DNA of 64,000 nucleotides. It comes from Robertmurraya sp. FSL R5-0851. Lineage in GTDB: Bacteria; Bacillota; Bacilli; Bacillales; Cytobacillaceae. The number at the start of each line of letters is the position of its first letter. Within the stretch, counting starts at the first letter, position 1. The position numbers and the translations under genes were made by a program. Of the stretch, positions 1 to 64,000 are shown piece after piece. Location of the stretch: the NCBI RefSeq assembly GCF_038002965.1, contig NZ_JBBOOE010000001.1, positions 2,461,001 through 2,525,000 of the forward strand, given 5' to 3'. A model generated the notes under the pieces. That model ran no database searches. It had not been told where the DNA came from and saw nothing but the letters and a program-made list of their open reading frames with translations.

Positions 1-473
1 CCGACTTCTCTCCCTTGTATATACCAATCTAGCTCCGGGTAATTATATTCAGCAGATTCATACTCCTCGGTGTATGAAATCGCCTCACCATTTCTATAAA
101 CATATGGTCCAAAAAATTCAGTATTCTCGTTATATTGAAAGGGCTCCAACCAAATGCCGAGCCCGAATGTATTGGCGTTTAATTTAATGGTTTCTTCTAA
201 GGACTTTTTATAATCGTCTTTAACTAGCGCGTTCCCTTTAACCTTGTACAACGTGGCAATGGACTCAGCAAGCCTAGTGTGAGCTGTGAAACCATGCTCC
301 ATTTCCTCTAAAACCGTCGCCATCTGGTTATTCACACTAGAATCTGTCAGTTCAGTGATTTCTTTTTTCGAGCTAAAAAAACTTAAAGCCGTGATTGCAA
401 TCGTAGAAATAAGAATAATAGGTAAAAACATACTGAGCATTTTGATTTTAATACTACTTTTTCTTTTTATCAT
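1..473 (-). CDS. Methyl-accepting chemotaxis protein, N-terminal part (truncated by window edge)
   Basis: The reading frame runs off the left edge, so only about 157 N-terminal residues are visible. They hold a basic start (MIKRKSSIKIK), one membrane segment at about residues 12-32, and then an extracytoplasmic segment that looks like a double-Cache sensor: a long helix with MATVLEEMEHGFTAHTRLAE, then GLGIWLEPFQ and LDWYIQGRE. The LDWY...REV stretch matches the conserved Cache 'WY' region of Bacillus chemoreceptors. A GGGGG ribosome site lies 7 bases before the ATG. The signalling domain would lie outside the window, so a Cache-containing histidine kinase or diguanylate cyclase is not excluded. 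Confidence 0.75.
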   Translation of the reverse strand, partial: MIKRKSSIKIKMLSMFLPIILISTIAITALSFFSSKKEITELTDSSVNNQMATVLEEMEHGFTAHTRLAESIATLYKVKGNALVKDDYKKSLEETIKLNANTFGLGIWLEPFQYNENTEFFGPYVYRNGEAISYTEEYESAEYNYPELDWYIQGREV

Positions 474-594
474 AAACCTACCCCCAGCAAGTCGCTTTTA
501 TTGTGTATTGTAAACATATAGTTCCCTCCTATCTTATATCGGTAAACTCCCTCATAGCTTAACTTCCATTTGTTACAAATAGGTGGCGATCATG

Positions 595-830
595 TATCCA
601 TTTACCCTCCGAAGCATTCGAAATTGACCTTCGAAAACCGAGATAGGACTATTTAACCTCTCCGAAACATTCACAAACAACCTTCGAAACTAAGAATTTA
701 TCCTTGTGAATGATTCGGAAGTGACCTATGAATCAAAGTCTTTCGATGCGAACGATTCGAAAGCACCCTTCGAAACAAAGTTTATTACCCTCCGATTGTT
801 TCGGAAACACCCTTCGAATGCCTATTGTAG
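595..830. repeat. Degenerate intergenic repeats with TTCGAA boxes
   Basis: The 490-base spacer between the chemoreceptor and the DUF2269 gene has no gene. It carries about five degenerate copies of a unit ending in CCTTCGAA, with box starts near 628, 681, 725, 767 and 811, so the spacing varies from 42 to 53 bases. Several boxes pair with an upstream CTCCGAA or ATTCGAA and could form short hairpins. Copies are too diverged to be a recent duplication. Confidence 0.6.
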
Positions 831-966
831 TTGCCATTTAACCGATTACTTATATAGCTTTATGGAAAAATGAAAAATTTTAGTTTCTAATATTTTCATA
901 ATGTAATTGTTATCTTTTCCTTATTTTTGTATAATTGGAAGAAAATTAAAATGGGAGGAAAGATCT

Positions 967-1554
967 ATGCTTTATAACCTAATGTTGTTTTTCCACATAT
1001 TTGGGACCTTGTTGATGTTTATGGGGGTTGCCATTGCTCTAACGGCCCTGCTCTCCATCCTTTATGCAAAGGATACGCAGTCGATCAGAACATGGGCAAA
1101 GGTTGCGGTAAAATCAGATGGGCTCATTCCCATTAGTGTAATCTTTATATTATTTCCTGGTTTATATTTAGTGTTTTCGACTTGGGGCTGGGGAACGGGT
1201 TGGATTGATCTATGTTTAGCCACTCTTATCGCAATGACGATTATGGGACCCGTAATCAACTTGCCACGTTTAAAAGCTATTTTAGAAGCAGCGAACAATG
1301 AAACAAACAGCTCCCCTTCTACCGCACTTTTACAAACGATTCATAACCGAACTCTTTGGAACTCATTTATGATTATGACCATGCTTGGATTTGGCATTGT
1401 ATTTTTAATGACAATGAAGCTCGCCATGGTAGGGTCTCTTGTTACCCTTTTGATATCGGTTGTTCTTGGATACGTATTAGCTACCATTATTTTAGGGAAA
1501 GCTTTTAACAGTAATAAAATAAATACAGGTTCCAATCATACATTAACGAAATAA
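967..1554 (+). CDS. DUF2269-type membrane protein
   Basis: A 195-residue integral membrane protein with about four hydrophobic segments (roughly residues 5-30, 50-75, 80-105 and 135-175). The beginning, LYNLMLFFHIFGTLLMFMG, fits the DUF2269 family of unknown function. The ATG at 967 is chosen over the upstream in-frame ATG at 907 because GGGAGGA lies just before it. It stands alone between two repeat-filled spacers. No catalytic residues are apparent, and family assignment is by overall look only. Confidence 0.7.
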   Translation: MLYNLMLFFHIFGTLLMFMGVAIALTALLSILYAKDTQSIRTWAKVAVKSDGLIPISVIFILFPGLYLVFSTWGWGTGWIDLCLATLIAMTIMGPVINLPRLKAILEAANNETNSSPSTALLQTIHNRTLWNSFMIMTMLGFGIVFLMTMKLAMVGSLVTLLISVVLGYVLATIILGKAFNSNKINTGSNHTLTK

Positions 1555-1667
1555 AGTAAAACGTTCGGAGCTCCTCCATCAAGCGAATCGTTTTGAGTCG
1601 CATACAGTTAAAGACATAGAAAATGAGAGTATATATGAACTGGACTTGATAGAATATGCACTTGGTT

Positions 1668-2147
1668 GTCCGAATCCAGAGGGTATTCGGACTGCACTCA
1701 ATTGAAATGACACTGGCATGTCCGAATCCAAAGGGTATTCGGACTGCACTCAATCGAAATGACACTGCCCTGTCTGAATCCAGAAGGTATTCAGACTGCA
1801 TTCAATCGAAATGACACTGCCCTGTCTGAATCCAGAGGCTATTCGGACTGCACTCAATCTAAAAGGCACTGCCCTGTCTGAATCCTGAGGCTATTCAGAC
1901 TGCACTTTATCGAAATGACGCTGGCCTGTCCGAATCCAGAGGCTATTCGGACTGCACTTTATCGAAATGACACTGGCCTGTCCGAATCCAGAGGCTATTC
2001 GGACTGCATTCAATCGAAATGACACTGCCCTGTCTGAATCCAGAGGCTATTCGGACTGCACTCAATCGAAATGATAATAGCCTGTCTGAATCCAGAGGCT
2101 ATTCGGACTGCACTCAATCGAAATGACGCTGGCCTGTCCGAATCCAG
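1668..2147. repeat. Tandem array of nine 52-bp hairpin units plus a partial tenth
   Basis: Nine units of exactly 52 bases start at 1668 and every 52 bases after that; a tenth partial unit begins at 2136. Each unit opens with an inverted repeat, GTCCGAAT - 9 bases - ATTCGGAC, followed by a 27-base spacer of the type TGCACTCAATCGAAATGACACTGGCCT. Where the left arm changes to GTCTGAAT, the right arm is either ATTCAGAC (units 3 and 5) or ATTCGGAC (units 4, 8, 9, a G-U pair in RNA). No unit has the C-A mismatch combination. The stretch 1555-1667 before the array holds nothing recognised. Confidence 0.95.
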
Positions 2148-2241
2148 TAAACCCTTTTTTACTTTCACCTCATTCAATTATTATATTCCTCCCTATTACC
2201 AATCAAATATTTATTTTTCCTTAGTAAAGTAATCAAATCAT

Positions 2242-2270
2242 TTGACTAATAATTCACAATCTTTTATCAT
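2242..2270 (+). promoter_or_regulatory. SigA-type promoter for riboswitch leader
   Basis: TTGACT at 2242-2247 and TATCAT at 2265-2270 are separated by 17 bases. Transcription would start near 2278, just before the riboswitch. Confidence 0.6.
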
Positions 2271-2290
2271 TAACACATACAAACAAATAT

Positions 2291-2393
2291 CTCCTTAAAG
2301 GGGAGTAGCTTTTACAGCAAAGTCGTCACTACGGAGTCACTATTCTCCCGGCTTTGTTGGCAACCATTTGTCGTTGTTAGCAAGACCTTTACC
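2291..2393 (+). promoter_or_regulatory. yybP-ykoY (Mn2+) riboswitch
   Basis: The leader has the hallmarks of the yybP-ykoY class: AAAGGGGAGTAGC at the 5' side, GTCGTCACTACGGAG, CCCGGCTTTGTTGGCAAC, and the closing GCAAGACCTTTACC. The AAAGG at the 5' end can pair with CCTTT at 2386-2390 to close the aptamer. This class is known to bind Mn2+ and usually precedes exporters such as MntP or TerC-like proteins. Here the next gene is a 40-codon basic protein. The class call is from remembered consensus, not a covariance-model score. Confidence 0.82.
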
Positions 2394-2417
2394 TGTTTGT
2401 AAAGGTTTATTTACATT

Positions 2418-2450
2418 AAACCTTTACCATAGTGGTAGAGGTTTTTTATT
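2418..2450 (+). terminator. Riboswitch expression-platform terminator
   Basis: AAACCTTTACCA and TGGTAGAGGTTT form a stem ending in TTTTTT. Upstream, GTAAAGGTTTA (about 2399-2409) can pair either with the aptamer's CCTTTAC or with the terminator's left arm. That layout predicts that the closed, Mn2+-bound aptamer frees this segment to block the terminator, an ON switch. Confidence 0.75.
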
Positions 2451-2502
2451 GAATGATATTGTCAGAAAAATCAAATTTTAATTAACAGGAAGGAAGAACG
2501 AG

Positions 2503-2625
2503 ATGAAACCTGGAAAACCAACTTTAGAAGAACTGATGAAACGAAACAAAGAGGAATTACTCAAGGATAAGTTATTAGTCGAGAGGATCGAAAGACGCGT
2601 AGAAGAAAAAATTATTAAGCAATAA
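2503..2625 (+). CDS. FbpB-like small basic protein (40 aa)
   Basis: A 40-residue, highly charged helical protein with the pattern TLEELMKRNKEELLKDK...IERRVEEK. This resembles the Fur-regulated basic protein B family of Bacillus, whose B. subtilis member is iron-regulated and assists the small RNA FsrA. AGGAAGG precedes the ATG by 9 bases, and a strong terminator follows directly, so it is a single-gene unit. It sits behind a yybP-ykoY riboswitch, pointing to manganese rather than (or besides) iron control; no clear Fur box was seen. Family assignment is tentative because the protein is so short. Confidence 0.65.
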   Translation: MKPGKPTLEELMKRNKEELLKDKLLVERIERRVEEKIIKQ

Positions 2626-2634
2626 CGGCGTTTA

Positions 2635-2664
2635 GGCCCCCATCTGTACAGATGGGGCCCTTTG
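2635..2664. terminator. Intrinsic terminator after FbpB-like gene
   Basis: GGCCCCCATCTG TA CAGATGGGGCC is a near-perfect stem followed by CTTTGTT. It lies between convergent genes. Confidence 0.85.
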
Positions 2665-3294
2665 TTAATTTAAACCTTTCTCCACAACATAATCTTCATT
2701 TGAATTCTTTACAACCATATCGAAATGATGATGATATGGATGCATGAATAGTTCATATTGAATTCTTCGCTCTTTATGAGAATTTCTCAAATAATTGAGG
2801 TCGGTTCCCCTCTCAGTAACATCACGAATGCTCCTCCTCATAAGCTCCGTTTCTTCATCCGTATAGAAGTAAATTTTCAAATTGAATAAATCTGGATTAG
2901 TAAAAGCGACACTCATGCCTTCCACGATATTCACTTTTTTTGAAGGAATCAAGGAGCTACTTTTGCCAATCGGAAAAAAATTGAATCCCTCTTTTAACAT
3001 ATGAATATCTCTTTCTAATGCAGTTACATGATGAGCCAATGGATGACAAGCGGTCATTTTATCATGATGAATTTGATTCTCATATTCATAATCGATTTGC
3101 GTGTACTTCCTTAGATTCGAGCCAATAATGTATGGATCCGTATTCATGTAATTCACCTCATTAGGATCCAATAATTTTAATAAACTGTTAGCAAATGTAG
3201 TCTTTCCAGAAGCTCCATGACCCGATATACCAATCATTATTTTTCTATCACTGCTATTTATCCAATTTGCAATCTCATGTAATAACTTTTCCAT
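2665..3294 (-). CDS. Uridine kinase-like P-loop NTPase
   Basis: A 209-residue nucleotide kinase-like protein. The Walker A motif GISGHGASGKTT lies near residue 22, a DPYIIG segment follows like the substrate-binding region of uridine and panthothenate kinases, and KVNIVEGM is the likely Walker B strand with a following acidic position. RDVTERG resembles the lid arginine region. The ATG at 3294 is chosen because GGAGG sits 5 bases upstream; an open frame extends to 3372 but lacks a ribosome site. It lies 97 bases downstream of the V4R-STAS gene on the same strand and may be co-transcribed. The substrate is unknown; phosphorylation of a nucleoside or small metabolite is inferred. Confidence 0.72.
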   Translation of the reverse strand: MEKLLHEIANWINSSDRKIMIGISGHGASGKTTFANSLLKLLDPNEVNYMNTDPYIIGSNLRKYTQIDYEYENQIHHDKMTACHPLAHHVTALERDIHMLKEGFNFFPIGKSSSLIPSKKVNIVEGMSVAFTNPDLFNLKIYFYTDEETELMRRSIRDVTERGTDLNYLRNSHKERRIQYELFMHPYHHHFDMVVKNSNEDYVVEKGLN

Positions 3295-3391
3295 CTTATC
3301 CTCCATTTTTGAACAACACTGAAAACCCAACAACATCCTAAACCTATTTAAGGTTTCATCAACTACCTCCATGCGCTCAACCTAGCACAGA

Positions 3392-4411
3392 TTAACTGAT
3401 CGTTTTCCCCACCTGAGAAAGTGCATATTGAATTCCATGCTGCAGTGTTTGAAAAACTTCATAACGACTAAGCGTGACATGGGATTGAGCCATTTGTATG
3501 GCTAAGCTGACAGGAATACCCACCAATATGGATTTGGTCCCTATTAAGGAAGCTGCAGAGCCTATTTTTACAATAAGGTCGATGGTAAAATGATCCACTT
3601 CCGTATCAAGACCGGTTAAGTCAAGAATCAGATAATTAGCTTTATGCTTTGGTAAATTGCTCAAGGTGTTAATTAAAAGGTCTTCTGAACGGTCCTCCTC
3701 GTATTTCCCGATCAGGGGAACAACGACAATTCCATCAAAGATTGGTATAATCGGAGAAGAAAGTTTTTTTACCAGATTTCGAAGTTCACTTGTTTTCTGT
3801 TCCACCATTTCTTCTAAGCGTAAAATTTGTTCAGACTCTTTTTTTCGAGCTAACTGGTGGATATTTGAGGTTGCCGTAATATTGGAAGGAAAGTACTTAA
3901 CGATGCTGTATTCAGACCCTTCGAGTTGGTCTTGTTCATATTCGTACCAAATGTTCACTCCAAAAAGGCTACTGAATACCCCTGCGAAATGAGCGGCTAA
4001 AAAGGCGGTTCCCTTGTTCTTCCCTTGAGCCAAGTTGATTTTGTATTCCCAACTATCTCTGATATGAGCAACAAGCGTTTTCGTTTCGTAATCGAGGTGC
4101 TTTATTTCTGCTCTTCCCCAGCCGGCAGAAGCGTATGTATTGGCCATCATTTTTGCTACCGCTTTCACATCAAAGTCCTTGATTTTCCGGAAGTAGTCCC
4201 CTACTACAAGGCCTTGGCGATACCCGGTTGTCTCAAGAACCAAATTGGATGCCTCTTCGCCTGATATCTCTTCAATGGTGTCAAAGAAAGACTTCATAGC
4301 ACTATTGATCCAAAAAAGGACAGCATCCTGATTTTCATATTGAAACTTTCCATTTTCAACATCCCAATTAAATCTCAGTCCTTCTATATTTACCTTTGAG
4401 TTTTTGCTCAT
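3392..4411 (-). CDS. V4R-like sensor with C-terminal STAS domain (RsbR-like)
   Basis: A 339-residue protein in three parts. The N-terminal ~190 residues look like a V4R-type small-molecule-binding fold (LVLETTGYRQGLVVGDYF, MANTYASAGWGRAE). A short coiled coil follows (KKESEQILRLEEMVEQKTSEL). A C-terminal STAS domain starts at SSPIIPIFDGIVVVPLIG, the sequence style of stressosome RsbR proteins. The two phosphorylated threonines of RsbRA are not conserved: the first position is Glu in PLIGKYEEDR and the second falls on His in LDTEVDHF. The ATG at 4411 has AAGGGGTG before it; upstream in-frame starts reach 4591 without a ribosome site. A role in stress or ligand signalling is inferred. Confidence 0.72.
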   Translation of the reverse strand: MSKNSKVNIEGLRFNWDVENGKFQYENQDAVLFWINSAMKSFFDTIEEISGEEASNLVLETTGYRQGLVVGDYFRKIKDFDVKAVAKMMANTYASAGWGRAEIKHLDYETKTLVAHIRDSWEYKINLAQGKNKGTAFLAAHFAGVFSSLFGVNIWYEYEQDQLEGSEYSIVKYFPSNITATSNIHQLARKKESEQILRLEEMVEQKTSELRNLVKKLSSPIIPIFDGIVVVPLIGKYEEDRSEDLLINTLSNLPKHKANYLILDLTGLDTEVDHFTIDLIVKIGSAASLIGTKSILVGIPVSLAIQMAQSHVTLSRYEVFQTLQHGIQYALSQVGKTIS

Positions 4412-4766
4412 ACCGCACCCCTTGTCTTTGTATAGTCGTTCCAAAATGCTAGAAAGGAATGACAGATGCCGTTCCTCCACCTTCTCTAACATATGTAAAC
4501 CATCAAACAGCATGTAATATAGTAAGAGTTTCGTATACATGCATAGAACCACCCACCGCCTTACTACTCTCCCTAATTTTACTATAAACATTAATTTTTT
4601 CCATTTATATGATAATAAAGATCATAATCTCCCTCTTCTATCTTTAAAATTTAATACAATCGTTATATTAGTTACATTTATCATCTAATTTAAACAAACC
4701 TGTAAATTTGTAATAGTGAATCCTATGATACATTAAATTTACAAGTAAGATTAAAGAGTTGATACT

Positions 4767-5288
4767 ATGTTAAATGTAAAAGAAACTACTGAATTACTTC
4801 GGAGTGAAGGCATCGCGGATAGTGAAGAAACGTTGATTCGTTGGATTCTCGATGGGAAAATAAGGGCCAAAAGAACAAAAGATTTAAATATAAACTTTTC
4901 TATCGACCCTTTCGATTTAGCCACTTTTATTGTTGAAAAGAAAAATGAGAGATTGAGTCAACAATTCGGCGTCGATTATGAGCATTGGGAAAAAACATTT
5001 CAGGAAAATACCAGATTAAAAGAAAAAATGGAAGAACTAGAAATAACTCTACGAATTGAACGAGCCAAGGTTCGTTCATTGAAAAAAATGGTCCGATCAG
5101 AAAATTCATTATTCACGCCTGCCCCTTATTCCATCCACTCCCTATTAGGGGTTGAAGAGGATGCTGACAAGGACTTCATGAAAAAAGAGCTAAAAAAACT
5201 ACTTAAGTTCCTTCATCCAGATCGTGGTGGGGATGAAAGACTATTTAAAGTGTTTTATGAACACTACGAAAAAATGAATTTTAAGTAA
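4767..5288 (+). CDS. HTH - coiled coil - J-domain-like protein
   Basis: A 173-residue protein with an unusual order of parts. Residues 1-55 resemble a MerR/excisionase-type helix-turn-helix (LNVKETTELLRSEG, TLIRWILDGKIRAKR). Residues 65-115 are a charged coiled coil. The C-terminus (about 120-173) has LKKLLKFLHPDRGGDERLFK and VFYEHYEKMN, which carries the HPD tripeptide of J-domains with the compact HPDRGGD form. J-domains activate Hsp70 ATPases, so the protein may bring DnaK to a DNA-bound or coiled-coil partner; that is inference. The ribosome site is weak (AAGAG). It lies 31 bases before a 63-codon gene, probably an operon. Confidence 0.68.
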   Translation: MLNVKETTELLRSEGIADSEETLIRWILDGKIRAKRTKDLNINFSIDPFDLATFIVEKKNERLSQQFGVDYEHWEKTFQENTRLKEKMEELEITLRIERAKVRSLKKMVRSENSLFTPAPYSIHSLLGVEEDADKDFMKKELKKLLKFLHPDRGGDERLFKVFYEHYEKMNFK

Positions 5289-5319
5289 TTTTATAAAAAT
5301 AAAGAAAGGTGGTCATTTT

Positions 5320-5511
5320 ATGGCAGACTTAAATTTACAACAACTTGTAGAGGCGATACCTAAATCTGTATTAAATGCATCTGATCGTGATTTGGAAGGA
5401 TTCCAGAAAATCCTTCAAGAAACCATTAAATTAAGAGAAGGACATCTTAATTTACAAAAAATGATTAAAAGTTACTCGCTATCAAGTCCTACTCATACGA
5501 ATCAACGATAA
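5320..5511 (+). CDS. Hypothetical protein (63 aa)
   Basis: Not recognised. It is a soluble, mostly helical 63-residue protein (LQQLVEAIPKSVLNASDRDLEGFQKIL). AAAGGTGG lies 7 bases before the ATG. It follows the HTH/J-domain gene by 31 bases and is closed by a good terminator, so the two likely form a transcription unit. Confidence 0.68.
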   Translation: MADLNLQQLVEAIPKSVLNASDRDLEGFQKILQETIKLREGHLNLQKMIKSYSLSSPTHTNQR

Positions 5512-5518
5512 GTACTCA

Positions 5519-5550
5519 GAGGACATTTTTTGAAGATGTCCTCCTTTTTT
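5519..5550. terminator. Intrinsic terminator between convergent genes
   Basis: GAGGACAT (5519-5526) and ATGTCCTC (5536-5543) form an 8-bp stem followed by CTTTTTT. It serves the plus-strand pair and perhaps the GNAT gene on the other strand. Confidence 0.85.
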
Positions 5551-6046
5551 ATTTGAGAGTGATATGTTTGACCATGTTATACCACCGTACTCCTCCATGT
5601 TGTGATTGGGATATTCCGTGATTAACAAAGCCTAATTTTTCATAAAAAGTTACTAAATCTTCTTTACATGTTAAGGTGATACCTTCTCTCTCGTTTTCTA
5701 GTACAAGCTCTTCTATTTTATTCATTAAGATTCTTGCTATTCCTAGATTTCTTGCCATTGTGGACACGGCTAATCCTAAAATGCTCTGATATCCTCCTCT
5801 TGTCGGGTTCTTCTTGATTTTCTCAAAAAGATCATCTGTTATGTAAGGCTGATTAATAATAGGGCCATTAATATACCCAAGGATATCCCCTTCTTTTTCT
5901 GCCACAATAAACGTGTCAGGAATTAACTCAATTCTCTCTACAAATGCTTCTTTCGTGGCAGCTTCTTCTTTAGAAAATCCTTCATTCTCAATCAATAAAA
6001 GATGTTCTAGATCAGTTGATTGAACATTTCTTAAAGTAATCTTCAT
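5549..6046 (-). CDS. GNAT family N-acetyltransferase (AANAT-like)
   Basis: A 165-residue GNAT protein. It opens with ITLRNVQSTDLEHLLLIEN and has the acceptor-site style of arylalkylamine acetyltransferases (FVERIELIPDTFIVAE). The acetyl-CoA loop region is LGLAVSTMARNLGIARILM, and the end carries FYEKLGFVNHG. It would transfer an acetyl group from acetyl-CoA to an amine. Its GAGGTG ribosome site lies inside the end of the upstream lipoprotein gene, 6 bases away, so the two are translationally close and surely co-transcribed. Substrate unknown. Confidence 0.8.
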   Translation of the reverse strand: MKITLRNVQSTDLEHLLLIENEGFSKEEAATKEAFVERIELIPDTFIVAEKEGDILGYINGPIINQPYITDDLFEKIKKNPTRGGYQSILGLAVSTMARNLGIARILMNKIEELVLENEREGITLTCKEDLVTFYEKLGFVNHGISQSQHGGVRWYNMVKHITLK

Positions 6047-6052
6047 GGTTTA

Positions 6053-6283
6053 TCACCTCTTACTTATTTCATAATCCACCATGGATACGATTTCTTGACT
6101 AACAGCCACCTTCTCAACACTTGAGTCTTTCGGGCTAACTGGAATCAGTTTCTTTCCTTCATCTGTAAGACTGTTGTATGCAATCATTTCCATGGATACT
6201 CCACTTTTCGGTTCCATTACACTACACCCGGTTATTGATATAAATAGTTGGATTATAATTAAAGTACTTAACAGCTTTTTCAA
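6053..6283 (-). CDS. Small lipoprotein (76 aa)
   Basis: A lipoprotein signal peptide (MKKLLSTLIIIQLFISITGC) ends in a lipobox ITGC at residues 17-20, leaving a mature part of about 57 residues with no family I recognise. The start is TTG, with GGGGGATTAG just upstream; no ATG is available. It is first in a two-gene unit with the GNAT enzyme. It is likely anchored to the outer face of the membrane. Confidence 0.75.
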   Translation of the reverse strand: MKKLLSTLIIIQLFISITGCSVMEPKSGVSMEMIAYNSLTDEGKKLIPVSPKDSSVEKVAVSQEIVSMVDYEISKR

Positions 6284-6396
6284 ACTAATCCCCCTTACTT
6301 ATCAAAAGGCGTTCAACTTTTCTTTAAATATAGTTATCGAGTAAAATTCGCTGGTTTGCAATGCTTTGATAATTTGGTGAATTTGAGGGCTTCAAT

Positions 6397-6426
6397 ACAA
6401 AAAAAGCATCCCTAAAAAAGGAATGC
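6397..6426 (-). terminator. Intrinsic terminator
   Basis: On the minus strand GCATTCC and GGGATGC form a stem with a loop of Ts, followed by seven Ts. It ends the 6443-6754 gene. Confidence 0.7.
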
Positions 6427-6442
6427 AGATGGCTTTACTATC

Positions 6443-6754
6443 TTATTTCTCTTTGATCTGTTCACGGATTTTTTGAAGCTCCTCAAAGGAGAGTTCACTT
6501 AGAGAATTTTTTATTTCTTCCTCAATTTTTTTCCTATTGTTTTCTTGATATTGCTCCCACCATTTTCTGAGACCTTCTGTATGGTCCAATATGTATTCAA
6601 AATCTATTTCTTCTACTTCTTCATCTGATATATATTCCAATACTGCTGCTAACATATGTGAAAGGCTCTCGTCTTTGTTCGGTTGATTACTCTTCAAATG
6701 GATAATTTTTTCTATTTCTGTCTCTTCTTCCGTTTGTGCAGACTTTCTTGGCAT
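6443..6754 (-). CDS. Hypothetical acidic helical protein (103 aa)
   Basis: Not recognised. The protein is strongly charged and predicted helical, with a basic start (MPRKSAQ), an acidic middle (YISDEEVEEIDFEYILDH) and a C-terminal coiled coil (ELSFEELQKIREQIKEK). AAAGGAGAGG precedes the ATG. It has its own terminator and is monocistronic. Confidence 0.7.
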   Translation of the reverse strand: MPRKSAQTEEETEIEKIIHLKSNQPNKDESLSHMLAAVLEYISDEEVEEIDFEYILDHTEGLRKWWEQYQENNRKKIEEEIKNSLSELSFEELQKIREQIKEK

Positions 6755-6961
6755 AGTACCTCTCCTTTAGAATTTATTTTTAAGAATAGTATGACCTTAC
6801 ATAAGTCTTAGAATATGGATGGATTGAAAATTTTGTTTACACAATATTAAAAAGTTAAATATTGATCCTTGATTGTGTAAATAATTGGTAACTTGGACAT
6901 TCTCTCGCATTTTCTAATGTATGATAGGTTTGTAAGTTACCTAGACACTATTGAGGAGGCA

Positions 6962-7003
6962 ATGAAAATGGAAAAATTAAAGAAAGAGACTGATAGCGAA
7001 TAA
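6962..7003 (+). CDS. Possible 13-residue peptide MKMEKLKKETDSE
   Basis: A perfect GAGGAGG site lies 4 bases before an ATG that opens a 13-codon frame, followed 8 bases later by a GC-rich hairpin. The arrangement looks like a very short gene or the surviving start of a decayed one. Nothing in the peptide is recognisable. Confidence 0.4.
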   Translation: MKMEKLKKETDSE

Positions 7004-7011
7004 AAAGAGCT

Positions 7012-7040
7012 AACCCCTGTCATGTTCATTGACAGGGGTT
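7012..7040. terminator. Hairpin terminator
   Basis: AACCCCTGTCA and TGACAGGGGTT form an 11-bp perfect stem. Reading on the minus strand it is followed by AGCTCTTTTT, so it probably also ends the DUF421 remnant transcript. Confidence 0.75.
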
Positions 7041-7054
7041 TAAACCTAAAACCA

Positions 7055-7531
7055 TTAATATACCTGAAGGAACAAATCTTTATCTGATTCCCATACCGCA
7101 TATGCCACTTCTTTCACTGAAGATATATTTCTTTCATTGAGGCGTTTGATTAACCCTTTATAGTCCATACCAGATTCTTCTAAATGTTCCATAATGACTT
7201 CCCCATCACTGATGATCGTCAAAGGTACCATTCGTTTGGTTATTTTCAAGTTAAAATCTTTATATGTAGGTTTATCGGCCTCTTGTTTCTTTAAGATACT
7301 TATCGAGCCATTTGGTTCTAAAATGGCATATTCAACGTCTCGTAAGGAAAATACATCCTTAGATCGCAGCAATTGTTGAAGTTGATTAATATCAAGGTGA
7401 TTCCTCTTCAATTCTTTCCAATCTAATTTTCCTTCATGTATGATAAAGGATGGTTTTCCCTCTAAAAATAGTCGCAGTCTTAGGGATTTCTGGGTCGTAA
7501 ATTCCGTTATATAAATCAGGAGATCACCTTT
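7055..7531 (-). pseudogene. DUF421 (YetF-type) membrane protein, 5' truncated
   Basis: The frame encodes the C-terminal soluble part of a DUF421 protein: FLEGKPSFIIHEGKL, then LRSKDVFSLRDVEYAILEPNG and SILKKQEAD. YetF-type proteins normally start with three membrane helices, about 75 residues, and these are absent. The frame is open only from 7531; two consecutive TAG codons lie just upstream and no ATG, GTG or TTG with a ribosome site precedes the conserved part. AAAGGTGAT is followed by CTG and ATT codons only. It is best read as a gene that lost its membrane half, although expression from a non-standard start cannot be excluded. Confidence 0.7.
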
Positions 7532-7570
7532 CTACTACCTTACCTGTTATTAAAGCCCCGCTATTCCCCA

Positions 7571-7714
7571 TCAGAAAAAGGATTTAAATACCTCCAACTC
7601 TACCTCACACCGTGTACAACGATAAGTAATTTCCATCGCATCTTCATAGGTTTTGTGAAGAGTCTCCTTTTTGCAGTTCTCACCATACTGAATCTGTTCC
7701 GCTTCAACGCCCAA
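7571..7714 (-). CDS. Small CxxC protein (47 aa)
   Basis: A 47-codon frame starts at TTG 7714 with GGAGGAATCATT just before it. The product has a Cys at 14 and a YRCTRC motif at 31-36, as in tiny zinc-ribbon-like proteins, and ends EVFKSFF. It lies 39 bases upstream of the DUF421 remnant on the same strand. Function unknown; metal binding would need a partner or dimer because only three cysteines are present. Confidence 0.55.
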   Translation of the reverse strand: MGVEAEQIQYGENCKKETLHKTYEDAMEITYRCTRCEVELEVFKSFF

Positions 7715-7817
7715 AATGATTCCTCCATTTTTTTATCATGAATACTGTTAGTTTCTCCAAGTAGAAGAGGAATTATTAAGCATGTTAGTAGTCATAATCT
7801 TTCTTCGAAGCTTGATA

Positions 7818-7852
7818 CAAAAAAACCGCAAAGCATGAATCGCTTTGCGGTT
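7818..7852 (-). terminator. Intrinsic terminator of SulP gene
   Basis: AACCGCAAAGC and GCTTTGCGGTT form an 11-bp stem followed on the minus strand by seven Ts. Confidence 0.9.
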
Positions 7853-7857
7853 TCTCT

Positions 7858-9336
7858 TTAATGTCCTACGACTTTCTCTAGTCCACCTGGTTTGTTATGA
7901 ACGGCTACTTTATCGATTAATTTATTGCTTTCTTTATTCAATCCTACTAGATTCACTTTAGCTCCGTTTTGATGGTATTTAATGACGATTTTATCAATTG
8001 CACCAACTGCGGAATCATCCCATAAATGAGCTTCCGTTAAGTCAATATTCACTTCTTTCACATGGTCATTGAAGTTGAAGTGTTCAACAAAGTCTGTGAC
8101 AGATGCAAAGAAGAGCTGACCAGATACTCGGTAGAATTTCTTATTAGAATGATCTGAGGCAAGAGTCGTAACTTTTACCTTAGAAATTTTTGACGCGAAG
8201 AAAATTGCACTTAAAATGATACCTACCAAAACTCCTTTTGATAAGTCATGTGTCATTAATACCGTAGTAACGGTCGCGACCATTACAATCGTATCAGTAA
8301 TCGGAGTTTTGTGAAGAGATTTCACTGAACCCCAATCAAATGTCCCAATAGACACCATGATCATTACACCCACTAGCGCTGCCATCGGAATTTGAACAAG
8401 GAAGTCATTTAACACTAGGATCAAAATCATTAAGAACACGCCTGCCACAAAAGCAGAGAGTCGGCCACGTCCACCCGATTTTACATTGATCACCGATTGA
8501 CCAATCATCGCACATCCAGCCATTCCACCGAACAGGCCTGATATGATATTGGCAATCCCTTGACCACGTGCCTCTTTGTTTTTATCACTTTTCGTATCCG
8601 TCATATCATCAACGATCGTTGCTGTTAGCAAGGATTCCACTAAACCAACAATCGCAATCGAAAGTGAGTACGGGAAAATGATTTGCAACGTCTCAAACGT
8701 TAATGGAATATCCGGCAGTAAAAACATAGGTAAAGCTTGTGTTAATTCACCCATATCTCCAATCGTACGAACACCACTACCTGTAAAGATAGCAATAGCA
8801 GAAATGACAACGATCGCCACCAATGGAGATGGAACAGCCTTTGTAAATCGTGGGAGAATATAAATAATCGCTAATGCCCCCGCTACCATTGCATACATCG
8901 CCCAAGATTCTCCAACAAAGTGTGTTAATTGGCTCGTGAAAATAAGGATTGCTAACGCATTAACAAAACCTACCATTACGGATCGAGGAACAAATTTCAT
9001 CAGTTTCCCTAGTTTCAGTACACCCATGACAATTTGAATAATACCTGTCAAAATCGTCGCTGCCAACAGGTATTGTAGTCCATGTTCAGCCACTAATGTG
9101 GTCATCAGTAAGGCGGTAGCACCAGTTGCCGCAGATATCATCCCTGGTCTTCCCCCAACAAACGCAATCACAACAGCAATACAGAAGGACGCATACAATC
9201 CAATCATCGGATCTACTCCTGCAATAATTGAGAAGGCAATCGCCTCTGGGATCAGAGCCATAGCAACGACTAATCCTGCCAACACATCTCCTTTGATGTT
9301 CCCAAACCATTCATATTTAATTGTGTTTAAATTCAT
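7858..9336 (-). CDS. SulP family anion transporter with STAS domain
   Basis: A 492-residue SulP/SLC26-type permease. The first ~390 residues hold 10-12 hydrophobic helices with the family pattern ([20 protein letters not shown] near residue 20, [19 protein letters not shown]). A C-terminal STAS domain (about 405-492) contains [23 protein letters not shown]. It is shorter than sulfate-type members and resembles bicarbonate/SulP transporters of the BicA kind, so Na+-coupled bicarbonate or sulfate uptake is likely; substrate cannot be told from sequence. AGAGGTG lies 7 bases before the ATG. It has its own terminator and a palindrome in the leader. Confidence 0.88.
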
Positions 9337-9364
9337 GAAGCACCTCTTCTTTTTTATTTGTAGT

Positions 9365-9387
9365 GACTTTCAACTCTCATGAAAGTC
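9365..9387. promoter_or_regulatory. Inverted repeat in SulP gene leader
   Basis: GACTTTCA - 7 bases - TGAAAGTC lies 28 bases upstream of the SulP start. It could be an operator or an RNA hairpin. Confidence 0.4.
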
Positions 9388-9522
9388 TGGGCCGTTTTTA
9401 ACAGAAACAAGTATATAAGAATGTGATGAAATTGTGAAATGTTAAGAAAGCGCAATCATCTTTTAATTGCTCGTGAAATCTCTATATTATTTGGATAAAC
9501 ACAACAAACCTTAAATTTTAAT

Positions 9523-9558
9523 AAAAAAGACCCTGATTGGTGTATGGACCAATCAGGG
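9523..9558 (-). terminator. Intrinsic terminator of RsbR paralogue
   Basis: CCCTGATTGGT and ACCAATCAGGG form an 11-bp stem followed on the minus strand by TCTTTTTT. Confidence 0.9.
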
Positions 9559-9579
9559 CTACCTGATTTCGTATGTAAG

Positions 9580-10425
9580 TTACCGGCTTTTTTCTACCGA
9601 AAAACCTAATTGCTTTAACGCATTCTCCAGTGATGATTGTGTAATAACCTCATTAAAATCTAATCCAATATTGACTATCGTTTGCGCCAATTCTGGTCGA
9701 ATACCTGTGATTAACGGTTCAATTCCACTTAGTTTTAAAGCCGTGATAATTTTATAAAGCTGGTCAGCTACCATCGTATCAATGATGGGTACACCAGATA
9801 CATCCATAATTAGTGAATCTAACTGAAGACGTGATCCTTCATTGAGTACGGTTTCCATGATTAATTGCGCTCGGTTTGTATCTATCGTCCCAATAAGCGG
9901 AATCACCGCAATCCCTCTGGTGACCGATACAACAGGAACGGATAATTCCTCTACAGCGGAATAAGCAATTTTCATTAATTCTGTGTTTCTCTTTTCATAC
10001 ACTTCACTCATCACTTGCAGTACTTTATCTATTAAAGGATCAATGATTTTAGACACATCAAGCATCGTAATAGCTGCAAATTGTTTTTCTGCTAACTCAT
10101 CGGTAAATACATCCCATAAAATGGTTCGGTAAAAGCTAACAGCGCGTAAGGCATTGCTTAAAGTCACCTGATATTTTAACGCAAATTTAGCGGCCTTTTT
10201 CCCCCAACGGATCACGTGCTCTTGAATGATCTCATTGTCCTCGAATAATGCTTGACCAAAGAATCTGACCAGTTCCCCTCTATATACATGAAGCTCTTGA
10301 GCTGGTGCTCCCGCTTTACTTAAACTGGAGGAATAATCCGAATCGATTAACTCCGATATTCTGGTAGCTAATATATCTTCATTTTTTACAATCTTTTCTC
10401 CAATATAACGTAATTCCTTTTTCAC
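9580..10425 (-). CDS. RsbR-type stressosome protein
   Basis: A 281-residue RsbR paralogue. The N-terminal ~150 residues form the variable helical, globin-like sensor; residues 160-281 are a STAS domain (VPVVSVTRGIAVIPLIGTIDTNRAQ, MDVSGVPIIDTMVADQL, IRPELAQTIVNIGLDF). Thr183 and Thr217 are 34 residues apart, exactly as Thr171 and Thr205 in B. subtilis RsbRA, so both kinase-target sites of RsbT are kept. In the stressosome these proteins sense stress and release RsbT to activate SigB. No rsbS, rsbT or rsbU lies nearby, so it is an orphan paralogue. A terminator follows, and it is transcribed alone. Confidence 0.88.
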   Translation of the reverse strand: MKKELRYIGEKIVKNEDILATRISELIDSDYSSSLSKAGAPAQELHVYRGELVRFFGQALFEDNEIIQEHVIRWGKKAAKFALKYQVTLSNALRAVSFYRTILWDVFTDELAEKQFAAITMLDVSKIIDPLIDKVLQVMSEVYEKRNTELMKIAYSAVEELSVPVVSVTRGIAVIPLIGTIDTNRAQLIMETVLNEGSRLQLDSLIMDVSGVPIIDTMVADQLYKIITALKLSGIEPLITGIRPELAQTIVNIGLDFNEVITQSSLENALKQLGFSVEKSR

Positions 10426-10508
10426 ATTCGTAGTCTCCTTGTCTGTATGCCACTATAAATAATTCAACATCCAGCAGTTAGAATCCTTCTTTAAGAGTGG
10501 AGCGATAT

Positions 10509-10543
10509 AAAAAAAGAGCCAACCGGCAAAAATATACGGTTGG
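10509..10543 (-). terminator. Intrinsic terminator of MscS gene
   Basis: CCAACCG and CGGTTGG form the stem, followed on the minus strand by CTCTTTTTT. Confidence 0.85.
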
Positions 10544-10559
10544 TCTTTTAACTTCTTTT

Positions 10560-11654
10560 TCAATCAAACGAACCCATGGTTTGAAGCATGTCACTCGATT
10601 CCTGTGACACATAAATCGTTCTACTAGGGAACGCCACTTCGACTCCCTCGTCTTCTAAAATCGCCATAATCGCTATATTGATTTCATGTTTAATTTTCAC
10701 ATGCTCTCCCCAGACGGTAGTGTTCGTGAAAAAGTATAAGAGGATATCAAGGCTACTATCATTATACTGATCGAATGCCACCATAATCGTATCCGGATGA
10801 ACATCCTCATGATTTCGCAGCAGATGCTCCACTCGCTGAACGACTCTTTGAATTTGATCTTTAGTAGATTTATAGTTTAGTCTTAAGTGGAAAGTAATCC
10901 GTCTTTTCCCCATTCGACTCCAGTTGGTGATTGGTTCGTTCGCTAGAGTTGAATTCGGAACCGTTACTAACGCCTGACTAAACGTCCGAACCTTCGTGCT
11001 TCTGAAATTGATATCCTCTACCGTTCCCTCGACACTAGGAGTTAATATCCAATCTCCTATCGAAAAAGGTTTTTCCGTGACAATCACGATTCCGCCAATC
11101 AGGTTGCCTACCGCTTCTTTTGCGGCTAGTGCAAAAGCTAGTCCGCCTAGTCCTAGTCCTGCAACCAAGCCATTTACGTCATAATCAAACTCCTGACCAA
11201 TAATACTGATACTGATGGCAACAAGAATCACACGAATCGTTCTTGAGATAAAAGGAATCAATATCAAATCTATCTTATTATTAATCTTTTGATTCACACT
11301 CATAATAATTCCTGTGGTTGGTGAAGAAAGATTAAATAATCCCCACGTAATGGTCACAATCACCATTGATCGTAAAAATTTTAAAAATAACGCATTGTGC
11401 TGCTCGATAAATGGGAAGTAATCCATGGCGATATACAACCCGATAATGATAAATAACAAGCCGATCGGACGTTCAAAGCTTAAGCATATTTGCGTAAAGA
11501 AATCTGTAGGTGTTTTTCTAGACAATTTTAAAATCAATTGAAATACATACTTCGTGAATAGGTTTCTAAATAGGATAAATAAAAGCAAAACTCCTATAGA
11601 AATCCCTAAATCTTTCAACATATCATAGTCGAGTTGGACCGACAAAAAATCCAT
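10560..11654 (-). CDS. MscS family mechanosensitive channel
   Basis: A 364-residue small-conductance channel. Four or five N-terminal membrane segments lead into the pore helix GLVAGLGLGGLAFALAAKEA, with the Gly/Ala packing of MscS TM3. The beta domain (VGNLIGGIVIVTEKPFSIGDW, VEGTVEDINFRSTKVRTF, LVTVPNSTLANEPI) follows. It opens under membrane tension to release osmolytes. The ATG at 11654 has GAGAAGGT upstream; the frame is open to 11735 but without a ribosome site. It is a single-gene unit with a terminator. Confidence 0.9.
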   Translation of the reverse strand: MDFLSVQLDYDMLKDLGISIGVLLLFILFRNLFTKYVFQLILKLSRKTPTDFFTQICLSFERPIGLLFIIIGLYIAMDYFPFIEQHNALFLKFLRSMVIVTITWGLFNLSSPTTGIIMSVNQKINNKIDLILIPFISRTIRVILVAISISIIGQEFDYDVNGLVAGLGLGGLAFALAAKEAVGNLIGGIVIVTEKPFSIGDWILTPSVEGTVEDINFRSTKVRTFSQALVTVPNSTLANEPITNWSRMGKRRITFHLRLNYKSTKDQIQRVVQRVEHLLRNHEDVHPDTIMVAFDQYNDSSLDILLYFFTNTTVWGEHVKIKHEINIAIMAILEDEGVEVAFPSRTIYVSQESSDMLQTMGSFD

Positions 11655-11911
11655 CTTACTTACCTTCTCTCTTTGTAATTCACCACATACATCCTCATAT
11701 ATTACTCTCATCACCAAGAGATTTGAATACAACAAAAGTCTCGTTTATAAAAAAGGATATAAGAAGGTAGACGAACGAACATCGACAAGCAATCGTTGAA
11801 ATTTGTAGTATATTGACTGAAAATGTTGGTAATAAATGGTTTAATTTACAGACTGATGTTGTTAAAATAGTTTTTGTGTTGAAAAATAATACGTGGAAAG
11901 GTGTGTGGAAA

Positions 11912-12046
11912 TTGATTTATGAAATAGTCCTTTATAAAGGTCTAAAGTGTCATGTAGTATTTGATTATGGAAATGGAAATCTCGAAATCTTATGCTTGGA
12001 TGAAGTTCTCCTCGTACACGAGGGTCAAATAGATCGGTTACACTAA
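11912..12046 (+). CDS. Hypothetical small protein (44 aa)
   Basis: A short frame from TTG 11912, with AAAGGTG 8 bases before. The product (IYEIVLYKGLKCHVVFDYGNGNLEILC...) has alternating hydrophobic residues like a small beta protein. The frame is open further upstream to 11813, but that part has no ribosome site. Not recognised. Confidence 0.45.
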   Translation: MIYEIVLYKGLKCHVVFDYGNGNLEILCLDEVLLVHEGQIDRLH

Positions 12047-12065
12047 AAAAGAAGCAAACATACGT

Positions 12066-12869
12066 CTACTTCTCTCTCCACCAAGGAGTTCTCGGACATT
12101 CATCCTTACCTATGCAAACGGTTTCCCCAATTTTCGGAGTCGCAATGCTCACCTGATGCTGAGATGCCGCTTTCGTAACCCGTTCAACCGGATCAATCCA
12201 GGAATGGAAAGCTAGGGTAAAAGCTCCCCAATGAACAGGAATTAACAAATGACCACGAACATCAAGATGCGCTTGTACCGTTTCTTCCGGTAGCATATGT
12301 ATATGGGACCAACGCTCATCATATTGACCGCATTCCATTAAAGTTACGTCAAAAGGTCCATAGGTTTCACCGATTTCCTTGAAGTGTGGACCATAACCGC
12401 TGTCGCCACTGCAGTATACCTTTGTATCACGACCTGCTATCACCCATGAACATCACAAAGTAGAATTTCGATTAAATAAACCTCTTCCGGAAAAATGTCT
12501 TGCAGGCATACAAGCTAGGGTGAGATTCTCAAGCTGAACTTCATCGCCCCACGCATGCTCAGTAATTTTTTCTGAAGGAACACCCCAATTCATTAAACAT
12601 CGTCGTACCCCTAACGGTACAATAAATCTTTGTGTCTTATCTTTTAATCTACGAATAGATGAATAATCCAGATGATCATAGTGGTCATGTGAAATTACAA
12701 TCGCATCGATACTGGGGAACGCTTCAGGTTCAATAAGCAAGTTTGTGCGGAACCGTTTCGTACCAGCCCATGAAACTGGTGACGGAGGTCCAAAAGTTAT
12801 GAATCTATTTGCCAAGAACAGACTAGCGACTACTATCAAAAAGATGACCACTGTTTTTACATACTTCAA
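12066..12869 (-). pseudogene. MBL-fold metallohydrolase interrupted by one in-frame TGA
   Basis: Two consecutive frames are really one: codons before 12455 and after 12453 are in the same frame, separated by a single TGA at 12453-12455. Homologues normally have Trp there (NSTLW.SWV), so the likely change is TGG to TGA. The product would be about 267 residues: an N-terminal signal anchor (MKYVKTVVIFLIVVASLFLA), the metal motif HDHYDHLD near residue 61, PARHFSGRG, a GDSGYGPHF segment and PVHWGAF. The layout is that of UlaG/NAPE-PLD-like hydrolases. Either half alone lacks metal ligands, so the gene is probably inactive unless the stop is read through. Confidence 0.85.
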
Positions 12870-12998
12870 TAAAAATCTCCTCCCTAAAAATATTCATTTC
12901 TACTACTGACGTAAAAGGTGGCTGAAGGGTTACTTTTCTTGCTTCATGGTCCTACATCATTTAAAGTGGAATTAATTAATTCAGTTGGAGGATATGTT

Positions 12999-13991
12999 TT
13001 GAAACTCAGTGTTCTTGATCAATCAGTTATCAGTAAAGGAGCAACGGCCCCAACTGCACTACGAAATACCTTGAAACTCGCGCAATTAACCGAGGAATTA
13101 GGGTATACTCGGTTTTGGGTTGCCGAACATCATAATTCAAACGGAATCGCAGGCTCTTCTCCGGAAGTGCTCATTTCTCATATTGCCTCGCGCACAAAAC
13201 AAATAATTGTCGGGTCTGGCGGTGTTTTGCTCCCACAATACAGCCCATATAAAATTGCCGAAAACTTTAAAGTATTAGAAGCCTTATTTCCCAACCGGAT
13301 CGACCTAGGAATCGGCCGGTCTCCAGGTGGTGCTGCAACCACACGAATCGCATTAACAGATGGACTAAGGAAAAGTTTGAATGAATTCCCACGTCAACTC
13401 AGGGATTTGCAAGCCTTTCTGCGTAATGACGTACCTGCCAACCATCCTTATGAGTCTGTGAATGCCTACCCCGTTTCTTCAAGAGTACCTGACATTTGGA
13501 TGCTCGGAATTACACACCGAGGTGCAAGGTTGGCTGCAGAATATGGGACAGCCTTTACGTATGGACATTTCATTACTCCGGTTAACGGACAATCGGCGTT
13601 AAACTTTTATTATGAAAACTTCCAGCCCTCCCCTCTGCTCGAAAAACCAAAAGCAAATGTATGCGTATTCGTGGTTTGTGCATCCACTCAGGAAAAAGCA
13701 GAAGAATTGGCTTTAAGCCAGGACATGTGGCTTTTAGCTATCGAAAAAGGACTGGATACTCAGATTATGTCTATTGAGGAGGCAAAACGAATTCCTCTAA
13801 CAAGTGCAGACATAGTTAAAATCCAAGAAAATCGCAAACGCATGATCATTGGTACACCCCAGAAAGTGAAAGAGGACATACTTAGGTTAAGCGAACGGTA
13901 TCGTACAGATGAATTTATGATTATTAATAATGTTTATATCTTTCAGGATAAAATGGAGACGTATACGTTGTTAGCGGAGGCTTTCCTTTGA
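12999..13991 (+). CDS. LLM-class flavin-dependent oxidoreductase
   Basis: A 330-residue luciferase-like monooxygenase. It starts KLSVLDQSVISKGA and contains RFWVAEHHN near residue 42, GSGGVLLPQYSPYKIAENF, and DLGIGRSPGG. This fits the group of single-component bacterial-luciferase-like proteins such as B. subtilis YceB, which use reduced FMN. TTG at 12999 is taken as the start because GGAGG lies 7 bases upstream; the upstream ATG at 12918 has none. It is divergent from the broken MBL gene. Physiological substrate unknown. Confidence 0.85.
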   Translation: MKLSVLDQSVISKGATAPTALRNTLKLAQLTEELGYTRFWVAEHHNSNGIAGSSPEVLISHIASRTKQIIVGSGGVLLPQYSPYKIAENFKVLEALFPNRIDLGIGRSPGGAATTRIALTDGLRKSLNEFPRQLRDLQAFLRNDVPANHPYESVNAYPVSSRVPDIWMLGITHRGARLAAEYGTAFTYGHFITPVNGQSALNFYYENFQPSPLLEKPKANVCVFVVCASTQEKAEELALSQDMWLLAIEKGLDTQIMSIEEAKRIPLTSADIVKIQENRKRMIIGTPQKVKEDILRLSERYRTDEFMIINNVYIFQDKMETYTLLAEAFL

Positions 13992-14020
13992 TTGTAGTTT
14001 GGATTCGTGGGACTAGGCTG

Positions 14021-14160
14021 ATGTTTAGCTCCCTCATTCCACTAATTCCTGGAAACCACGGGCACTAAATCCAAACTTGGTTCCCCCATTCCACTAATTC
14101 CTGGAAATCTCAGGTCCTAAACGCCAACTTATTCCCATCAACCCACGAAACCCCGGGTAA
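14021..14160. repeat. 52-bp intergenic repeat (about 2.5 copies)
   Basis: CATTCCACTAATTCCTGGAAA starts at 14035 and again at 14087, exactly 52 bases apart, with a third, diverged copy after 14139. The sequence is unrelated to the other repeat families of the window. The rest of the spacer up to 14379 holds nothing recognised except AT-rich DNA. Confidence 0.75.
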
Positions 14161-14379
14161 TAACAATACCCATTTTACTCTAACCATAATTTCCCTACAT
14201 TTTTTTTGCTTTTTTATGTCTACATTTCTTCAATAACGGGTAATGATATATGTCGCGCATGAATAATTAGCCCCTGCGGATTTTGTCGAAAAATATCTTT
14301 TTGTGTATGCAGTTACCTTTGGACTAATGAACTTATCCTATATATACTAATTTAGTAGAATGTTAGAAAGGATTTCCGT

Positions 14380-14694
14380 ATGAATTCGCTACAAAGACTA
14401 GATGATGAACAATTATCAACGATTATAATTCGAGCCATTAAGTTTAACTTAGAAAAAGAGTTTATCCAATTTTTAAAAAATGAGGCGATAAGAAGGTTGA
14501 TGTATTCACAGCATGATCTTATATCAAAGCAAAGTCTTCAAGATGCGCTTGATGTGATTTATTTCAAAAAAGAATTAGAGCTTTTACATGATGACCATTC
14601 GAAATGTACAGATCAAGCGATAAGAGAGCAAATATGGATCGACATTGAACTTTTACAGTCTGTCATTGATTTAGCAACCGAACAGATCAAATAA
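14380..14694 (+). CDS. Extended Sda-like sporulation checkpoint protein
   Basis: Residues 1-42 match the Sda family: LDDEQLSTIIIRAIKFNLEK then EFIQFLKNEAIRR, the helical hairpin that in B. subtilis blocks the sporulation kinases KinA and KinB when replication is disturbed. Classical Sda is about 46-52 residues; this one continues for another ~60 residues with a second helical region (KKELELLHDDHSKC, IWIDIELLQSVIDLATEQIK) that I do not recognise. AAAGGA lies 8 bases before the ATG. A c-di-GMP riboswitch begins only 6 bases after its stop codon. Checkpoint function is inferred from the N-terminus. Confidence 0.68.
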   Translation: MNSLQRLDDEQLSTIIIRAIKFNLEKEFIQFLKNEAIRRLMYSQHDLISKQSLQDALDVIYFKKELELLHDDHSKCTDQAIREQIWIDIELLQSVIDLATEQIK

Positions 14695-14699
14695 CCCCC

Positions 14700-14784
14700 A
14701 TCCTGCAAAGGCAAACCTTATGAAAATAAGAGACGCAAAGCCACGGGCCTAACGCAATCGCTATGGTAGCCGAGCCGCCAGGAA
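14700..14784 (+). promoter_or_regulatory. Cyclic-di-GMP-I (GEMM-I) riboswitch, orphan
   Basis: The signature elements are present in order: GCAAAGGCAAACC, GACGCAAAGCC, ACGGGCCTAA and GGTAGCCGAGCCGCC, the last being the tetraloop-receptor side of the P3 arm. TCCTG (14701-14705) can pair with CAGGA (14779-14783) as P1. It lies directly downstream of the Sda-like gene, and no gene follows on this strand: the next gene is convergent. The class call is by remembered consensus. Confidence 0.82.
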
Positions 14785-14798
14785 ACTTCCTCTTTTTT
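14780..14798 (+). terminator. Short terminator overlapping riboswitch P1
   Basis: AGGA AACT TCCT is followed by CTTTTTT. Its left arm is the same CAGGA that closes P1, so aptamer closure and this hairpin exclude one another; ligand would favour readthrough. Confidence 0.5.
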
Positions 14799-14884
14799 GA
14801 TTACCACTACACTTACTATACCCACTACCAAGCATTGGACAGGTTTTTTTCATATTACAAAATGCACATACTCCCATTTTTTTA

Positions 14885-14935
14885 AAAACAAAAAATCCCT
14901 AACAAGTAGTAAAGTTCCTACTATGATAGGGATTT
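14885..14935 (-). terminator. Intrinsic terminator of aminotransferase gene
   Basis: AAATCCCTA and TAGGGATTT enclose a 25-base loop with internal pairing (AGTAGTAAAG/CCTACT). Ts follow on the minus strand. Confidence 0.7.
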
Positions 14936-14939
14936 GGTA

Positions 14940-16124
14940 TCAATTGGTTTGAGGTTGATAGGTATGTAAAAACTTCTGAATTCTCGTTGCGGCTTCTGCT
15001 AATCTTTCAGAAGGCTGTACTAATGCGATTCGCACGTATCCTTCTCCCCCTGCTCCAAAAGCATCTCCTGGTACAACCGCCACACCCGCGTGTTCAAGTA
15101 ATTCAAAAGCAAACTGGCGAGAGGTCCAACCTTGGGGAATTTTCGTCCATATGAACATCGTTGCCGGAGTAGTTTTCACTTCCCATCCGCCCTGGTTCAG
15201 TCCATGAATTAAAGTATTTCTTCGGTCTTCATATATGTATTTTTGTTCAGCAAGCATTGCAAAGTCAGAAGTTAATACGGCTACAGCTGCTTTTTGGATT
15301 GGTAAAAACACTCCATAATCCATATGTGATTTTAGTGAGGCTAGAATTTGTAATGCCTGAGCATTTCCGACCACATATCCAATTCGGCAGCCAGCCATAT
15401 TAAAGGTCTTCGATAAAGAATTGAATTCAATGCCCACTTCTTTCGCCCCTTCAATAGACATAAAGCTCAATTGAGGATGATCATCAAAAATAAGTTCCGA
15501 ATAAGCGAAATCGTGTACCACCAGAATGTCATACTTCTTCGCAAAAGCTACTAACTTTTCAAAAAAGCTCCTGTCCGCAATGGCAGTCACTGGATTTCCT
15601 GGGTAGCTCAAGATCAACATTTTTGTTTGTGCTAACACCTCTTCCGGTATGTCCTCTAAAATAGGAAGAAAATCATTTTCTTCTAATAAGGGCATTGGAT
15701 ACACGGCTCCGCCCGCAATCGTGACACTCGCCTCGTAAATGGGATAACCTGGATCAGGTACAAGCACATATTCACCCGGATTCACCATCGCCGTTGCCAA
15801 GTGTGAAAGTCCATCCTGTGAACCCATGAGCTGAAGAACTTCATCCCTCGAGTTAAGCTCCACTCCATAACGATTTTTATAAAAATAACTAACCGCTTCA
15901 CTAAACTCAGCCGTTCCTTTTAGCGTATATCCATAATTTGCTGGATCTTTACTATATGTAGCAATTGTATCCATCACCAAAGACGATGGAGGTAAATCAG
16001 GACTACCAACACTTAAATCGATCACATCTTTCCCACTATTCAATAGTTCATGTTTTCGATTGGCTAAGTCTATAAAAATGGAGGTTGTTAGTTTGTCGAT
16101 CTTAGCTGATGCCTTTAATTTCAT
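14940..16124 (-). CDS. Class I/II aminotransferase (LL-DAP aminotransferase-like)
   Basis: A 394-residue PLP-dependent aminotransferase. It shows IDLSVGSPDLPPS near residue 35, LMGSQDGLSHLATAMVNPGE, PDPGYPIYEA, the PLP-contact SYPGNPVTA, VVHDFAYSEL and the Schiff-base lysine in SLSKTFNMAGCRIGY. This arrangement is closest to the LL-diaminopimelate/alanine-type subgroup used by Bacillus. The ATG at 16124 is preceded by AAGGAGA; the frame is open 24 bases further to a TTG that lacks one. Substrate is uncertain. It is monocistronic. Confidence 0.85.
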   Translation of the reverse strand: MKLKASAKIDKLTTSIFIDLANRKHELLNSGKDVIDLSVGSPDLPPSSLVMDTIATYSKDPANYGYTLKGTAEFSEAVSYFYKNRYGVELNSRDEVLQLMGSQDGLSHLATAMVNPGEYVLVPDPGYPIYEASVTIAGGAVYPMPLLEENDFLPILEDIPEEVLAQTKMLILSYPGNPVTAIADRSFFEKLVAFAKKYDILVVHDFAYSELIFDDHPQLSFMSIEGAKEVGIEFNSLSKTFNMAGCRIGYVVGNAQALQILASLKSHMDYGVFLPIQKAAVAVLTSDFAMLAEQKYIYEDRRNTLIHGLNQGGWEVKTTPATMFIWTKIPQGWTSRQFAFELLEHAGVAVVPGDAFGAGGEGYVRIALVQPSERLAEAATRIQKFLHTYQPQTN

Positions 16125-16191
16125 TTGGGTTGTCTCCTTATTGTTCAAAACTATACGACCATTTTAAAATGGTTTGTTTTTTAGTATAGCA

Positions 16192-16220
16192 AAAAAAGAA
16201 AACCTAATCATGTAGGTTTT
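16192..16220 (-). terminator. Intrinsic terminator
   Basis: AAAACCTA and TAGGTTTT form a stem followed by CTTTTTTT on the minus strand. It begins at the stop codon of the 16220-17086 gene. Confidence 0.8.
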
Positions 16221-17086
16221 CAATTTTTCCCCTGTATTTGATTGAAAAAATGCTCCGAGTCAATTCTCCACCGATCCATCACACTATTTTTTATTAAAAT
16301 CATACTTATATTCTTTGTTACTTTTCCACTTTTATCTGTGTGATATTTTACTTCTACCGGAACTTCTAGCACCAGCTGCCCTTCCAGATCTTCCACTGGT
16401 AAAAAGGACATAGAAGTAATCCGGAAATAAGTAAATGATTTGGCCATTTTCTTTAATTTTGTAGAAGTTTTATTTTCCGCAATCGTTACTTTTAGTAAAT
16501 GTGGGTCTTGATATTTTAAGCCTGTAACAAAAAACTCGATCATTTCATACGGATCAACAGTATGTAGGTACTCTTCTTCTTTTCCGCCCGCTTTTAAGAT
16601 CATTAGATGATGGAGTTTATCCATCTTTCCTGAGCGATGAGTGGTGCTTCCATAAAAGTGAATGCAAAAATGTCCAGGAAATCCGTTTTGGAGTGCTCCT
16701 CCTCCGTGAGGCATTCCATGCATAGAAGCAGCAATAAATTGATCTCCTACCTTCACGATAATCGCTCTTCTTTTCCAACTCCACTTTCCATCATATACTT
16801 CCTTCATGATCTTTGTATCTTTAGTGGTAAGAGGCTGAACATCTGCATGTCTGCTCCCCGATCGTCTTTGAACCTGAAACTGTTTCCCCGTCTCGACATC
16901 AATTACGATAAATTTCTTATATTTTGGCAAGATGTCTTTGGCGACCTCCCAAGGAAGAATCTCAATTTCAAAGCTAACCGGAAGATCATCATCGTCATAC
17001 TTTTGTTCATTTGCTTTAGAATCTACCGGAAAAATGCAAAGACAGATAAGAATTCCTATTATCACAAATAATGAAAAGTTTCTCAT
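16220..17086 (-). CDS. Secreted protein of unknown function with conserved HFCIHFYGS motif
   Basis: A 288-residue exported protein. A signal peptide (RNFSLFVIIGILICLCIFPVDSKA) is followed by IEILPWEVAKDILPKY and a conserved core: GSRHADVQPLTTKDT, GKWSWKRRAIIV, ASMHGMPHGGGAL and GHFCIHFYGSTTH. The same core occurs in cell-wall-associated Bacillus and clostridial proteins that also carry LysM or SH3 repeats. The conserved His and Cys suggest an enzyme, but I do not know a characterised reaction. The C-terminal ~110 residues look like an added beta domain. The start at 17086 follows GAGGTG; a GTG four codons upstream is an alternative. Confidence 0.65.
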   Translation of the reverse strand: MRNFSLFVIIGILICLCIFPVDSKANEQKYDDDDLPVSFEIEILPWEVAKDILPKYKKFIVIDVETGKQFQVQRRSGSRHADVQPLTTKDTKIMKEVYDGKWSWKRRAIIVKVGDQFIAASMHGMPHGGGALQNGFPGHFCIHFYGSTTHRSGKMDKLHHLMILKAGGKEEEYLHTVDPYEMIEFFVTGLKYQDPHLLKVTIAENKTSTKLKKMAKSFTYFRITSMSFLPVEDLEGQLVLEVPVEVKYHTDKSGKVTKNISMILIKNSVMDRWRIDSEHFFNQIQGKN

Positions 17087-17174
17087 ATCACACCTCACTT
17101 TTCATATTCTTTTCCATCCAAAGATTAAATATTTAGGAAACGTAAAATTACCTAAAGATTCATAAGTACCAGTC

Positions 17175-17744
17175 CTAATTCCTATTTATTAAGGAAATTG
17201 TTAGTCCTACTATTGTTATAGCTACGCATGAATTAATAAAACTTTCTAATTCGAGCACAGTAAATCCTGCTAAAACAATTAATCCATCAATAAAAATAAT
17301 TACAAGCGCTATATTAAAGGAAAAAGTTTCTGAAATGATTTTTGCTAATAAATCCGTTCCACCAGTACTTGTTTTATATCGGAGCATTAAACCAACACCC
17401 ACTCCAATGATTACTCCTCCAATTAATGCACTTAGAAAGTGTGGAACTAAAAATTGATAACGAAGGGGAGCGAGCAAATCAATGAATAAAGAAGAGACCA
17501 ACATCCCTTGTAAATTATTAAAAAAATAATTCCTGTCATTCAATGATGAAAAAACACATATTGGAAGACTTAATGCCACCATTGTAATTCCTGTCTGAAA
17601 ATCAAAAAAGTAATGTATAATTAAGGCAATTCCAAGTATTCCACCATCAATTAAATGGTTAGGAACAAAGAATCCATTTACTCCAATTCCTAATAACAAG
17701 CTTCCGATAATAGTAGCTAGAAATCTCTCGAAAATAATAATCAC
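17175..17744 (-). CDS. YitT-type membrane protein lacking the DUF2179 domain
   Basis: A 189-residue membrane protein with five or six hydrophobic helices and the YitT core signature: GIGVNGFFVPNHLIDGGILG, GVGVGLMLRYKTSTGGTDLLA. Most YitT proteins are about 280 residues and end in a soluble DUF2179 domain; this one stops right after the membrane part. The start is GTG with AGGAAAAG close by. Function unknown; transport has been suggested for the family. Confidence 0.82.
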   Translation of the reverse strand: MIIIFERFLATIIGSLLLGIGVNGFFVPNHLIDGGILGIALIIHYFFDFQTGITMVALSLPICVFSSLNDRNYFFNNLQGMLVSSLFIDLLAPLRYQFLVPHFLSALIGGVIIGVGVGLMLRYKTSTGGTDLLAKIISETFSFNIALVIIFIDGLIVLAGFTVLELESFINSCVAITIVGLTISLINRN

Positions 17745-17850
17745 CTTTTCCTGTCATTTTAATCTATAATTATGACAGGATTTATCGTTTAAGAATGTTA
17801 AACAAATGTAGACTAGGCAAGAATTTAATACTGATAAGTGTATCCTACGA

Positions 17851-17882
17851 TAAAATCCCCATTGACAATGTCATGGGGATTT
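17851..17882 (-). terminator. Palindromic terminator-like hairpin
   Basis: AAATCCCCATGACA pairs with TGTCAATGGGGATTT with small imperfections. Only TTTTA follows on the minus strand, so strength is uncertain. Confidence 0.55.
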
Positions 17883-17901
17883 AAAAAACTTCAATATTTT
17901 A

Positions 17902-18108
17902 TCATTCTGTCGATTGTGCTTGTGAAGTATTTTGTACCTGAGCTACCGCACTTAGAGCAGACGAAATTTCGTTTGATGCCTGCTTAATAGCTTCTTGAGC
18001 GAGTGTAGGATCAGAATTTGCTTTTTCAATTGCTTTTGTTAATAATTCTTGCGTGAGAGCTACATTTGCTTTTGCTTGGTTTAGCTGATTTACATCAATT
18101 TGAGGCAT
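17902..18108 (-). CDS. Hypothetical Ala/Gln-rich helical protein (68 aa)
   Basis: Not recognised. It is a soluble, helical, low-complexity protein rich in Ala, Gln, Ser and Asn (LNQAKANVALTQELLTKAIEKA) with a polar tail ending SQAQSTE. The ATG at 18108 follows AAAGGAGTG; the open frame upstream to 18156 lacks a ribosome site. It stands alone between hairpins. Confidence 0.65.
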   Translation of the reverse strand: MPQIDVNQLNQAKANVALTQELLTKAIEKANSDPTLAQEAIKQASNEISSALSAVAQVQNTSQAQSTE

Positions 18109-18257
18109 GACTATCACTCCTTTTGTATTTGCTACTGTAATATAATTACCTTCCATAACATTTTTATTATAGGAAATAACTACATCCTCTACTAAAGCAT
18201 ATTCAGGTATTTATTGTTTTTCTCTAGTACAACATAACAAGTGGTGAAATAGTAAAA

Positions 18258-18279
18258 GCGATGCTTAAATAAGCATCGC
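18258..18279 (-). terminator. Intrinsic terminator of sodA
   Basis: GCGATGCTT and AAGCATCGC form a 9-bp stem followed on the minus strand by TTTTA. Confidence 0.8.
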
Positions 18280-18303
18280 TCGTTTTGTTCCTGTATATGT
18301 TTC

Positions 18304-18924
18304 TTATTTAGTTGCTTGCTCAAACTTGCTTGAAACAGCATCCCAGTTAATGATGTTGAAGAAGCTTTCAATATAATCTGGTCTTCTGTTTTGATAATTT
18401 AAGTAATACGCATGCTCCCACACATCTAGGCCAAGGATCGCCACTTTGCCTTCCATGATTGGGTTGTCTTGATTTGGTGTACTAGTTACTTCAAGAGCGC
18501 CTTGTTCGTTTACCACAAGCCAAGCCCAACCAGATCCAAAACGAGTAAGTGCCGCTTTTGTAAATTCTGCTTTGAAGCTGTCGAAGCTACCAAATGCTTT
18601 TTCAATCGCTGCTGCTAAGTCACTGCTTGGTACAGCATTCCCTGCTGGCGCAATCACTTCCCAGAACAATGTGTGGTTTAAATGTCCACCACCGTTATTT
18701 CTAACCGCTCCTCGAATCGCTTCAGGCACGTCGTTTAGGTTTTTCAATAAGCTTTCTAAATCTTTTTCTTGAAGGTCAGCTTTTCCTTCAAGAGCTGCAT
18801 TTAAGTTATTTACATATGTTTGGTGATGCTTTCCGTAATGAATTTCCATTGTTTGCTGGTCAATATGAGGCTCTAATGCATTAAAATCGTAAGCTAATGT
18901 TGGTAATGTGTAAGTTGTCATCAT
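18304..18924 (-). CDS. sodA: Superoxide dismutase, manganese type
   Basis: A 206-residue Fe/Mn-family superoxide dismutase that converts superoxide to oxygen and hydrogen peroxide in the cytoplasm. Metal ligands are visible as His29 ([10 protein letters not shown]), His84 (HLNHTLFW), Asp167 and His171 (DVWEHAYY). The GGGHLNH segment and Gln152 in TPNQDNP favour Mn over Fe. AAAGGGG precedes two adjacent ATG codons; the first is used. It is divergent from a SufR-like regulator that could respond to redox stress, although control of sodA by it is only a guess. Confidence 0.94.
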
Positions 18925-19067
18925 AACAATCCCCTTTAATTGTTCTTTTTATACTTTATGGTTTAAAAAGTATATTTTTAATTTACCTCAATCTTTCAAA
19001 TTTTTCAATGTATTTGCATCATCTTTTTTCTAAAATTTTCTTATTTATTTCAAAATAGGAGCGTTTC

Positions 19068-19096
19068 TTTTCATTATTTATACTATATAGTATAAT
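19068..19096 (+). promoter_or_regulatory. Promoter with overlapping palindrome, SufR-like gene
   Basis: TTTTCA (19068-19073) and TATAAT (19091-19096) are 17 bases apart. The perfect palindrome TACTATATAGTA (19081-19092) overlaps the -10 box and could be an autoregulatory operator. Confidence 0.55.
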
Positions 19097-19133
19097 AAGT
19101 CTTATATTGCGATAGAATTGAGGTGTTACAGTC

Positions 19134-19754
19134 GTGAGTAAAAACACCAGAGAACATATATTGGATTTATTGAAGAAGGAAGTGTCACTGGCTGTTAATG
19201 AGCTGACCGAACGGTTACACATTACCCACATGGCTGTCAGAAAGCACTTAACTATTCTTGAGAAAGATCATCTCATCCAATCGATAGAAGTTAAGCAGCC
19301 CCTGGGCCGTCCCCTTCAAATGTACTCTTTAACCGAAAAAGGAGAACAGCTTTTTCCAAAAAATTATGAAAGCATAAGTGTCGAGTTTCTACGAGATATC
19401 CAAGAACTCCATGGAGAAGAAACGATTCAGCTTTTATTTGATAAAAGAGAAAAACGAATTACGGATGAATATAAATTAAAGGTTCAAGAGAAAAAGAATT
19501 TGTCTGAAAAAATAAAAGAGCTCGCCACACTACAAAATGACAAAGGCTATATGACCGAAGTGAATCAAGTGGACGAACACTCCTATGAAATGATTGAGTA
19601 TAACTGTCCAATCTATGCGGTAGCCAAAGAATTTATGATCGCTTGCCGATGTGAAACAGACATGTTCAAAAACGTGGTAGGTACCAAACAAGTAGATCGG
19701 ATTTGCTGCAAAACAGATGGAGATGACCACTGTCGATTTGTGTTTCGTGAATAA
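19134..19754 (+). CDS. SufR-like Fe-S transcriptional regulator
   Basis: A 206-residue winged-helix protein. The N-terminus (REHILDLLKKEVSLAVNELT, HITHMAVRKHLTILEKDHLI) is a DeoR/ArsR-type helix-turn-helix. The C-terminus is cysteine-rich: Cys158, 171, 173, 191, 192 and 200, with YNCPIYAVAKEF and DDHCRF as in SufR proteins, which bind a [4Fe-4S] cluster and repress Fe-S assembly genes. Here no suf gene is adjacent; the neighbour is sodA on the other strand. It starts at GTG with GAGGTG upstream. Iron-sulfur or redox sensing is inferred from the cysteine pattern. Confidence 0.78.
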   Translation: MSKNTREHILDLLKKEVSLAVNELTERLHITHMAVRKHLTILEKDHLIQSIEVKQPLGRPLQMYSLTEKGEQLFPKNYESISVEFLRDIQELHGEETIQLLFDKREKRITDEYKLKVQEKKNLSEKIKELATLQNDKGYMTEVNQVDEHSYEMIEYNCPIYAVAKEFMIACRCETDMFKNVVGTKQVDRICCKTDGDDHCRFVFRE

Positions 19755-19758
19755 AAAA

Positions 19759-19792
19759 GGGACCTTACCAGCAGCTTGGTAAGTCCCTTTTG
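19759..19792 (+). terminator. Intrinsic terminator
   Basis: GGGACCTTACCA and TGGTAAGTCCC pair almost perfectly and are followed by TTTT. Confidence 0.85.
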
Positions 19793-19818
19793 CGTTTAAG
19801 AATATCGATTCTATTGTT

Positions 19819-19970
19819 TTATGACGCGGCCATATCTTTTTTAAAGATCTCGCGTCATAAACTCTTTCTTATGACGCATTTCCTTCTGTTTTTTCACCTC
19901 TCACGTCATAACCCCATTCTTATGACGCATTCACTTCTGTTTTTTTACCCCTCACGTCATAAACCTTTCT
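19819..19970. repeat. 51-bp hairpin repeats with GCGTCATAA arms (copy A)
   Basis: Units of 51 bases contain GCGTCATAA - 8 bases - TTATGACGC (first full hairpin 19852-19877), separated by spacers containing CTTCTGTTTTTT. The second unit has ACGTCATAA as left arm, and a third is cut off near 19970. A reverse-complement copy of the same family lies at 33122-33245. Confidence 0.9.
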
Positions 19971-20079
19971 TTTGCTTTTAATTAATTTCCCTCTTAAATT
20001 TACTGAAATTTCTGTGCAAATGTATTATAATACGTTTTATAACGTTTCTTTAGAATAGAGCATAGGGAGGATTACTTAA

Positions 20080-20919
20080 ATGAAAGTCATTGGTTTTGGA
20101 GATAATGTCGTAGATAAGTATGTTGATATACAAACGATGTATCCTGGTGGCAACACATTAAATTTTACGGTTTATGCCAAACAGCTTGGAAGCGATTCTT
20201 CTTTTATGGGCATTTTCGGAACAGATTTGGCAGCCGCGCATAATCAAGACACGTTAAAAAAACTCGGCGTAGACATTTCTCATTGCAAAGTAATGGAAGG
20301 TGAAAATGGCTATGCCATGGTTGACCTAGTGGATGGAGATCGCGTGTTCCTTCGCAGCAATAAGGGTGGCATCAGCAATACAAGCAATTATCCTTTATCA
20401 GCTGAGGACCTAGAATATATTAAAAGTTTTCAGCTCCTTCACTCCAGTAAATATAGCTACATAGAACGTGAGCTCCCAAAAATTAAATCAACTGGCGTTC
20501 CAATCTCTTTTGATTTTTCTGATGATTTTACAGAAGAATACATCGAGCAAGTTGCCCCTTTTGTGACCTATAGCTTTCTATCTTGCAGCCATCTCGACGA
20601 AATCAAAGTGAAGGAACTGCTTAAAAAAGTTCACTCCCTTGGTAGTCAAATCGTCGTTGGAACTCTTGGATCAAAAGGAGCAATTTTATATAACGGGACA
20701 AGCTTTTACACTCAAGCTCCCAAGCTTGTTGAAGCAGTTGACACATTGGGTGCGGGAGATTCGTTTATTACAGCGTTTTTGTTAAACTATGTTGGTCATT
20801 CGGCGAGTACAGAAGAAGATGAATTAATCCAAGAAGCCCTAAGTAAAGCAGCCGAGTTTGCTGCAACCACCTGCATGGTGGAAGGCGCGTTTGGATACGG
20901 ATTAAAATATGAAGAATAG
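20080..20919 (+). CDS. frlD: Fructoselysine 6-kinase-like PfkB sugar kinase
   Basis: A 279-residue ribokinase/PfkB-family kinase. It has the N-terminal GFGDNVVDKYVDIQTMYPGGN, the ATP-site region GTLGSKGAILYNG, and the catalytic DTLGAGDSFITAF signature with its aspartate. Overall it matches FrlD, which phosphorylates Amadori products (fructosyl-amino acids) before FrlB cleaves them to glucose 6-phosphate and the amino acid. No frlB lies next to it; a FrlR-like regulator lies 5 kb downstream. GGGAGGA precedes the ATG and a terminator follows. Confidence 0.82.
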   Translation: MKVIGFGDNVVDKYVDIQTMYPGGNTLNFTVYAKQLGSDSSFMGIFGTDLAAAHNQDTLKKLGVDISHCKVMEGENGYAMVDLVDGDRVFLRSNKGGISNTSNYPLSAEDLEYIKSFQLLHSSKYSYIERELPKIKSTGVPISFDFSDDFTEEYIEQVAPFVTYSFLSCSHLDEIKVKELLKKVHSLGSQIVVGTLGSKGAILYNGTSFYTQAPKLVEAVDTLGAGDSFITAFLLNYVGHSASTEEDELIQEALSKAAEFAATTCMVEGAFGYGLKYEE

Positions 20920-20926
20920 GAACACA

Positions 20927-20957
20927 AAAAACTCGCTCATATTCAGGGCGAGTTTTC
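20927..20957 (+). terminator. Intrinsic terminator of frlD
   Basis: AAAACTCGC and GCGAGTTTT form a 9-bp stem with a T-rich end. Confidence 0.85.
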
Positions 20958-20966
20958 TTCATTCTA

Positions 20967-21146
20967 TTATCCTTTTAAATAAAGTAATATGATAAGAACA
21001 ATGATTAGCCCGATCATGAAAATCGAACCAATACTAGCACTGTATACTATATAAACTTTAACATGAAGAATCACATGCACCAAAAGAACGATAAACAAGA
21101 TAAACAGCAAAATAATAAATAAATTAACATTTTTATTTCTATACAA
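20967..21146 (-). CDS. Small membrane protein (59 aa)
   Basis: A frame opening at TTG 21144-21146, with AAGGTG 8 bases before, encodes a basic start (YRNKNVN) and two hydrophobic helices (about residues 9-28 and 36-57) ending LYLKG. Not recognised. It fills most of the spacer between frlD and gdhA. Confidence 0.55.
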   Translation of the reverse strand: MYRNKNVNLFIILLFILFIVLLVHVILHVKVYIVYSASIGSIFMIGLIIVLIILLYLKG

Positions 21147-21235
21147 AGAATCAGCACCTTAAGGATACATTTTTCTATTACTTCTTATATATTTTGCTTT
21201 TCCAAAGAATATTCTTTTTCCATCTCTTAAAACAG

Positions 21236-21262
21236 AAAAAGGCCACTTAATAGTGACCTTTT
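21236..21262 (-). terminator. Intrinsic terminator of gdhA
   Basis: AAGGTCACT and AGTGGCCTT form the stem (one G-T pair) followed by TTTT on the minus strand. Confidence 0.75.
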
Positions 21263-21273
21263 GTCTGTAATAA

Positions 21274-22674
<1,401 letters not shown>

Positions 22675-22803
22675 CTATTATAAAGTTAAGAATATTTTCT
22701 TTTCTTAAATGTGTTTTCATTTTATAATTTTGTAATTAATAGTTCCAATATCAAAATTCGATTAAATCCATGCATTAAACGCATGAATCAGGAGCGGGTA
22801 AAA

Positions 22804-23715
22804 ATGGAAACAAGGCAAATACAATATTTCTTAGAAGTAGCAAAAAGAGAACATGTCACAGAAGCTGCCGATGCTTTACATGTTGCTCAGTCTTCTGTTA
22901 GCAGACAAATATTCAATTTAGAAGACGAATTGGGGGTCGAACTATTTATCCGAGAAGGTAGAAGTGTACGGTTAACCCCTTTAGGTCGAATCTTTTATGA
23001 ACGAATGAAGCAAGTGTGGAACATGATGGAGGATGCCAAGCGCGAAGTAGAAGAATATCTTAATCCGGAAAAAGGAACCGTTCGAATTGCGTTTCCCATT
23101 AGTATGGCCGCACATACCTTACCTTCTATTATTTATGCCTTTCGGAACAGATACCCGGATGCTAAGTTTCATATGAGCAATGCCCTTTATTATGATTTAA
23201 TCGATGGTGTTATCAATGGGGAATACAACTTAGCCATGATTGCTCCCATGCCCCATCAGGAAAAAGAAGGGAAAATCAAAGGAGACATTCTTTTCACAGA
23301 AAATATCGTTGCTCTTATCCCACTTCACCACCCCTTAGCGGACCGAGATTCCATTCGACTGCGTGACTTAAAGAATGACTCTTTCTGTGTTCTACCAGAA
23401 GGATTTATCTTTCGCGAACAAGTGGTTCAGGGGTGTCAGGATGCTGGTTTTTCACCAAAAATTGCCTTCGAAGGAAAGGACATTGATGCATTAAAAGGGT
23501 TGGTTTCGGCTGGATTAGGTGTCGCCTTGATGCCCGAGATGACACTGGTGGATAACACCCCACGATCCACCGTTATGATCCCCTTATCGGATGCCAGCCT
23601 GACCAGAACGGTCGGCGTAATCTATCCAACCCAACGGAAACTACTCCCTACCGAAGCTCTGTTTTATGATTTCTTGCTTGAAACATTTGAAAGATTGAAT
23701 GAGTTTAAAAAGTAG
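22804..23715 (+). CDS. LysR-type regulator (GltC-like)
   Basis: A 303-residue LysR protein. Residues 1-60 are the winged helix-turn-helix (ETRQIQYFLEVAKREHVTEAADALHVAQSSVSRQI), and residues 90-295 the effector-binding domain (GTVRIAFPISMAAHTLPSII). The start METRQIQYF is typical of GltC and YofA-type regulators. The ATG at 22804 has GGAG 9 bases upstream; in-frame ATGs further up lack a site. It is divergent from gdhA and probably controls it, an inference from position. Confidence 0.85.
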   Translation: METRQIQYFLEVAKREHVTEAADALHVAQSSVSRQIFNLEDELGVELFIREGRSVRLTPLGRIFYERMKQVWNMMEDAKREVEEYLNPEKGTVRIAFPISMAAHTLPSIIYAFRNRYPDAKFHMSNALYYDLIDGVINGEYNLAMIAPMPHQEKEGKIKGDILFTENIVALIPLHHPLADRDSIRLRDLKNDSFCVLPEGFIFREQVVQGCQDAGFSPKIAFEGKDIDALKGLVSAGLGVALMPEMTLVDNTPRSTVMIPLSDASLTRTVGVIYPTQRKLLPTEALFYDFLLETFERLNEFKK

Positions 23716-23787
23716 CATATATAATTGGGACGAAAGATAAGATTCGTCCCTCACTCGACTAGTTAACATAATATAATTATAGTCAAA

Positions 23788-23835
23788 TAAAAAAACTGAC
23801 TTCAAAATCAGGACATACTCGATTTTGAAGCCAGT
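23788..23835 (-). terminator. Strong intrinsic terminator of ABC operon
   Basis: On the minus strand ACTGGCTTCAAAATC and GATTTTGAAGTCAGT form a 15-bp stem (one G-T) followed by TTTTTTT. A second hairpin, GGGACGAA/TTCGTCCC at 23728-23751, follows the LysR gene. Confidence 0.9.
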
Positions 23836-23848
23836 CTCATTTCCCTAT

Positions 23849-24637
23849 TTACTCAACAAACCATTTCACAACCAGTTCATCGATTTCCCCGCTATCCATC
23901 ATTTCCTTTAAAGCCGTGTTAAATTCTTCTGTTAACTCGCTTCCCTTTGGAAAAGCAATGGCTGTACCAGGTGTTTCTCCATTGGGAACGGAGATCGTTT
24001 TGAGATTATCGTTTGTGCTCATATACCCAATCGCAACGGCTTCTTCCATAATCACCGCGTCAAATCGCTTCGATTTTAGTTCTTGTATTAAGTCAGGCGT
24101 GCGGTCACGTGTTTCAAGGGTAAAATCCACCGTGTCATTTAATTCTTTTGCTACTTCTTCTTGGAAGGAATTCACTTGAGTTCCAAGAACTTTCCCACTT
24201 AAATCATCTGCATTTGTGATCTTGCTATCTTCTTCAAATAATAAAACCAAATCGGAACGGTAGTAGCTGTCAGTAAAATCAACATTTTGTTTTCGTTCTG
24301 CGGTTGGCGCCATGCCTGACATAACGAAATCAACTTTCCCGGCCTGTAGGGCAGCGATTAATCCGCTAAAATCCATATCTTTAATTTCGACTTCATACCC
24401 CAATTTCTCAGCTAACGCATGAATAATATCCACATCAAAACCAATAATTTCTTCGCTTTTTGCTGTATCAATGTATTCAAATGGCGGGAAATCAGCTGAC
24501 GTTCCCATTACTAATACCTTTTTCTCCTCTGTTTCATCCTGTTCTTCACTTCCAGACGTTGAAGGATTTGACGTTCCACATGCAACCAATATACTCATCA
24601 CTAACACCAACATAAATACTGAATAAAACTTTTTCAT
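23849..24637 (-). CDS. Amino-acid ABC transporter substrate-binding lipoprotein
   Basis: A 262-residue family 3 solute-binding protein. A lipoprotein signal ends at the lipobox LVAC (residues 17-20), followed by an acidic linker. The binding domain starts KVLVMGTSADFPPFEYID, with IIGFDVDIIHALAEKLGYEVE, then DFVMSGMAPTAERKQNVDFTDSYY and the hinge segment. Such proteins deliver polar or basic amino acids. It is the last gene of a permease-ATPase-binding protein unit, 45 bases after the ATPase gene. The permease is broken, so function is doubtful unless another permease serves. Confidence 0.9.
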   Translation of the reverse strand: MKKFYSVFMLVLVMSILVACGTSNPSTSGSEEQDETEEKKVLVMGTSADFPPFEYIDTAKSEEIIGFDVDIIHALAEKLGYEVEIKDMDFSGLIAALQAGKVDFVMSGMAPTAERKQNVDFTDSYYRSDLVLLFEEDSKITNADDLSGKVLGTQVNSFQEEVAKELNDTVDFTLETRDRTPDLIQELKSKRFDAVIMEEAVAIGYMSTNDNLKTISVPNGETPGTAIAFPKGSELTEEFNTALKEMMDSGEIDELVVKWFVE

Positions 24638-24682
24638 TGTTAAACCCCTCTTCTCTACTGAAGAAGTACAGGACGAATATTT

Positions 24683-25405
24683 TTATAGCATTTTTTCTAA
24701 AAATTCCTTTGCCCGGTTGCTCTTTGGCGAGGAGAAAAACTCTGCTGGTGGTGAATCTTCTACTAATCTACCATCATCCAAAAATAACACCCGATCCGCT
24801 ACCTCACGTGCAAATCCCATTTCATGGGTAACGATTGCCATGGTCATTCCTGTTTGTACAAGGGATTTCATCACATCTAGCACTTCCTTCACCATCTCTG
24901 GATCGAGTGCGGAGGTAGGTTCATCAAAAAGCATCACTTCGGGTGACATCGCTAGTGCTCTCGCGATAGCTACACGTTGTTTTTGACCGCCTGATAAACG
25001 ATTTGGATATTCGGCTGCTTTTTCCGCTAAACCTACCTTACTTAGGAGGTTTAAGCCAATTTTTTCAGCCTCTTCCTTAGTCATCCCTTTTACGGTCATT
25101 GGTGCATACGTTAGATTTTCTAAAACGGTTTTATGTGGAAACAAGTGGAAATGCTGAAAGACCATTCCAATATTCTGTCTAATACTCATAATATCTACTT
25201 TGTGATCGGTTACCTCTGTTTGCCGGTACCAAATTTCCCCCTTGGTTGGTGTTTCTAGTAGATTCATACACCGAAGAAATGTCGACTTTCCAGATCCAGA
25301 GGGTCCAATAATGGCCACCACTTCGCCTTCTTTAATTTCTGTTGAAATGCCTTTTAATACCGTATTTCTTCCAAACGATTTTTCGAGGTCCGTTACTTTA
25401 ATCAC
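24683..25405 (-). CDS. Amino-acid ABC transporter ATP-binding protein
   Basis: A complete 240-residue GlnQ-type ATPase: Walker [10 protein letters not shown] (residue 34), Q-loop [17 protein letters not shown], signature [15 protein letters not shown], Walker [15 protein letters not shown] and the switch histidine in VTHEMGFA. It overlaps the end of the permease frame by 8 bases, a sign of translational coupling, and precedes the binding-protein gene. It would drive amino-acid uptake at the membrane. Confidence 0.92.
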
Positions 25406-25938
25406 TTTTTCTCATTCTCCTCTTGATCGCTTTTCCAAAAATCGTAAGAACCATGACCAAAATGTAATAAATGATCCCCGCAATCAGAAGTGGCTCAAAA
25501 TAACGATACGTTTGGCCACCGACGATATACGCTCGTCTCATCACATCCATCGCACCAATCACTGTTACGACTGCAGATTCCTTTGTAAGAGTAATAAACT
25601 CATTCATTAGTGCGGGCAAGATGTTCTTCATTGCCTGCGGGAGGATGATATCCTTCATCATAGGACGGTACGGGATTCCAAGAGCAAGAGATGCCTCACT
25701 TTGTCCTTTATCAACAGCCAAAATTCCTGCGCGAATAATCTCAGAAATATAAGCGGCTGAGTTCATTCCAAATGCGATAACTGCTGCAGGAAAGGCCGTG
25801 ATTTCAAACCCTATGATCTGTGGCAATCCGTAGTAAATAATCAATAATTGTAGAACCATCGGCAAACCAACGTAACAGCCGAAACTTACTGATTTTAAAT
25901 AAAGTTAGGATAATCCCAAGTGTAAATAAGACAAATGA
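25398..25938 (-). pseudogene. Amino-acid ABC transporter permease, deleted and frameshifted
   Basis: The 3' part (to about 25865) encodes a normal HisM/GlnP-type permease from PMVLQLLIIYYGLP through the EAA loop SEASLALGIPYRPMMKDIILPQA to the end. Upstream, LFTLGIILTLFKISKFRLLRWFAD continues the family pattern but in another frame, and the usual 'YVDFFRGTP' stretch between the two is missing. A small deletion has therefore fused the frames. The first membrane helix (about 25 residues) is also absent: the sequence runs straight into the GntR promoter. No start codon with a ribosome site remains. Confidence 0.82.
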
Positions 25939-25966
25939 GTGGCACTCCACAGGGTAAGATGATACA

Positions 25967-25990
25967 ATACGTTTTACAAATACAGCGTAT
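25967..25990. promoter_or_regulatory. Inverted repeat upstream of the GntR gene
   Basis: ATACG - 14 bases - CGTAT lies 27 bases before the start of the GntR/HutC regulator, in its presumed promoter. It may be an autoregulatory operator. Confidence 0.35.
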
Positions 25991-26016
25991 ACATTTTTAT
26001 AAAGAAGGTGAAATAA

Positions 26017-26733
26017 ATGCTTAGCCAGGAGAACAAGATTCCACTGTATCTTCAATTAAAGGAATCCATTCGTAGTGAGATTGTCAATAAGAAGCTGAAG
26101 TCTGGAGAAAAAATTCCCACGGAAGTGGAATTGAGCGAGAAATATGATATTAGTAGAGTCACCGTGAGAAAAGCGATTACCGAATTAGTTGAAGAAGGCT
26201 ACCTGATTAAAAAACAAGGAAAAGGAACCTTTGTTAGCAAACCGAAAATCGAAAGAAAGATCGTCCATTTCATTAGTTTTTCAGCAGCCTGTGAAGCAAA
26301 CGGGGTAAAAGCGAGCAGCAAGGTGATCAAACGAGAGATTCTTCAGCCGGAACCGGAAGTCATTCAATTGCTTCAGTTGGAACCTGATGATCTTGTCGTC
26401 TATATTCAACGTGTCAGATATGCAGGAGAAAATCCATTAATGCTAGAAAACAACTACTTCCCTTATAACAAATATAAATTCTTATTAAATGAAAACTTAG
26501 ATGGCTCCCTTTATCAAACATTAAAAGAAAAACACCATATTCACCCTTCTAATCCTGGTGAAACATCGTTAGAAATTGTCCGTGCACTAGAGGAAGAAGC
26601 GCAGTTGTTAGAAGTACCTTCCGGTGAGCCTTTGTTTTTAATGAAAACGGTCATTTTTGATCAAAATCACGAACCTGTTCATATCGGAAACCAGCTCATC
26701 GTTGGGGAAGGATATAAATTTACGTTTAGTTAA
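26017..26733 (+). CDS. GntR/HutC-family regulator (FrlR-like)
   Basis: A 238-residue regulator with an N-terminal GntR winged helix (PLYLQLKESIRSEIVNKKLKSGEKIPTEVELSEKY, VTVRKAITEL) and a C-terminal UTRA ligand domain (residues 95-235). It resembles FrlR of B. subtilis, which senses a fructosamine phosphate and represses the frl genes; frlD is in this window, 5 kb away. GAAGGTG precedes the ATG. The neighbouring ABC transporter remnant may once have been its target. Identification among HutC-type regulators is tentative. Confidence 0.78.
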   Translation: MLSQENKIPLYLQLKESIRSEIVNKKLKSGEKIPTEVELSEKYDISRVTVRKAITELVEEGYLIKKQGKGTFVSKPKIERKIVHFISFSAACEANGVKASSKVIKREILQPEPEVIQLLQLEPDDLVVYIQRVRYAGENPLMLENNYFPYNKYKFLLNENLDGSLYQTLKEKHHIHPSNPGETSLEIVRALEEEAQLLEVPSGEPLFLMKTVIFDQNHEPVHIGNQLIVGEGYKFTFS

Positions 26734-26734
26734 A

Positions 26735-26785
26735 AAAACCCGAATAGCTCTCCACTTCGTACAAGTGGAAACTATTCGGGTTTTA
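26735..26785. terminator. Bidirectional terminator
   Basis: AACCCGAATAG and CTATTCGGGTT enclose a second stem, TCCACTT/AAGTGGA. Ts follow on both strands, serving the GntR and kinase genes. Confidence 0.92.
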
Positions 26786-26806
26786 TGTTTGCTTGATAAT
26801 TTTTTA

Positions 26807-28045
26807 TTATACTGATGGAAATTGAATCGTAAACCTCGTCCCTTTTCCTTGTTTGCTTCTTACCGATATCGTACCCTTCATCGAATGGACAATTTTGTAA
26901 CAAAGAGACAGCCCGACTCCCGTTCCTTTATCTTTTGTCGAATAAAAAGGGGTACCGAGATATTTCAGTTGTGTTTCTGACATGCCTTGACCATTATCTT
27001 CAATCTCTACTATTACATATTTTCCATTTTGATAAGCACTAACCATTATTTCGCCTTTTTCTCCAATCGCTTCTATGCTGTTTTTAAGAAGGTTTACAAA
27101 AACTTGCTTGATTTCTGAACTGTCCCCTTTGATTAACAGTCTATCTTCTAATGAAGAAACGATGGAAATGGTTTGAAGATTCGTAAATGACCTCATCAGT
27201 TCGATAATATTTTCTAAGTCCGCCTTTAAGTTGAGAATTTTCAAGTCGGTCGTAGCTGGCTTAGCTAAGGACAGGTACTCAGATAAGATGACCTGTGAGT
27301 GATCTAATTCTTCCATTGAAATATGTATGTATCTTCTTTGAGACTCAGTTAAATTTTCATCATCACTCATAAGCTGTAGAAAGCCTCGAACAGCGGTCAT
27401 CGGATTTCTTACCTCATGCGCTACTGATGCGGCAAGCTGACCAACCACATCGAACTTTTCTGCCCGTTGCACTTTAAGCTCTAATTCCATCTGCTTGTTC
27501 ATATTTTCAAAAATAAACATTGCTGACAATAAAGTTAGCCAAGTGATGAAAGAAAAGGTAAAAACGATTCCTATTTCCTGAGAGTGATTCGTATAAACCA
27601 GCAAAATTCCTCTCGTAATAGTTATAAGTCCATAAAGAGTACTAATTAAAAAGATCTTTTTAAAATCACTATATGTACGAAATTTCTTTGCTACAAGAAT
27701 AAGTAATCCACTTATAATTCCAAAATTTATCACTGTTATTAATGGGGGATCATCATTAAAAATGATTTTATAAACAACGGTAATACCGATAATCAATAAT
27801 CCACATGGATTGCTTCCATATAGAAAAGCAATAATGATAGGAACCATTTTTAAATCAAAATAAAATGTATCATAATAATTAATTGAAAATGTTAGGGTTA
27901 GCAAAAGAGAGATGGTTAGAACCAATACAAGCATTGGTTTAAACCGTTGTCTAGACCCTTTTTTCTGAAATAACAAATGGTACGTCCAAATAGGAAAAAG
28001 CACCATTAACACTTGATTTAAAATGAGTTCTATTCCATGAAGCAT
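26807..28045 (-). CDS. KinB-like sporulation/stress sensor histidine kinase
   Basis: A 412-residue membrane kinase. Residues 5-180 hold six or so hydrophobic helices of the 5TM/LytS-like sensor type. The dimerisation domain carries the phospho-accepting His210 in VAHEVRNPMTAVRG, and the ATPase domain has the N box (VNLLKNSIEAI), EIEDNGQGMS and GTGVGLSLCYKIV. The layout matches KinB, which feeds phosphate to Spo0F in the sporulation phosphorelay. There is no adjacent response regulator, as is usual for sporulation kinases. AGGGGGA precedes the ATG. Confidence 0.82.
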   Translation of the reverse strand: MLHGIELILNQVLMVLFPIWTYHLLFQKKGSRQRFKPMLVLVLTISLLLTLTFSINYYDTFYFDLKMVPIIIAFLYGSNPCGLLIIGITVVYKIIFNDDPPLITVINFGIISGLLILVAKKFRTYSDFKKIFLISTLYGLITITRGILLVYTNHSQEIGIVFTFSFITWLTLLSAMFIFENMNKQMELELKVQRAEKFDVVGQLAASVAHEVRNPMTAVRGFLQLMSDDENLTESQRRYIHISMEELDHSQVILSEYLSLAKPATTDLKILNLKADLENIIELMRSFTNLQTISIVSSLEDRLLIKGDSSEIKQVFVNLLKNSIEAIGEKGEIMVSAYQNGKYVIVEIEDNGQGMSETQLKYLGTPFYSTKDKGTGVGLSLCYKIVHSMKGTISVRSKQGKGTRFTIQFPSV

Positions 28046-28162
28046 GGAGCCCGTCCCCCTGTAAAATACTTGCCATACAATAATATTTTTTCTCTATCAT
28101 TTATTCGCTAAAAATCTTCTAATTCCTTTATCCGACAAAAAAAGCCAATAAATTTGTTTAAA

Positions 28163-28190
28163 TAAAAAAGAGCAATCACTAAGATTGCTC
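28163..28190 (-). terminator. Intrinsic terminator of tatC
   Basis: GAGCAATC and GATTGCTC form an 8-bp stem followed by TTTTTT on the minus strand. Confidence 0.9.
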
Positions 28191-28214
28191 CTCCAACGGT
28201 TTCTATGTTATTTG

Positions 28215-28964
28215 CTAGCTCACTTCGCTATAAGCCTCCGCCTCCTCTTTCGCCTCATCCTTTAACTTCTTTTTGTAAACAATTTTGGAAAGAGATAAAC
28301 TCACTTCATAAAGCACAAGCAACGGAATGATGACCAGAAAATCTGAAACAAAATCCGGTGGTGTGATAAGAATGGATACCACGATAAGCACAAAATACGA
28401 GATCTTTCTCGCTTTTACTAGTCTCATTGGATTAAGAATTCCTAATCTTGTTAAAAACAAGACGACCAGTGGCATTTCAAACAGAAAGCCAAAGGGCAAT
28501 GTAAGATTGATTAAGAAGCTAAAGTATTTTTCGGCTGTAAACATGGTCTGAAATTGTCCCTCAGAAAGCCCCATCAAAAACCCTAATACGATTGGAAACA
28601 AAACAAAGTACCCGAAACTGATTCCTAAAATAAATAATAGAAAAAAGCCAGGGATAAACCGGAGTGTTACCTCCCTTTCCTTCTTATGTAATGCGGGTGT
28701 GACAAACCTCCACACTTGATAAGCCGCTACAGGAATGGTAAATGCAAAAGCACATACACCTGATAACATCATATACACCCACAAAATATCGCTCGGCCCA
28801 AGTACGGCAAGCTTTTCATCTAGGTCCCTTATTAACCAATTATATAAGTCATTCACAAAAATAAAAGCTCCCGTAAGGAAAATCATGAAGGCACCTAATG
28901 TGATGATGATTCGTTTCCGAAGCTCTTCTAAATGCTCTACTAAATGGACATCCCTGTTTTGCAT
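28215..28964 (-). CDS. tatC: Twin-arginine translocase subunit TatC
   Basis: A 249-residue TatC with six membrane helices. It opens VHLVEHLEELRKRIIITLG, the conserved cytoplasmic signal-recognition segment, and has YQVWRFVTPALHKKER in the first cytoplasmic loop and FLLFILGISFGYFVLFP. With TatA it exports folded proteins bearing an SRRxFLK signal. The ATG at 28964 has GGGGG 7 bases upstream; the frame extends to 28991 without a site. It follows tatA with a hairpin in between. Confidence 0.93.
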   Translation of the reverse strand: MQNRDVHLVEHLEELRKRIIITLGAFMIFLTGAFIFVNDLYNWLIRDLDEKLAVLGPSDILWVYMMLSGVCAFAFTIPVAAYQVWRFVTPALHKKEREVTLRFIPGFFLLFILGISFGYFVLFPIVLGFLMGLSEGQFQTMFTAEKYFSFLINLTLPFGFLFEMPLVVLFLTRLGILNPMRLVKARKISYFVLIVVSILITPPDFVSDFLVIIPLLVLYEVSLSLSKIVYKKKLKDEAKEEAEAYSEVS

Positions 28965-28989
28965 CTGTTTGCCCCCTCTTATTCGTTCC

Positions 28990-29029
28990 ATAAAATAAGA
29001 TGTAAGTAGGAATAACCACTTACATCTTA
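28990..29029 (-). terminator. Hairpin between tatA and tatC
   Basis: TAAGATGTAAGT and ACTTACATCTTA form a 12-bp perfect stem followed by TTTTATGG on the minus strand. It may attenuate tatC relative to tatA. Confidence 0.7.
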
Positions 29030-29039
29030 CAAATTCCTT

Positions 29040-29225
29040 TTAATTTATTTTTTCCTCTTTTTTCACAGGTGCATCATCTGATACTAACTCTCGCGTGGAT
29101 TTTTTAAACTCTTTTAACGTGGAACCCACTGCTCGGCCAAGTTCAGGCAGCTTTGAGGGACCAAAAATAATTAATGCAATCACAAGCAAAAGGATTAAGC
29201 CAGGTACTCCTATATTTTGAAACAA
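29040..29225 (-). CDS. tatA: Twin-arginine translocase subunit TatA
   Basis: A 61-residue TatA: a short periplasm-type start, one membrane helix ([17 protein letters not shown]), the hinge [13 protein letters not shown] and an amphipathic helix ([13 protein letters not shown]), then a charged tail. TTG at 29225 is chosen as start because GAGGAGG lies just upstream and the product then begins FQNIGVPG like other TatA proteins; the longer GTG frame from 29246 would include the ribosome site. It forms an operon with tatC. Confidence 0.9.
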
Positions 29226-29390
29226 TCGAAAAACCTCCTCATTCACTAGTATTTGTTATTAATAGTTTTGATTATAGGGGAGGGAAAAACCAAAACCAAT
29301 GAAGCTACTGTAAAAAAGTGTTATGAAATTATTAATAGTGAAAATAGAATTCACCTCTCCCCAACAGCACTTTAGGAAATAGGTAAGCCA

Positions 29391-30582
29391 ATGACTAACG
29401 GTACAGCGATTCCAGGAGCTTTTGATGGAATGGCCGCTTTCGAAGGACCGAACAACTACTGTTCTAGTTCGTAACCACGAATTAGGGACAAGCGCCACCA
29501 ACCCAGTTATTGGAACAAACCCTTATAGCCCTGCAGCTGTAGGTGGTACAACGACACTAATCATTAATAATGCTAGAAACGTAGTAAAGGAATATGTAAG
29601 TTCTTCAGGTACGATCAGAAATTGTACAGGTGGAGCCACTCTTTGGGGAACTTGGTTAACTTGTGAAGAAACACGTTCCTCCACACATGGCTATGTATTC
29701 GAAGTTGATCCATTAGATCCAGAAAATGAACTGTCAAGAACACCAATCAAGGACATGGGCCGTTTCTCTCATGAAGCTTGTGCCATCGATCCAGCGACAG
29801 GGTATGTGTACTTGACTGAAGATGCGAGCCCAAGCTATTTATACCGCTTCATTCCAAATGACACGAGTAAAAAACCAGGTGCCTTGCAAAAAGGCGGTAA
29901 ATTATACGCTGCTGCTATTGAAGAAATTGCTTCTCCAAAAGCAAGTACCTTTAAAACAGGACAAACGATTGGAATTGTGTGGAAGGAATTGAATCCGGAT
30001 TTATGTCGTGAGGATGCAAAAGCACAAGGTTGTATCGAATTTAAAAAGCTAGAAGGAGCCTTTTTCCAAGCCGGTGTGTTCTGGTTTGATGACAGCTCGG
30101 CTGGGGAGAAAACTCTTGGACGTATTTACCGCTACATACCAGCTACCAATTCCTTGGAGCTATTCTATGAAGCAACCGATCGAGAACTAATGGAGTCACC
30201 GGATAATATTTGCATGACACCTTGGGGAGATTTATGGTTTGCAGAGGATGGATCCGGAAACGACCGTATCATGGGGATTACACCAGAAGGAAACATCTAT
30301 CCTTTTGCGAATAACCGTTTAAGTGGCTCAGAATTAGCTGGTCCGATATTCTCACCTGATGGCAAAACACTCTTTGTTAATATTCAAACACCAGGTAAGA
30401 CGTTTGCGATTTGGGGACCATTCGCTCGCAGCAACTCCGCACGAGCGAGAGAAATGTCTTATTCTTCTCCTGGCAAGCTGTTTGCACCAAATGTGTCAGA
30501 TAAACTAAAGTCATTCGCTGAAAATCAAGGGATCTCTGTTCTTGAAGCAGCTGCTTTTGAGCGTCATGGAGTGAAAATTTAA
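29391..30582 (+). pseudogene. PhoX-type (DUF839) phosphatase, N-terminally deleted and frameshifted
   Basis: The frame from 29422 encodes a 380-residue C-terminal part of a PhoX-family alkaline phosphatase: VLVRNHELG, GGATLWGTWLTCEETRSS, GRFSHEACAIDPATGYVYLTED, SPDNICMTPWGDLWFAEDG, GPIFSPDGKTLFVNIQTPG. Just upstream, NGTAIPGAFDGMAAFEGPNN is in another frame, consistent with a 2-base loss near 29450. Before 29391 there is a stop and no further similarity, so the Tat signal and first 60-100 residues are gone. It lies head to head with tatA, whose product would export such enzymes. Almost certainly inactive. Confidence 0.85.
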
Positions 30583-30589
30583 GAAAAAT

Positions 30590-30641
30590 AGGAAAAGGCA
30601 CCTACTGTGAAGTGACACAGTAGAGTAGATGCCTTTTTCCT
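30590..30641. terminator. Bidirectional terminator
   Basis: GGAAAAGGCACCTACT pairs with AGTAGATGCCTTTTTCC around an inner hairpin CTGTG/CACAG. It separates the PhoX remnant and the PBP gene. Confidence 0.88.
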
Positions 30642-30648
30642 AAAAACT

Positions 30649-32769
30649 CTAATCATCATTCTTACCTTTTTTCTTTTCTTTCTCTCGTTCTTTTTGTTCC
30701 TTTTCTCTTTCCTTTTCTTTTTCTCTTTCCTCTTTTTCTCTCTCCTTCTCGTCGTCTTCGTTTTCATCCTCCTCGTCTTCATGTTCTTCGTTTTCTTCCT
30801 CTTCTTCCTCTTTTTCTTCTTCGTCTTCTTCCTCTTCTTTTCTCGCATCAAGATACTTTCTTTCTATAGAAGAAAGGTCAAATTCTTTTTCGGTGAACAC
30901 TGAGGAGGACCGACTAAATATTTCTTTAAATAAAATGGTAACGGTGGAACTGCTTGATGTGGTTAGAAAATGATTTTCATCAGTTTGATCGTACCCCATC
31001 CAAACCGCTCCTACCATTTCAGGAGAATACCCGACAAACCAGTGATCCTTTGTTCCAGCCTCGTTAGCAAATGGAAGTTCGGTCGTTCCAGTTTTTCCAG
31101 CGATATCCCACCCACTTACCTTTACATTTTTTCCTGTCCCTTCTTCAACGACCCCTTTTAACATATACGTCATTTTCTCAGAAACCTCAGGGTCCGTCAC
31201 CTTGATCGCATGATTTTTCCATTGTGCGATCACTTTTCCTTCTGCATCTTCAATACGGGTAATTGAATGGGCATTTATTCGTACCCCTTTGTTAGCGAAT
31301 GTAGAATAGGCCTGTGCCATGGTTAAAGGGGAGACCCCTTTGTGTAAGCCGCCCAGAGTCATACCGGCTGTTTGGTCTTCTTCCGTCAATGGTATACCAA
31401 AGCGTTCTACGGCATTTACCCCATATTTCACCCCCATTTTCTGCAAAAGCCAGACGGGTGGCACATTATAAGAGTGAACCAAGGCATCATACATCGTTAC
31501 CTCTCCACGGAATCGTTTGTCATAATTCAATGGCTGATATCCATTAATATCGATCGGACGATCTTGAAGCTTATCAAATATGTCATATCCTTGTTCAAGG
31601 GCAGGGGTATATGCAGCTAATGGTTTCATCGTAGAGCCTGGCTGACGCTCCAATTGAGTCGCACGGTTAAACCCTCTGAATACATGTTCTCCTCGGCCTC
31701 CCACAAGGGCCGTAATTCCTCCAGTCGCTGGGTCAATAAAAGCTGCCCCACTTTGAAGCAACTGATCAGACGTACTTTCAGGAAATAAGCTATTATCGTT
31801 ATACACTTCCTCGGCCGCGTTCTGAATGACTGGATTTAGTTCTGTATAAATTCTCAAACCACCTGACAAAATTTCGTTCTCGGTTAGTTCATATTGTTCA
31901 ATCGCTTCTGCAATGATATGGTCGACATAATAAGGATATTTCCCTTTATATCCATCGATCTTTTTCCCTTCTAGAACGATGGGCTGTTCTTTTGCTTGTT
32001 TTCGTTCCGCTCCCGTGATATAGCCTTCTTTTTCCATTAGTGATAAAACAAGATCTCTTCGTTCCACCGAACCTTCCATATCTTTAAAAGGAGACAAGAT
32101 GGACGGTGCTTTAATTAATCCTGCAATCATGGCCGATTCCCCAAGAGTCAATGCGCTAACATCCTTTCCAAAGTACGTCTGGGCAGCACGTTGGATTCCC
32201 CATGCCCCTTCACCAAAGTAAATTTGGTTTAAGTACCCTTCCATGATTTCATCTTTCGAATACTTTTGTTCTATTCTTTTAGTAATAATAAGTTCCTTAA
32301 ACTTTCTCGTATATGTCCGTTCGTGTGTTAAAAAAGCATTCTTAGCCAGCTGCTGCGTTAGTGTACTACCACCAGCAACAACTTCTCCGCTCAAGGTGTT
32401 TTTTATCAATGCCTTCGCAATGGCAAAATAGTTAATTCCGTCATGCTTATAAAACCTCTGGTCCTCTGTTGCAATTACCGCATGTACAACGTCTTCCGGA
32501 ATTTTCTCTATACTTACCCCTTCAATATTAGAAGAGGCAATTTTACTTGCGACCTCTCCCCTTTGATCAAAAATGATAGTTGGTTGTGGTGCAGGTTCTT
32601 CTAACTTGCTCACGTCTGTTGTCCAGATTAAGATATTAAAAATCATAAAGAAAACGAGAGCCACACCAATAGCCGCTGCTAGAATCTTCATTTTTGTGCT
32701 CTTTGAAGTAAAGGCATTCCAAGAAAACTTTGATGCCCTTCTTTGTTGTCGTCTTTCCATTCTTCCCAC
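30649..32769 (-). CDS. Class A penicillin-binding protein with charged C-terminal tail
   Basis: A bifunctional peptidoglycan synthase of 706 residues. One membrane anchor (about 28-49) is followed by a GT51 glycosyltransferase (VIATEDQRFYKHDGI, GGSTLTQQLAKNAFL) and a transpeptidase with STMK at 379-382, SYN at 433-435 and KTGT at 559-562. The last ~65 residues are an almost pure Glu/Lys/Asp/Arg tail, acidic first, then mixed and basic. It resembles PbpF/PbpG-type enzymes of Bacillus, some of which act in spore wall synthesis. Start chosen at GTG 32769 with GGGGG 8 bases before; GTG 32784 and ATG 32760 are alternatives. Confidence 0.88.
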   Translation of the reverse strand: MGRMERRQQRRASKFSWNAFTSKSTKMKILAAAIGVALVFFMIFNILIWTTDVSKLEEPAPQPTIIFDQRGEVASKIASSNIEGVSIEKIPEDVVHAVIATEDQRFYKHDGINYFAIAKALIKNTLSGEVVAGGSTLTQQLAKNAFLTHERTYTRKFKELIITKRIEQKYSKDEIMEGYLNQIYFGEGAWGIQRAAQTYFGKDVSALTLGESAMIAGLIKAPSILSPFKDMEGSVERRDLVLSLMEKEGYITGAERKQAKEQPIVLEGKKIDGYKGKYPYYVDHIIAEAIEQYELTENEILSGGLRIYTELNPVIQNAAEEVYNDNSLFPESTSDQLLQSGAAFIDPATGGITALVGGRGEHVFRGFNRATQLERQPGSTMKPLAAYTPALEQGYDIFDKLQDRPIDINGYQPLNYDKRFRGEVTMYDALVHSYNVPPVWLLQKMGVKYGVNAVERFGIPLTEEDQTAGMTLGGLHKGVSPLTMAQAYSTFANKGVRINAHSITRIEDAEGKVIAQWKNHAIKVTDPEVSEKMTYMLKGVVEEGTGKNVKVSGWDIAGKTGTTELPFANEAGTKDHWFVGYSPEMVGAVWMGYDQTDENHFLTTSSSSTVTILFKEIFSRSSSVFTEKEFDLSSIERKYLDARKEEEEDEEEKEEEEEENEEHEDEEDENEDDEKEREKEEREKEKEREKEQKEREKEKKKGKNDD

Positions 32770-32889
32770 GTCATTTTCCCCCACTATTTAAACATAAAAA
32801 GTCTCCACTTGTTTTACTACCCGTTTTTATTAGAAGTAATGCACTGAATCATTATAAATAATAAAACTTCACGTTCAAACGTTTTTTCA

Positions 32890-32926
32890 ATAAATAGGGC
32901 GTTCATCCTAGTGGATAAACGCCCTA
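32890..32926 (-). terminator. Intrinsic terminator
   Basis: TAGGGCGTT and AACGCCCTA form the stem; TTTATT follows on the minus strand. It ends the 46-codon gene. Confidence 0.75.
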
Positions 32927-32945
32927 CTTTAATGGTCTACCTTTA

Positions 32946-33086
32946 TTAACTATTGTCTGACTTCTTTGTTTCATTCTCTTCAACTGCATTTTCTAACCCA
33001 TAACCCGTTGAACTAATCTCTAGCTTTTCTTCATTTTCTGCTTTCATTTGATGAATACTTTTGTACTCACTGTTTTCTTTTTCCAT
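32946..33086 (-). CDS. Small hydrophilic protein (46 aa)
   Basis: A 46-residue, Glu/Lys/Ser-rich protein (MEKENSEYKSIHQMKAENEE, ending ETKKSDNS) of the sort often made in spores, but no family is recognised. The ATG at 33086 has GGGAGGG upstream; the frame upstream to 33128 lies inside a repeat unit. Confidence 0.55.
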   Translation of the reverse strand: MEKENSEYKSIHQMKAENEEKLEISSTGYGLENAVEENETKKSDNS

Positions 33087-33121
33087 ATGGACCCTCCCGA
33101 AACTTAATATGTTTATATGGT

Positions 33122-33245
33122 GCGCCATGAGAAAAACTTTATGACATAATAGGAGAGAAATCAGAAGAATTGCGTCATAAGAAAAGGTTTATGACGTGAG
33201 AGACCAAAAAACAGAAGCCTACGCGTCATAAGAAACCGTTTATAA
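33122..33245. repeat. 51-bp hairpin repeats with GCGTCATAA arms (copy B, reversed)
   Basis: Three units start at 33122, 33172 and 33223. Each has GCGTCATAA - 8 bases - TTATGACGT (arms partly decayed in the outer units), with spacers reading CCAAAAAACAGAAG. This is the reverse complement of the array at 19819-19970. Confidence 0.88.
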
Positions 33246-33280
33246 CTCGAAAGCCAACATTTGCAATTTCTTAATCTAAT

Positions 33281-33310
33281 AAAAAGAGCATGAACTATAG
33301 TCCGATGCTC
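33281..33310 (-). terminator. Intrinsic terminator of MFS gene
   Basis: GAGCAT and ATGCTC form the stem, followed by TTTTT on the minus strand. Confidence 0.7.
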
Positions 33311-33324
33311 TCTTCAACCCTATT

Positions 33325-34476
33325 TTAAAAATTAAACCGCCTTCTTGACCCAATAATAACAAGAATCGCTGGAATGGTACAAATAATCATTCCTAAAAAG
33401 GCAAGATTCGGAGAAATCTCATACAAGAATCCACCTAACAGTGTTAATACAGCCGTGCTCAAGCTTAAAGCAATCGCGGAATAAATTCCTTGAGCATTTG
33501 GAATCTGTTCCTTTGGTAGATTCTTAGTGATATAAGTGATAAACGCGTAATGTGCCACTCCAAAGGATAATGCATGTAAACCTTGAGAGAGTATAAATAC
33601 CCAGATATTGGGGAACAAAAACAAAAGGATCCATCTTAAAGTCGAACCTACTGCCGCTAGCAATAATAAGGAGGAAGTATTCCATTTTTGAAACAAGGAA
33701 TCGGCTTTCATAAAGTAGAAGATTTCAAAAATGACCGCTATGTTAATAATCAAACCGATATAATATTGATTCACTTGTAAGTCTTGTAAATAAATATATC
33801 CATAGTTGTAATAAGAAGCATGTGCTCCTTGTAACAACACAACAATGAGTAATACAATCGGAAAGCTTTTTACTTCTAATAATTTCTGGACAGATAATGC
33901 CCCTTTTCGATTTTGTTTCGATGGTGCCTCTAATAAAATGGTAGGCGTTGGTAAAAAACACATAAATAGCATGAAACCAAGACCGACAAACATACTCCAT
34001 AATATAGCTTGCTCTCCCCACTGCCCTGTTAACATACTAATGATAAAAACGGAAACCACAAACCCAATCGATCCGTATTTTCGACTTTTCCCATAATGTA
34101 CTCCATGATGACTCACCAACACTGCCGCAGCACTTTCGACAGCAGGCAGGAGTGTCGGATAAACAGCACTAAATAGGATCGTAACAACGAATAAGGTTGT
34201 AAACGAAGAAGATGGAATATAAAGAATAGTCGCAATGAGTGAGATAACCGTCAAACTCAGAATCACCTTATGAGCACTTAAAAATCTTGACGCAAAAGGA
34301 AAAGCGAACAGCGTGGAAAGTCCTCTTGCCACTAATCCTATTCCCATAATTAGACTTGCTTCAGTAACACTTAATCCCTTATCTTGTACGAGCCATCCTG
34401 TCCAATAGGGTAAAAATGCACCCCATGTAATAAAAAATACAAAGAAATTTCGTGAAAGCCAATGTTGAATATTCAT
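33325..34476 (-). CDS. MFS transporter (HcaT/YwbF-like)
   Basis: A 383-residue major facilitator with about twelve helices. It has the style of the phenylpropionate/nucleoside-symporter subgroup: WGAFLPYWTGWLVQDKGLS near the start, GLVARGLSTLFAFPFASRF, RKYGSIGFVVS, and HALSFGVAHYAFITYI late. Substrate unknown. The second ATG (34476) is the start, because GGAGGT directly abuts the first. It is divergent from a Crp/Fnr-family regulator, with a 20-bp palindrome between them, so the two probably form a regulated pair. Confidence 0.82.
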   Translation of the reverse strand: MNIQHWLSRNFFVFFITWGAFLPYWTGWLVQDKGLSVTEASLIMGIGLVARGLSTLFAFPFASRFLSAHKVILSLTVISLIATILYIPSSSFTTLFVVTILFSAVYPTLLPAVESAAAVLVSHHGVHYGKSRKYGSIGFVVSVFIISMLTGQWGEQAILWSMFVGLGFMLFMCFLPTPTILLEAPSKQNRKGALSVQKLLEVKSFPIVLLIVVLLQGAHASYYNYGYIYLQDLQVNQYYIGLIINIAVIFEIFYFMKADSLFQKWNTSSLLLLAAVGSTLRWILLFLFPNIWVFILSQGLHALSFGVAHYAFITYITKNLPKEQIPNAQGIYSAIALSLSTAVLTLLGGFLYEISPNLAFLGMIICTIPAILVIIGSRRRFNF

Positions 34477-34524
34477 TTTCATACCTCCGTGATTCTTGCA
34501 TCATATCATGAACACTCATACAAT

Positions 34525-34544
34525 AATATGAGATATCTCATATT
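34525..34544. promoter_or_regulatory. 20-bp perfect palindrome between MFS and Crp/Fnr genes
   Basis: AATATGAGATATCTCATATT is a perfect palindrome located 16 bases before the regulator start and 49 bases from the MFS start. It is the likely operator of the Crp/Fnr-type protein, though the half-site differs from TGTGA. Confidence 0.65.
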
Positions 34545-34559
34545 TTTTCGGAGGAATTC

Positions 34560-35216
34560 ATGCAATTTTTAGTTGAACCTTTACGCAATTACTATCTTAC
34601 AAGATACCCAATCGAATCCCTGTTCTCCTTTCCTATCACACCCTATATTCAAGTATGTCAGTTTGAACGTGGGGAATTTATTTTCCAAGAAGGCTCCTAT
34701 CCTGAGTATTTATACTATCTGGTTGAAGGCAAAGCAAAGCTCTATGTGACCCACGAAAACGGGAAAGTATCACTGATCAATTTTTTGCAAGCCCCTACTT
34801 TTATGGGAGAAATTGAACTTTTAAATGAAGAACGTATATCCAAAGCGATCCAAACCGTTACGAAAGTTACTTGTCTTGCCATTCCCATTCAGGCTTGTAA
34901 AGAGAAGTTGCTCACGGACGCTACTTTTTTAAGGCATTTATGCATTTTTCTCAGTCAAAAAGCAACAACCATATCAGCGAAGTACACCGAAAATCAAGTA
35001 TATCCGTTAATTAACCGGCTGGCTGCTTTTATACTTGTTTCAGCTGATCATGATTTTTACAAAGAAAAACACACCGAAGTCTGTGAATACTTAGGTGTGT
35101 CATACCGTCATTTATTGCATGTATTTGCAAAGCTAGGCGAAGAAGGAACGATAAAGAAACATTCTCGCGGGTTTCTAATTGTCGATCGATCTCGGCTGCA
35201 ACAATTAGCTAAATAA
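34560..35216 (+). CDS. Crp/Fnr-family regulator (YeiL-like)
   Basis: A 218-residue regulator. The cyclic-nucleotide-binding-type beta roll covers residues 25-125 (FERGEFIFQEGSYPEYLYYLVEGKAKLYV, APTFMGEIELLNEE). A helix and a winged helix-turn-helix follow (HTEVCEYLGVSYRHLLHVFAKLGEEGTI). No Fnr-type N-terminal cysteine cluster is present. It resembles YeiL of enterobacteria, a regulator of nucleoside or stationary-phase functions. GGAGGA precedes the ATG. It probably controls the divergent MFS gene. Confidence 0.83.
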   Translation: MQFLVEPLRNYYLTRYPIESLFSFPITPYIQVCQFERGEFIFQEGSYPEYLYYLVEGKAKLYVTHENGKVSLINFLQAPTFMGEIELLNEERISKAIQTVTKVTCLAIPIQACKEKLLTDATFLRHLCIFLSQKATTISAKYTENQVYPLINRLAAFILVSADHDFYKEKHTEVCEYLGVSYRHLLHVFAKLGEEGTIKKHSRGFLIVDRSRLQQLAK

Positions 35217-35316
35217 TTCGATCAGATCTACTTAATTACTTTTTCATACACACCACTACATATTACCTATAAATTAGGAAAATATATTGGTAAAGACTGT
35301 AGTAGGTGGTAGAATC

Positions 35317-35790
35317 ATGAACCCAAATTTTGACATTGTAAAAGGAATATGGTATCCGATCACATTAAGTATTGTACTTATCCTCATTTTTCTTTTCATG
35401 CCAAAAAAATTAAATAAAACTGAAATATATACCACATTTGGCGTGATAGGCTATGTGGTTTGGATGGTTAATATAACAATAGCGGCACCGTTTGATATTT
35501 TTGACATCGGTACGAAACGAGATGGATTACCCGAGCTGTTATTATATGGGTTAATTCCTTCTCTTATTGCCATCATTTTTCTAAATCTTTTCGAAGCTAC
35601 CAAACGTAAAAAAGCGTTAATCATCTTTTTTATCATTCTGTCAACTGTCCTGGAGTGGATCGCTCACAAAACGGGAATTATGACATCTGATATATGGAAG
35701 TTTTACTATTCTATTCCTGTATTTGTATTCGTTTTCTTCGTAGGATTACCTTGGCATTTAAAGTTTATTAGAACAAATCATCTGAAGTAA
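35317..35790 (+). CDS. Hypothetical membrane protein (157 aa)
   Basis: A 157-residue protein with five hydrophobic helices (about 10-28, 38-58, 75-95, 98-116 and 128-148). The C-terminus, IWKFYYSIPVFVFVFFVGLP, recalls small Bacillus membrane proteins near CBO0543, but I do not assign a family. The ATG at 35317 follows AGGTGG. It is monocistronic with a terminator. Confidence 0.7.
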   Translation: MNPNFDIVKGIWYPITLSIVLILIFLFMPKKLNKTEIYTTFGVIGYVVWMVNITIAAPFDIFDIGTKRDGLPELLLYGLIPSLIAIIFLNLFEATKRKKALIIFFIILSTVLEWIAHKTGIMTSDIWKFYYSIPVFVFVFFVGLPWHLKFIRTNHLK

Positions 35791-35809
35791 GAGATCTATG
35801 AAATCAAAA

Positions 35810-35850
35810 AAGAGGATCTTTGCCCTCAATGAGCAAAGTCCTCTTTTCTT
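35810..35850. terminator. Bidirectional terminator
   Basis: AAGAGGATCTTTGC pairs with GCAAAGTCCTCTT and ends TTTCTT. Confidence 0.88.
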
Positions 35851-35861
35851 AACCCTGGGCC

Positions 35862-36239
35862 CTATTCTTTCTCCATTACCGCAAAATAATTTCCTTCATC
35901 ATCTGCAAAGTTAAAGACTTTTCCAAAAGGCATATTGACTAATTCTCCAACTGTAACGTTTTTATTCGATAAATCGTTATAAAAATCTTCAAGATTTTCG
36001 GTAAAAAACATTAAAGAAGGTGTACCCAAATTCAATTCAGGCGACATTTTCGCTACAAATTCCTTGTTATGTAAAATGATACTTGTCTCTGCGTCCTTTG
36101 GAGCCACCTCAATCCATCTAAAACCTTGACCGTTATCTTCTTCAGAAACGACCTGAAACCCTACTTTTTCTGTCCAAAAAGCTTTTGCCTCATCTTGGTT
36201 AGTAACATACAACATGATTTGACCAACTTTGTTAATCAT
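35862..36239 (-). CDS. VOC family (glyoxalase-like) protein
   Basis: A 125-residue single-module vicinal oxygen chelate protein. It starts INKVGQIMLYVTNQDEAKAFWTEKVGF, has RWIEVAPKDAETSIILH in the middle and ends FNFADDEGNYFAVME. Such proteins bind metals or resistance compounds; this one keeps the terminal Glu metal ligand position. AGGGG precedes the ATG. No partner gene. Confidence 0.82.
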   Translation of the reverse strand: MINKVGQIMLYVTNQDEAKAFWTEKVGFQVVSEEDNGQGFRWIEVAPKDAETSIILHNKEFVAKMSPELNLGTPSLMFFTENLEDFYNDLSNKNVTVGELVNMPFGKVFNFADDEGNYFAVMEKE

Positions 36240-36348
36240 TCATTTCTACCCCTTTTAGATGGAATTAGGACTTTCACTACCTATATAATTATAACGCTTC
36301 CACTAAAAAAATTAATACTTTTGTCGAGAAAAAAAGATTTTCATACGG

Positions 36349-37167
36349 TCATTTATAGGACCACACATTAATACGATTATTATCCGGATCATAAAAATGA
36401 AAACCACCCCAACCATTTATTGGGTCACCAGCCATATCAGAAGGTTCCAATCCATTTTTTATCAGCCTATGATATTCATCGAAAACAAACTCAGGCCGAA
36501 TGTCGTAATAGGTTCTTGCTCGATTATCATTGGGTTTTGTAACAGTGTCCTGACTTTTCAAAAGCCAAATATGATCCCAAAAACATTCGTTTAATACGTT
36601 TCTATCATAGGCATCCTCTGTCTTGAGGTGAGCAAAACCTCTCCCCTCATCTATTTCCTCAATCACAAACCCAAGATGCTCTTTATACCAGGAGGCTGAA
36701 AATTTGGGATCCTTCACATGAATAATGACATTCACCGTACCAAAACCAAGCACTCCTGATGGAGGATACTCCCTTTCGTCCTCTCCTTTGTTTTCCTCTA
36801 CTAACGTTAATCTTGTGTTGTCAAATGCTACAATATCACAATATCTTTGTCCGCTCGGAAGCTGCTTTATAGCCGAAGCCTCTATCTTTCTATCGTTTAA
36901 ATAAGAAAGGGTTTGCTCCAGATGATATGTGGCAAATCCGAGCCTCACGTTTCCTTCTGTTTCTGGAGACTGTAAGTGATCATGATCCCGCTCAAACGAC
37001 TTGATTGTTACCATTCCAGCTCTAGGCATCTTCATAAACCCTTTTCTTCCAACCAAACTAGTGATTTGATCCACACACTCCCAGCCAAATACGTCCTGAT
37101 ACCATTGAATAGCATCCTCAAATTGATCAGGATGCACCATAATAAACCCTCCATCCCATCGATACAT
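36349..37167 (-). CDS. Two-module VOC protein
   Basis: A 272-residue protein made of two glyoxalase-type modules: the first about 1-125 (FEDAIQWYQDVFGWECVD), the second about 140-272 (VNVIIHVKDPKFSASWYKEHLGFVIEEID, FYDPDNNRINVWSYK). A pair of modules forms one active site in dioxygenases and glyoxalases, but the ligands here are irregular, so the reaction is unknown. AAGGGAG lies 8 bases before the ATG. Confidence 0.75.
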   Translation of the reverse strand: MYRWDGGFIMVHPDQFEDAIQWYQDVFGWECVDQITSLVGRKGFMKMPRAGMVTIKSFERDHDHLQSPETEGNVRLGFATYHLEQTLSYLNDRKIEASAIKQLPSGQRYCDIVAFDNTRLTLVEENKGEDEREYPPSGVLGFGTVNVIIHVKDPKFSASWYKEHLGFVIEEIDEGRGFAHLKTEDAYDRNVLNECFWDHIWLLKSQDTVTKPNDNRARTYYDIRPEFVFDEYHRLIKNGLEPSDMAGDPINGWGGFHFYDPDNNRINVWSYK

Positions 37168-37393
37168 CTAACCACTCCCTTTATTTGGTTTACATATTTA
37201 GGATAAAGGTTCAACCTAGTTGAATGTCAATCATTCTTTTACTTTTTATCGAAAATTTTAGGTATCAAGTGACTTTTTTACAAAAAATAAACATTTTATT
37301 AAAATTGCTATCAAATATTCCCTTTTCTTTTAAAAATATGTAATAATAACATTTATACGACCTAGAGAAATTATAGCCATAGGAGTCATTGAT

Positions 37394-37594
37394 ATGCCGC
37401 CGATTATTTTTGAAAATGATGAAGTATACTTATATATTAAAATTGAACTTATTCGTGGCGAATTGATTTACACTGGGATGCAAGAAGGGTTTGGCAGCCA
37501 AAATACCATCCGTATCAGTCAAAGACTAGACAGTTATCTCACCATCTATCAACGTTTATTTTCCAAAAATCGCCGTACCTTTCTCTACAAATAA
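37394..37594 (+). CDS. Spo0E-like aspartyl-phosphate phosphatase
   Basis: A 66-residue protein with the Spo0E family pattern: IELIRGELIYTGMQEGFGS, NTIRISQRLDSYLTIYQ. The SQxLD core motif that inserts into the Spo0A~P active site is intact. Spo0E-type phosphatases dephosphorylate Spo0A~P and delay sporulation. TAGGAG lies before the ATG. It is alone between terminator-bounded genes. Confidence 0.82.
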   Translation: MPPIIFENDEVYLYIKIELIRGELIYTGMQEGFGSQNTIRISQRLDSYLTIYQRLFSKNRRTFLYK

Positions 37595-37620
37595 CTGAAT
37601 AATTGAAACATTGAACCCAA

Positions 37621-37653
37621 AAATGACTGGCCATAAGTGGCCAGTCATTTTAT
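37621..37653. terminator. Bidirectional terminator
   Basis: AAATGACTGGCC and GGCCAGTCATTT form a 12-bp perfect stem with T ends. Confidence 0.92.
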
Positions 37654-37665
37654 ATGAACATTCAT

Positions 37666-39372
37666 TTAGACCTTAAACTTTCCAATTAAAACTTTTAAAT
37701 CGTCTGCCAGATTAGATAATGCCGATGCAGATGTGGCGATTTCCTCCATAGATGCAAGTTGTTCCTCTGCTGAAGCTGCTACGTTCTGCGAATGCATGGA
37801 TGTTTGTTCAGAAATATTGATAATTCCCGATACAGTAGCGGAAACTTCTTGAGTGCTTGCTGATATTTCTTCTGACGTTGCTGCCATATTATTAATTTGC
37901 TCTGTTAAATTACTCATAAATTCAAGGATTTCTTTAAAAGTCTCCTTAGTTTGGTTAACAATCGCTAACCCTTCTTTTACGTCGACAGAAACTTGTTCAA
38001 TAGATTGGGAAGATTGGGTCATGTCCTCTTGGATAGTTTTGATTAATGTCGAAATCTGTGAAGAAGATTGCTGTGATTGTTCAGCAAGCTTTCGAACTTC
38101 ATCCGCAACAACCGCGAATCCTTTTCCATGCTCCCCTGCCCTTGCCGCTTCAATAGCAGCGTTTAAAGCTAATAAGTTTGTTTGATTTGCAATTGCTGTA
38201 ATGACATTTGTGATTTTCTCAATTTCCTGTGAACGATGTTCAAGCGTTTTTATTACTTCACCACTTGCGAAAACCGATTGATTAATTTCATTGATTTGAT
38301 TCACCGTTTTATCAACAAACAATCCGCCCTCTTTAGCCTTTTCAGTGGCTTGTCCACTTACTTCTGAAACGATCGATGCATTATCTGCAATAGTCTGTAT
38401 GCCCTTCGTGACTTCTTCTAATGCTATTGCACTCTCCTGTACACTTGATGTGGATTGTTCTGCACCATCTGCTACCTGTTGAATGGAGTCTGTAATCGTC
38501 TCTGTTGCTTTACTTGTCTGTTCTGAGCTTGCTGTTAATTCTTCCGATGAAGAAGCAAGAAGTTCAGAAGTGGAAATAACCTCATTCATCATGTCTTTAA
38601 GACTCTCTGACATTTTGTTATAGCTATCAGATAAAGTACCTAACTCATCACCTGAGTGATCTTCAACTTCCGCAGTGAAATTACCATTTCCAGCCATATC
38701 AAGTGCCTTTGTAAGATTCGAAAGTCTCTTTTTCATTTTCCATGTGAACCAATACACAGCCCCAGAGGCTAGACCGATCATTATCACCAATACAACAACG
38801 AATTTGAGTATGAAAGAAGATAAAATATTGTTAATTATCTCTTCTGAAGCACCTACATACATAATTCCGATTACTTCTCCAGAAGCATTTTCTAACGGCA
38901 TATAAGCGGTTTGGTACATATTCCCTGCTACATTTGCTTCCCCATAAAAAGACTCTCCCTTTGTAATGACAGTATCAACTACTTCCGCTGAAGCCTGTGT
39001 ACCAATTGCACGCTCTCCATCTATCAATACATTGGTTGTCACACGTGTATCTTCAAGAAAAATCGTAACGGTGTCTCCCGTCTCTTCTCCAATTGTATCT
39101 ACGATTTCATTATTATCATTGATCTGGGTTGTTCCCTTATAAAGCGTATTATCTTTGACTTCCCATTCTCCAGGGTATTTGTTGTCAATATATCTATAAG
39201 CGAGTCCTAAATCCCCTTTTGCTTTCTCAGTAGCAAACTCTTTAATCCCCCTCGTAATCTCTCCGTTCACTACAAATCCAATAACTAAGGATAAAATAGT
39301 GATCATTGATATAACAATTAAATTGATCTTTGTTCCTAGCTTGAGATTTATTCTTATGATGTTTTTCCCCAT
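37666..39372 (-). CDS. Methyl-accepting chemotaxis protein (single-Cache type)
   Basis: A 568-residue chemoreceptor. One membrane helix (about 15-37), a 150-residue external sensor of the single-Cache type ([36 protein letters not shown]), a second helix (about 190-212), a HAMP linker ([20 protein letters not shown]) and the signalling hairpin follow. The tip is [43 protein letters not shown] (read in pieces), the CheA/CheW contact. It ends IGKFKV. It has no CheR-binding pentapeptide. Confidence 0.93.
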
Positions 39373-39601
39373 TGTTACTCTCTCCTGTCGTCTAATACAT
39401 ATATAACATCTACTATCAGTACTATCGGAATATACGAAACAATGTTTACTATTTTGTTCAAATTTTAGACATCATTACATAATAAAAAGGAGGTTAAATT
39501 TCATTAACGCTCCTTAAGATGATCTTCTAATTTTGTTATCTGTATCAAATATGGATTTTCTTTCTACATTGCACCCATGATTATTTGCTAAATACATGAA
39601 T

Positions 39602-40246
39602 TTACTCTTTTATCTTCAACCCTAATAACCTCGCAAACCCAATTGCTTGATTCGAAGATACCTCGCAGCCCACCAAACTTTCGGTCGACACATTGATCTG
39701 TTCAAACGTACAAGTACTAATATCAACCCCTTTAAGGATGGTATTGGTAAAATCTACATCATTCAGATCGCATCGGTTAAGAGCTACCTTAGTAAATTTA
39801 GAGTTGAAAAAGTTAGCACTTTTTAACGTTGATTGCTCGTAATTCACTTGTTTTAGACGAGTATCAGCAAAGTTACTTAAGTTCAAATCACAGTTTTCAA
39901 AAAGAACATTCCCTAAGATCGCATCAGACAAATCTAACCCTAACAATTTGCAATCTTTAAACTCCACTCGATGCAGATTTCCTCCACAAAAACGTACATT
40001 TGATAAATTACAATTCTCGAATAACACATCGGTTACATCTATATTGACAAAGGAACTGCTTATAAATGTGACGTTTCTAAAAATAACTTTTGATAGAATT
40101 AGCCTTTCGATTTCCTCATTCTCTACTTGGGAATTTACCACCGAACAGTTGACTAACTCTGCTTCTTCTTCATAAAAAACATCATGAAAATTAGCATGTG
40201 GCAAGTCGGTTGAGACTTTTGGACCATCTATTTTTATTTTTGACAT
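39602..40246 (-). CDS. Pentapeptide-repeat protein
   Basis: A 214-residue protein built almost wholly of pentapeptide repeats, A(D/N)LXX-like: VLFENCNLSNVRF, VEFKDCKLLGLDL, LFENCDLNLSNF, NFFNSKF, DVDFTNTILKGVDI. It will fold into a right-handed four-sided beta helix. Some family members (Qnr, MfpA) mimic DNA and protect gyrase; others have no known role. Length and a break in the middle are similar to Qnr, but I would not assign that function. GAGGTG precedes the ATG. Confidence 0.8.
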   Translation of the reverse strand: MSKIKIDGPKVSTDLPHANFHDVFYEEEAELVNCSVVNSQVENEEIERLILSKVIFRNVTFISSSFVNIDVTDVLFENCNLSNVRFCGGNLHRVEFKDCKLLGLDLSDAILGNVLFENCDLNLSNFADTRLKQVNYEQSTLKSANFFNSKFTKVALNRCDLNDVDFTNTILKGVDISTCTFEQINVSTESLVGCEVSSNQAIGFARLLGLKIKE

Positions 40247-40374
40247 ACTACACCTCTAAATCTTTCAATTACCATTCATTCCCTAACCATACTAAAAAAT
40301 CAAATCTTATTTAAGTCTTTATTTTTTAATTACCTGTAATTTTAGTGGAGGATTACCGTTTAAATAGCAAGGTT

Positions 40375-40391
40375 AGTGCAAATTTTGCACT
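40375..40391. promoter_or_regulatory. 17-bp palindrome in spacer
   Basis: AGTGCAAA t TTTGCACT lies between the pentapeptide gene and the thioesterase gene, 25 bases past the stop of the latter. Role unknown. Confidence 0.3.
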
Positions 40392-40415
40392 TCAAACAAC
40401 TAGACAAAATAATTA

Positions 40416-40937
40416 TCAACCCCAAGGTACGTTCACATTGATTTTTTCCCCTAAGGTTTTACTATGTTCTCTTCGTTTCTTTCGATTGTCCGCCCTCATT
40501 GGTGCACTTTCATTCATCATGATTTCTTCTTCACTTACAGGTTTTACATAAGGCACAGTCAGTGCTTTCCCCTCTTTAGATAGGGCCACAAACGTTAGAA
40601 AGGAGGTTGCCGCTAATTGCCTTTCCCCCGTCATCAGATTCTCTGAAATCACTTTAACGAACACTTCCATAGAAGATTTCCCGACCCAAGTGACATAAGA
40701 TTCCAAGCAAACTGAATGATCCTTTTGGATGGGAAATAGAAAATCAACCGAATCCGTTGATGCCGTTACAATCTCACATCGTGCATGTCTTGAGGCAGAA
40801 ATCGATGCGACATCGTCGATCATGCTCATCAATTTCCCACCAAATAATGTCCCATGGTTATTGGTATCTAGTGGAAACACCCTGCTTGTCTTAATCACTC
40901 TGGACTGTGAACATGTTTTTGTTATTCTATCTGTCAT
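40416..40937 (-). CDS. Acyl-CoA thioesterase (YkhA-like hotdog)
   Basis: A 173-residue single-hotdog thioesterase that hydrolyses acyl-CoA to free acid and CoA. Motifs: VFPLDTNNHGTLFGGKLMSMID with the catalytic Asn/Asp region, ASRHARCEIVTASTDSVDFLFPI and ESYVTWVGKSSMEVFVKV. It resembles B. subtilis YkhA and E. coli YciA. The C-terminal ~35 residues are a basic extension (RKKRREHSKT). GAGGAAG precedes the ATG. Confidence 0.88.
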   Translation of the reverse strand: MTDRITKTCSQSRVIKTSRVFPLDTNNHGTLFGGKLMSMIDDVASISASRHARCEIVTASTDSVDFLFPIQKDHSVCLESYVTWVGKSSMEVFVKVISENLMTGERQLAATSFLTFVALSKEGKALTVPYVKPVSEEEIMMNESAPMRADNRKKRREHSKTLGEKINVNVPWG

Positions 40938-41102
40938 CGTTCTTCCTCGCTTCTTCTTTTTGATTATTATACTCTAATTTTTGGCACGTACTATGCACTT
41001 GTTTTATTTAAAAACAATTTTCATGATCTTTACACCACATTAAAACTACCTTCATCTTTCTCAAATATAATTTTAAAAATAGAACATCAAGGAGGAGTAA
41101 CC

Positions 41103-41345
41103 ATGCGTAGTGTGAAGAATTCGGTGATAGGTAATGTGGAAGGAATTTTACGAGATTACGAGGATGGGTACAAATGGGAAGCTTTAGTAAATGAATTATC
41201 CTACAGCGATCTAAAACATCTCGTATCTTTAGCGAAAGAAGCCGAGCATTGCCAAAAAGTACTTTCTGATATTGCAACGATTGTAAGATCATCCACTGAA
41301 AAAGAAACGGTAGAAAAAATAATGATTAAGTTATCGCAATCGTAA
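41103..41345 (+). CDS. Hypothetical helical protein (80 aa)
   Basis: Not recognised. A soluble helical protein (GILRDYEDGYKWEALVNELS, DLKHLVSLAKEAEHC) ending EKIMIKLSQS. AAGGAGGAG precedes the ATG at an ideal distance and a terminator follows, so it is a real, independently transcribed gene. Confidence 0.72.
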   Translation: MRSVKNSVIGNVEGILRDYEDGYKWEALVNELSYSDLKHLVSLAKEAEHCQKVLSDIATIVRSSTEKETVEKIMIKLSQS

Positions 41346-41349
41346 AAAA

Positions 41350-41377
41350 AGCTACCAATGTTTGGTAGCCAATTTTT
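41350..41377 (+). terminator. Intrinsic terminator
   Basis: GCTACCA and TGGTAGC form the stem, followed by CAATTTTT. Confidence 0.82.
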
Positions 41378-41420
41378 ATAAAGAATTATAGTAACCGCAT
41401 ACAAAGGAATTCATTACAAA

Positions 41421-41717
41421 TTAACTGTAACGTGACTTACGAAGTTTAGCATCAAGGACCAGATTACCGAAAGGAATAAACGCAACAGCAAATGCCGATG
41501 TGATCCATACAAAAGACCACCTAATTTTAAAAGTGACATACGCAATCATAAACACATACATGACAAATAGCATACCGTGAATCGAACCAACCAATGTGAC
41601 TACTTCCGGAAACCCTGCGAAGTATTTAAGGGGCATAGCAATAAATATCAAGACGAGCAGAGATACACCCTCTAAGAGGCCCATGAACCGAAATTTTGCG
41701 ATTGGCGAGTTAAGCAT
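41421..41717 (-). CDS. DUF3817-type membrane protein
   Basis: A 98-residue protein with three membrane helices and the DUF3817 pattern: FRFMGLLEGVSLLVLIFIAMPLKY, GSIHGMLFVMYVFM, FIPFGNLVLD. It matches the YdzA family of Bacillus. Function unknown. AGGAGGG precedes the ATG. Confidence 0.85.
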   Translation of the reverse strand: MLNSPIAKFRFMGLLEGVSLLVLIFIAMPLKYFAGFPEVVTLVGSIHGMLFVMYVFMIAYVTFKIRWSFVWITSAFAVAFIPFGNLVLDAKLRKSRYS

Positions 41718-41837
41718 TCTTTTTTCCCTCCTGGCTTCTAATCCATATTGCTTCTCAAATGACTATGATAGCCATTTTTACCATTAATAGATATATAATA
41801 ACATGTTTGTACAATTATCACTGTAAAAAAGTAATTA

Positions 41838-41869
41838 AAAAACCAAAGCCCTGAATCCAAGCTTTGGTT
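41838..41869 (-). terminator. Intrinsic terminator
   Basis: AACCAAAGC and GCTTTGGTT form a 9-bp stem followed by TTTTTT on the minus strand; it ends the GNAT gene. Confidence 0.85.
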
Positions 41870-41885
41870 CACTCTTCCCCTATTT

Positions 41886-42326
41886 CTAGAACCTTTTCAC
41901 ATAACAATCATACTCATTTGATAACTGCATCCCCATCTTTTCGTATAAGGTCTTAGCCTGAACATTATCTGCTGCCGTCTCTAATTGAACAAAATGGGCA
42001 TTTCTCTCTTCACAAAACTGAAAAACTTCCTGTATTAATGCTCTACCGATGCCTTTCATTCTATAGTTTGTATCTACATACAAATCGTTAAGGATGTATC
42101 CTTTTTTCATACCAACAGACGAAAAGGTTGGATAAAGCTGCGTGAATCCAACAGCCGTTTCTCCCTCCATTGCTAGAAAAATGACTGACTCTTGATTTGC
42201 TATTCTTTCTTGAATAAATTGTCTTGCACCTTCAAGATTGCTAGTTTGTTCGTAAAACATCCGGTATGCATTGAATAATGGGGTTATTAGCTCTAGTAAA
42301 GTTATATCGGCCTTCATAATATCCAT
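41886..42326 (-). CDS. GNAT family N-acetyltransferase
   Basis: A 146-residue GNAT enzyme. It has VIFLAMEGETAVGFTQLYPTFSS, the acetyl-CoA loop region LNDLYVDTNYRMKGIGRALIQEV and the closing QAKTLYEKMGMQ. The ATG at 42326 has AAGAGGAAG before it; the frame runs to 42347 without a site. It is divergent from a MocR regulator with a shared inverted repeat, so it may be part of that regulon. Substrate unknown. Confidence 0.83.
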   Translation of the reverse strand: MDIMKADITLLELITPLFNAYRMFYEQTSNLEGARQFIQERIANQESVIFLAMEGETAVGFTQLYPTFSSVGMKKGYILNDLYVDTNYRMKGIGRALIQEVFQFCEERNAHFVQLETAADNVQAKTLYEKMGMQLSNEYDCYVKRF

Positions 42327-42372
42327 CTTCCTCTTCCCTTCTTTCAATAAATCTATTTCTATCTTACAATCA

Positions 42373-42420
42373 ATCTGACATAATAAAAGGAACAGTTTTT
42401 ATCAAATACATATGTCAGAT
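42373..42420. promoter_or_regulatory. Inverted repeat between GNAT and MocR genes
   Basis: ATCTGACATA and TATGTCAGAT are perfect 10-base inverted repeats 28 bases apart. The right half ends 11 bases before the MocR start. Likely the MocR operator. Confidence 0.6.
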
Positions 42421-42431
42421 GGGAGTTCTTA

Positions 42432-43811
42432 ATGAAAGAGTTAGTCTTACAACTAAACGATAAGAGTCCTAAATATAAACAAATTTATGAAAATATTCGC
42501 TCCCTTATTGAAGATGGAGTGATCCCCAATGATACAAAGCTTCCGTCCATTCGTCAGTTAGCTATGATTTTACATGTGAGCAGAAACACCACTCTTATTG
42601 CGTATGAACAATTAATGGCAGAGGGTTATATACGAAGTGAAGAGAAAAAAGGGTACTTTGTCGAAGCGTTCGAGCCTATTGATTTACAGCACTCCATTTC
42701 CATAGAGAATAACCTTCGCGCTAGCGAGGCATCAATAAAAGTGAATTTTCGTGCTGGAACCGTTGATCAACAGGCTTTCCCGTTAAAAGCTTGGCGAAGA
42801 TGTAGTAACGATGTGTTAAAGGAAGACATGATTTATACTTACGGAGAAATGCAGGGTGATCCCCTCCTGAGAAGTCAAATTTCTAGCTACTTACTTCAAT
42901 CAAGAGGAATTCAAACCACACCGGAACAAATCATCATCGGCAGCAGCACGCAACAACTACTGATGCACTTGTCCCTTTTTCTAAAAAAAGATTTTTCTAG
43001 CATTGCCGTAGAAAATCCTGGCTATGACGGAGCTCGGGTAGTCTTTCAACTACATGGGTATCACTTAGATCCCATAGAAGTAGGTGCAAAAGGACTTTCA
43101 CTTGAACAGCTTGAAATGACGGACTCCAAGCTTGTATACATCACTCCGTCCCATCAGTTTCCTACCGGTGTCACCATGCCTGTTCCTGAACGGCAGCAAT
43201 TACTAAAATGGGCGGAAACACAGGATGGATTTATTATAGAAGATGACTACGATAGCGAATTTCGTTACAAACAGCGGCCGATACCGGCCTTATTATCGTT
43301 ACAGGCTGGTGCGCGTGTGATTTACCTTGGTACTTTTTCAAAAGCATTTATCCCTTCGATCCGTTTAAGCTACATGGTATTGCCCTCCATTCTAATCAAA
43401 CCATATGTAGAACAGTTCTCCGGTCTGGAGCAAGGTACCTCGAGCATTCATCAGCGAACGATGGCACGCTTCATGGAACATGGATATTGGGATTCACATA
43501 TTCGGAAAATGCGCACCACTTACAAACGGAAGATGCACAATCTAGTCACCTGCCTGCAGGAAGCATTCGGAGAGGCGATCGAAATCATCGGTTCCCAATC
43601 AGGATTATATATACTAATCAGGATTCGAGGAGCAACAAAAGAGGACAAACTGATTCAACAAGCACTTTCACACGGTGTGAAAGTGTACCCAACATCCATT
43701 TACTATGTAACAAACGAACAGGGAACCATACTTAAGCTTGGTTTTAGTAATCTATCAATCGAACAAATCCAATTAGGTGTACAATTGCTGAAACAAGCTT
43801 GGAGGTTTTAG
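42432..43811 (+). CDS. MocR-type regulator (GntR helix-turn-helix fused to aminotransferase fold)
   Basis: A 459-residue protein. Residues 1-75 are a GntR winged helix (PKYKQIYENIRSLIEDGVI, LPSIRQLAMILHVSRNTTL). Residues 105-459 are a class I aminotransferase-like domain with IIGSSTQQLLMHLSLFL, the PLP-contact IIEDDYDSEFR and the Schiff-base lysine in YLGTFSKAFIPSIRLSYM. MocR proteins use bound PLP to sense amines or amino acids (GabR, PdxR). Downstream genes for an alcohol and an aldehyde dehydrogenase begin 63 bases later, so a gab-like or alcohol-amine pathway may be controlled. No aminotransferase partner is present. Confidence 0.88.
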   Translation: MKELVLQLNDKSPKYKQIYENIRSLIEDGVIPNDTKLPSIRQLAMILHVSRNTTLIAYEQLMAEGYIRSEEKKGYFVEAFEPIDLQHSISIENNLRASEASIKVNFRAGTVDQQAFPLKAWRRCSNDVLKEDMIYTYGEMQGDPLLRSQISSYLLQSRGIQTTPEQIIIGSSTQQLLMHLSLFLKKDFSSIAVENPGYDGARVVFQLHGYHLDPIEVGAKGLSLEQLEMTDSKLVYITPSHQFPTGVTMPVPERQQLLKWAETQDGFIIEDDYDSEFRYKQRPIPALLSLQAGARVIYLGTFSKAFIPSIRLSYMVLPSILIKPYVEQFSGLEQGTSSIHQRTMARFMEHGYWDSHIRKMRTTYKRKMHNLVTCLQEAFGEAIEIIGSQSGLYILIRIRGATKEDKLIQQALSHGVKVYPTSIYYVTNEQGTILKLGFSNLSIEQIQLGVQLLKQAWRF

Positions 43812-43874
43812 GAATTTCTCCAAATATTTCCTCATTTAATAATAGTAGACCTTTTTAGAAATGAGGAAATTGCG

Positions 43875-45074
43875 ATGTACAACCTCTATTGTCGAATGTA
43901 TCAGTTCGCCTATAAAACCGCTGCTCCCTTTTTTGATTGGAGAAAGCCTGAGCTATTAGAAGGAGAAAACAGCCTGATCAAGCTTCCCCCTCTCTTGAAA
44001 CTGAAAGGAATTGGGAGCGTTTTAATTGTGACCGATAAAGGGATTACATCCATTGGTTTGCTTGATCGTTTACTGGCTGGGTTAGAAGGAAAAGAAATTG
44101 ACTATGTTATTTATGACGAAACCGTACCAAATCCAACGATCAATAATATTGAAGAAGCTTTACAATTATATAAAGACTATCAATGCCATGGAATTATCGG
44201 TTTTGGAGGCGGCTCACCCATTGACTGCGCAAAAGGAGTCGCTGCACGAATTGCGCGTCCTAGTAAAACGATACCTGAAATGAAAGGACAGCTAAAGGTA
44301 AGAAAGCCAACTCCTCCACTCATTGCGGTACCAACAACTGCTGGAACAGGGAGTGAAGCGACAGTAGCTGCGGTCATTTCGAACAGTGAAACACTCGAAA
44401 AGTATGCGATTAATGACCATGTATTGATCCCGGATCTAGCCGTTCTGGATCCGATGCTTACCATGAAGCTTCCTCCTCCTATCACCTCGACGACGGGAAT
44501 GGATGCCCTCACCCATGCCGTGGAAGCATACATTGGCAGAAGCAATACAGAAGAAACCCTTCAATGCAGCAAAGAAGCGGTTCAATTAATCTTTGAAAAT
44601 CTTTATGAGGCATTTTCGAATGGATCAAATATCGAGGCTCGAAAAAACATGCAAAAGGCGTCGTATTTGGCTGGGATTGCATTCACTCGTGCGTATGTTG
44701 GCTATGTTCACGCAATCGCCCATACATTAGGTGGATTTTACTCGGTTCCCCATGGCCTAGCGAATGCCATTATTCTCCCTTATGTGCTAGAGTATTATGG
44801 AGAGAGCGTCCATCAACCGTTAGCAGAGCTAGCCGATTTGATTGGCATTACCTCAGCAGACGAAACGGACTCTCTTAAAGCCCAAAAATTTATTGAAGAA
44901 ATTAAAAAACTGAATCGGGACATGAATATCCCAAATACATTCGATTGTCTACAAAATCGGGACCTTCCGATTATGGTTGACCGTGCGTTTCGTGAAGCCA
45001 ATCCTCTATATCCGGTTCCAAAAATATTAGACAAACACGATTTATTTAGTTTATATGAAATGATAAAGGAATAA
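43875..45074 (+). CDS. Iron-containing alcohol dehydrogenase
   Basis: A 399-residue group III alcohol dehydrogenase. NAD-binding region: HGIIGFGGGSPIDCAKGVAA; VPTTAGTGSEATVAAVI; metal-binding DALTHAVEAYIG with Asp/His, and HAIAHTLGGFYSVPHGLANAI with the remaining His ligands. It oxidises or reduces an alcohol/aldehyde pair with NAD(P). It starts ATG with GAGGAAA and is 15 bases upstream of the aldehyde dehydrogenase, an evident operon. Substrate not predictable. Confidence 0.92.
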   Translation: MYNLYCRMYQFAYKTAAPFFDWRKPELLEGENSLIKLPPLLKLKGIGSVLIVTDKGITSIGLLDRLLAGLEGKEIDYVIYDETVPNPTINNIEEALQLYKDYQCHGIIGFGGGSPIDCAKGVAARIARPSKTIPEMKGQLKVRKPTPPLIAVPTTAGTGSEATVAAVISNSETLEKYAINDHVLIPDLAVLDPMLTMKLPPPITSTTGMDALTHAVEAYIGRSNTEETLQCSKEAVQLIFENLYEAFSNGSNIEARKNMQKASYLAGIAFTRAYVGYVHAIAHTLGGFYSVPHGLANAIILPYVLEYYGESVHQPLAELADLIGITSADETDSLKAQKFIEEIKKLNRDMNIPNTFDCLQNRDLPIMVDRAFREANPLYPVPKILDKHDLFSLYEMIKE

Positions 45075-45089
45075 TTAGGAGTTGCACAT

Positions 45090-46460
45090 ATGGAGAACTA
45101 CGATTCACTCATTTTAAAACAAAAAGCGTTTTTCCGTTCAGGAGCAACAAAGGAATTGTCCTATCGAATTCAGGCATTAGAAAAACTTCGGGAGGCCATT
45201 CGTAAAAATGAACAATCTCTATTTCACACCCTGAAAGAGGATTTAAATAAAGCAGAATTTGAAGCATATGCTACCGAAATTGGAGTCGTTCTCGAGGAAA
45301 TTCGTTTCACTCTGAAGCATATTAACGACTGGGTGAAGCCAGAAAAAGTAAAAACCCCTGTTAGCCATATTGGATCGACAAGCTATATATACTCAGATCC
45401 ATACGGTGTCGTTCTCATTATTGCACCATGGAATTATCCGTTTCAACTGGCGATTGCACCGCTAATTGGAGCAATCGCTGCCGGGAACTGTGCGATTTTA
45501 AAACCTTCGGAGTTAACACCCAAAACCTCTGAATTACTAAGAAAGATGATTACTGACCTTTTTCCAGAAGAATATATTACCGTAGTGGAAGGCGGAGTCG
45601 AAGCAAGTCAAGCTCTACTTGCAGAGGATGTTGACTACATTTTCTTTACCGGAAGCGTTCCTGTTGGAAAAGTCATTATGGAGGCAGCAGCTAAAAATCT
45701 TACACCTGTTACACTCGAATTAGGCGGAAAAAGCCCTTGTATCGTCCATCACGATGCGAATGTGAAGCTTGCTGCCAAACGAATTGCCTGGGGGAAATTT
45801 ATTAATGCCGGTCAAACCTGTGTGGCACCCGATTACCTGTATGTTCATGAGAGCATAAGAGATGAGTTTTTACAGGATTTTCAGTTGGCAACTCATGAGC
45901 TGTATGGCGCAAAAGCAATCGAAAATCCGGAATACACACGTATCGTGAGCAAGCGACATTTTGACCGATTGCTCACCTTTTTGAATAATGGAGACATGTT
46001 CATGGGTGGAGGGTCAAATGAGGAAACGCTAACGATTGAACCGACTGTTTTGACAGAGATTACATGGAAAGATCCCATTATGCAGGATGAAATATTTGGT
46101 CCGATTCTACCTGTCCTTCCGTATCGCGAGCTTTCAGATGTTATTGATGGGATACATAAACATCCGAATCCTTTAGCGCTTTATCTTTTCTCTGAGAATG
46201 AGAGCATACAACAAGAGGTATTACATCAGATTTCTTTCGGAGGTGGCTGTATCAATGATACCGTCTATCATCTCGCCTCTCCTTATCTGCCTTTTGGCGG
46301 GGTGGGCTCAAGCGGAATCGGTGCGTATCATGGAAAAGGAAGCTTTGACACGTTTTCTCATCGTAAAAGTGTACTAAAACAAACAACAAAATTTGATTTA
46401 CCCTTTCGCTATCCAAATGTGAAAGATGGATTGAAAAAATTAAAATGGTTTCTGAAATAA
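45090..46460 (+). CDS. Aldehyde dehydrogenase
   Basis: A 456-residue class 3-type aldehyde dehydrogenase, short like B. subtilis AldX/YwdH. Motifs: APWNYPFQLAIAPLIGAIAAGN, FFTGSVPVGKVI, the base in TLELGGKSPCIV and the nucleophile in NAGQTCVAPDYLYV; PFGGVGSSGIGAYHGKGSF at the end. It oxidises an aldehyde to the acid with NAD(P), probably the product of the upstream alcohol dehydrogenase. TAGGAG precedes the ATG. The C-terminal hydrophobic tail of some class 3 enzymes is absent. Confidence 0.92.
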   Translation: MENYDSLILKQKAFFRSGATKELSYRIQALEKLREAIRKNEQSLFHTLKEDLNKAEFEAYATEIGVVLEEIRFTLKHINDWVKPEKVKTPVSHIGSTSYIYSDPYGVVLIIAPWNYPFQLAIAPLIGAIAAGNCAILKPSELTPKTSELLRKMITDLFPEEYITVVEGGVEASQALLAEDVDYIFFTGSVPVGKVIMEAAAKNLTPVTLELGGKSPCIVHHDANVKLAAKRIAWGKFINAGQTCVAPDYLYVHESIRDEFLQDFQLATHELYGAKAIENPEYTRIVSKRHFDRLLTFLNNGDMFMGGGSNEETLTIEPTVLTEITWKDPIMQDEIFGPILPVLPYRELSDVIDGIHKHPNPLALYLFSENESIQQEVLHQISFGGGCINDTVYHLASPYLPFGGVGSSGIGAYHGKGSFDTFSHRKSVLKQTTKFDLPFRYPNVKDGLKKLKWFLK

Positions 46461-46463
46461 AAA

Positions 46464-46500
46464 GGAAAAAAGCCTTTACGATAGTTAAACGTAAAGGCTT
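46464..46500 (-). terminator. Intrinsic terminator (better on minus strand)
   Basis: AAGCCTTTACG and CGTAAAGGCTT form an 11-bp stem. TTTTTT follows only on the minus strand, so it mainly ends the small 46516-46689 gene but may also serve the dehydrogenase operon. Confidence 0.8.
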
Positions 46501-46515
46501 CCCGAAATCACATGA

Positions 46516-46689
46516 TCAACCCGTTTGGCCGTACTCTTCTTGTTGTCCACTAGAAAAAAGTAGCTCATGAATAGAAACCAATCGGATATCAAACTTATAA
46601 TTTCTATTGCGTATCTCTACCATTCCGTTCTTGTAATCGTGCATAACTATGTACTCTTGATTTCTATGTACGACCCTCGTTCCTTCCAA
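46516..46689 (-). CDS. Hypothetical small protein (57 aa)
   Basis: A frame from TTG 46689, with AGGAGGGG 7 bases before, encodes 57 residues (EGTRVVHRNQEYIVMHDYKN, IRNRNYKFDIRLVSIHELLF). It looks like a compact beta-rich protein; not recognised. A terminator follows. The spacer 46690-46850 beyond it is AT-rich and holds nothing I can name. Confidence 0.6.
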   Translation of the reverse strand: MEGTRVVHRNQEYIVMHDYKNGMVEIRNRNYKFDIRLVSIHELLFSSGQQEEYGQTG

Positions 46690-46850
46690 AGAACTTCCCC
46701 TCCTAGTTGATAAAATGAGATTTCTTGTATCTATACCCTTTATACTAATTGTTAAACATTTTATAACATAAAATCTACTAAATAATTGATTTAATCCCAG
46801 ATGACTGCAAAACTGTCGTGTTCACATTTTATTCATTAAGCTTTTAACAC

Positions 46851-46870
46851 TTTGTGAACAACATCACAAA
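46851..46870 (+). promoter_or_regulatory. Fnr/Rex-type operator upstream of doxX start
   Basis: TTTGTGA ACAACA TCACAAA is a perfect inverted repeat. It fits both the B. subtilis Fnr consensus TGTGA-N6-TCACA and the Rex consensus TTGTGA-N6-TCACAA. A possible -10, TATTAT, lies near 46899. It precedes the original doxX start at 46951, which is now cut off by an IS. Confidence 0.65.
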
Positions 46871-46950
46871 CCTATGTTTTTCTATATATCAACGGTGTAT
46901 ATTATGAATATAGAAACACAAAAACATTTTTTCGAAAGAAGGAATCATTT

Positions 46951-46964
46951 ATGTTTAATCAATT
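46951..46964 (+). pseudogene. 5' stub of the DoxX-type gene, separated by IS
   Basis: ATGTTTAATCAATT, with AGAAGGA 7 bases upstream, encodes MFNQ plus two bases of the next codon. Joined to 48525 onwards (one copy of the AATT duplication removed) it reads MFNQLLRENKIVAS, the expected DoxX start. Confidence 0.8.
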
Positions 46965-48520
46965 GAATGAATTTCATAATTATGAGCCCTACGGGCTCAA
47001 GGTTTTTTAGATACTAAAAAAGGAGTACCTCCCCAAATGTCGAAATGAGTAAGTGACCAAACCAACTCTAACGACTGGAGGAAGACTCCCTATGCCTATT
47101 ATAAGACAAGGAAGCCTATTTAGCATTCAAGATTTATTCGATCTAGAACCTACCCAACGATATAATGCCATTTTCTCAACTATTGACATGGACACTGCTG
47201 TTTTTGCCGTCTCAAAAAAATCCTGGTTAGGTGCTCCAACAGAGTTGAATTACTCTGCGATGATCTATTCTTTGGTGGCTAGATTTATCGAGCGTATTCC
47301 TACAATCAAGGATCTTATTAAAAGACTTAAACATGATTTTATCTTTCGTCTTGAATGCGGATTTTTAGTTTCGGATCAGATTCCTTCTGAAGCTTCATAT
47401 TCCCGTTTAATTGAGAAGCTATCAGAAACAAACGCCATTGAGAAAACTAAGGAATCCATTCTTCTTCATGCCATTGAAGAAGGTTTTGTTAATGATGAAA
47501 ACATAGCGATTGATGCCACACATTTTGAAGCAAGGGATCATGCACCTGCCCAAGAAAAAAAACCAAAACCAGAACCGAAAAAGCGTGGCCGTAAAAAGAA
47601 AGAAGAAAAAGAACAATTTGATCAACAAAAACTCGAAGAACAGCTGAATATGACTCTTTACGAAAAGCCTATTTCCGCCCAACTTGATGTTTCCCTAGAA
47701 GAGCTCCGCTCAGAAATGCCTGTAGAACCCGCATGGGGGATTAAGAAAAACAGCGAAGGAAAAAACGAGTTCTGGTATGGATACAAAGCCCACCTTGCGG
47801 TTGGCTCGAAGAGTCAATATATTCTTCAATCCATTATGAGTTCTGGTAACTTGAATGATGGCAAGGCTGCGATACCTCTTTTAAAGGGTATTCAACAACT
47901 TCCGCTTTCTATTCAGTATGGCTCCATGGATGCAGGCTATGATTTTGTTCCAATCTATCAACAACTTTTTCGGATGGATGCTCACTCCATTATCGCTTAT
48001 AACAAACGTGGTGAAGGTGAAATAGTTGGTTATGATCAACATTTCGCTCCTACTTGCGTCAGAGAGCACTCGTACCGCTATGATAGCTATGACAAGACAT
48101 ATAAATCTTTAAAATTTGTTCGGCCAAAAGAGTGTAAAGATTGTCCTTTAGCAAAAGACTCGTTATGTCAAAAAGTCTATAAAGTCAGAATCGAAACAGA
48201 CCTCAGAAAATACACAGCACCAGCACGAGGTTCAGAAAAATGGAAAACCCTTTTCGCAGAAAGAACAGCTGTTGAACGGGTAAATGCGTATTTGAAAGAA
48301 TTTTTCCAATTAGGTAATGTCCGTCATCGAAAGGGAAAAAAAGCAAAACTTCATTTTGATTTTGTCACACTTGTTTACAATGCTTCAAAATTAGCTGTAG
48401 ACCGTATTAGAAAACAAATGGAAATCCAACAAAAACAAGTAGCTTAATTTTAAAAAAGTACAATTTCTCATTAGGGATTTTCTCGACTTTTTTAAAAGAA
48501 GGCAATTATGAAATTGATTC
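46965..48520 (+). mobile_element. Insertion sequence, 1556 bp, IS1182-like
   Basis: The element is bounded by 17-base terminal inverted repeats with one mismatch: GAATGAATTTCATAATT at 46965-46981 and, on the opposite strand, GAATCAATTTCATAATT ending at 48520. The flanks repeat AATT (46961-46964 and 48521-48524), a 4-base target duplication. It carries one transposase gene and splits the doxX-type gene at codon 5. Boundaries are supported because removing the element restores a plausible DoxX N-terminus. Family assignment is from the transposase style. Confidence 0.88.
47092..48447 (+). CDS. Transposase (IS1182/IS4-like DDE family)
   Basis: A 451-residue transposase. N-terminal DUF772-type region (residues 1-115, TELNYSAMIYSLVARFIERIP), the first catalytic aspartate in NIAIDATHFEARDH, a basic insert (KKRGRKKKEEKEQF), the second in GSMDAGYDFVPIY, a CxxC pair (KECKDCPLAKDSLC) and the glutamate region ERTAVERVNAYLKEFF. 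All parts are intact, so the element may be active. The ATG at 47092 has GGAGGA upstream. Confidence 0.88.
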   Translation: MPIIRQGSLFSIQDLFDLEPTQRYNAIFSTIDMDTAVFAVSKKSWLGAPTELNYSAMIYSLVARFIERIPTIKDLIKRLKHDFIFRLECGFLVSDQIPSEASYSRLIEKLSETNAIEKTKESILLHAIEEGFVNDENIAIDATHFEARDHAPAQEKKPKPEPKKRGRKKKEEKEQFDQQKLEEQLNMTLYEKPISAQLDVSLEELRSEMPVEPAWGIKKNSEGKNEFWYGYKAHLAVGSKSQYILQSIMSSGNLNDGKAAIPLLKGIQQLPLSIQYGSMDAGYDFVPIYQQLFRMDAHSIIAYNKRGEGEIVGYDQHFAPTCVREHSYRYDSYDKTYKSLKFVRPKECKDCPLAKDSLCQKVYKVRIETDLRKYTAPARGSEKWKTLFAERTAVERVNAYLKEFFQLGNVRHRKGKKAKLHFDFVTLVYNASKLAVDRIRKQMEIQQKQVA

Positions 48521-49020
48521 AATTATTAAGAGAAAACAAGATTGTAGCTAGTCTATTGACAGTTTTACGTGTATATCTCGGGTTTGCTTGGATGACAGCT
48601 GGCTGGGGGAAAATAACTGGTGGTGGCTTTGATGCTGCAGGATTTTTAAAAGGCGCTATCGCTAATCCGGTAGCAGGTCCAGATGGTGTTGTATACGGTT
48701 GGTATGTATCTTTCCTTGAAGGCGTCGCATTACCAAATATTGAATTATTCAACTTCTTAGTACCTTGGGGAGAATTCTTAGTTGGTTTAGGTTTAATCCT
48801 TGGATGCTTCACTACGGCAGCTGCCTTTTTCGGAGTCCTAATGAACTTCGCATTCGTACTTGCTGGAACTGTATCTCATAACCCAACAGATATTTTAATG
48901 GGCGTCATTTTGATTGTAGCTGGTTACAACGCAGGAAGATTTGGTTTAGATTATTATGTACTACCAATCATTCGCAAAGCATTCAACAAAAAGACGAATC
49001 CACTTCATCAAGAAGCATAA
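48508..49020 (+). CDS. DoxX-family membrane protein with IS-supplied start codon
   Basis: A 170-residue DoxX-type protein with four helices (VLRVYLGFAWMTAGWGKI, LVPWGEFLVGLGLILG, FFGVLMNFAFVLAG, DILMGVILIVAGYNAG), related to the small subunit of thiosulfate:quinone oxidoreductase and to B. subtilis redox-stress DoxX proteins. The present ATG, its next codons (MKLI) and the AAGAAGG ribosome site lie inside the right end of the IS; the native start was at 46951. The protein is thus complete but for four altered residues. It is now cut off from its Fnr/Rex-type promoter. A terminator follows. Confidence 0.88.
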   Translation: MKLIQLLRENKIVASLLTVLRVYLGFAWMTAGWGKITGGGFDAAGFLKGAIANPVAGPDGVVYGWYVSFLEGVALPNIELFNFLVPWGEFLVGLGLILGCFTTAAAFFGVLMNFAFVLAGTVSHNPTDILMGVILIVAGYNAGRFGLDYYVLPIIRKAFNKKTNPLHQEA

Positions 49021-49023
49021 TAA

Positions 49024-49059
49024 GAAAATCCCTTACACATTCGTAAGGGATTTTCTTAT
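49024..49059 (+). terminator. Intrinsic terminator of doxX
   Basis: GAAAATCCCTTAC and GTAAGGGATTTTC form a 13-bp perfect stem followed by TTATTT. Confidence 0.92.
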
Positions 49060-49063
49060 TTCC

Positions 49064-49312
49064 TCAATGAGCTGAAAACATTCGTTTTAAATTCATAAAA
49101 CCACTCATGATAGCGGCATCTCTTCCCATTTTGTTCCGTTGATTCCTAATAGGTATCATTCGCTGCATAAATATTTCGTCACACATTCTATGTGACCCAT
49201 AGCGACGAAGACAGGCGTCATGCTTCATACAAAGTGCGTCTAATTGATTGACGGGACGTCCTGGTCCACTACAACCAGGACCACAATAACGATAACCCGG
49301 GTAACAAGGCAC
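49064..49312 (-). CDS. Parvovirus VP1-like phospholipase A2 domain protein (82 aa)
   Basis: An 82-residue protein with the short PLA2 pattern of parvovirus VP1: YCGPGCSGPGRPVNQLDALC (calcium-binding-loop-like) followed by MKHDACLRRYG, where HD is the catalytic pair. Such proteins occur in several Bacillus genomes, some linked to spores. Hydrolysis of phospholipid sn-2 esters is inferred, not shown. It starts at GTG 49312 with GGAGG 7 bases before. It has an Arg/Met-rich tail. Spore or extracellular location unknown; no signal peptide. Confidence 0.75.
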   Translation of the reverse strand: MPCYPGYRYCGPGCSGPGRPVNQLDALCMKHDACLRRYGSHRMCDEIFMQRMIPIRNQRNKMGRDAAIMSGFMNLKRMFSAH

Positions 49313-49388
49313 CTCATCCCCTCCTTCATTTCATATTACTCACAGTTTATGTATCACCCCCTTCTTTTGTATGGAGAGTTGTCCAACA

Positions 49389-49422
49389 GAAAAAGGAGCC
49401 CTAAAATTTTTTTAGGACTCCT
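49389..49422 (-). terminator. Intrinsic terminator of chemoreceptor gene
   Basis: AGGAGTCCTAAA and TTTAGGGCTCCT form the stem (one G-T), with TTTTT after it on the minus strand. Confidence 0.85.
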
Positions 49423-49430
49423 GCTAATTA

Positions 49431-51401
49431 TTAGATCTTAAACTTTCTAACGAGCTCCTGAAGGTTTTCGGCCATTTCTGATAAGGATTTGGCTGACAAA
49501 GCGACTTCTTCAAGAGATGCTAGTTGTTCCTCCGTTGACGCGGCCACATTTTCTGAAGAGGATGCGTTTTCCTTAGCAATTTCAGATAGCTCATAAGATG
49601 TGTCAGTTACATTTTTAATTTCTGCTGTAATTTGTTCTGCTATTTGTGATACTTCCTCTATTCGAGGTGCCATGACTCTTACTCCATTTAAAATCTCGTC
49701 AAACTTCTCAATCGTTTTATTGGATACAAGTATTCCGTCTTGCACACTTTTTGTTGCAAGCTGCATGGCTTCTACGGATCTCTCTGTATCCTCTTGGATC
49801 GCTTGAATGAGTTTAGCTATTTGGCTAGCTGAGCTTTGAGATTGGTCAGCAAGTTTACGAACTTCATCAGCCACTACGGCAAACCCTTTTCCTTGCTCCC
49901 CAGCTCTTGCCGCTTCGATCGCAGCATTTAAAGCCAAAAGGTTCGTTTGATTAGAAATGTCACTAATCACACCGATAATCTCATTTACTTGCTTTGAACG
50001 GTCGTAAAGTGATTTAATAATCACATCTGAACTTTCTACTTGCCTATGAATCTCGTTCATTTGTGCTACCGTATGTTGAACCGACTCTCCGCCTTCTTCA
50101 GCGTGTTTTACTGCTTGTTGTGTAAGGGAATTTACTTGAACGAAATTGTTCGTCATGGTTTCCATGCCATGAGTAATTTCATTCATCGTACTTACTGTTT
50201 TATCAATTCCAATGGTTTGACTTTCAGCACCACTTGCAACCTGTTGGATCGAGTTTGCCACCTGTTTGGTAGCGATCGTTGTTTCATCAGATGATGCTGT
50301 TAATTCTTCAGCGGCAGCCGCTACTTGCTCTGTATTCATATCCACCTGTGTAATGATTTCTTTTAGATTGTCAGTCATATTTTTAAACGATGCAGCCAAC
50401 TCTGCAATCTCATCCTTGCCTTTAACTTCAATCTCGTGTGTTAGGTCCCCTTCGCTAATGGCTAATGTGCTTCCAACTAGACGACGAATAGGTTGTACAA
50501 TGGAACGGATGATGAAAAAGGTTACGACCGCACCGATTATTAGCGAGATCATTACGGTGATTAATGTCTTGTTAAAAATTGGAGAGGCACTATCACTAAT
50601 TTCACTGGTATACATCGTGCCACCGATTTTCCAACCTGTAAGTTCATTTGTTGTAAAACTCATTTTTTTATCTTGAGAATCTAATTGATAGTCAAATTCT
50701 CCCTTGTTATCCTTGTACATAAGCTGATAATGATCTTCTTCTGCTAAGGTTCCAGCTTCTACCGTTGGGTGGTAAATCATATTCTTTTCTCTACCTAAAA
50801 GAATCACATAGCCTTCATTTCCAATTTTGATTTTACTGGCCGACTGTGTAATATTGCCTATCATTAAGTTAATTCCGATCACGCCACTGCCGTCATCCGT
50901 TGTTCTTGCTACAGTAATGACGATTCCACCTGAAGAAGCTTCATACGGATCTGTGATGATGACTTGTCCTTTATTCGCCATCGCTTCTTGATACCACGGA
51001 CGTTGTCTAGGGTCATAATCTGCCGCAAGTTCTTTTCTTGGATTTTGAATCATCAATCCGTCTGTTGTTCCTAAATAGATACTAACGGTTTCAGGATGAA
51101 GATTCGTATATTGTTCTAATTTAACACGTAATTCTGGGCTATCCTCACCCTTAACTAAGTCAGATGTGACCGTTTTGGCAAACGTTTCTGCATCATGTAC
51201 TTTAAGGCTGACCGTACTTGTAATAAATGAGTCTAGTAACATAATACTCTCTAAGGAAGTAGACATCATTTGTTTTTCAATTTCCTGCTTGGCACTAGAA
51301 TATGCAAGCGTACCAATAATGATTGATGGTAATAAAAGAATACCTAACGAAAACAATATTAGTTTCGTTCTAATTTTGAGTGAGACAAATTTTTTCAACA
51401 A
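49431..51401 (-). CDS. Methyl-accepting chemotaxis protein (double-Cache type)
   Basis: A 656-residue chemoreceptor. First helix about 11-31, then a ~240-residue double-Cache sensor ([30 protein letters not shown], which has the conserved RPWY region), second helix about 280-300, HAMP ([29 protein letters not shown]) and signalling domain with [41 protein letters not shown] (read in pieces). It resembles Bacillus McpA/McpB/TlpA receptors for amino acids. It ends VRKFKI. Monocistronic. Confidence 0.94.
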
Positions 51402-51510
51402 GTTAAACCCTCCAAGATGATCAATTTTAATAATGTCACTATGTATATCGGTTTAACTTCTACAATGATTAGTTTAATTTTTATCAAAATTGTGAACGGG
51501 AGGTTATGAA

Positions 51511-52716
51511 ATGACACAACCAAATAAACCACTATATAACTATCCTTTAATGACCAGCATCTTATTCTGGTGTGGGTTAGTCGTATTATCTTGCATGTAC
51601 GTGACCATCCCTTTAGCCACGGTATTGTCTGATATTTTTCACAAAAACATAACCCAGGTGGCTTGGCTCGCTAGTTCTTATTCGATTTGTTATGCCGTAG
51701 GATGTTTACTTTATGGTCCATTTTCTGATCGTTATGGTCGAAAAGTGTTTTTAGTGACCAGTATTAGTCTTTTAACCTTCATCACCTTTGCCATAGGTTT
51801 TATAGACAATTTTTACATACTACTCATATTAAGAGGGTTACAAGGACTGATTTCTGCTGCTTTTGCTCCTATCTCTTTGGTGTATGCAGGTGAAATGTTT
51901 CCACCCGAAAAAAGGTTAACAGCTGTTGGATTTGTCAGTTCGGGTCTTTTAATGGCTGGAGTGGTGGGGCAAGTGTATAGTGGATTAGTGAATGAACTTT
52001 GGGGCTGGCAGGCTATATTTTTCTTGCTGGGAACTCTTTATTTCCTTACTCTTATTCTAATTATTTTCTTTTTGCCAAAGGATGAAATGACCAGACCTCA
52101 TGTCCATATGCTTGAAGCTTTCAAAAAGATGACCTTATTAGGAAAACAAACACAGCTTCTACTGGCCTTTTGTATTACTTTCTCCCTATTGTTATCATTA
52201 GTAGGTATGTATACCATTCTGGGAAGCTATCTGTCCAATCAGTTCGGTTTAACGGAAAATGAAATCTTATTCGTTCGTTCTGCTGGAATCATAGGAATGC
52301 TATTATCACTATTTGCCGGGAGACTCGCACAAAAATTAGGAACCACTCTGACCCTAAAAACAGGATTAGCTCTTGCTGCTGCCGGATTATTTGGAATAGG
52401 TGTAAGCCCATCCCTCCCGTTCATTATTTTTGCAAGTATCATTTTTGTTTTAGGAATTGCCACAGCCAATCCAATTGTAATCAGCATTGTTAGCCAACTA
52501 GCCGGCCATGCTAGAGGCAGTGCGGTTTCATTCAATGCCTTTATATTATTTGTTGGCGCTAGTACTGGACCTCTATTGGCATTGAACTTAATTGAAATGG
52601 GAGTTTACGTGTTGTCCTTTAGCGTGTTAGGCTGTATTTTACTGGTTGGCTTTTTTCTTTCCTTCTTTATAAAAATGACCCATTCAGTGCAGGTTACTGC
52701 TACGACAAGTAATTAA
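51511..52716 (+). CDS. MFS transporter
   Basis: A 401-residue, twelve-helix major facilitator. The loop 2-3 motif is YGPFSDRYGRKVFL, and helix 4 has ILRGLQGLISAAFAPISLVYAGE. This places it in the drug:H+ antiporter/YybF-type group of Bacillus. Substrate unknown. GGGAGG precedes the ATG. It is followed 51 bases later by a GNAT gene on the same strand, perhaps co-transcribed. Confidence 0.88.
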   Translation: MTQPNKPLYNYPLMTSILFWCGLVVLSCMYVTIPLATVLSDIFHKNITQVAWLASSYSICYAVGCLLYGPFSDRYGRKVFLVTSISLLTFITFAIGFIDNFYILLILRGLQGLISAAFAPISLVYAGEMFPPEKRLTAVGFVSSGLLMAGVVGQVYSGLVNELWGWQAIFFLLGTLYFLTLILIIFFLPKDEMTRPHVHMLEAFKKMTLLGKQTQLLLAFCITFSLLLSLVGMYTILGSYLSNQFGLTENEILFVRSAGIIGMLLSLFAGRLAQKLGTTLTLKTGLALAAAGLFGIGVSPSLPFIIFASIIFVLGIATANPIVISIVSQLAGHARGSAVSFNAFILFVGASTGPLLALNLIEMGVYVLSFSVLGCILLVGFFLSFFIKMTHSVQVTATTSN

Positions 52717-52767
52717 TTTTTGTTATATTAGAGTCAACAACCACTATTAGACAAAAGGAATGAGAAC

Positions 52768-53205
52768 ATGTTTTCAAAAAGAATTACCCATCAAGAAGAC
52801 TTACAAAAAGCTTTTTCCATTAGAGAGAAGGTTTTTGTTGATGAACAAGATGTGCCACTTGAGGAAGAATTTGATCAGTTTGATACATTAGGTGCAGATT
52901 GCGAACATATTTTAGTATATTATCAGGAAGAAGCCGTAGGTACAGGACGCGTAAGATTTGTCTACCACTTTGGCAAACTAGAAAGAATATGTATATTAGA
53001 AGAGTACCGAAAATATGGACTTGGAAAAATGATCATTTCAACACTGGAAGAAATTGCTCTTGAAAAAGGCATGACACATGCAAAATTGCACGGTCAAACC
53101 CAAGCAGAAGGCTTTTATAAAAAGCTGGGCTATCACACCGCCTCAGATGTTTTTATGGACGCAAACATTCCTCATGTTTTAATGAAAAAAGATTTAACGA
53201 AATAA
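52768..53205 (+). CDS. GNAT family N-acetyltransferase (YjcF-like)
   Basis: A 145-residue GNAT of the YjcF/ElaA style: FSIREKVFVDEQDVPLEEEFDQFD, VGTGRVRFVYHFGKLERICILEEYRKYGLGKMII and HGQTQAEGFYKKLGYH. The acetyl-CoA loop and C-terminal substrate region are intact. AAAGGAA precedes the ATG. Substrate unknown. Confidence 0.88.
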   Translation: MFSKRITHQEDLQKAFSIREKVFVDEQDVPLEEEFDQFDTLGADCEHILVYYQEEAVGTGRVRFVYHFGKLERICILEEYRKYGLGKMIISTLEEIALEKGMTHAKLHGQTQAEGFYKKLGYHTASDVFMDANIPHVLMKKDLTK

Positions 53206-53220
53206 TTACTTTCAATAAGA

Positions 53221-53262
53221 AAAAAAGCGTATTGCTACGTTCTAAAGCAATACGCCTTTTTA
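53221..53262. terminator. Bidirectional terminator
   Basis: GCGTATTGCT and AGCAATACGC pair perfectly, with Ts on both sides. Confidence 0.9.
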
Positions 53263-53595
53263 TTGACGTGGGGCAAAAAGGATAATGGCAGCCCCTAATA
53301 CACAGATTGCAGCTCCTACCCAATCATAGAAATCAGGTGTTTTCTTATCCACTCCCCATCCCCATAGGACAGAAAGCACAACGAACACTCCACCATAGGC
53401 AGCGTATACTCTACCAAAGGAAGGAAAAGATTGAAATGCTGCAATCACACCATATAGAGCTAATGCGATTCCACCAGCTATTCCCCAATACACCGGTTTG
53501 CCCTCTCGTAGCCAAAGCCAGATTAAGTAGCCACCACCTATTTCAGCTATTCCTGCACATAAAAACAATATGAATGCACTGATAATTGAAACCAC
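53260..53595 (-). CDS. YnfA/UPF0060 membrane protein
   Basis: A 111-residue, four-helix protein of the YnfA family: [61 protein letters not shown]. It is a small multidrug-resistance-like membrane protein of unknown role. The start is uncertain: GTG 53595 lies only one base after AGGAA, while an ATT at 53586 is well placed and would give the usual family N-terminus. Confidence 0.88.
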
Positions 53596-53647
53596 TTCCT
53601 GTTTTTTCTAATGAATTTTCATTACATAATATTACCACAGTCAGAAA

Positions 53648-54793
53648 TCACTTCAACGGAACATAACCTGTTCGCTCAACAATTTCCTGCCCCTGCTCTG
53701 ATTGTATCCATTGGAGAAATTCATCAAGATGAGGGTTTTGACTGTTCCCTGTAATAGCGAAGAAATTGGCGACAATTGGATACGTCTCGCTCTGGATATT
53801 TTCTTTTGTAGGAAGTACCCCATTTACGGAAATATTCTTTATTTTTCCATTCTGCACCATCTCCTCTGAAAAATGTCTGAACGAGTAACCGATAGCATTT
53901 CGACGGTTTTGATAATTACTCGTTTCCCGAATGATGCCTCCCATTCCGGAAACGATATCCTTTGATGGCGGATCCATAATGGGGATATCTCCCATAAAAT
54001 TGATTAGTGCTGATTGACTGCCACTTCCTTCTGGTCGTTGGAAGGCACGGATTTCTTCGTCCTTTCCTCCTACTTCCTTCCAGTTGGTAATTTCTCCTGA
54101 ATAGATCCCTTGAATTTGCTCAACCGTTAGCTCCTCCACTGGATTGTTTTTGTGAACAAAAAACACAAAGGCTTCTCTTCCAATCGGGGTTAAAGTTAGT
54201 TCCACTCCTTGGAGTCTAGCATTCTTCATTTGTTCCTCAGACGGGTGTGCCATAAAAACCATATCAACCTCACCTTTTACTAAACGCTTAAACGCAAAAC
54301 TCGTTTGAGTCGAAACCACTTCACTTTCATCTAATGAATATTCTTTTTCCGGGTAAACAGCTTGAACAAATCCTGCATATACCGGATAAAGAGCCGTGGC
54401 TCCATCTAGAGTTGGAGGATTTTCTTCAATGTTAAACGTAGAAGCCTCATCTAACGTTACCACCTTTGAGTTTTCAACAAACGGGAGATATTGAGATAAA
54501 TCCACATCTTGCGTACTTACCACTTCCAGACTTTTTAAATAAGATTGATAAGCTTCAAAGCCACCCACCACACATACAGCCAGAGCCAGAAATCCGATTG
54601 AGAGTCGTTTTACTACCTTTTTCTTCAATTGGTCATAAATACCTAAGATTGAAATAATCATTAAACCAAGTGCCACAATAGGGGTAAAAATAGGATAAAA
54701 CTCGGACGATCTTGAGATTGTTAGAATGATAGTTCCATAGAATCCAATAAACCCAAAAACGAAAACAACTACAATCGCTCCAAATAACCTCAT
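53648..54793 (-). CDS. Membrane-anchored PstS-like phosphate-binding protein
   Basis: A 381-residue protein. Three N-terminal hydrophobic helices (about 1-90: VVVFVFGFIGFYGTIIL, IFTPIVALGLMIISILG, LSIGFLALAVCVVGGF) anchor a PstS-type binding domain: PTLDGATALYPVYAGFVQ, HKNNPVEELTVEQIQGIYSGEITNWKEVGG, RPEGSGSQSALINF, IGYSFRHF. The phosphate-contacting GATA and RxxxSGS loops are visible. PstS proteins are normally lipoproteins with a pst operon next to them; here neither is true, so sensing or scavenging is possible. AGGAGGG precedes the ATG. Confidence 0.85.
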   Translation of the reverse strand: MRLFGAIVVVFVFGFIGFYGTIILTISRSSEFYPIFTPIVALGLMIISILGIYDQLKKKVVKRLSIGFLALAVCVVGGFEAYQSYLKSLEVVSTQDVDLSQYLPFVENSKVVTLDEASTFNIEENPPTLDGATALYPVYAGFVQAVYPEKEYSLDESEVVSTQTSFAFKRLVKGEVDMVFMAHPSEEQMKNARLQGVELTLTPIGREAFVFFVHKNNPVEELTVEQIQGIYSGEITNWKEVGGKDEEIRAFQRPEGSGSQSALINFMGDIPIMDPPSKDIVSGMGGIIRETSNYQNRRNAIGYSFRHFSEEMVQNGKIKNISVNGVLPTKENIQSETYPIVANFFAITGNSQNPHLDEFLQWIQSEQGQEIVERTGYVPLK

Positions 54794-54890
54794 AATTCCC
54801 TCCTGTTAAACAAATAGTGTATTTTTACACTAATTATAACTATATTTCCAATTGAAGGAAAGAGAATTTGGAAAATTTTATAAACAAATT

Positions 54891-54926
54891 AAATACCTTC
54901 CATCTAAAAGCTTTTGAAAGGTATTT
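54891..54926 (-). terminator. Weak terminator-like hairpin
   Basis: AAATACCTT and AAGGTATTT flank an 18-base loop directly after the GGDEF-EAL stop codon. Confidence 0.45.
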
Positions 54927-57169
54927 TACTCCACTATTTTCTTTCTTAAAAGAACTTCAATCTCCTCTGCCGGAAGTGGCTTACTAAAGAAATACCCTTG
55001 CGCTAAATAGCAGTTATTTTCTTTTAAGAAGGAAAGTTGCTGTTCGTCTTCTACTCCTTCAGCAATGACCTGAAAACGTAACCGATTACCCAATTCAATG
55101 ATTGTTTTTACAATCTCTTCTCCATCCTTATGCTGATTGATTTCATCAATGAAAGATTTATCAATTTTTAACTTATGAATGGGAAAATGTCTTAAGTAGT
55201 TAAGAGAAGAATACCCCGTACCAAAGTCATCAATAGCAAATCTTACCCCGAGTTCTTTAATTTCTTTCATAATGCTCAGTGCTTGATTCACATTGCTAGT
55301 TACACTTTCGGTAATTTCTAGTTCAAGATATCTCGGAGGTAGGTCCGACTCCTCTAGTATCTGATTGACGGATGAAACAAAGTTTTTCTCTCGAAATTGT
55401 AAGGGAGACACATTAACTGATACACTCTCAATCGGTAAACCGAAATCAATCCATTGCTTACACTGAGTACAAGCCGTTTTTAATACCCACTTTCCAATCG
55501 AGAAAATGAGGCCTGTCTCTTCGGCAAGTGGGATAAATTCTGCTGGAGAGATAAAACCATATTTAGGGTGTTGCCAACGGACCAATGCTTCTAATCCAAT
55601 GATTTGATTGGATACAAGGTTTACCTGAGGTTGATAATGAAGGCTCAACTCGTTATTGTTAATAGCATTCCGTAGCCCAGTTTCTAATTCCATTCGCCTT
55701 TGATTACTAAGATTTAGAGAAGAAGTGTAATATTGGTAATTATTCTTTCCATTTTCCTTTGCATTGTACATGGCAATATCTGAATTTTGGATAATCGCTT
55801 CTACATTATCTCCATCTTTTGGGTAGACACTTATTCCTATACTTGTTGAAATGAACATTTGTCGGTCATTGATTACAAATGGGGAAGCTAACGTAAAAAT
55901 GATTTTTTCCGCTATCTCAGACACTCTAGACCGTTTACCAGTTTTTAGGACAATAATAAACTCGTCCCCTCCATAACGAAAGATACTTCCTTCCTCACCT
56001 ATAGAGTTCTTTAGTCTCGTAGCTACCTTCTGTAATAATAAATCCCCAAAACTATGTCCATACGTATCATTGATCATCTTAAACCGATCTAAATCCAAAA
56101 ACATGACAGCAAAGGATTGTCCTATCTTTTCGCTTCTTGTTACTGTTTCGTTTAAATGCTCATACAAAAGATTGCGATTTGCCATGCCGGTTAATGAATC
56201 GTAATATGCTAATAACTGAACTTGTTCTTCTGCTTTTTTCCGTTTTGAAATATCTCTGACTATGACTTGAGTAGCTTCTTCTCCCTCATAGGTCGTTAAA
56301 AACGCCATCATATCCGTATAAATGACTGTACCATCTAACCTTAGGATACGATATTCACTAATTTCAGATATCCCCTTTTTGACTTGCTTCATCTTTTCAA
56401 TAGCCTGGTTTAGGTCCTCTGGATAGATAAAATCTAGCACATCTCTTCCCATGACTTCCTTAGAATGATGAGCCCCTATTAACCTTACGCCAGCTTGGTT
56501 CACGTAAATGATTTTTCTATTTTTATGTATCAAAGTTGTTTCAGGTGAATATTCGACTAGCTTCCGATATCTCTCTTCACTTTCTAATAGATCTCTTTCG
56601 GCTCTGTCACGTTCCGTAATATCTTGAACAATAACGACATACCGGCCTGAATCCTTTTCGTCAGCGATGGACACCCCTTTACCTTCGAGAAGAATGGTTC
56701 TCCCACTTTTATTCTTTATTCTAAATTTTATTGGTACATTTTGATCTTTTAGTATATAGCTGTACCTTAATTTTGTTATCTCTTCTTGGCTGAATATTTC
56801 TTTTACCGTTTTTCCAATGTAATCCTGTGGGTGATAGCCAACAATCGATAGAAGCGATGGAGAAATGTACTCCATTTTTCCATGCTGATCAATCACCAAA
56901 ATTAAATCAGAAGCATTTTCTACAATTAGTCTGTAATAACGCTCATCTTTAATAATATCTTTGATCATTTTTTTTAATAAATTATAGAAGACAAACCCAC
57001 TTAATATGATAAAAAACATGCCTTTTGACGTATTCATCCATTCAGGAAAATTATTTAGGTTTCTTGTGAAAATATAATCGGATAATAAAACCCACAAGCA
57101 GCTAATGGTGATATAAAAAATGACAAAGTGTAATGCTGCTTTCTTTGCTACGCCCCAATCCTTCCACAT
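54926..57169 (-). CDS. Membrane PAS-PAS-GGDEF-EAL cyclic-di-GMP enzyme
   Basis: A 747-residue protein. Two membrane helices (AALHFVIFYITISCLWVLLS; GMFFIILSGFVFYNLL) lead to two PAS domains (ASDLILVIDQHGKMEYISPS; SPETTLIHKNRKIIYVNQAG). A GGDEF domain follows with YGGDEFIIVL intact, then an EAL domain with EALVRWQHP, VSVNVSPLQF and DDFGTGYSSLNYL intact. Both synthesis and hydrolysis of c-di-GMP are therefore possible. ATG 57169 is taken as the start, just before the first helix, with AAGGGAAA rather far upstream; ATG 57271 is an alternative. A c-di-GMP riboswitch lies 40 kb away in this window. Confidence 0.92.
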   Translation of the reverse strand: MWKDWGVAKKAALHFVIFYITISCLWVLLSDYIFTRNLNNFPEWMNTSKGMFFIILSGFVFYNLLKKMIKDIIKDERYYRLIVENASDLILVIDQHGKMEYISPSLLSIVGYHPQDYIGKTVKEIFSQEEITKLRYSYILKDQNVPIKFRIKNKSGRTILLEGKGVSIADEKDSGRYVVIVQDITERDRAERDLLESEERYRKLVEYSPETTLIHKNRKIIYVNQAGVRLIGAHHSKEVMGRDVLDFIYPEDLNQAIEKMKQVKKGISEISEYRILRLDGTVIYTDMMAFLTTYEGEEATQVIVRDISKRKKAEEQVQLLAYYDSLTGMANRNLLYEHLNETVTRSEKIGQSFAVMFLDLDRFKMINDTYGHSFGDLLLQKVATRLKNSIGEEGSIFRYGGDEFIIVLKTGKRSRVSEIAEKIIFTLASPFVINDRQMFISTSIGISVYPKDGDNVEAIIQNSDIAMYNAKENGKNNYQYYTSSLNLSNQRRMELETGLRNAINNNELSLHYQPQVNLVSNQIIGLEALVRWQHPKYGFISPAEFIPLAEETGLIFSIGKWVLKTACTQCKQWIDFGLPIESVSVNVSPLQFREKNFVSSVNQILEESDLPPRYLELEITESVTSNVNQALSIMKEIKELGVRFAIDDFGTGYSSLNYLRHFPIHKLKIDKSFIDEINQHKDGEEIVKTIIELGNRLRFQVIAEGVEDEQQLSFLKENNCYLAQGYFFSKPLPAEEIEVLLRKKIVE

Positions 57170-57475
57170 GCGAACACCATTTCCCTTCACAAATCCGAAA
57201 CGTATTTTTCCTATTATTTGTATTAACTCATTAATAATGCAAAAAACTGGATAAACCTTATACAGGTCCATCCAGCTTCCATCTACTTCATTAAAGATTT
57301 GGCAAGGTCAGTCAAGAGCTTAGCAGCTCTTCTGTAAATGCTTTGCCACTTTTTAATAACAACCATTTTGATATTCCATTAAAGAAACCTGCAGATGGAG
57401 TGTATCCTTCGAACGAACTACTTGACTGCATTTACCTACTATCGATTGTCAATACTATAAGTGGAGGTGAAAATA

Positions 57476-58102
57476 TTGAGTAAAAAGGCTGGCATAAAAA
57501 TTCATTTGCTCCTGCTACTAATTGTAGTTGCTGTTTTTATTTGGTCGGCTATTAAACCTGTTGGTTATCGAATATGGACATTGGAGGTACTCCCTGCGGT
57601 TATTGGACTGCTTGTTGTGATTGCTATTTATAAAAAATTTCAACTCACAACCCTTTCCTACTTCATCATTGCTATTCTGTCCATTTTCACTTTTATCGGA
57701 GGGCACTATACCTACTCTGAAGTCCCCCTTTTTAATTGGATTAAAGATGATTTTCATTTCGAAAGAAATCACTATGATCGGTTCGGTCATTTCTTAAAAG
57801 GACTTTTGATCATCGTTATAAGAGAAATCTTAATCCGAAAATCATCACTATCAAAAGGAAAATGGTTAGCTTCCCTTTCCTTAAGTGTAGCCCTTGCTAT
57901 TTCGGCTTTATATGAGATCATTGAATGGCTTGTGTCGATCATTACACATGGCGGAAAAGCATCGAAGGATTTTTTAGGCACTCAAGGTGATATATGGGAT
58001 TCACAGTGGGATATGTCGCTTACCCTTGCAGGCTCAATCATTGCTTTGATTCTTCTTACTAGCGTACATAATAAATACTTGAGGAAAAAGTCCGATGGAT
58101 AA
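57476..58102 (+). CDS. DUF2238 (YjdF-type) membrane protein
   Basis: A 208-residue protein with six hydrophobic helices. The family segment HFERNHYDRFGHFLKGLLIIVIREIL and LYEIIEWLV, then GTQGDIWDSQWDM, is the DUF2238/YjdF signature. The conserved charged residues in the membrane suggest transport or metal handling, but no function is known. TTG 57476 is chosen because GGAGGTG lies 6 bases before it. A CBO0543-type gene follows 24 bases later. Confidence 0.85.
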   Translation: MSKKAGIKIHLLLLLIVVAVFIWSAIKPVGYRIWTLEVLPAVIGLLVVIAIYKKFQLTTLSYFIIAILSIFTFIGGHYTYSEVPLFNWIKDDFHFERNHYDRFGHFLKGLLIIVIREILIRKSSLSKGKWLASLSLSVALAISALYEIIEWLVSIITHGGKASKDFLGTQGDIWDSQWDMSLTLAGSIIALILLTSVHNKYLRKKSDG

Positions 58103-58126
58103 ACTATTTCAAGTAAGGAGGATATT

Positions 58127-58603
58127 ATGAGGAATAAATTAGAAATGAATATTTTGAAAGCTTTATTTATTATCAGTCTTGGGTTGTTCATTAACTTATT
58201 AAGGAAACCACCTATTAAAGATTGGTTGCTAGTATTTTTTCTGAAAAGTTACTTCGCTACCTTTATTGATAACTTACTTGTAAGAAAAGGGTTCTTAAAA
58301 TATCCTGTGAATCTAATCAGCGGCTTTGATATCAGTGTATTATTTAGTTATTTACTGTTCCCGATCTCATGTGTGTATTTTAACCAAATCACTAAAACCT
58401 CTAGCGTATTTGACATAGTAAAAAAATGTCTTTATTTTAGTGTTCCCTCTGCCATAGCTGAACACTTTCTTGAAAGGAAGACAAAATTGATAAGCTATAA
58501 AAAATCGTGGAACTCCTATTATAGTTTTCTGTCGATCGCCTTTAGTTTTCTTATTGTACGAGCGCTTATGGGTATGATTAGAAGTTTATCTAAGACTCAA
58601 TAA
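58127..58603 (+). CDS. CBO0543-type membrane protein
   Basis: A 158-residue protein with four hydrophobic helices and the pattern KDWLLVFFLKSYFATFIDNLLVRKG, YPVNLISGFDISVLFSYLLFPISCVYFNQ, AIAEHFLERKTKLISYKKSWN. This is the CBO0543 family common in spore formers, function unknown. AAGGAGG precedes the ATG. It is likely co-transcribed with the DUF2238 gene and closed by a terminator. Confidence 0.82.
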   Translation: MRNKLEMNILKALFIISLGLFINLLRKPPIKDWLLVFFLKSYFATFIDNLLVRKGFLKYPVNLISGFDISVLFSYLLFPISCVYFNQITKTSSVFDIVKKCLYFSVPSAIAEHFLERKTKLISYKKSWNSYYSFLSIAFSFLIVRALMGMIRSLSKTQ

Positions 58604-58633
58604 AGACTTTTATGAAATAAACTTCTTCAGTAT

Positions 58634-58669
58634 AAAAGCCAATCTTCCCTTAAAGAAGATTGACTTTTA
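58634..58669. terminator. Bidirectional terminator
   Basis: AAAGCCAATCTTC and GAAGATTGACTTT pair (one G-T) with T-rich ends on both strands. Confidence 0.82.
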
Positions 58670-58679
58670 TTTCATTTTA

Positions 58680-58961
58680 TCAATGAACTATGAATAATCC
58701 CATCATCAGGTATCCAACATTTGTGATAGCTGAAAACAACCATTTCCATTTGAGATATTCGATTATTTTATACTGTAGTAAAAGTACTTCCATAGCATGT
58801 AAACAGATGAAGCATATAAAGAAATAAATTGCCCTAATTCGCAATCCTTTGGTTGTATAAAAACCATTCACGAAAATGAGTACGAGTAGAGGAATGATAG
58901 CATCTCGATAAAGTAAATACGCGGGAAATATATATGGATGGTTGAATGATTTTGTTTGTAT
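58680..58961 (-). CDS. Small membrane protein without a standard start codon
   Basis: The frame is open from 58961 and encodes about 93 residues with three hydrophobic helices: HPYIFPAYLLYRDAIIPLLVL, IRAIYFFICFICLHAMEVLLL, and WLFSAITNVGYLMMGLFIVH. The style recalls CBO0543-like proteins. No ATG, GTG or TTG precedes the first helix; GGAGGG is followed after three bases by an ATA codon (58959-58961). Either a rare ATA start is used or the 5' end is damaged. GTG at 58871 would remove a helix and lacks a ribosome site. Confidence 0.5.
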   Translation of the reverse strand: MQTKSFNHPYIFPAYLLYRDAIIPLLVLIFVNGFYTTKGLRIRAIYFFICFICLHAMEVLLLQYKIIEYLKWKWLFSAITNVGYLMMGLFIVH

Positions 58962-59059
58962 GTTCCCTCCAATTCTTCCATCTATTCATAGATGAAGTAT
59001 GCAGGCAAACAAAAAAGCATGGACCTCTATCCCAATGGTTTTAGACCTTTTTTTGAAAC

Positions 59060-59668
59060 TCATAGGGTAACACCAATATAAATAGCTGTCCCCCACATGA
59101 CAATTGCTGAGATTTTATTTAAGATCAATAAGAAGCGACCAGATTGATCAAGCCTACCCGACATTCTTCCGACAATTCCTAAGCCAAGGAACCACAGCCA
59201 TGAGACCAGTATGCAAGTAATAGCAAATGCTAGTTTCTCAAAACCTAAATAGGCTAAGGAGCTAGTTCCAATCACTCCAATTGTATCTAAAATGGCATGA
59301 GGGTTGAGCAACGATACCGACATAGCAAAAATAACTTGTTTTTTCGGTGAAAAAGATATTCCACTCTCCCCTTCATTCATAGCTGGTTTACTATTCCAAG
59401 TAACAAATCCCATATAAATGAGAAAGAGGATGCCTGCAAAAAGCAAAAGCATTCTTAACCAATCATAGTCAAGAACCACCACCGAGACTCCTAAGACGGC
59501 TAGGGAAATAAGTAATGTGTCACAAATAGCCGCAGTAATAATCACCGGTAATGCCCCTAAAAATCGAGCTTGTGTCGCGCCTTGGTTAAATACAAAAACA
59601 TTTTGAACTCCTAAAGGCAAGATTAATCCAAATGCTAAAATAAACCCATGAATAATTGCTTCAAACAT
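59060..59668 (-). CDS. LysE/ArgO-type amino-acid exporter
   Basis: A 202-residue, six-helix LysE-family exporter. It starts FEAIIHGFILAFGLILPLGVQNVFVFNQGA, the Gly-Pro-Gln signature of the basic amino-acid branch (LysE, ArgO), and has LLNPHAILDTIGVIG in the fourth helix. It exports lysine or arginine to relieve amino-acid excess. AGGAGGAG precedes the ATG. No regulator is adjacent. Confidence 0.9.
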   Translation of the reverse strand: MFEAIIHGFILAFGLILPLGVQNVFVFNQGATQARFLGALPVIITAAICDTLLISLAVLGVSVVVLDYDWLRMLLLFAGILFLIYMGFVTWNSKPAMNEGESGISFSPKKQVIFAMSVSLLNPHAILDTIGVIGTSSLAYLGFEKLAFAITCILVSWLWFLGLGIVGRMSGRLDQSGRFLLILNKISAIVMWGTAIYIGVTL

Positions 59669-59734
59669 GAAAACTCCTCCTGATGCTATTTCTTATAGTT
59701 TATAAGAAATAGTTGGATGAGTCTCTACTAATTG

Positions 59735-59780
59735 GAAAAGTCGAATTCCCTAAAATAACGGAATTCGACTTTTCCATTTT
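59735..59780 (-). terminator. Intrinsic terminator
   Basis: GAAAAGTCGAATTCC and GGAATTCGACTTTTC form a 15-bp perfect stem between minus-strand genes. The minus-strand tail is CAATTAG, so termination may rely on stem strength. Confidence 0.75.
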
Positions 59781-59908
59781 TACTTATTTACTTTCTTCAA
59801 TGCCTTCAACGCTTTTCTTTCTAACCCATTTTCAGACGAAAATTCTACATCCGCTTTAGGTAAAGCATTTTTATTATTCTTAAATTGATTGTTTTTATTT
59901 TTCGCCAT
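59780..59908 (-). CDS. Small basic protein with DVEFS motif (42 aa)
   Basis: A 42-residue Asn/Lys-rich protein (MAKNKNNQFKNNKNALPKAD then VEFSSENG, ERKALKALKKVNK). The ADVEFS segment recalls YfhD-type and other small spore-former proteins. AAGGTGAG precedes the ATG. A 24-codon frame (59895-59969) with a perfect AAAGGAG site overlaps its start and may be a coupled leader. Spore location is a guess. Confidence 0.6.
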   Translation of the reverse strand: MAKNKNNQFKNNKNALPKADVEFSSENGLERKALKALKKVNK

Positions 59909-60037
59909 CTTGTCTCACCTTCCTTATCTTTGTTTGGCAATACGGTTTTAGTTTACTTATTTTTTTCATACGTATTCTCCTTTGAATAGAAGTGTAAACT
60001 TTGTACAAAATATCTTTGTTTAAAGGGAGGTGTTACT

Positions 60038-60169
60038 ATGCCAAATCGTAATGATAACAAGACTAGAAAGATTGAGTCTGAAAGCGCAAAACGAGGAATG
60101 TCACAAGAGGAATACGCAGCTGAGTTAACAAGTAATAAAATGAAGGCCCAACAGAAAAAACAAAAGTAA
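60038..60169 (+). CDS. Small basic protein (43 aa)
   Basis: A 43-residue hydrophilic protein: MPNRNDNKTRKIESESAKRG, SQEEYAAELTSNKMKAQQKK. Resembles small acid-soluble or similar spore proteins in composition only. AGGGAGG precedes the ATG and a strong terminator follows. It is divergent from the other small basic gene at 59780, 130 bases away. Confidence 0.62.
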   Translation: MPNRNDNKTRKIESESAKRGMSQEEYAAELTSNKMKAQQKKQK

Positions 60170-60173
60170 CACC

Positions 60174-60207
60174 ATAAGGCAGGAATTAGTTCCTGCCTTA
60201 TTTATTT
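60174..60207 (+). terminator. Intrinsic terminator
   Basis: ATAAGGCAGGAA and TTCCTGCCTTAT form a 12-bp perfect stem followed by TTATTT. Confidence 0.9.
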
Positions 60208-60286
60208 GAACACAATACGTTATCTTTTACATAATACAGCGAATGATGAGATCAAATGGCTATTTATGGGTAGAAATGTTATGTAT

Positions 60287-60309
60287 GCAAGAGGGACATT
60301 CCCTCTTGC
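60287..60309 (-). terminator. Hairpin after SleB-like gene
   Basis: GCAAGAGGG and CCCTCTTGC form a 9-bp stem with a 5-base loop just after the stop codon, but no T run follows. Confidence 0.5.
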
Positions 60310-60315
60310 TATTAT

Positions 60316-60912
60316 TTATTTCGCAAATCTATGGTTTCCAATTGTAATCGTGGTTTCACGAGAGAACACCCAGTCGCTTGCGGCTGTTTGTGGATTGTAA
60401 AAGTATAATGAACCTTGTCCTTGCCCTTGGAACGCTAGCGCCTCGTCAACTGCACGCTTTGATTCTTCATCTGCTGACTGGTTAATAGTTCCATTTTTAA
60501 CAGGTGTAAATGCATAATAACCTTGGTCGATTTGATAAATGACTTCACTTACTGTATTAGGAAAATCTGGGTGATTCACACGATTTAAAATCACTGTCGC
60601 AACAGCTACTTTCCCTGCGTAAGACTCCCCTTTAGCTTCCGCACTTACTAGTCTCGCTAATAAATCCTTATCAGCTGCTGACAAATTAGTTGCAGGAATC
60701 ACTAGCTTTTCACCTGGATATAATAGTGATGTCGTTTTGTTATTTTGCTTCATTAAATTTAATACAGATACACCATACTTTGACCCGATATTCCAGAACG
60801 TATCTCCTTTTTGTACTACATGTGATTGAGTTGCAGCACCTGCTGCTGATCCGAATCCAACCAATGTAAATGATAGAGTTGAGATCACTAGTAATTTTTT
60901 TACCATTTTCAT
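60316..60912 (-). CDS. LysM - SleB/CwlJ-type cell-wall hydrolase
   Basis: A 198-residue exported hydrolase. Signal peptide (about 1-28, VKKLLVISTLSFTLVGFGSAAGA), one LysM repeat (HVVQKGDTFWNIGSKYGVSVLNLMKQN, LYPGEKLVIP), then the Hydrolase_2 domain: LLARLVSAEAKGESYAGKVAVATVILNRV, with the catalytic Glu in SAEAKGES. Such enzymes are lytic transglycosylases acting on spore cortex (SleB) or vegetative wall (YkvT). Start ATG 60912 has GGAGG 8 bases before. Beyond it, to 61180, the spacer shows nothing recognised. Confidence 0.88.
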   Translation of the reverse strand: MKMVKKLLVISTLSFTLVGFGSAAGAATQSHVVQKGDTFWNIGSKYGVSVLNLMKQNNKTTSLLYPGEKLVIPATNLSAADKDLLARLVSAEAKGESYAGKVAVATVILNRVNHPDFPNTVSEVIYQIDQGYYAFTPVKNGTINQSADEESKRAVDEALAFQGQGQGSLYFYNPQTAASDWVFSRETTITIGNHRFAK

Positions 60913-61186
60913 AGTTTGTACCTCCAATTGCTGTTTTCTCGAACAACTAGTAGATTACCAGATGTAACATACCGTTTCATGAACCAAAATTTCCCTTCAA
61001 TTAGTTAATTTTCCCAATAGCAATAGCATCAACGGTTCATAAGCTTTGAAAAGGATCAAATTTCCAGCAATGTCTCTTCATTTTTTTCTTGATTCGAGGG
61101 ATATTACAGGTATATTTCTAAATGATGACAAGCTTTTTGGTCAACATTTTGCCTAACCCCGACTCTTATTTTCCTCCACAAATTAA

Positions 61187-61210
61187 AAGTAGAGCCTATT
61201 GACTCTACTT
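61187..61210 (-). terminator. Intrinsic terminator
   Basis: AAGTAGAG and CTCTACTT form an 8-bp stem that overlaps the dehydrogenase stop codon; TTAATTT follows on the minus strand. Confidence 0.72.
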
Positions 61211-62087
61211 AATTGATCTCCTTTAGTACCTTCATGATCGCTGACCAATCTAAATCTCCCCAGCCTTTTTCGATCGCATAACTGTAGTGAGATTGCGCGA
61301 GATTAGCAATTGGCAACAGGGTGGATACCTCATTCGCTGCATCAATCATTAGGTTCACATCCTTTAATCCTAGCTTTAGCTTAAAGCCAGCAGGATCAAA
61401 CTGTTCATTTGTCATCATTTTTCCATAAGTATTATAAACTGGAGATGCAAACAGAGAATTAATAATTTCTAAAAACTGCTTTGGTTCAACTCCATGTTTC
61501 TCTACCATAACCAAGATCTCTGATAAGGACTCTAGCATGGAAACAAGTAAGAAGTTGTTTCCTAGTTTAGCCACATTTGATAAATACCCTTGTTCACCAA
61601 CAATAAAAACATCTTGCCCTAACGATTGAAGGATGGGTTTTACTTTCTTCCTTGCCTCTTCTGGACCTGCAACTATAAAGCGTAAAGCAGCTGCTGCCGC
61701 TGCCTCAGGACGACCTAAAACGGTGGAAGAAATAAAATGTTGACTGGCATTTTCATGGTCAACCGTTAGTTTTTTTGCCAAGTACACACTGATGGTACTG
61801 ATAGACACATGAATGCCTCCTGGTTGTAACCCCGCAAGTATTCCTTCCTCACCAAACACAACGTTCTCCAATGCTGTATCGTCAGAAAGAATAGTAAGTA
61901 CGATATTCGTTTGTCTTGCTGCTTCAGCAGGAGTGTTAGCTATAATGGCTCCTTTTGTGGTTAGGTCATGGCATTTACTTTTCGTCCGATTGTATACTAC
62001 TAATTCATAGCCATTTTTCAAAAGATTTTCAGCCATCGGTAAACCCATATTTCCTAAGCCGATCAATCCAACTTTCAAAGTTTTCAC
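61209..62087 (-). CDS. NAD(P)-dependent beta-hydroxyacid dehydrogenase family protein
   Basis: A 292-residue enzyme of the 3-hydroxyisobutyrate/tartronate semialdehyde reductase family. Rossmann motif VGLIGLGNMGLPMAENLL, family signature region around HVSISTISVYLAKKLT, and the catalytic lysine in LSNVAKLGNNFLLVSML. The reaction is oxidation of a beta-hydroxyacid or reduction of its aldehyde; substrate unknown. Its ATG overlaps the stop of the upstream GGDEF-EAL gene by 4 bases (ATGA), so the two are translated together, an unexpected pairing. Confidence 0.88.
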   Translation of the reverse strand: MKTLKVGLIGLGNMGLPMAENLLKNGYELVVYNRTKSKCHDLTTKGAIIANTPAEAARQTNIVLTILSDDTALENVVFGEEGILAGLQPGGIHVSISTISVYLAKKLTVDHENASQHFISSTVLGRPEAAAAAALRFIVAGPEEARKKVKPILQSLGQDVFIVGEQGYLSNVAKLGNNFLLVSMLESLSEILVMVEKHGVEPKQFLEIINSLFASPVYNTYGKMMTNEQFDPAGFKLKLGLKDVNLMIDAANEVSTLLPIANLAQSHYSYAIEKGWGDLDWSAIMKVLKEIN

Positions 62088-64000
62088 TCCCTTTTAAATT
62101 TATTTACTCTTTCAAATAGTTCCTCGATTTCATTTGAAGATACCGGACGACTGAAATAGTACCCTTGGCCTTCAGAACAGCCTTTTTCTAATAAAAAGTC
62201 GAGTTGTTCCTTCGTCTCAATGCCCTCTGCAATAACATCCATATGTAAATCACGCGCTAATGTAATAACCGCAGAAACGATGGCTGCTTCATTTACATCA
62301 TGTGGAAGAGAGCTGATAAAAGAACGATCAATTTTGATTTTATTTGCACGAAATTGTTTTAAATACGTCATTGAAGCATATCCTGTCCCAAAATCATCAA
62401 TTGACACTTTCACTCCAATTTCTTGAAGCTTGCTAACTGCATTTTGAATTAAATATTCATGCTTACTTAGCACACTTTCTGTAATTTCAATCTCAATTGA
62501 TTCGGATGGTAGATCATATTCTGCTAGAATATCTTCCACTAAACTGGGGATATCATTTAAAACAAATTGTCTCACAGACACATTTACTGCAACAGGTAAA
62601 TGTGCTAGGTTTGTCTCCCTCCACTTCTTTACCTGTAAACATACTTCCCGGAGAACCCATTCTCCTAACGCATCAATAAATCCACTTTCCTCTGCTAATG
62701 GGATAAATGTGTCAGGACTGATGTTCCCCTTCAGTGGATGCTTCCATCTGATGAGTGCTTCTAGACCAGTAAATTTACCTGTTGCCAATTGAATTTTCGG
62801 TTGATATTGTATAAAAAATTGCTCTTGCTTGATTGCTTCACGAAGTTCTCCTTGTAACATAAATAATTCTGTACCGTGCTTCGTGAGGGAATCATTGAAC
62901 ATTTGGATGGATTGTCCATCCTCGCCTTTTACACTATACATCGCAACATCTGCATTTCTAATTAATATGTCCCCTGTATGACCATGAAATGGGTACATAC
63001 TGATCCCAATACTAGCTGATACGTAAAACTCTCTGTCATTTATTATTATCGGTTCTTTTATTTCTTGTAATATTTTTTCTGCCACTGCTTTTGGTTGTTT
63101 CTCAATTTTCATTTTTCTTAAAAGGATGACAAATTCATCACCACCCATACGGGTGACGATCCCTTTCTTCGGGATATTTGAGTTTATCCGCCTTGCTACT
63201 TCACTTAACACCTGATCTCCTACCGCGTGTCCGAAGGTATCATTAATAGGCTTAAATCGGTCTAAATCAATAAACAAAATCGCAAACTCATCTTGTCTAC
63301 TAATTAAACGATCAATAACATCCTTTAAAAATCGGATATTCGGGAGATTTGTTAATGTGTCATGAGATGCCAAGTATTGGATTTCTTTTACCTGATTATC
63401 CCTTTCAATCGCTAATCCAGTTAAATAACTAAATACTTTAAGTAATTCGATTTCATACGACTTTGGTTTTCTTACTTCAGGATGATAGATCGCAAATGTA
63501 CCGAATAATTCTCCTTTTGACGACAGAATGGGAATCGACCAACAAGAATGCAATTGATAGCTCAAAGGGATCGTTTTCCAATTAGACCAAGATGGGTCAG
63601 TTTCAATATCCGAGACAATTGCTATCTCTTTCGTGAAAGCAGCATGTCCACAAGATGCATAGTTCAAACCAACTGGAAACCGGTCGATTTTCTTTAAAAA
63701 TCCATCTGGAAAGCTATGTGAATATCCGTTACGTAACCAATTCTCACTCTCTTCATAAAACATTATCGAGCAAATACTGTTACTAGATAGTACCTCCACA
63801 GCATTCACAATATTTCGAAAAACATCAATTAATGGTTCACCTGACGCAATCATTTGTAAGGCTTTATACTGTTTATCACTAATGGCTTGGTATTTTTCTT
63901 GCTCCGTAATATTTCTACCTACTACGACTAAACTATCTGCATAACCGTTCTCATCATAAAGTGGAATCTTTCTAACATGAAATGTATAGTCATTCCCATC
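62084..64000 (-). CDS. PAS-GAF-GGDEF-EAL cyclic-di-GMP enzyme, partial (runs off right edge)
   Basis: The frame is open to the last base, so the N-terminus is outside. Visible: the end of a PAS domain with its PAC motif (FHVRKIPLYDENGYADSLVVVGRNITEQEK), a GAF domain (SSNSICSIMFYEESENWL, YASCGHAAFTKEIAIVSDIETD), a GGDEF domain with MGGDEFVILL, and an EAL domain with EALIRWKHP, VAVNVSVRQF and DDFGTGYASMTYL. Both active-site motifs are intact. It is the second GGDEF-EAL protein in 10 kb and overlaps the downstream dehydrogenase gene. An internal ATG at 63853 is not the true start. Confidence 0.93.
   Translation of the reverse strand, partial: DGNDYTFHVRKIPLYDENGYADSLVVVGRNITEQEKYQAISDKQYKALQMIASGEPLIDVFRNIVNAVEVLSSNSICSIMFYEESENWLRNGYSHSFPDGFLKKIDRFPVGLNYASCGHAAFTKEIAIVSDIETDPSWSNWKTIPLSYQLHSCWSIPILSSKGELFGTFAIYHPEVRKPKSYEIELLKVFSYLTGLAIERDNQVKEIQYLASHDTLTNLPNIRFLKDVIDRLISRQDEFAILFIDLDRFKPINDTFGHAVGDQVLSEVARRINSNIPKKGIVTRMGGDEFVILLRKMKIEKQPKAVAEKILQEIKEPIIINDREFYVSASIGISMYPFHGHTGDILIRNADVAMYSVKGEDGQSIQMFNDSLTKHGTELFMLQGELREAIKQEQFFIQYQPKIQLATGKFTGLEALIRWKHPLKGNISPDTFIPLAEESGFIDALGEWVLREVCLQVKKWRETNLAHLPVAVNVSVRQFVLNDIPSLVEDILAEYDLPSESIEIEITESVLSKHEYLIQNAVSKLQEIGVKVSIDDFGTGYASMTYLKQFRANKIKIDRSFISSLPHDVNEAAIVSAVITLARDLHMDVIAEGIETKEQLDFLLEKGCSEGQGYYFSRPVSSNEIEELFERVNKFKRE

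Follow-up and report, generated by a model that had tools for sequence, protein, structure and literature searches.

A predicted c-di-GMP-I riboswitch directly behind an sda-like gene in Robertmurraya and its possible function at the message's 3′ end

Bacterial riboswitches are mainly known as devices of 5′ leaders. They are less frequent in 3′ untranslated regions (UTRs), according to review coverage (among PMC7154746 and PMC8079631), and some are described as acting as terminators at the 3′ end of genes (PMC3627812). Among the closest described systems is the vitamin B12 riboswitch Rli39/AspocR of Listeria, which follows one gene and faces a second, convergent one (PMC7154746, PMC8079631); as these accounts present it, Rli39 was initially taken to end the upstream transcript, and subsequent work showed that it governs an antisense RNA (PMC8079631, PMC7154746). 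Listeria LysRS is likewise described as a condition-dependent terminator of its upstream gene (PMC8079631). An S-box riboswitch in the Clostridium acetobutylicum ubiG operon is reported to control a convergent antisense transcript (PMC7154746), and the Bdellovibrio merRNA is presented as a c-di-GMP aptamer without a conserved downstream open reading frame (ORF) (PMC3627812).

We analyzed a 64-kb window (the whole stretch of DNA under study, to which coordinates refer unless a contig or locus is named) from the 5.3-Mb genome of Robertmurraya sp. FSL R5-0851. A c-di-GMP-I (GEMM-I) aptamer, RF01051, occupies 14700 to 14782 on the + strand; its full-length match (model positions 1-87) of 66.3 bits (E = 9e-11) is high against the gathering score of 35, and no other Rfam match in the window reaches its gathering score. 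The stop codon of an sda-like gene lies at 14692-14694, leaving a gap of 5 nt, so that the aptamer starts at the sixth base behind the stop, as a preliminary description of this DNA had stated. With so short a gap, the sda-like gene's own mRNA most likely includes the aptamer. Orthologous aptamers score 66.3, 70.4, and 77.2 bits against the same model. The GAAA tetraloop and the bases G20, A47, and C92 (Vc2 numbering), which we take to be the core positions touching the ligand, are intact by eye and invariant in all four genomes that carry the locus. Judged from its sequence, the element is a member of RF01051 and a predicted binder of c-di-GMP. A promoter just upstream of the aptamer, which the preliminary description had named as a possible sign of an unrelated small RNA, was not seen: a scan of 14000-15000 found no promoter-like site between the start of the sda-like gene and the aptamer.

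The sda-like gene (14380 to 14694, + strand) encodes 104 amino acids, which profile search and alignment divide into an Sda domain (residues 6-42) and a C-terminal part without known family. It had initially been called an Sda-like sporulation checkpoint gene. That name keeps some footing, as the Pfam Sda model (PF08970) does exceed its cut-off over residues 6-42, but the match is borderline (24.2 bits, E = 2.8e-5, barely over the cut-off of 22.6), the protein is more than twice as long as a single-domain Sda of about 46 residues, and four other Sda-domain matches over the cut-off exist in the same genome. A profile of 13 relatives matched the solved Sda 3fyr (E = 4.9e-4, first 40 residues aligned); because an engineered repeat protein scored nearly as well in the same search (E = 8.8e-4, via its later half), such E values against solved structures are modest. 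"Sda" is the NCBI name of some relatives, and an NCBIfam search with the protein gave no match. L24 and F28 are invariant and align with Sda L21 and F25, presumably the kinase-contact residues. Residues 46-104, searched alone, matched nothing in Pfam, and conservation runs up to the C terminus across 13 aligned rows. Small ORFs in two other genera resemble this C-terminal half (L013:1486-1653, 55 aa, 37%; L014:1483-1635, 50 aa, 30%; E about 8e-4) and also gave no Pfam match; in view of these look-alikes, it may constitute a separate small domain. One Sda paralogue match in the genome (C1:634440-634556, L061) contains an internal TAG. Sda matches over the cut-off numbered 30, including the four sda-like genes. 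Of the other 26 loci, 21 were scanned (20 plus L015), and none had a c-di-GMP-I aptamer; by coordinates, no Sda of the own genome other than the sda-like gene lies within 5 kb of one.

We found the sda-like gene in four of five Robertmurraya genomes examined. The genome lacking it is 66% complete, and the aminotransferase that otherwise adjoins the locus was seen there solely as a 43% paralogue. At E 1e-6, the protein had no match in the 188 other genomes of the family (193 searched). All four genomes with the gene carry the aptamer 5 nt behind its stop codon; the pairing that the preliminary description wished to see in close relatives thus recurs in all three congeners with the gene. We counted columns invariant across these four orthologous loci of one genus: 79 of 83 in the aptamer (95%), 234 of 315 in the sda-like gene (74%; 55 of 103 at third codon positions), and 78 of 101 in the 100 nt before the gene. 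Behind the short U-tract that follows the aptamer, 19 of 47 columns are invariant over 45 nt (40%) and 7 of 51 over the next 50 nt (14%). Between the first aptamer base and the fifth U, 92 of 98 columns are unchanged, with four changes in the aptamer and two in the loop of a small hairpin, and this 98-nt conserved unit is flanked by variable sequence on both sides. Four sets of 5′-leader aptamers from the same four genomes are 73-95% invariant. Since the 3′ aptamer matches these sets and exceeds the gene, it appears to be kept like a working aptamer and not like a relic, and its conservation beyond that of the gene suggests a signal acting on the end of that gene's message. No pair in the aptamer or the hairpin has changed on both sides in the four genomes, so the support for pairing is invariance and not covariation. 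The side of the locus from aptamer to aminotransferase is kept, while the upstream neighbor differs among congeners: a luciferase-like monooxygenase (12918-13991) here, a different ORF, on the opposite strand, in the other three (L207-L209). Two adjacent ORFs in the same part of the window (12066-12443 and 12453-12869, − strand) look by eye like two parts of one interrupted metallo-hydrolase-like gene.

To place the locus among its relatives, we surveyed 155 c-di-GMP-I aptamers, comprising 46 over the cut-off from the five genus genomes and 109 from other genera, the latter drawn from part of the best-scoring matches listed. By rough gene calling, only the four sda-like aptamers combine a stop codon within 30 nt upstream with the lack of a same-strand gene behind. 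The rough caller itself reported a same-strand upstream gene ending within 30 nt for 5 of 155: three sda-like loci and two others, each followed on the same strand by a gene, 65 nt away in one and 96 nt in the other; the fourth sda-like locus fell below its threshold and was seen in the genus ORF survey. Within the genus (n = 46), the four sda-like aptamers alone lie 5 nt behind a stop without a credible gene next. The remaining 42 are each followed by an ORF with some ribosome-binding site, less certainly in three where it is 263-310 nt off; the script was designed to seek just such an ORF and is a lenient test. Some 37 of the 155 have no same-strand gene within 400 nt by the rough caller, so further isolated aptamers may exist, although some of the 37 arise because the caller misses small genes such as SinI (G047, G007).

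Sequence, folding, and the four-genome alignment agree on helix P1 of the aptamer, with its 5′ strand UCCUG at 14701-14705 and its 3′ strand CAGGA at 14779-14783 (both + strand). The AGGA of the 3′ strand also belongs to a small hairpin, AGGA-AACU-UCCU, which runs into C and six U (14780 to 14798, + strand; −2.2 kcal/mol), a candidate weak terminator or expression platform. AGGA (14780-14783) can thus pair either with the 5′ strand of P1 or, through four pairs, with the downstream UCCU (14788-14791). The preliminary description had reported a P1 strand shared with a short terminator. The sharing of AGGA is borne out, and hairpin and U-tract are kept in four of four genomes, with the arms and the first five U invariant and two of the four loop positions variable; the terminator, however, is much weaker than had been assumed (−1.9 to −2.9 kcal/mol across the four genomes). 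A terminator scan of 14000-15000 with a minimum of 5 pairs did not return this 4-pair hairpin. Comparable sites, a 4-pair hairpin with a U-tract, number 14 on both strands of the window (0.11 per kb per strand). Because it is rare in the window, kept in all four genomes, and held in its arms while its loop changes, the hairpin is unlikely to stand behind the aptamer by chance. Hairpins of −14.9 to −18.9 kcal/mol lie within 80 nt of 13 of the 42 other genus aptamers.

We tentatively favor a reading in which a c-di-GMP riboswitch in the 3′ UTR of the sda-like mRNA controls the 3′ end of that message, and so read-through or stability. Transcription would start at a sigma-A-like promoter (14320 to 14348, + strand), which is conserved in all four genomes; the promoter scan returned 3 sites where 3.5 were expected and alone proves nothing. 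Without c-di-GMP, AGGA would pair with the downstream UCCU, the polymerase would tend to halt at the U-tract, leaving an mRNA that ends right behind the sda-like gene. With c-di-GMP, P1 would lock AGGA and transcription would continue toward the convergent aminotransferase gene, yielding a longer 3′ end that is perhaps differently stable and perhaps antisense. In effect, c-di-GMP would determine how much mRNA for a putative sporulation-kinase inhibitor is present, or which form it takes. P1 and hairpin are mutually exclusive, so by the usual logic the ligand would oppose the hairpin. As an expression platform, the arrangement has an invariant AGGA common to P1 and hairpin, while the hairpin is weak and P1 is favored even without ligand: the P1 fold beats the hairpin fold by 3.0, 0.7, 2.2, and 2.2 kcal/mol in the four genomes, and the predicted minimum-energy fold is P1-closed in each. 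The 5′ strand of P1 lies 7-11 nt past the stop codon, where a ribosome at that codon would cover it, so translation may favor the hairpin. The weak hairpin and the preference for P1 nevertheless weigh against control of the 3′ end, as does a stronger hairpin about 110 nt further on in three of the four genomes. The earlier proposal that the aptamer may set the 3′ end or stability of the sda-like mRNA remains well motivated as a role at the 3′ end, with a terminator far weaker than it supposed.

We tried two ways in which the 3′ end might reach back to the 5′ end and rejected both. In icaR, a CU-rich 3′ tail masks the Shine-Dalgarno site; here the gene's own pair reaches −9.3 kcal/mol, and 72 of 116 control 5′ regions bind equally well or better. 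A duplex between the 5′ UTR and the sequence past the U-tract fared no better: among 300 shuffles for each of the four genomes, 278, 96, 88, and 54 paired at least as stably as the native sequences.

The preliminary description was right that no + strand gene follows the aptamer and that the next gene is convergent. None of the ORFs compared behind it (at least 12 aa) is common to the four genomes, and a class I/II aminotransferase gene (14940 to 16148, − strand; PF00155, 196 bits) is the convergent neighbor in all four genomes with the sda-like gene. Between the convergent genes we noted by eye a hairpin, AAATCCCT/AGGGATTT (14893 to 14935), possibly the aminotransferase terminator on the − strand and possibly also a stronger stop for the + transcript. 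Among + strand hairpins past the aptamer it scores best here (−15.1 kcal/mol), in G001 (−14.3), and in G004 (−17.6); in G003 it was not found. This strong intergenic hairpin could, in the three genomes that have it, mark the actual transcript end with or without ligand. If so, the aptamer would lie inside the 3′ UTR, and termination would be independent of the ligand, with the c-di-GMP-bound fold shielding the mRNA 3′ end from 3′-to-5′ decay. We regard this first alternative as unlikely. It agrees with the P1-closed minimum-energy fold in four of four genomes and with a small hairpin too weak to make a good 3′ block, yet taken alone it leaves the invariant hairpin arms and U-tract unexplained, except as a plain terminator.

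The same intergenic hairpin, at −14.3 to −17.6 kcal/mol, stands in the way of a second and less probable alternative, by analogy with B12 and AspocR in Listeria, in which the target would be the convergent aminotransferase gene and c-di-GMP would control an antisense extension of the sda-like transcript. Antisense transcription into this gene had also been raised as a possibility in the preliminary description. The geometry equals that described for Rli39/pocR (PMC7154746; PMC8079631), and the convergent neighbor is the same in all four genomes, but such synteny is expected anyway among close relatives, and the region from the U-tract to the aminotransferase gene is poorly conserved.

More doubtful still is that the aptamer is a functionless relic or copy of another aptamer, or the leader of a small unrecognized gene. 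The copies closest to it in the genus are indeed other aptamers, mostly in 5′ leaders (81-84% over 64-73 nt), and the rough gene caller flags other aptamers without an obvious gene; conservation across the genus beyond that of the gene argues against a relic, and the lack of an ORF common to the four genomes argues against an unrecognized gene. We rejected a leader of a small ORF, as the ORFs of at least 12 aa behind the aptamer differ among genomes: a TTG-started frame (51 and 49 aa) is present in two and absent from the other two, an ATG inside the aptamer is common to three with its frame stopping early in G003, and G003 has a single ORF behind the aptamer (19 aa, at +181). Also rejected was a leader whose gene was lost. 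Ten aminotransferase loci of sister genera (L210-L219; six at 67-78% identity and four at 49-51%, each searched with 1.5-kb flanks) contain no c-di-GMP-I, so in those loci the aptamer does not turn up leading some neighbor that was lost here; by eye, no sda-like-looking ORF occurs in the 1.5 kb behind these ten genes. Least probable of all is that the aptamer sits within an abundant RNA soaking up c-di-GMP, as proposed for the Bdellovibrio merRNA, or within a cut-off small RNA of other role: it shares with merRNA as described (PMC3627812) the lack of a common downstream ORF, but it lies 5 nt behind a gene with its own promoter-like site, nothing in the sequence signals very high expression, and a P1 shared with a hairpin would not be needed. 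In our ranking, control of the 3′ end thus comes first, followed by altered stability, antisense control, a relic or unrecognized gene, and a sponge or small RNA.

We next considered the regulatory setting. Upstream of the sda-like promoter lies a Spo0A-box-like site, TTTGTCGAAAA (14282 to 14292, + strand; 1 match in the window, 0.15 expected), whose pattern we take to be the Spo0A consensus. It is kept in four of four genomes, where the entire surrounding stretch is conserved, and its 7-mer TGTCGAA alone occurs at chance density in the window (8 found, 8.45 expected). Elsewhere in the genus, a SinI-like anti-repressor gene is led by a c-di-GMP-I aptamer in five of five genomes (own C1:725843-725936 [L005, L105], L080, L071, L090, and L085), the own copy having c-di-GMP-I-GGC as its best Rfam model. 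TGTCGAA precedes this aptamer by 118-119 nt in all five, and the Pfam SinI model matches the three peptides searched (the own and two of G003; 40.7-42.3 bits). A SinI-like motif follows 12 of the 155 surveyed aptamers, six of them outside the genus. This pattern supports, without proving, an RNA-based input from c-di-GMP to the Spo0A network in this genus. The two GGDEF-EAL proteins that the preliminary description placed in the window are both real by profile search, one with PAS (54926-57271) and one with GAF (62084-63853), both on the − strand. Just past the window end, another c-di-GMP-I aptamer (own C1:2525395-2525482; L001, L104; 85 bits) has a strong hairpin and U-tract and leads a 729-aa ORF whose start looks PAS-sensor-like by eye. 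The wider proposal, in which a 3′-UTR aptamer would act backwards on one monocistronic mRNA and tie c-di-GMP directly to a sporulation-phosphorelay inhibitor, in a genus that has another c-di-GMP riboswitch leading a SinI-like biofilm anti-repressor gene, is one we advance with reserve, as conceivable and somewhat doubtful. If true, it would mean that c-di-GMP reaches the sporulation decision directly through RNA, and a conserved 3′-UTR aptamer without a following gene would offer an uncluttered natural setting in which to study whether metabolites can act on a message by way of its 3′ tail.

Neither a c-di-GMP riboswitch that is placed in a 3′ UTR or connected with Sda nor an RNA link joining riboswitch, Sda, sporulation, and c-di-GMP appears in the titles and opening abstract lines of the literature matches listed, a set with subscription journals mostly outside its scope. 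The protein resembles Sda (PF08970; 1pv0, 3fyr, 3d36), an inhibitor of sporulation kinase, over its first 40 residues, and differs from that protein of about 46 residues in its length of 104, its borderline score, and an extra C-terminal part of unassigned kind. The aptamer resembles c-di-GMP-I riboswitches (RF01051) in its full-length match, tetraloop, and ligand-contact core; unlike those of 5′ leaders, it lies behind a stop codon, does not sit before a same-strand gene that it controls, has no gene next, and has a weak expression platform. As the sources cited at the outset describe them, merRNA, a 445-nt transcript made in massive amounts and proposed as a store of c-di-GMP, resembles the sda-like aptamer in lacking a conserved downstream ORF; the ubiG S-box has SAM as its ligand and its own promoter and, unlike the sda-like aptamer, is not described there as part of an mRNA 3′ end; and LysRS also controls a downstream lysine transporter, whereas the sda-like aptamer has no downstream gene. 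Rli39/AspocR, on the same accounts, is likewise a riboswitch behind a gene and facing a convergent one, and differs in aptamer class; the sda-like aptamer lies just 5 nt past the stop codon. The placement behind a gene is therefore not that of the RF01051 family, and riboswitches behind genes are already known from the descriptions of Rli39 and LysRS.
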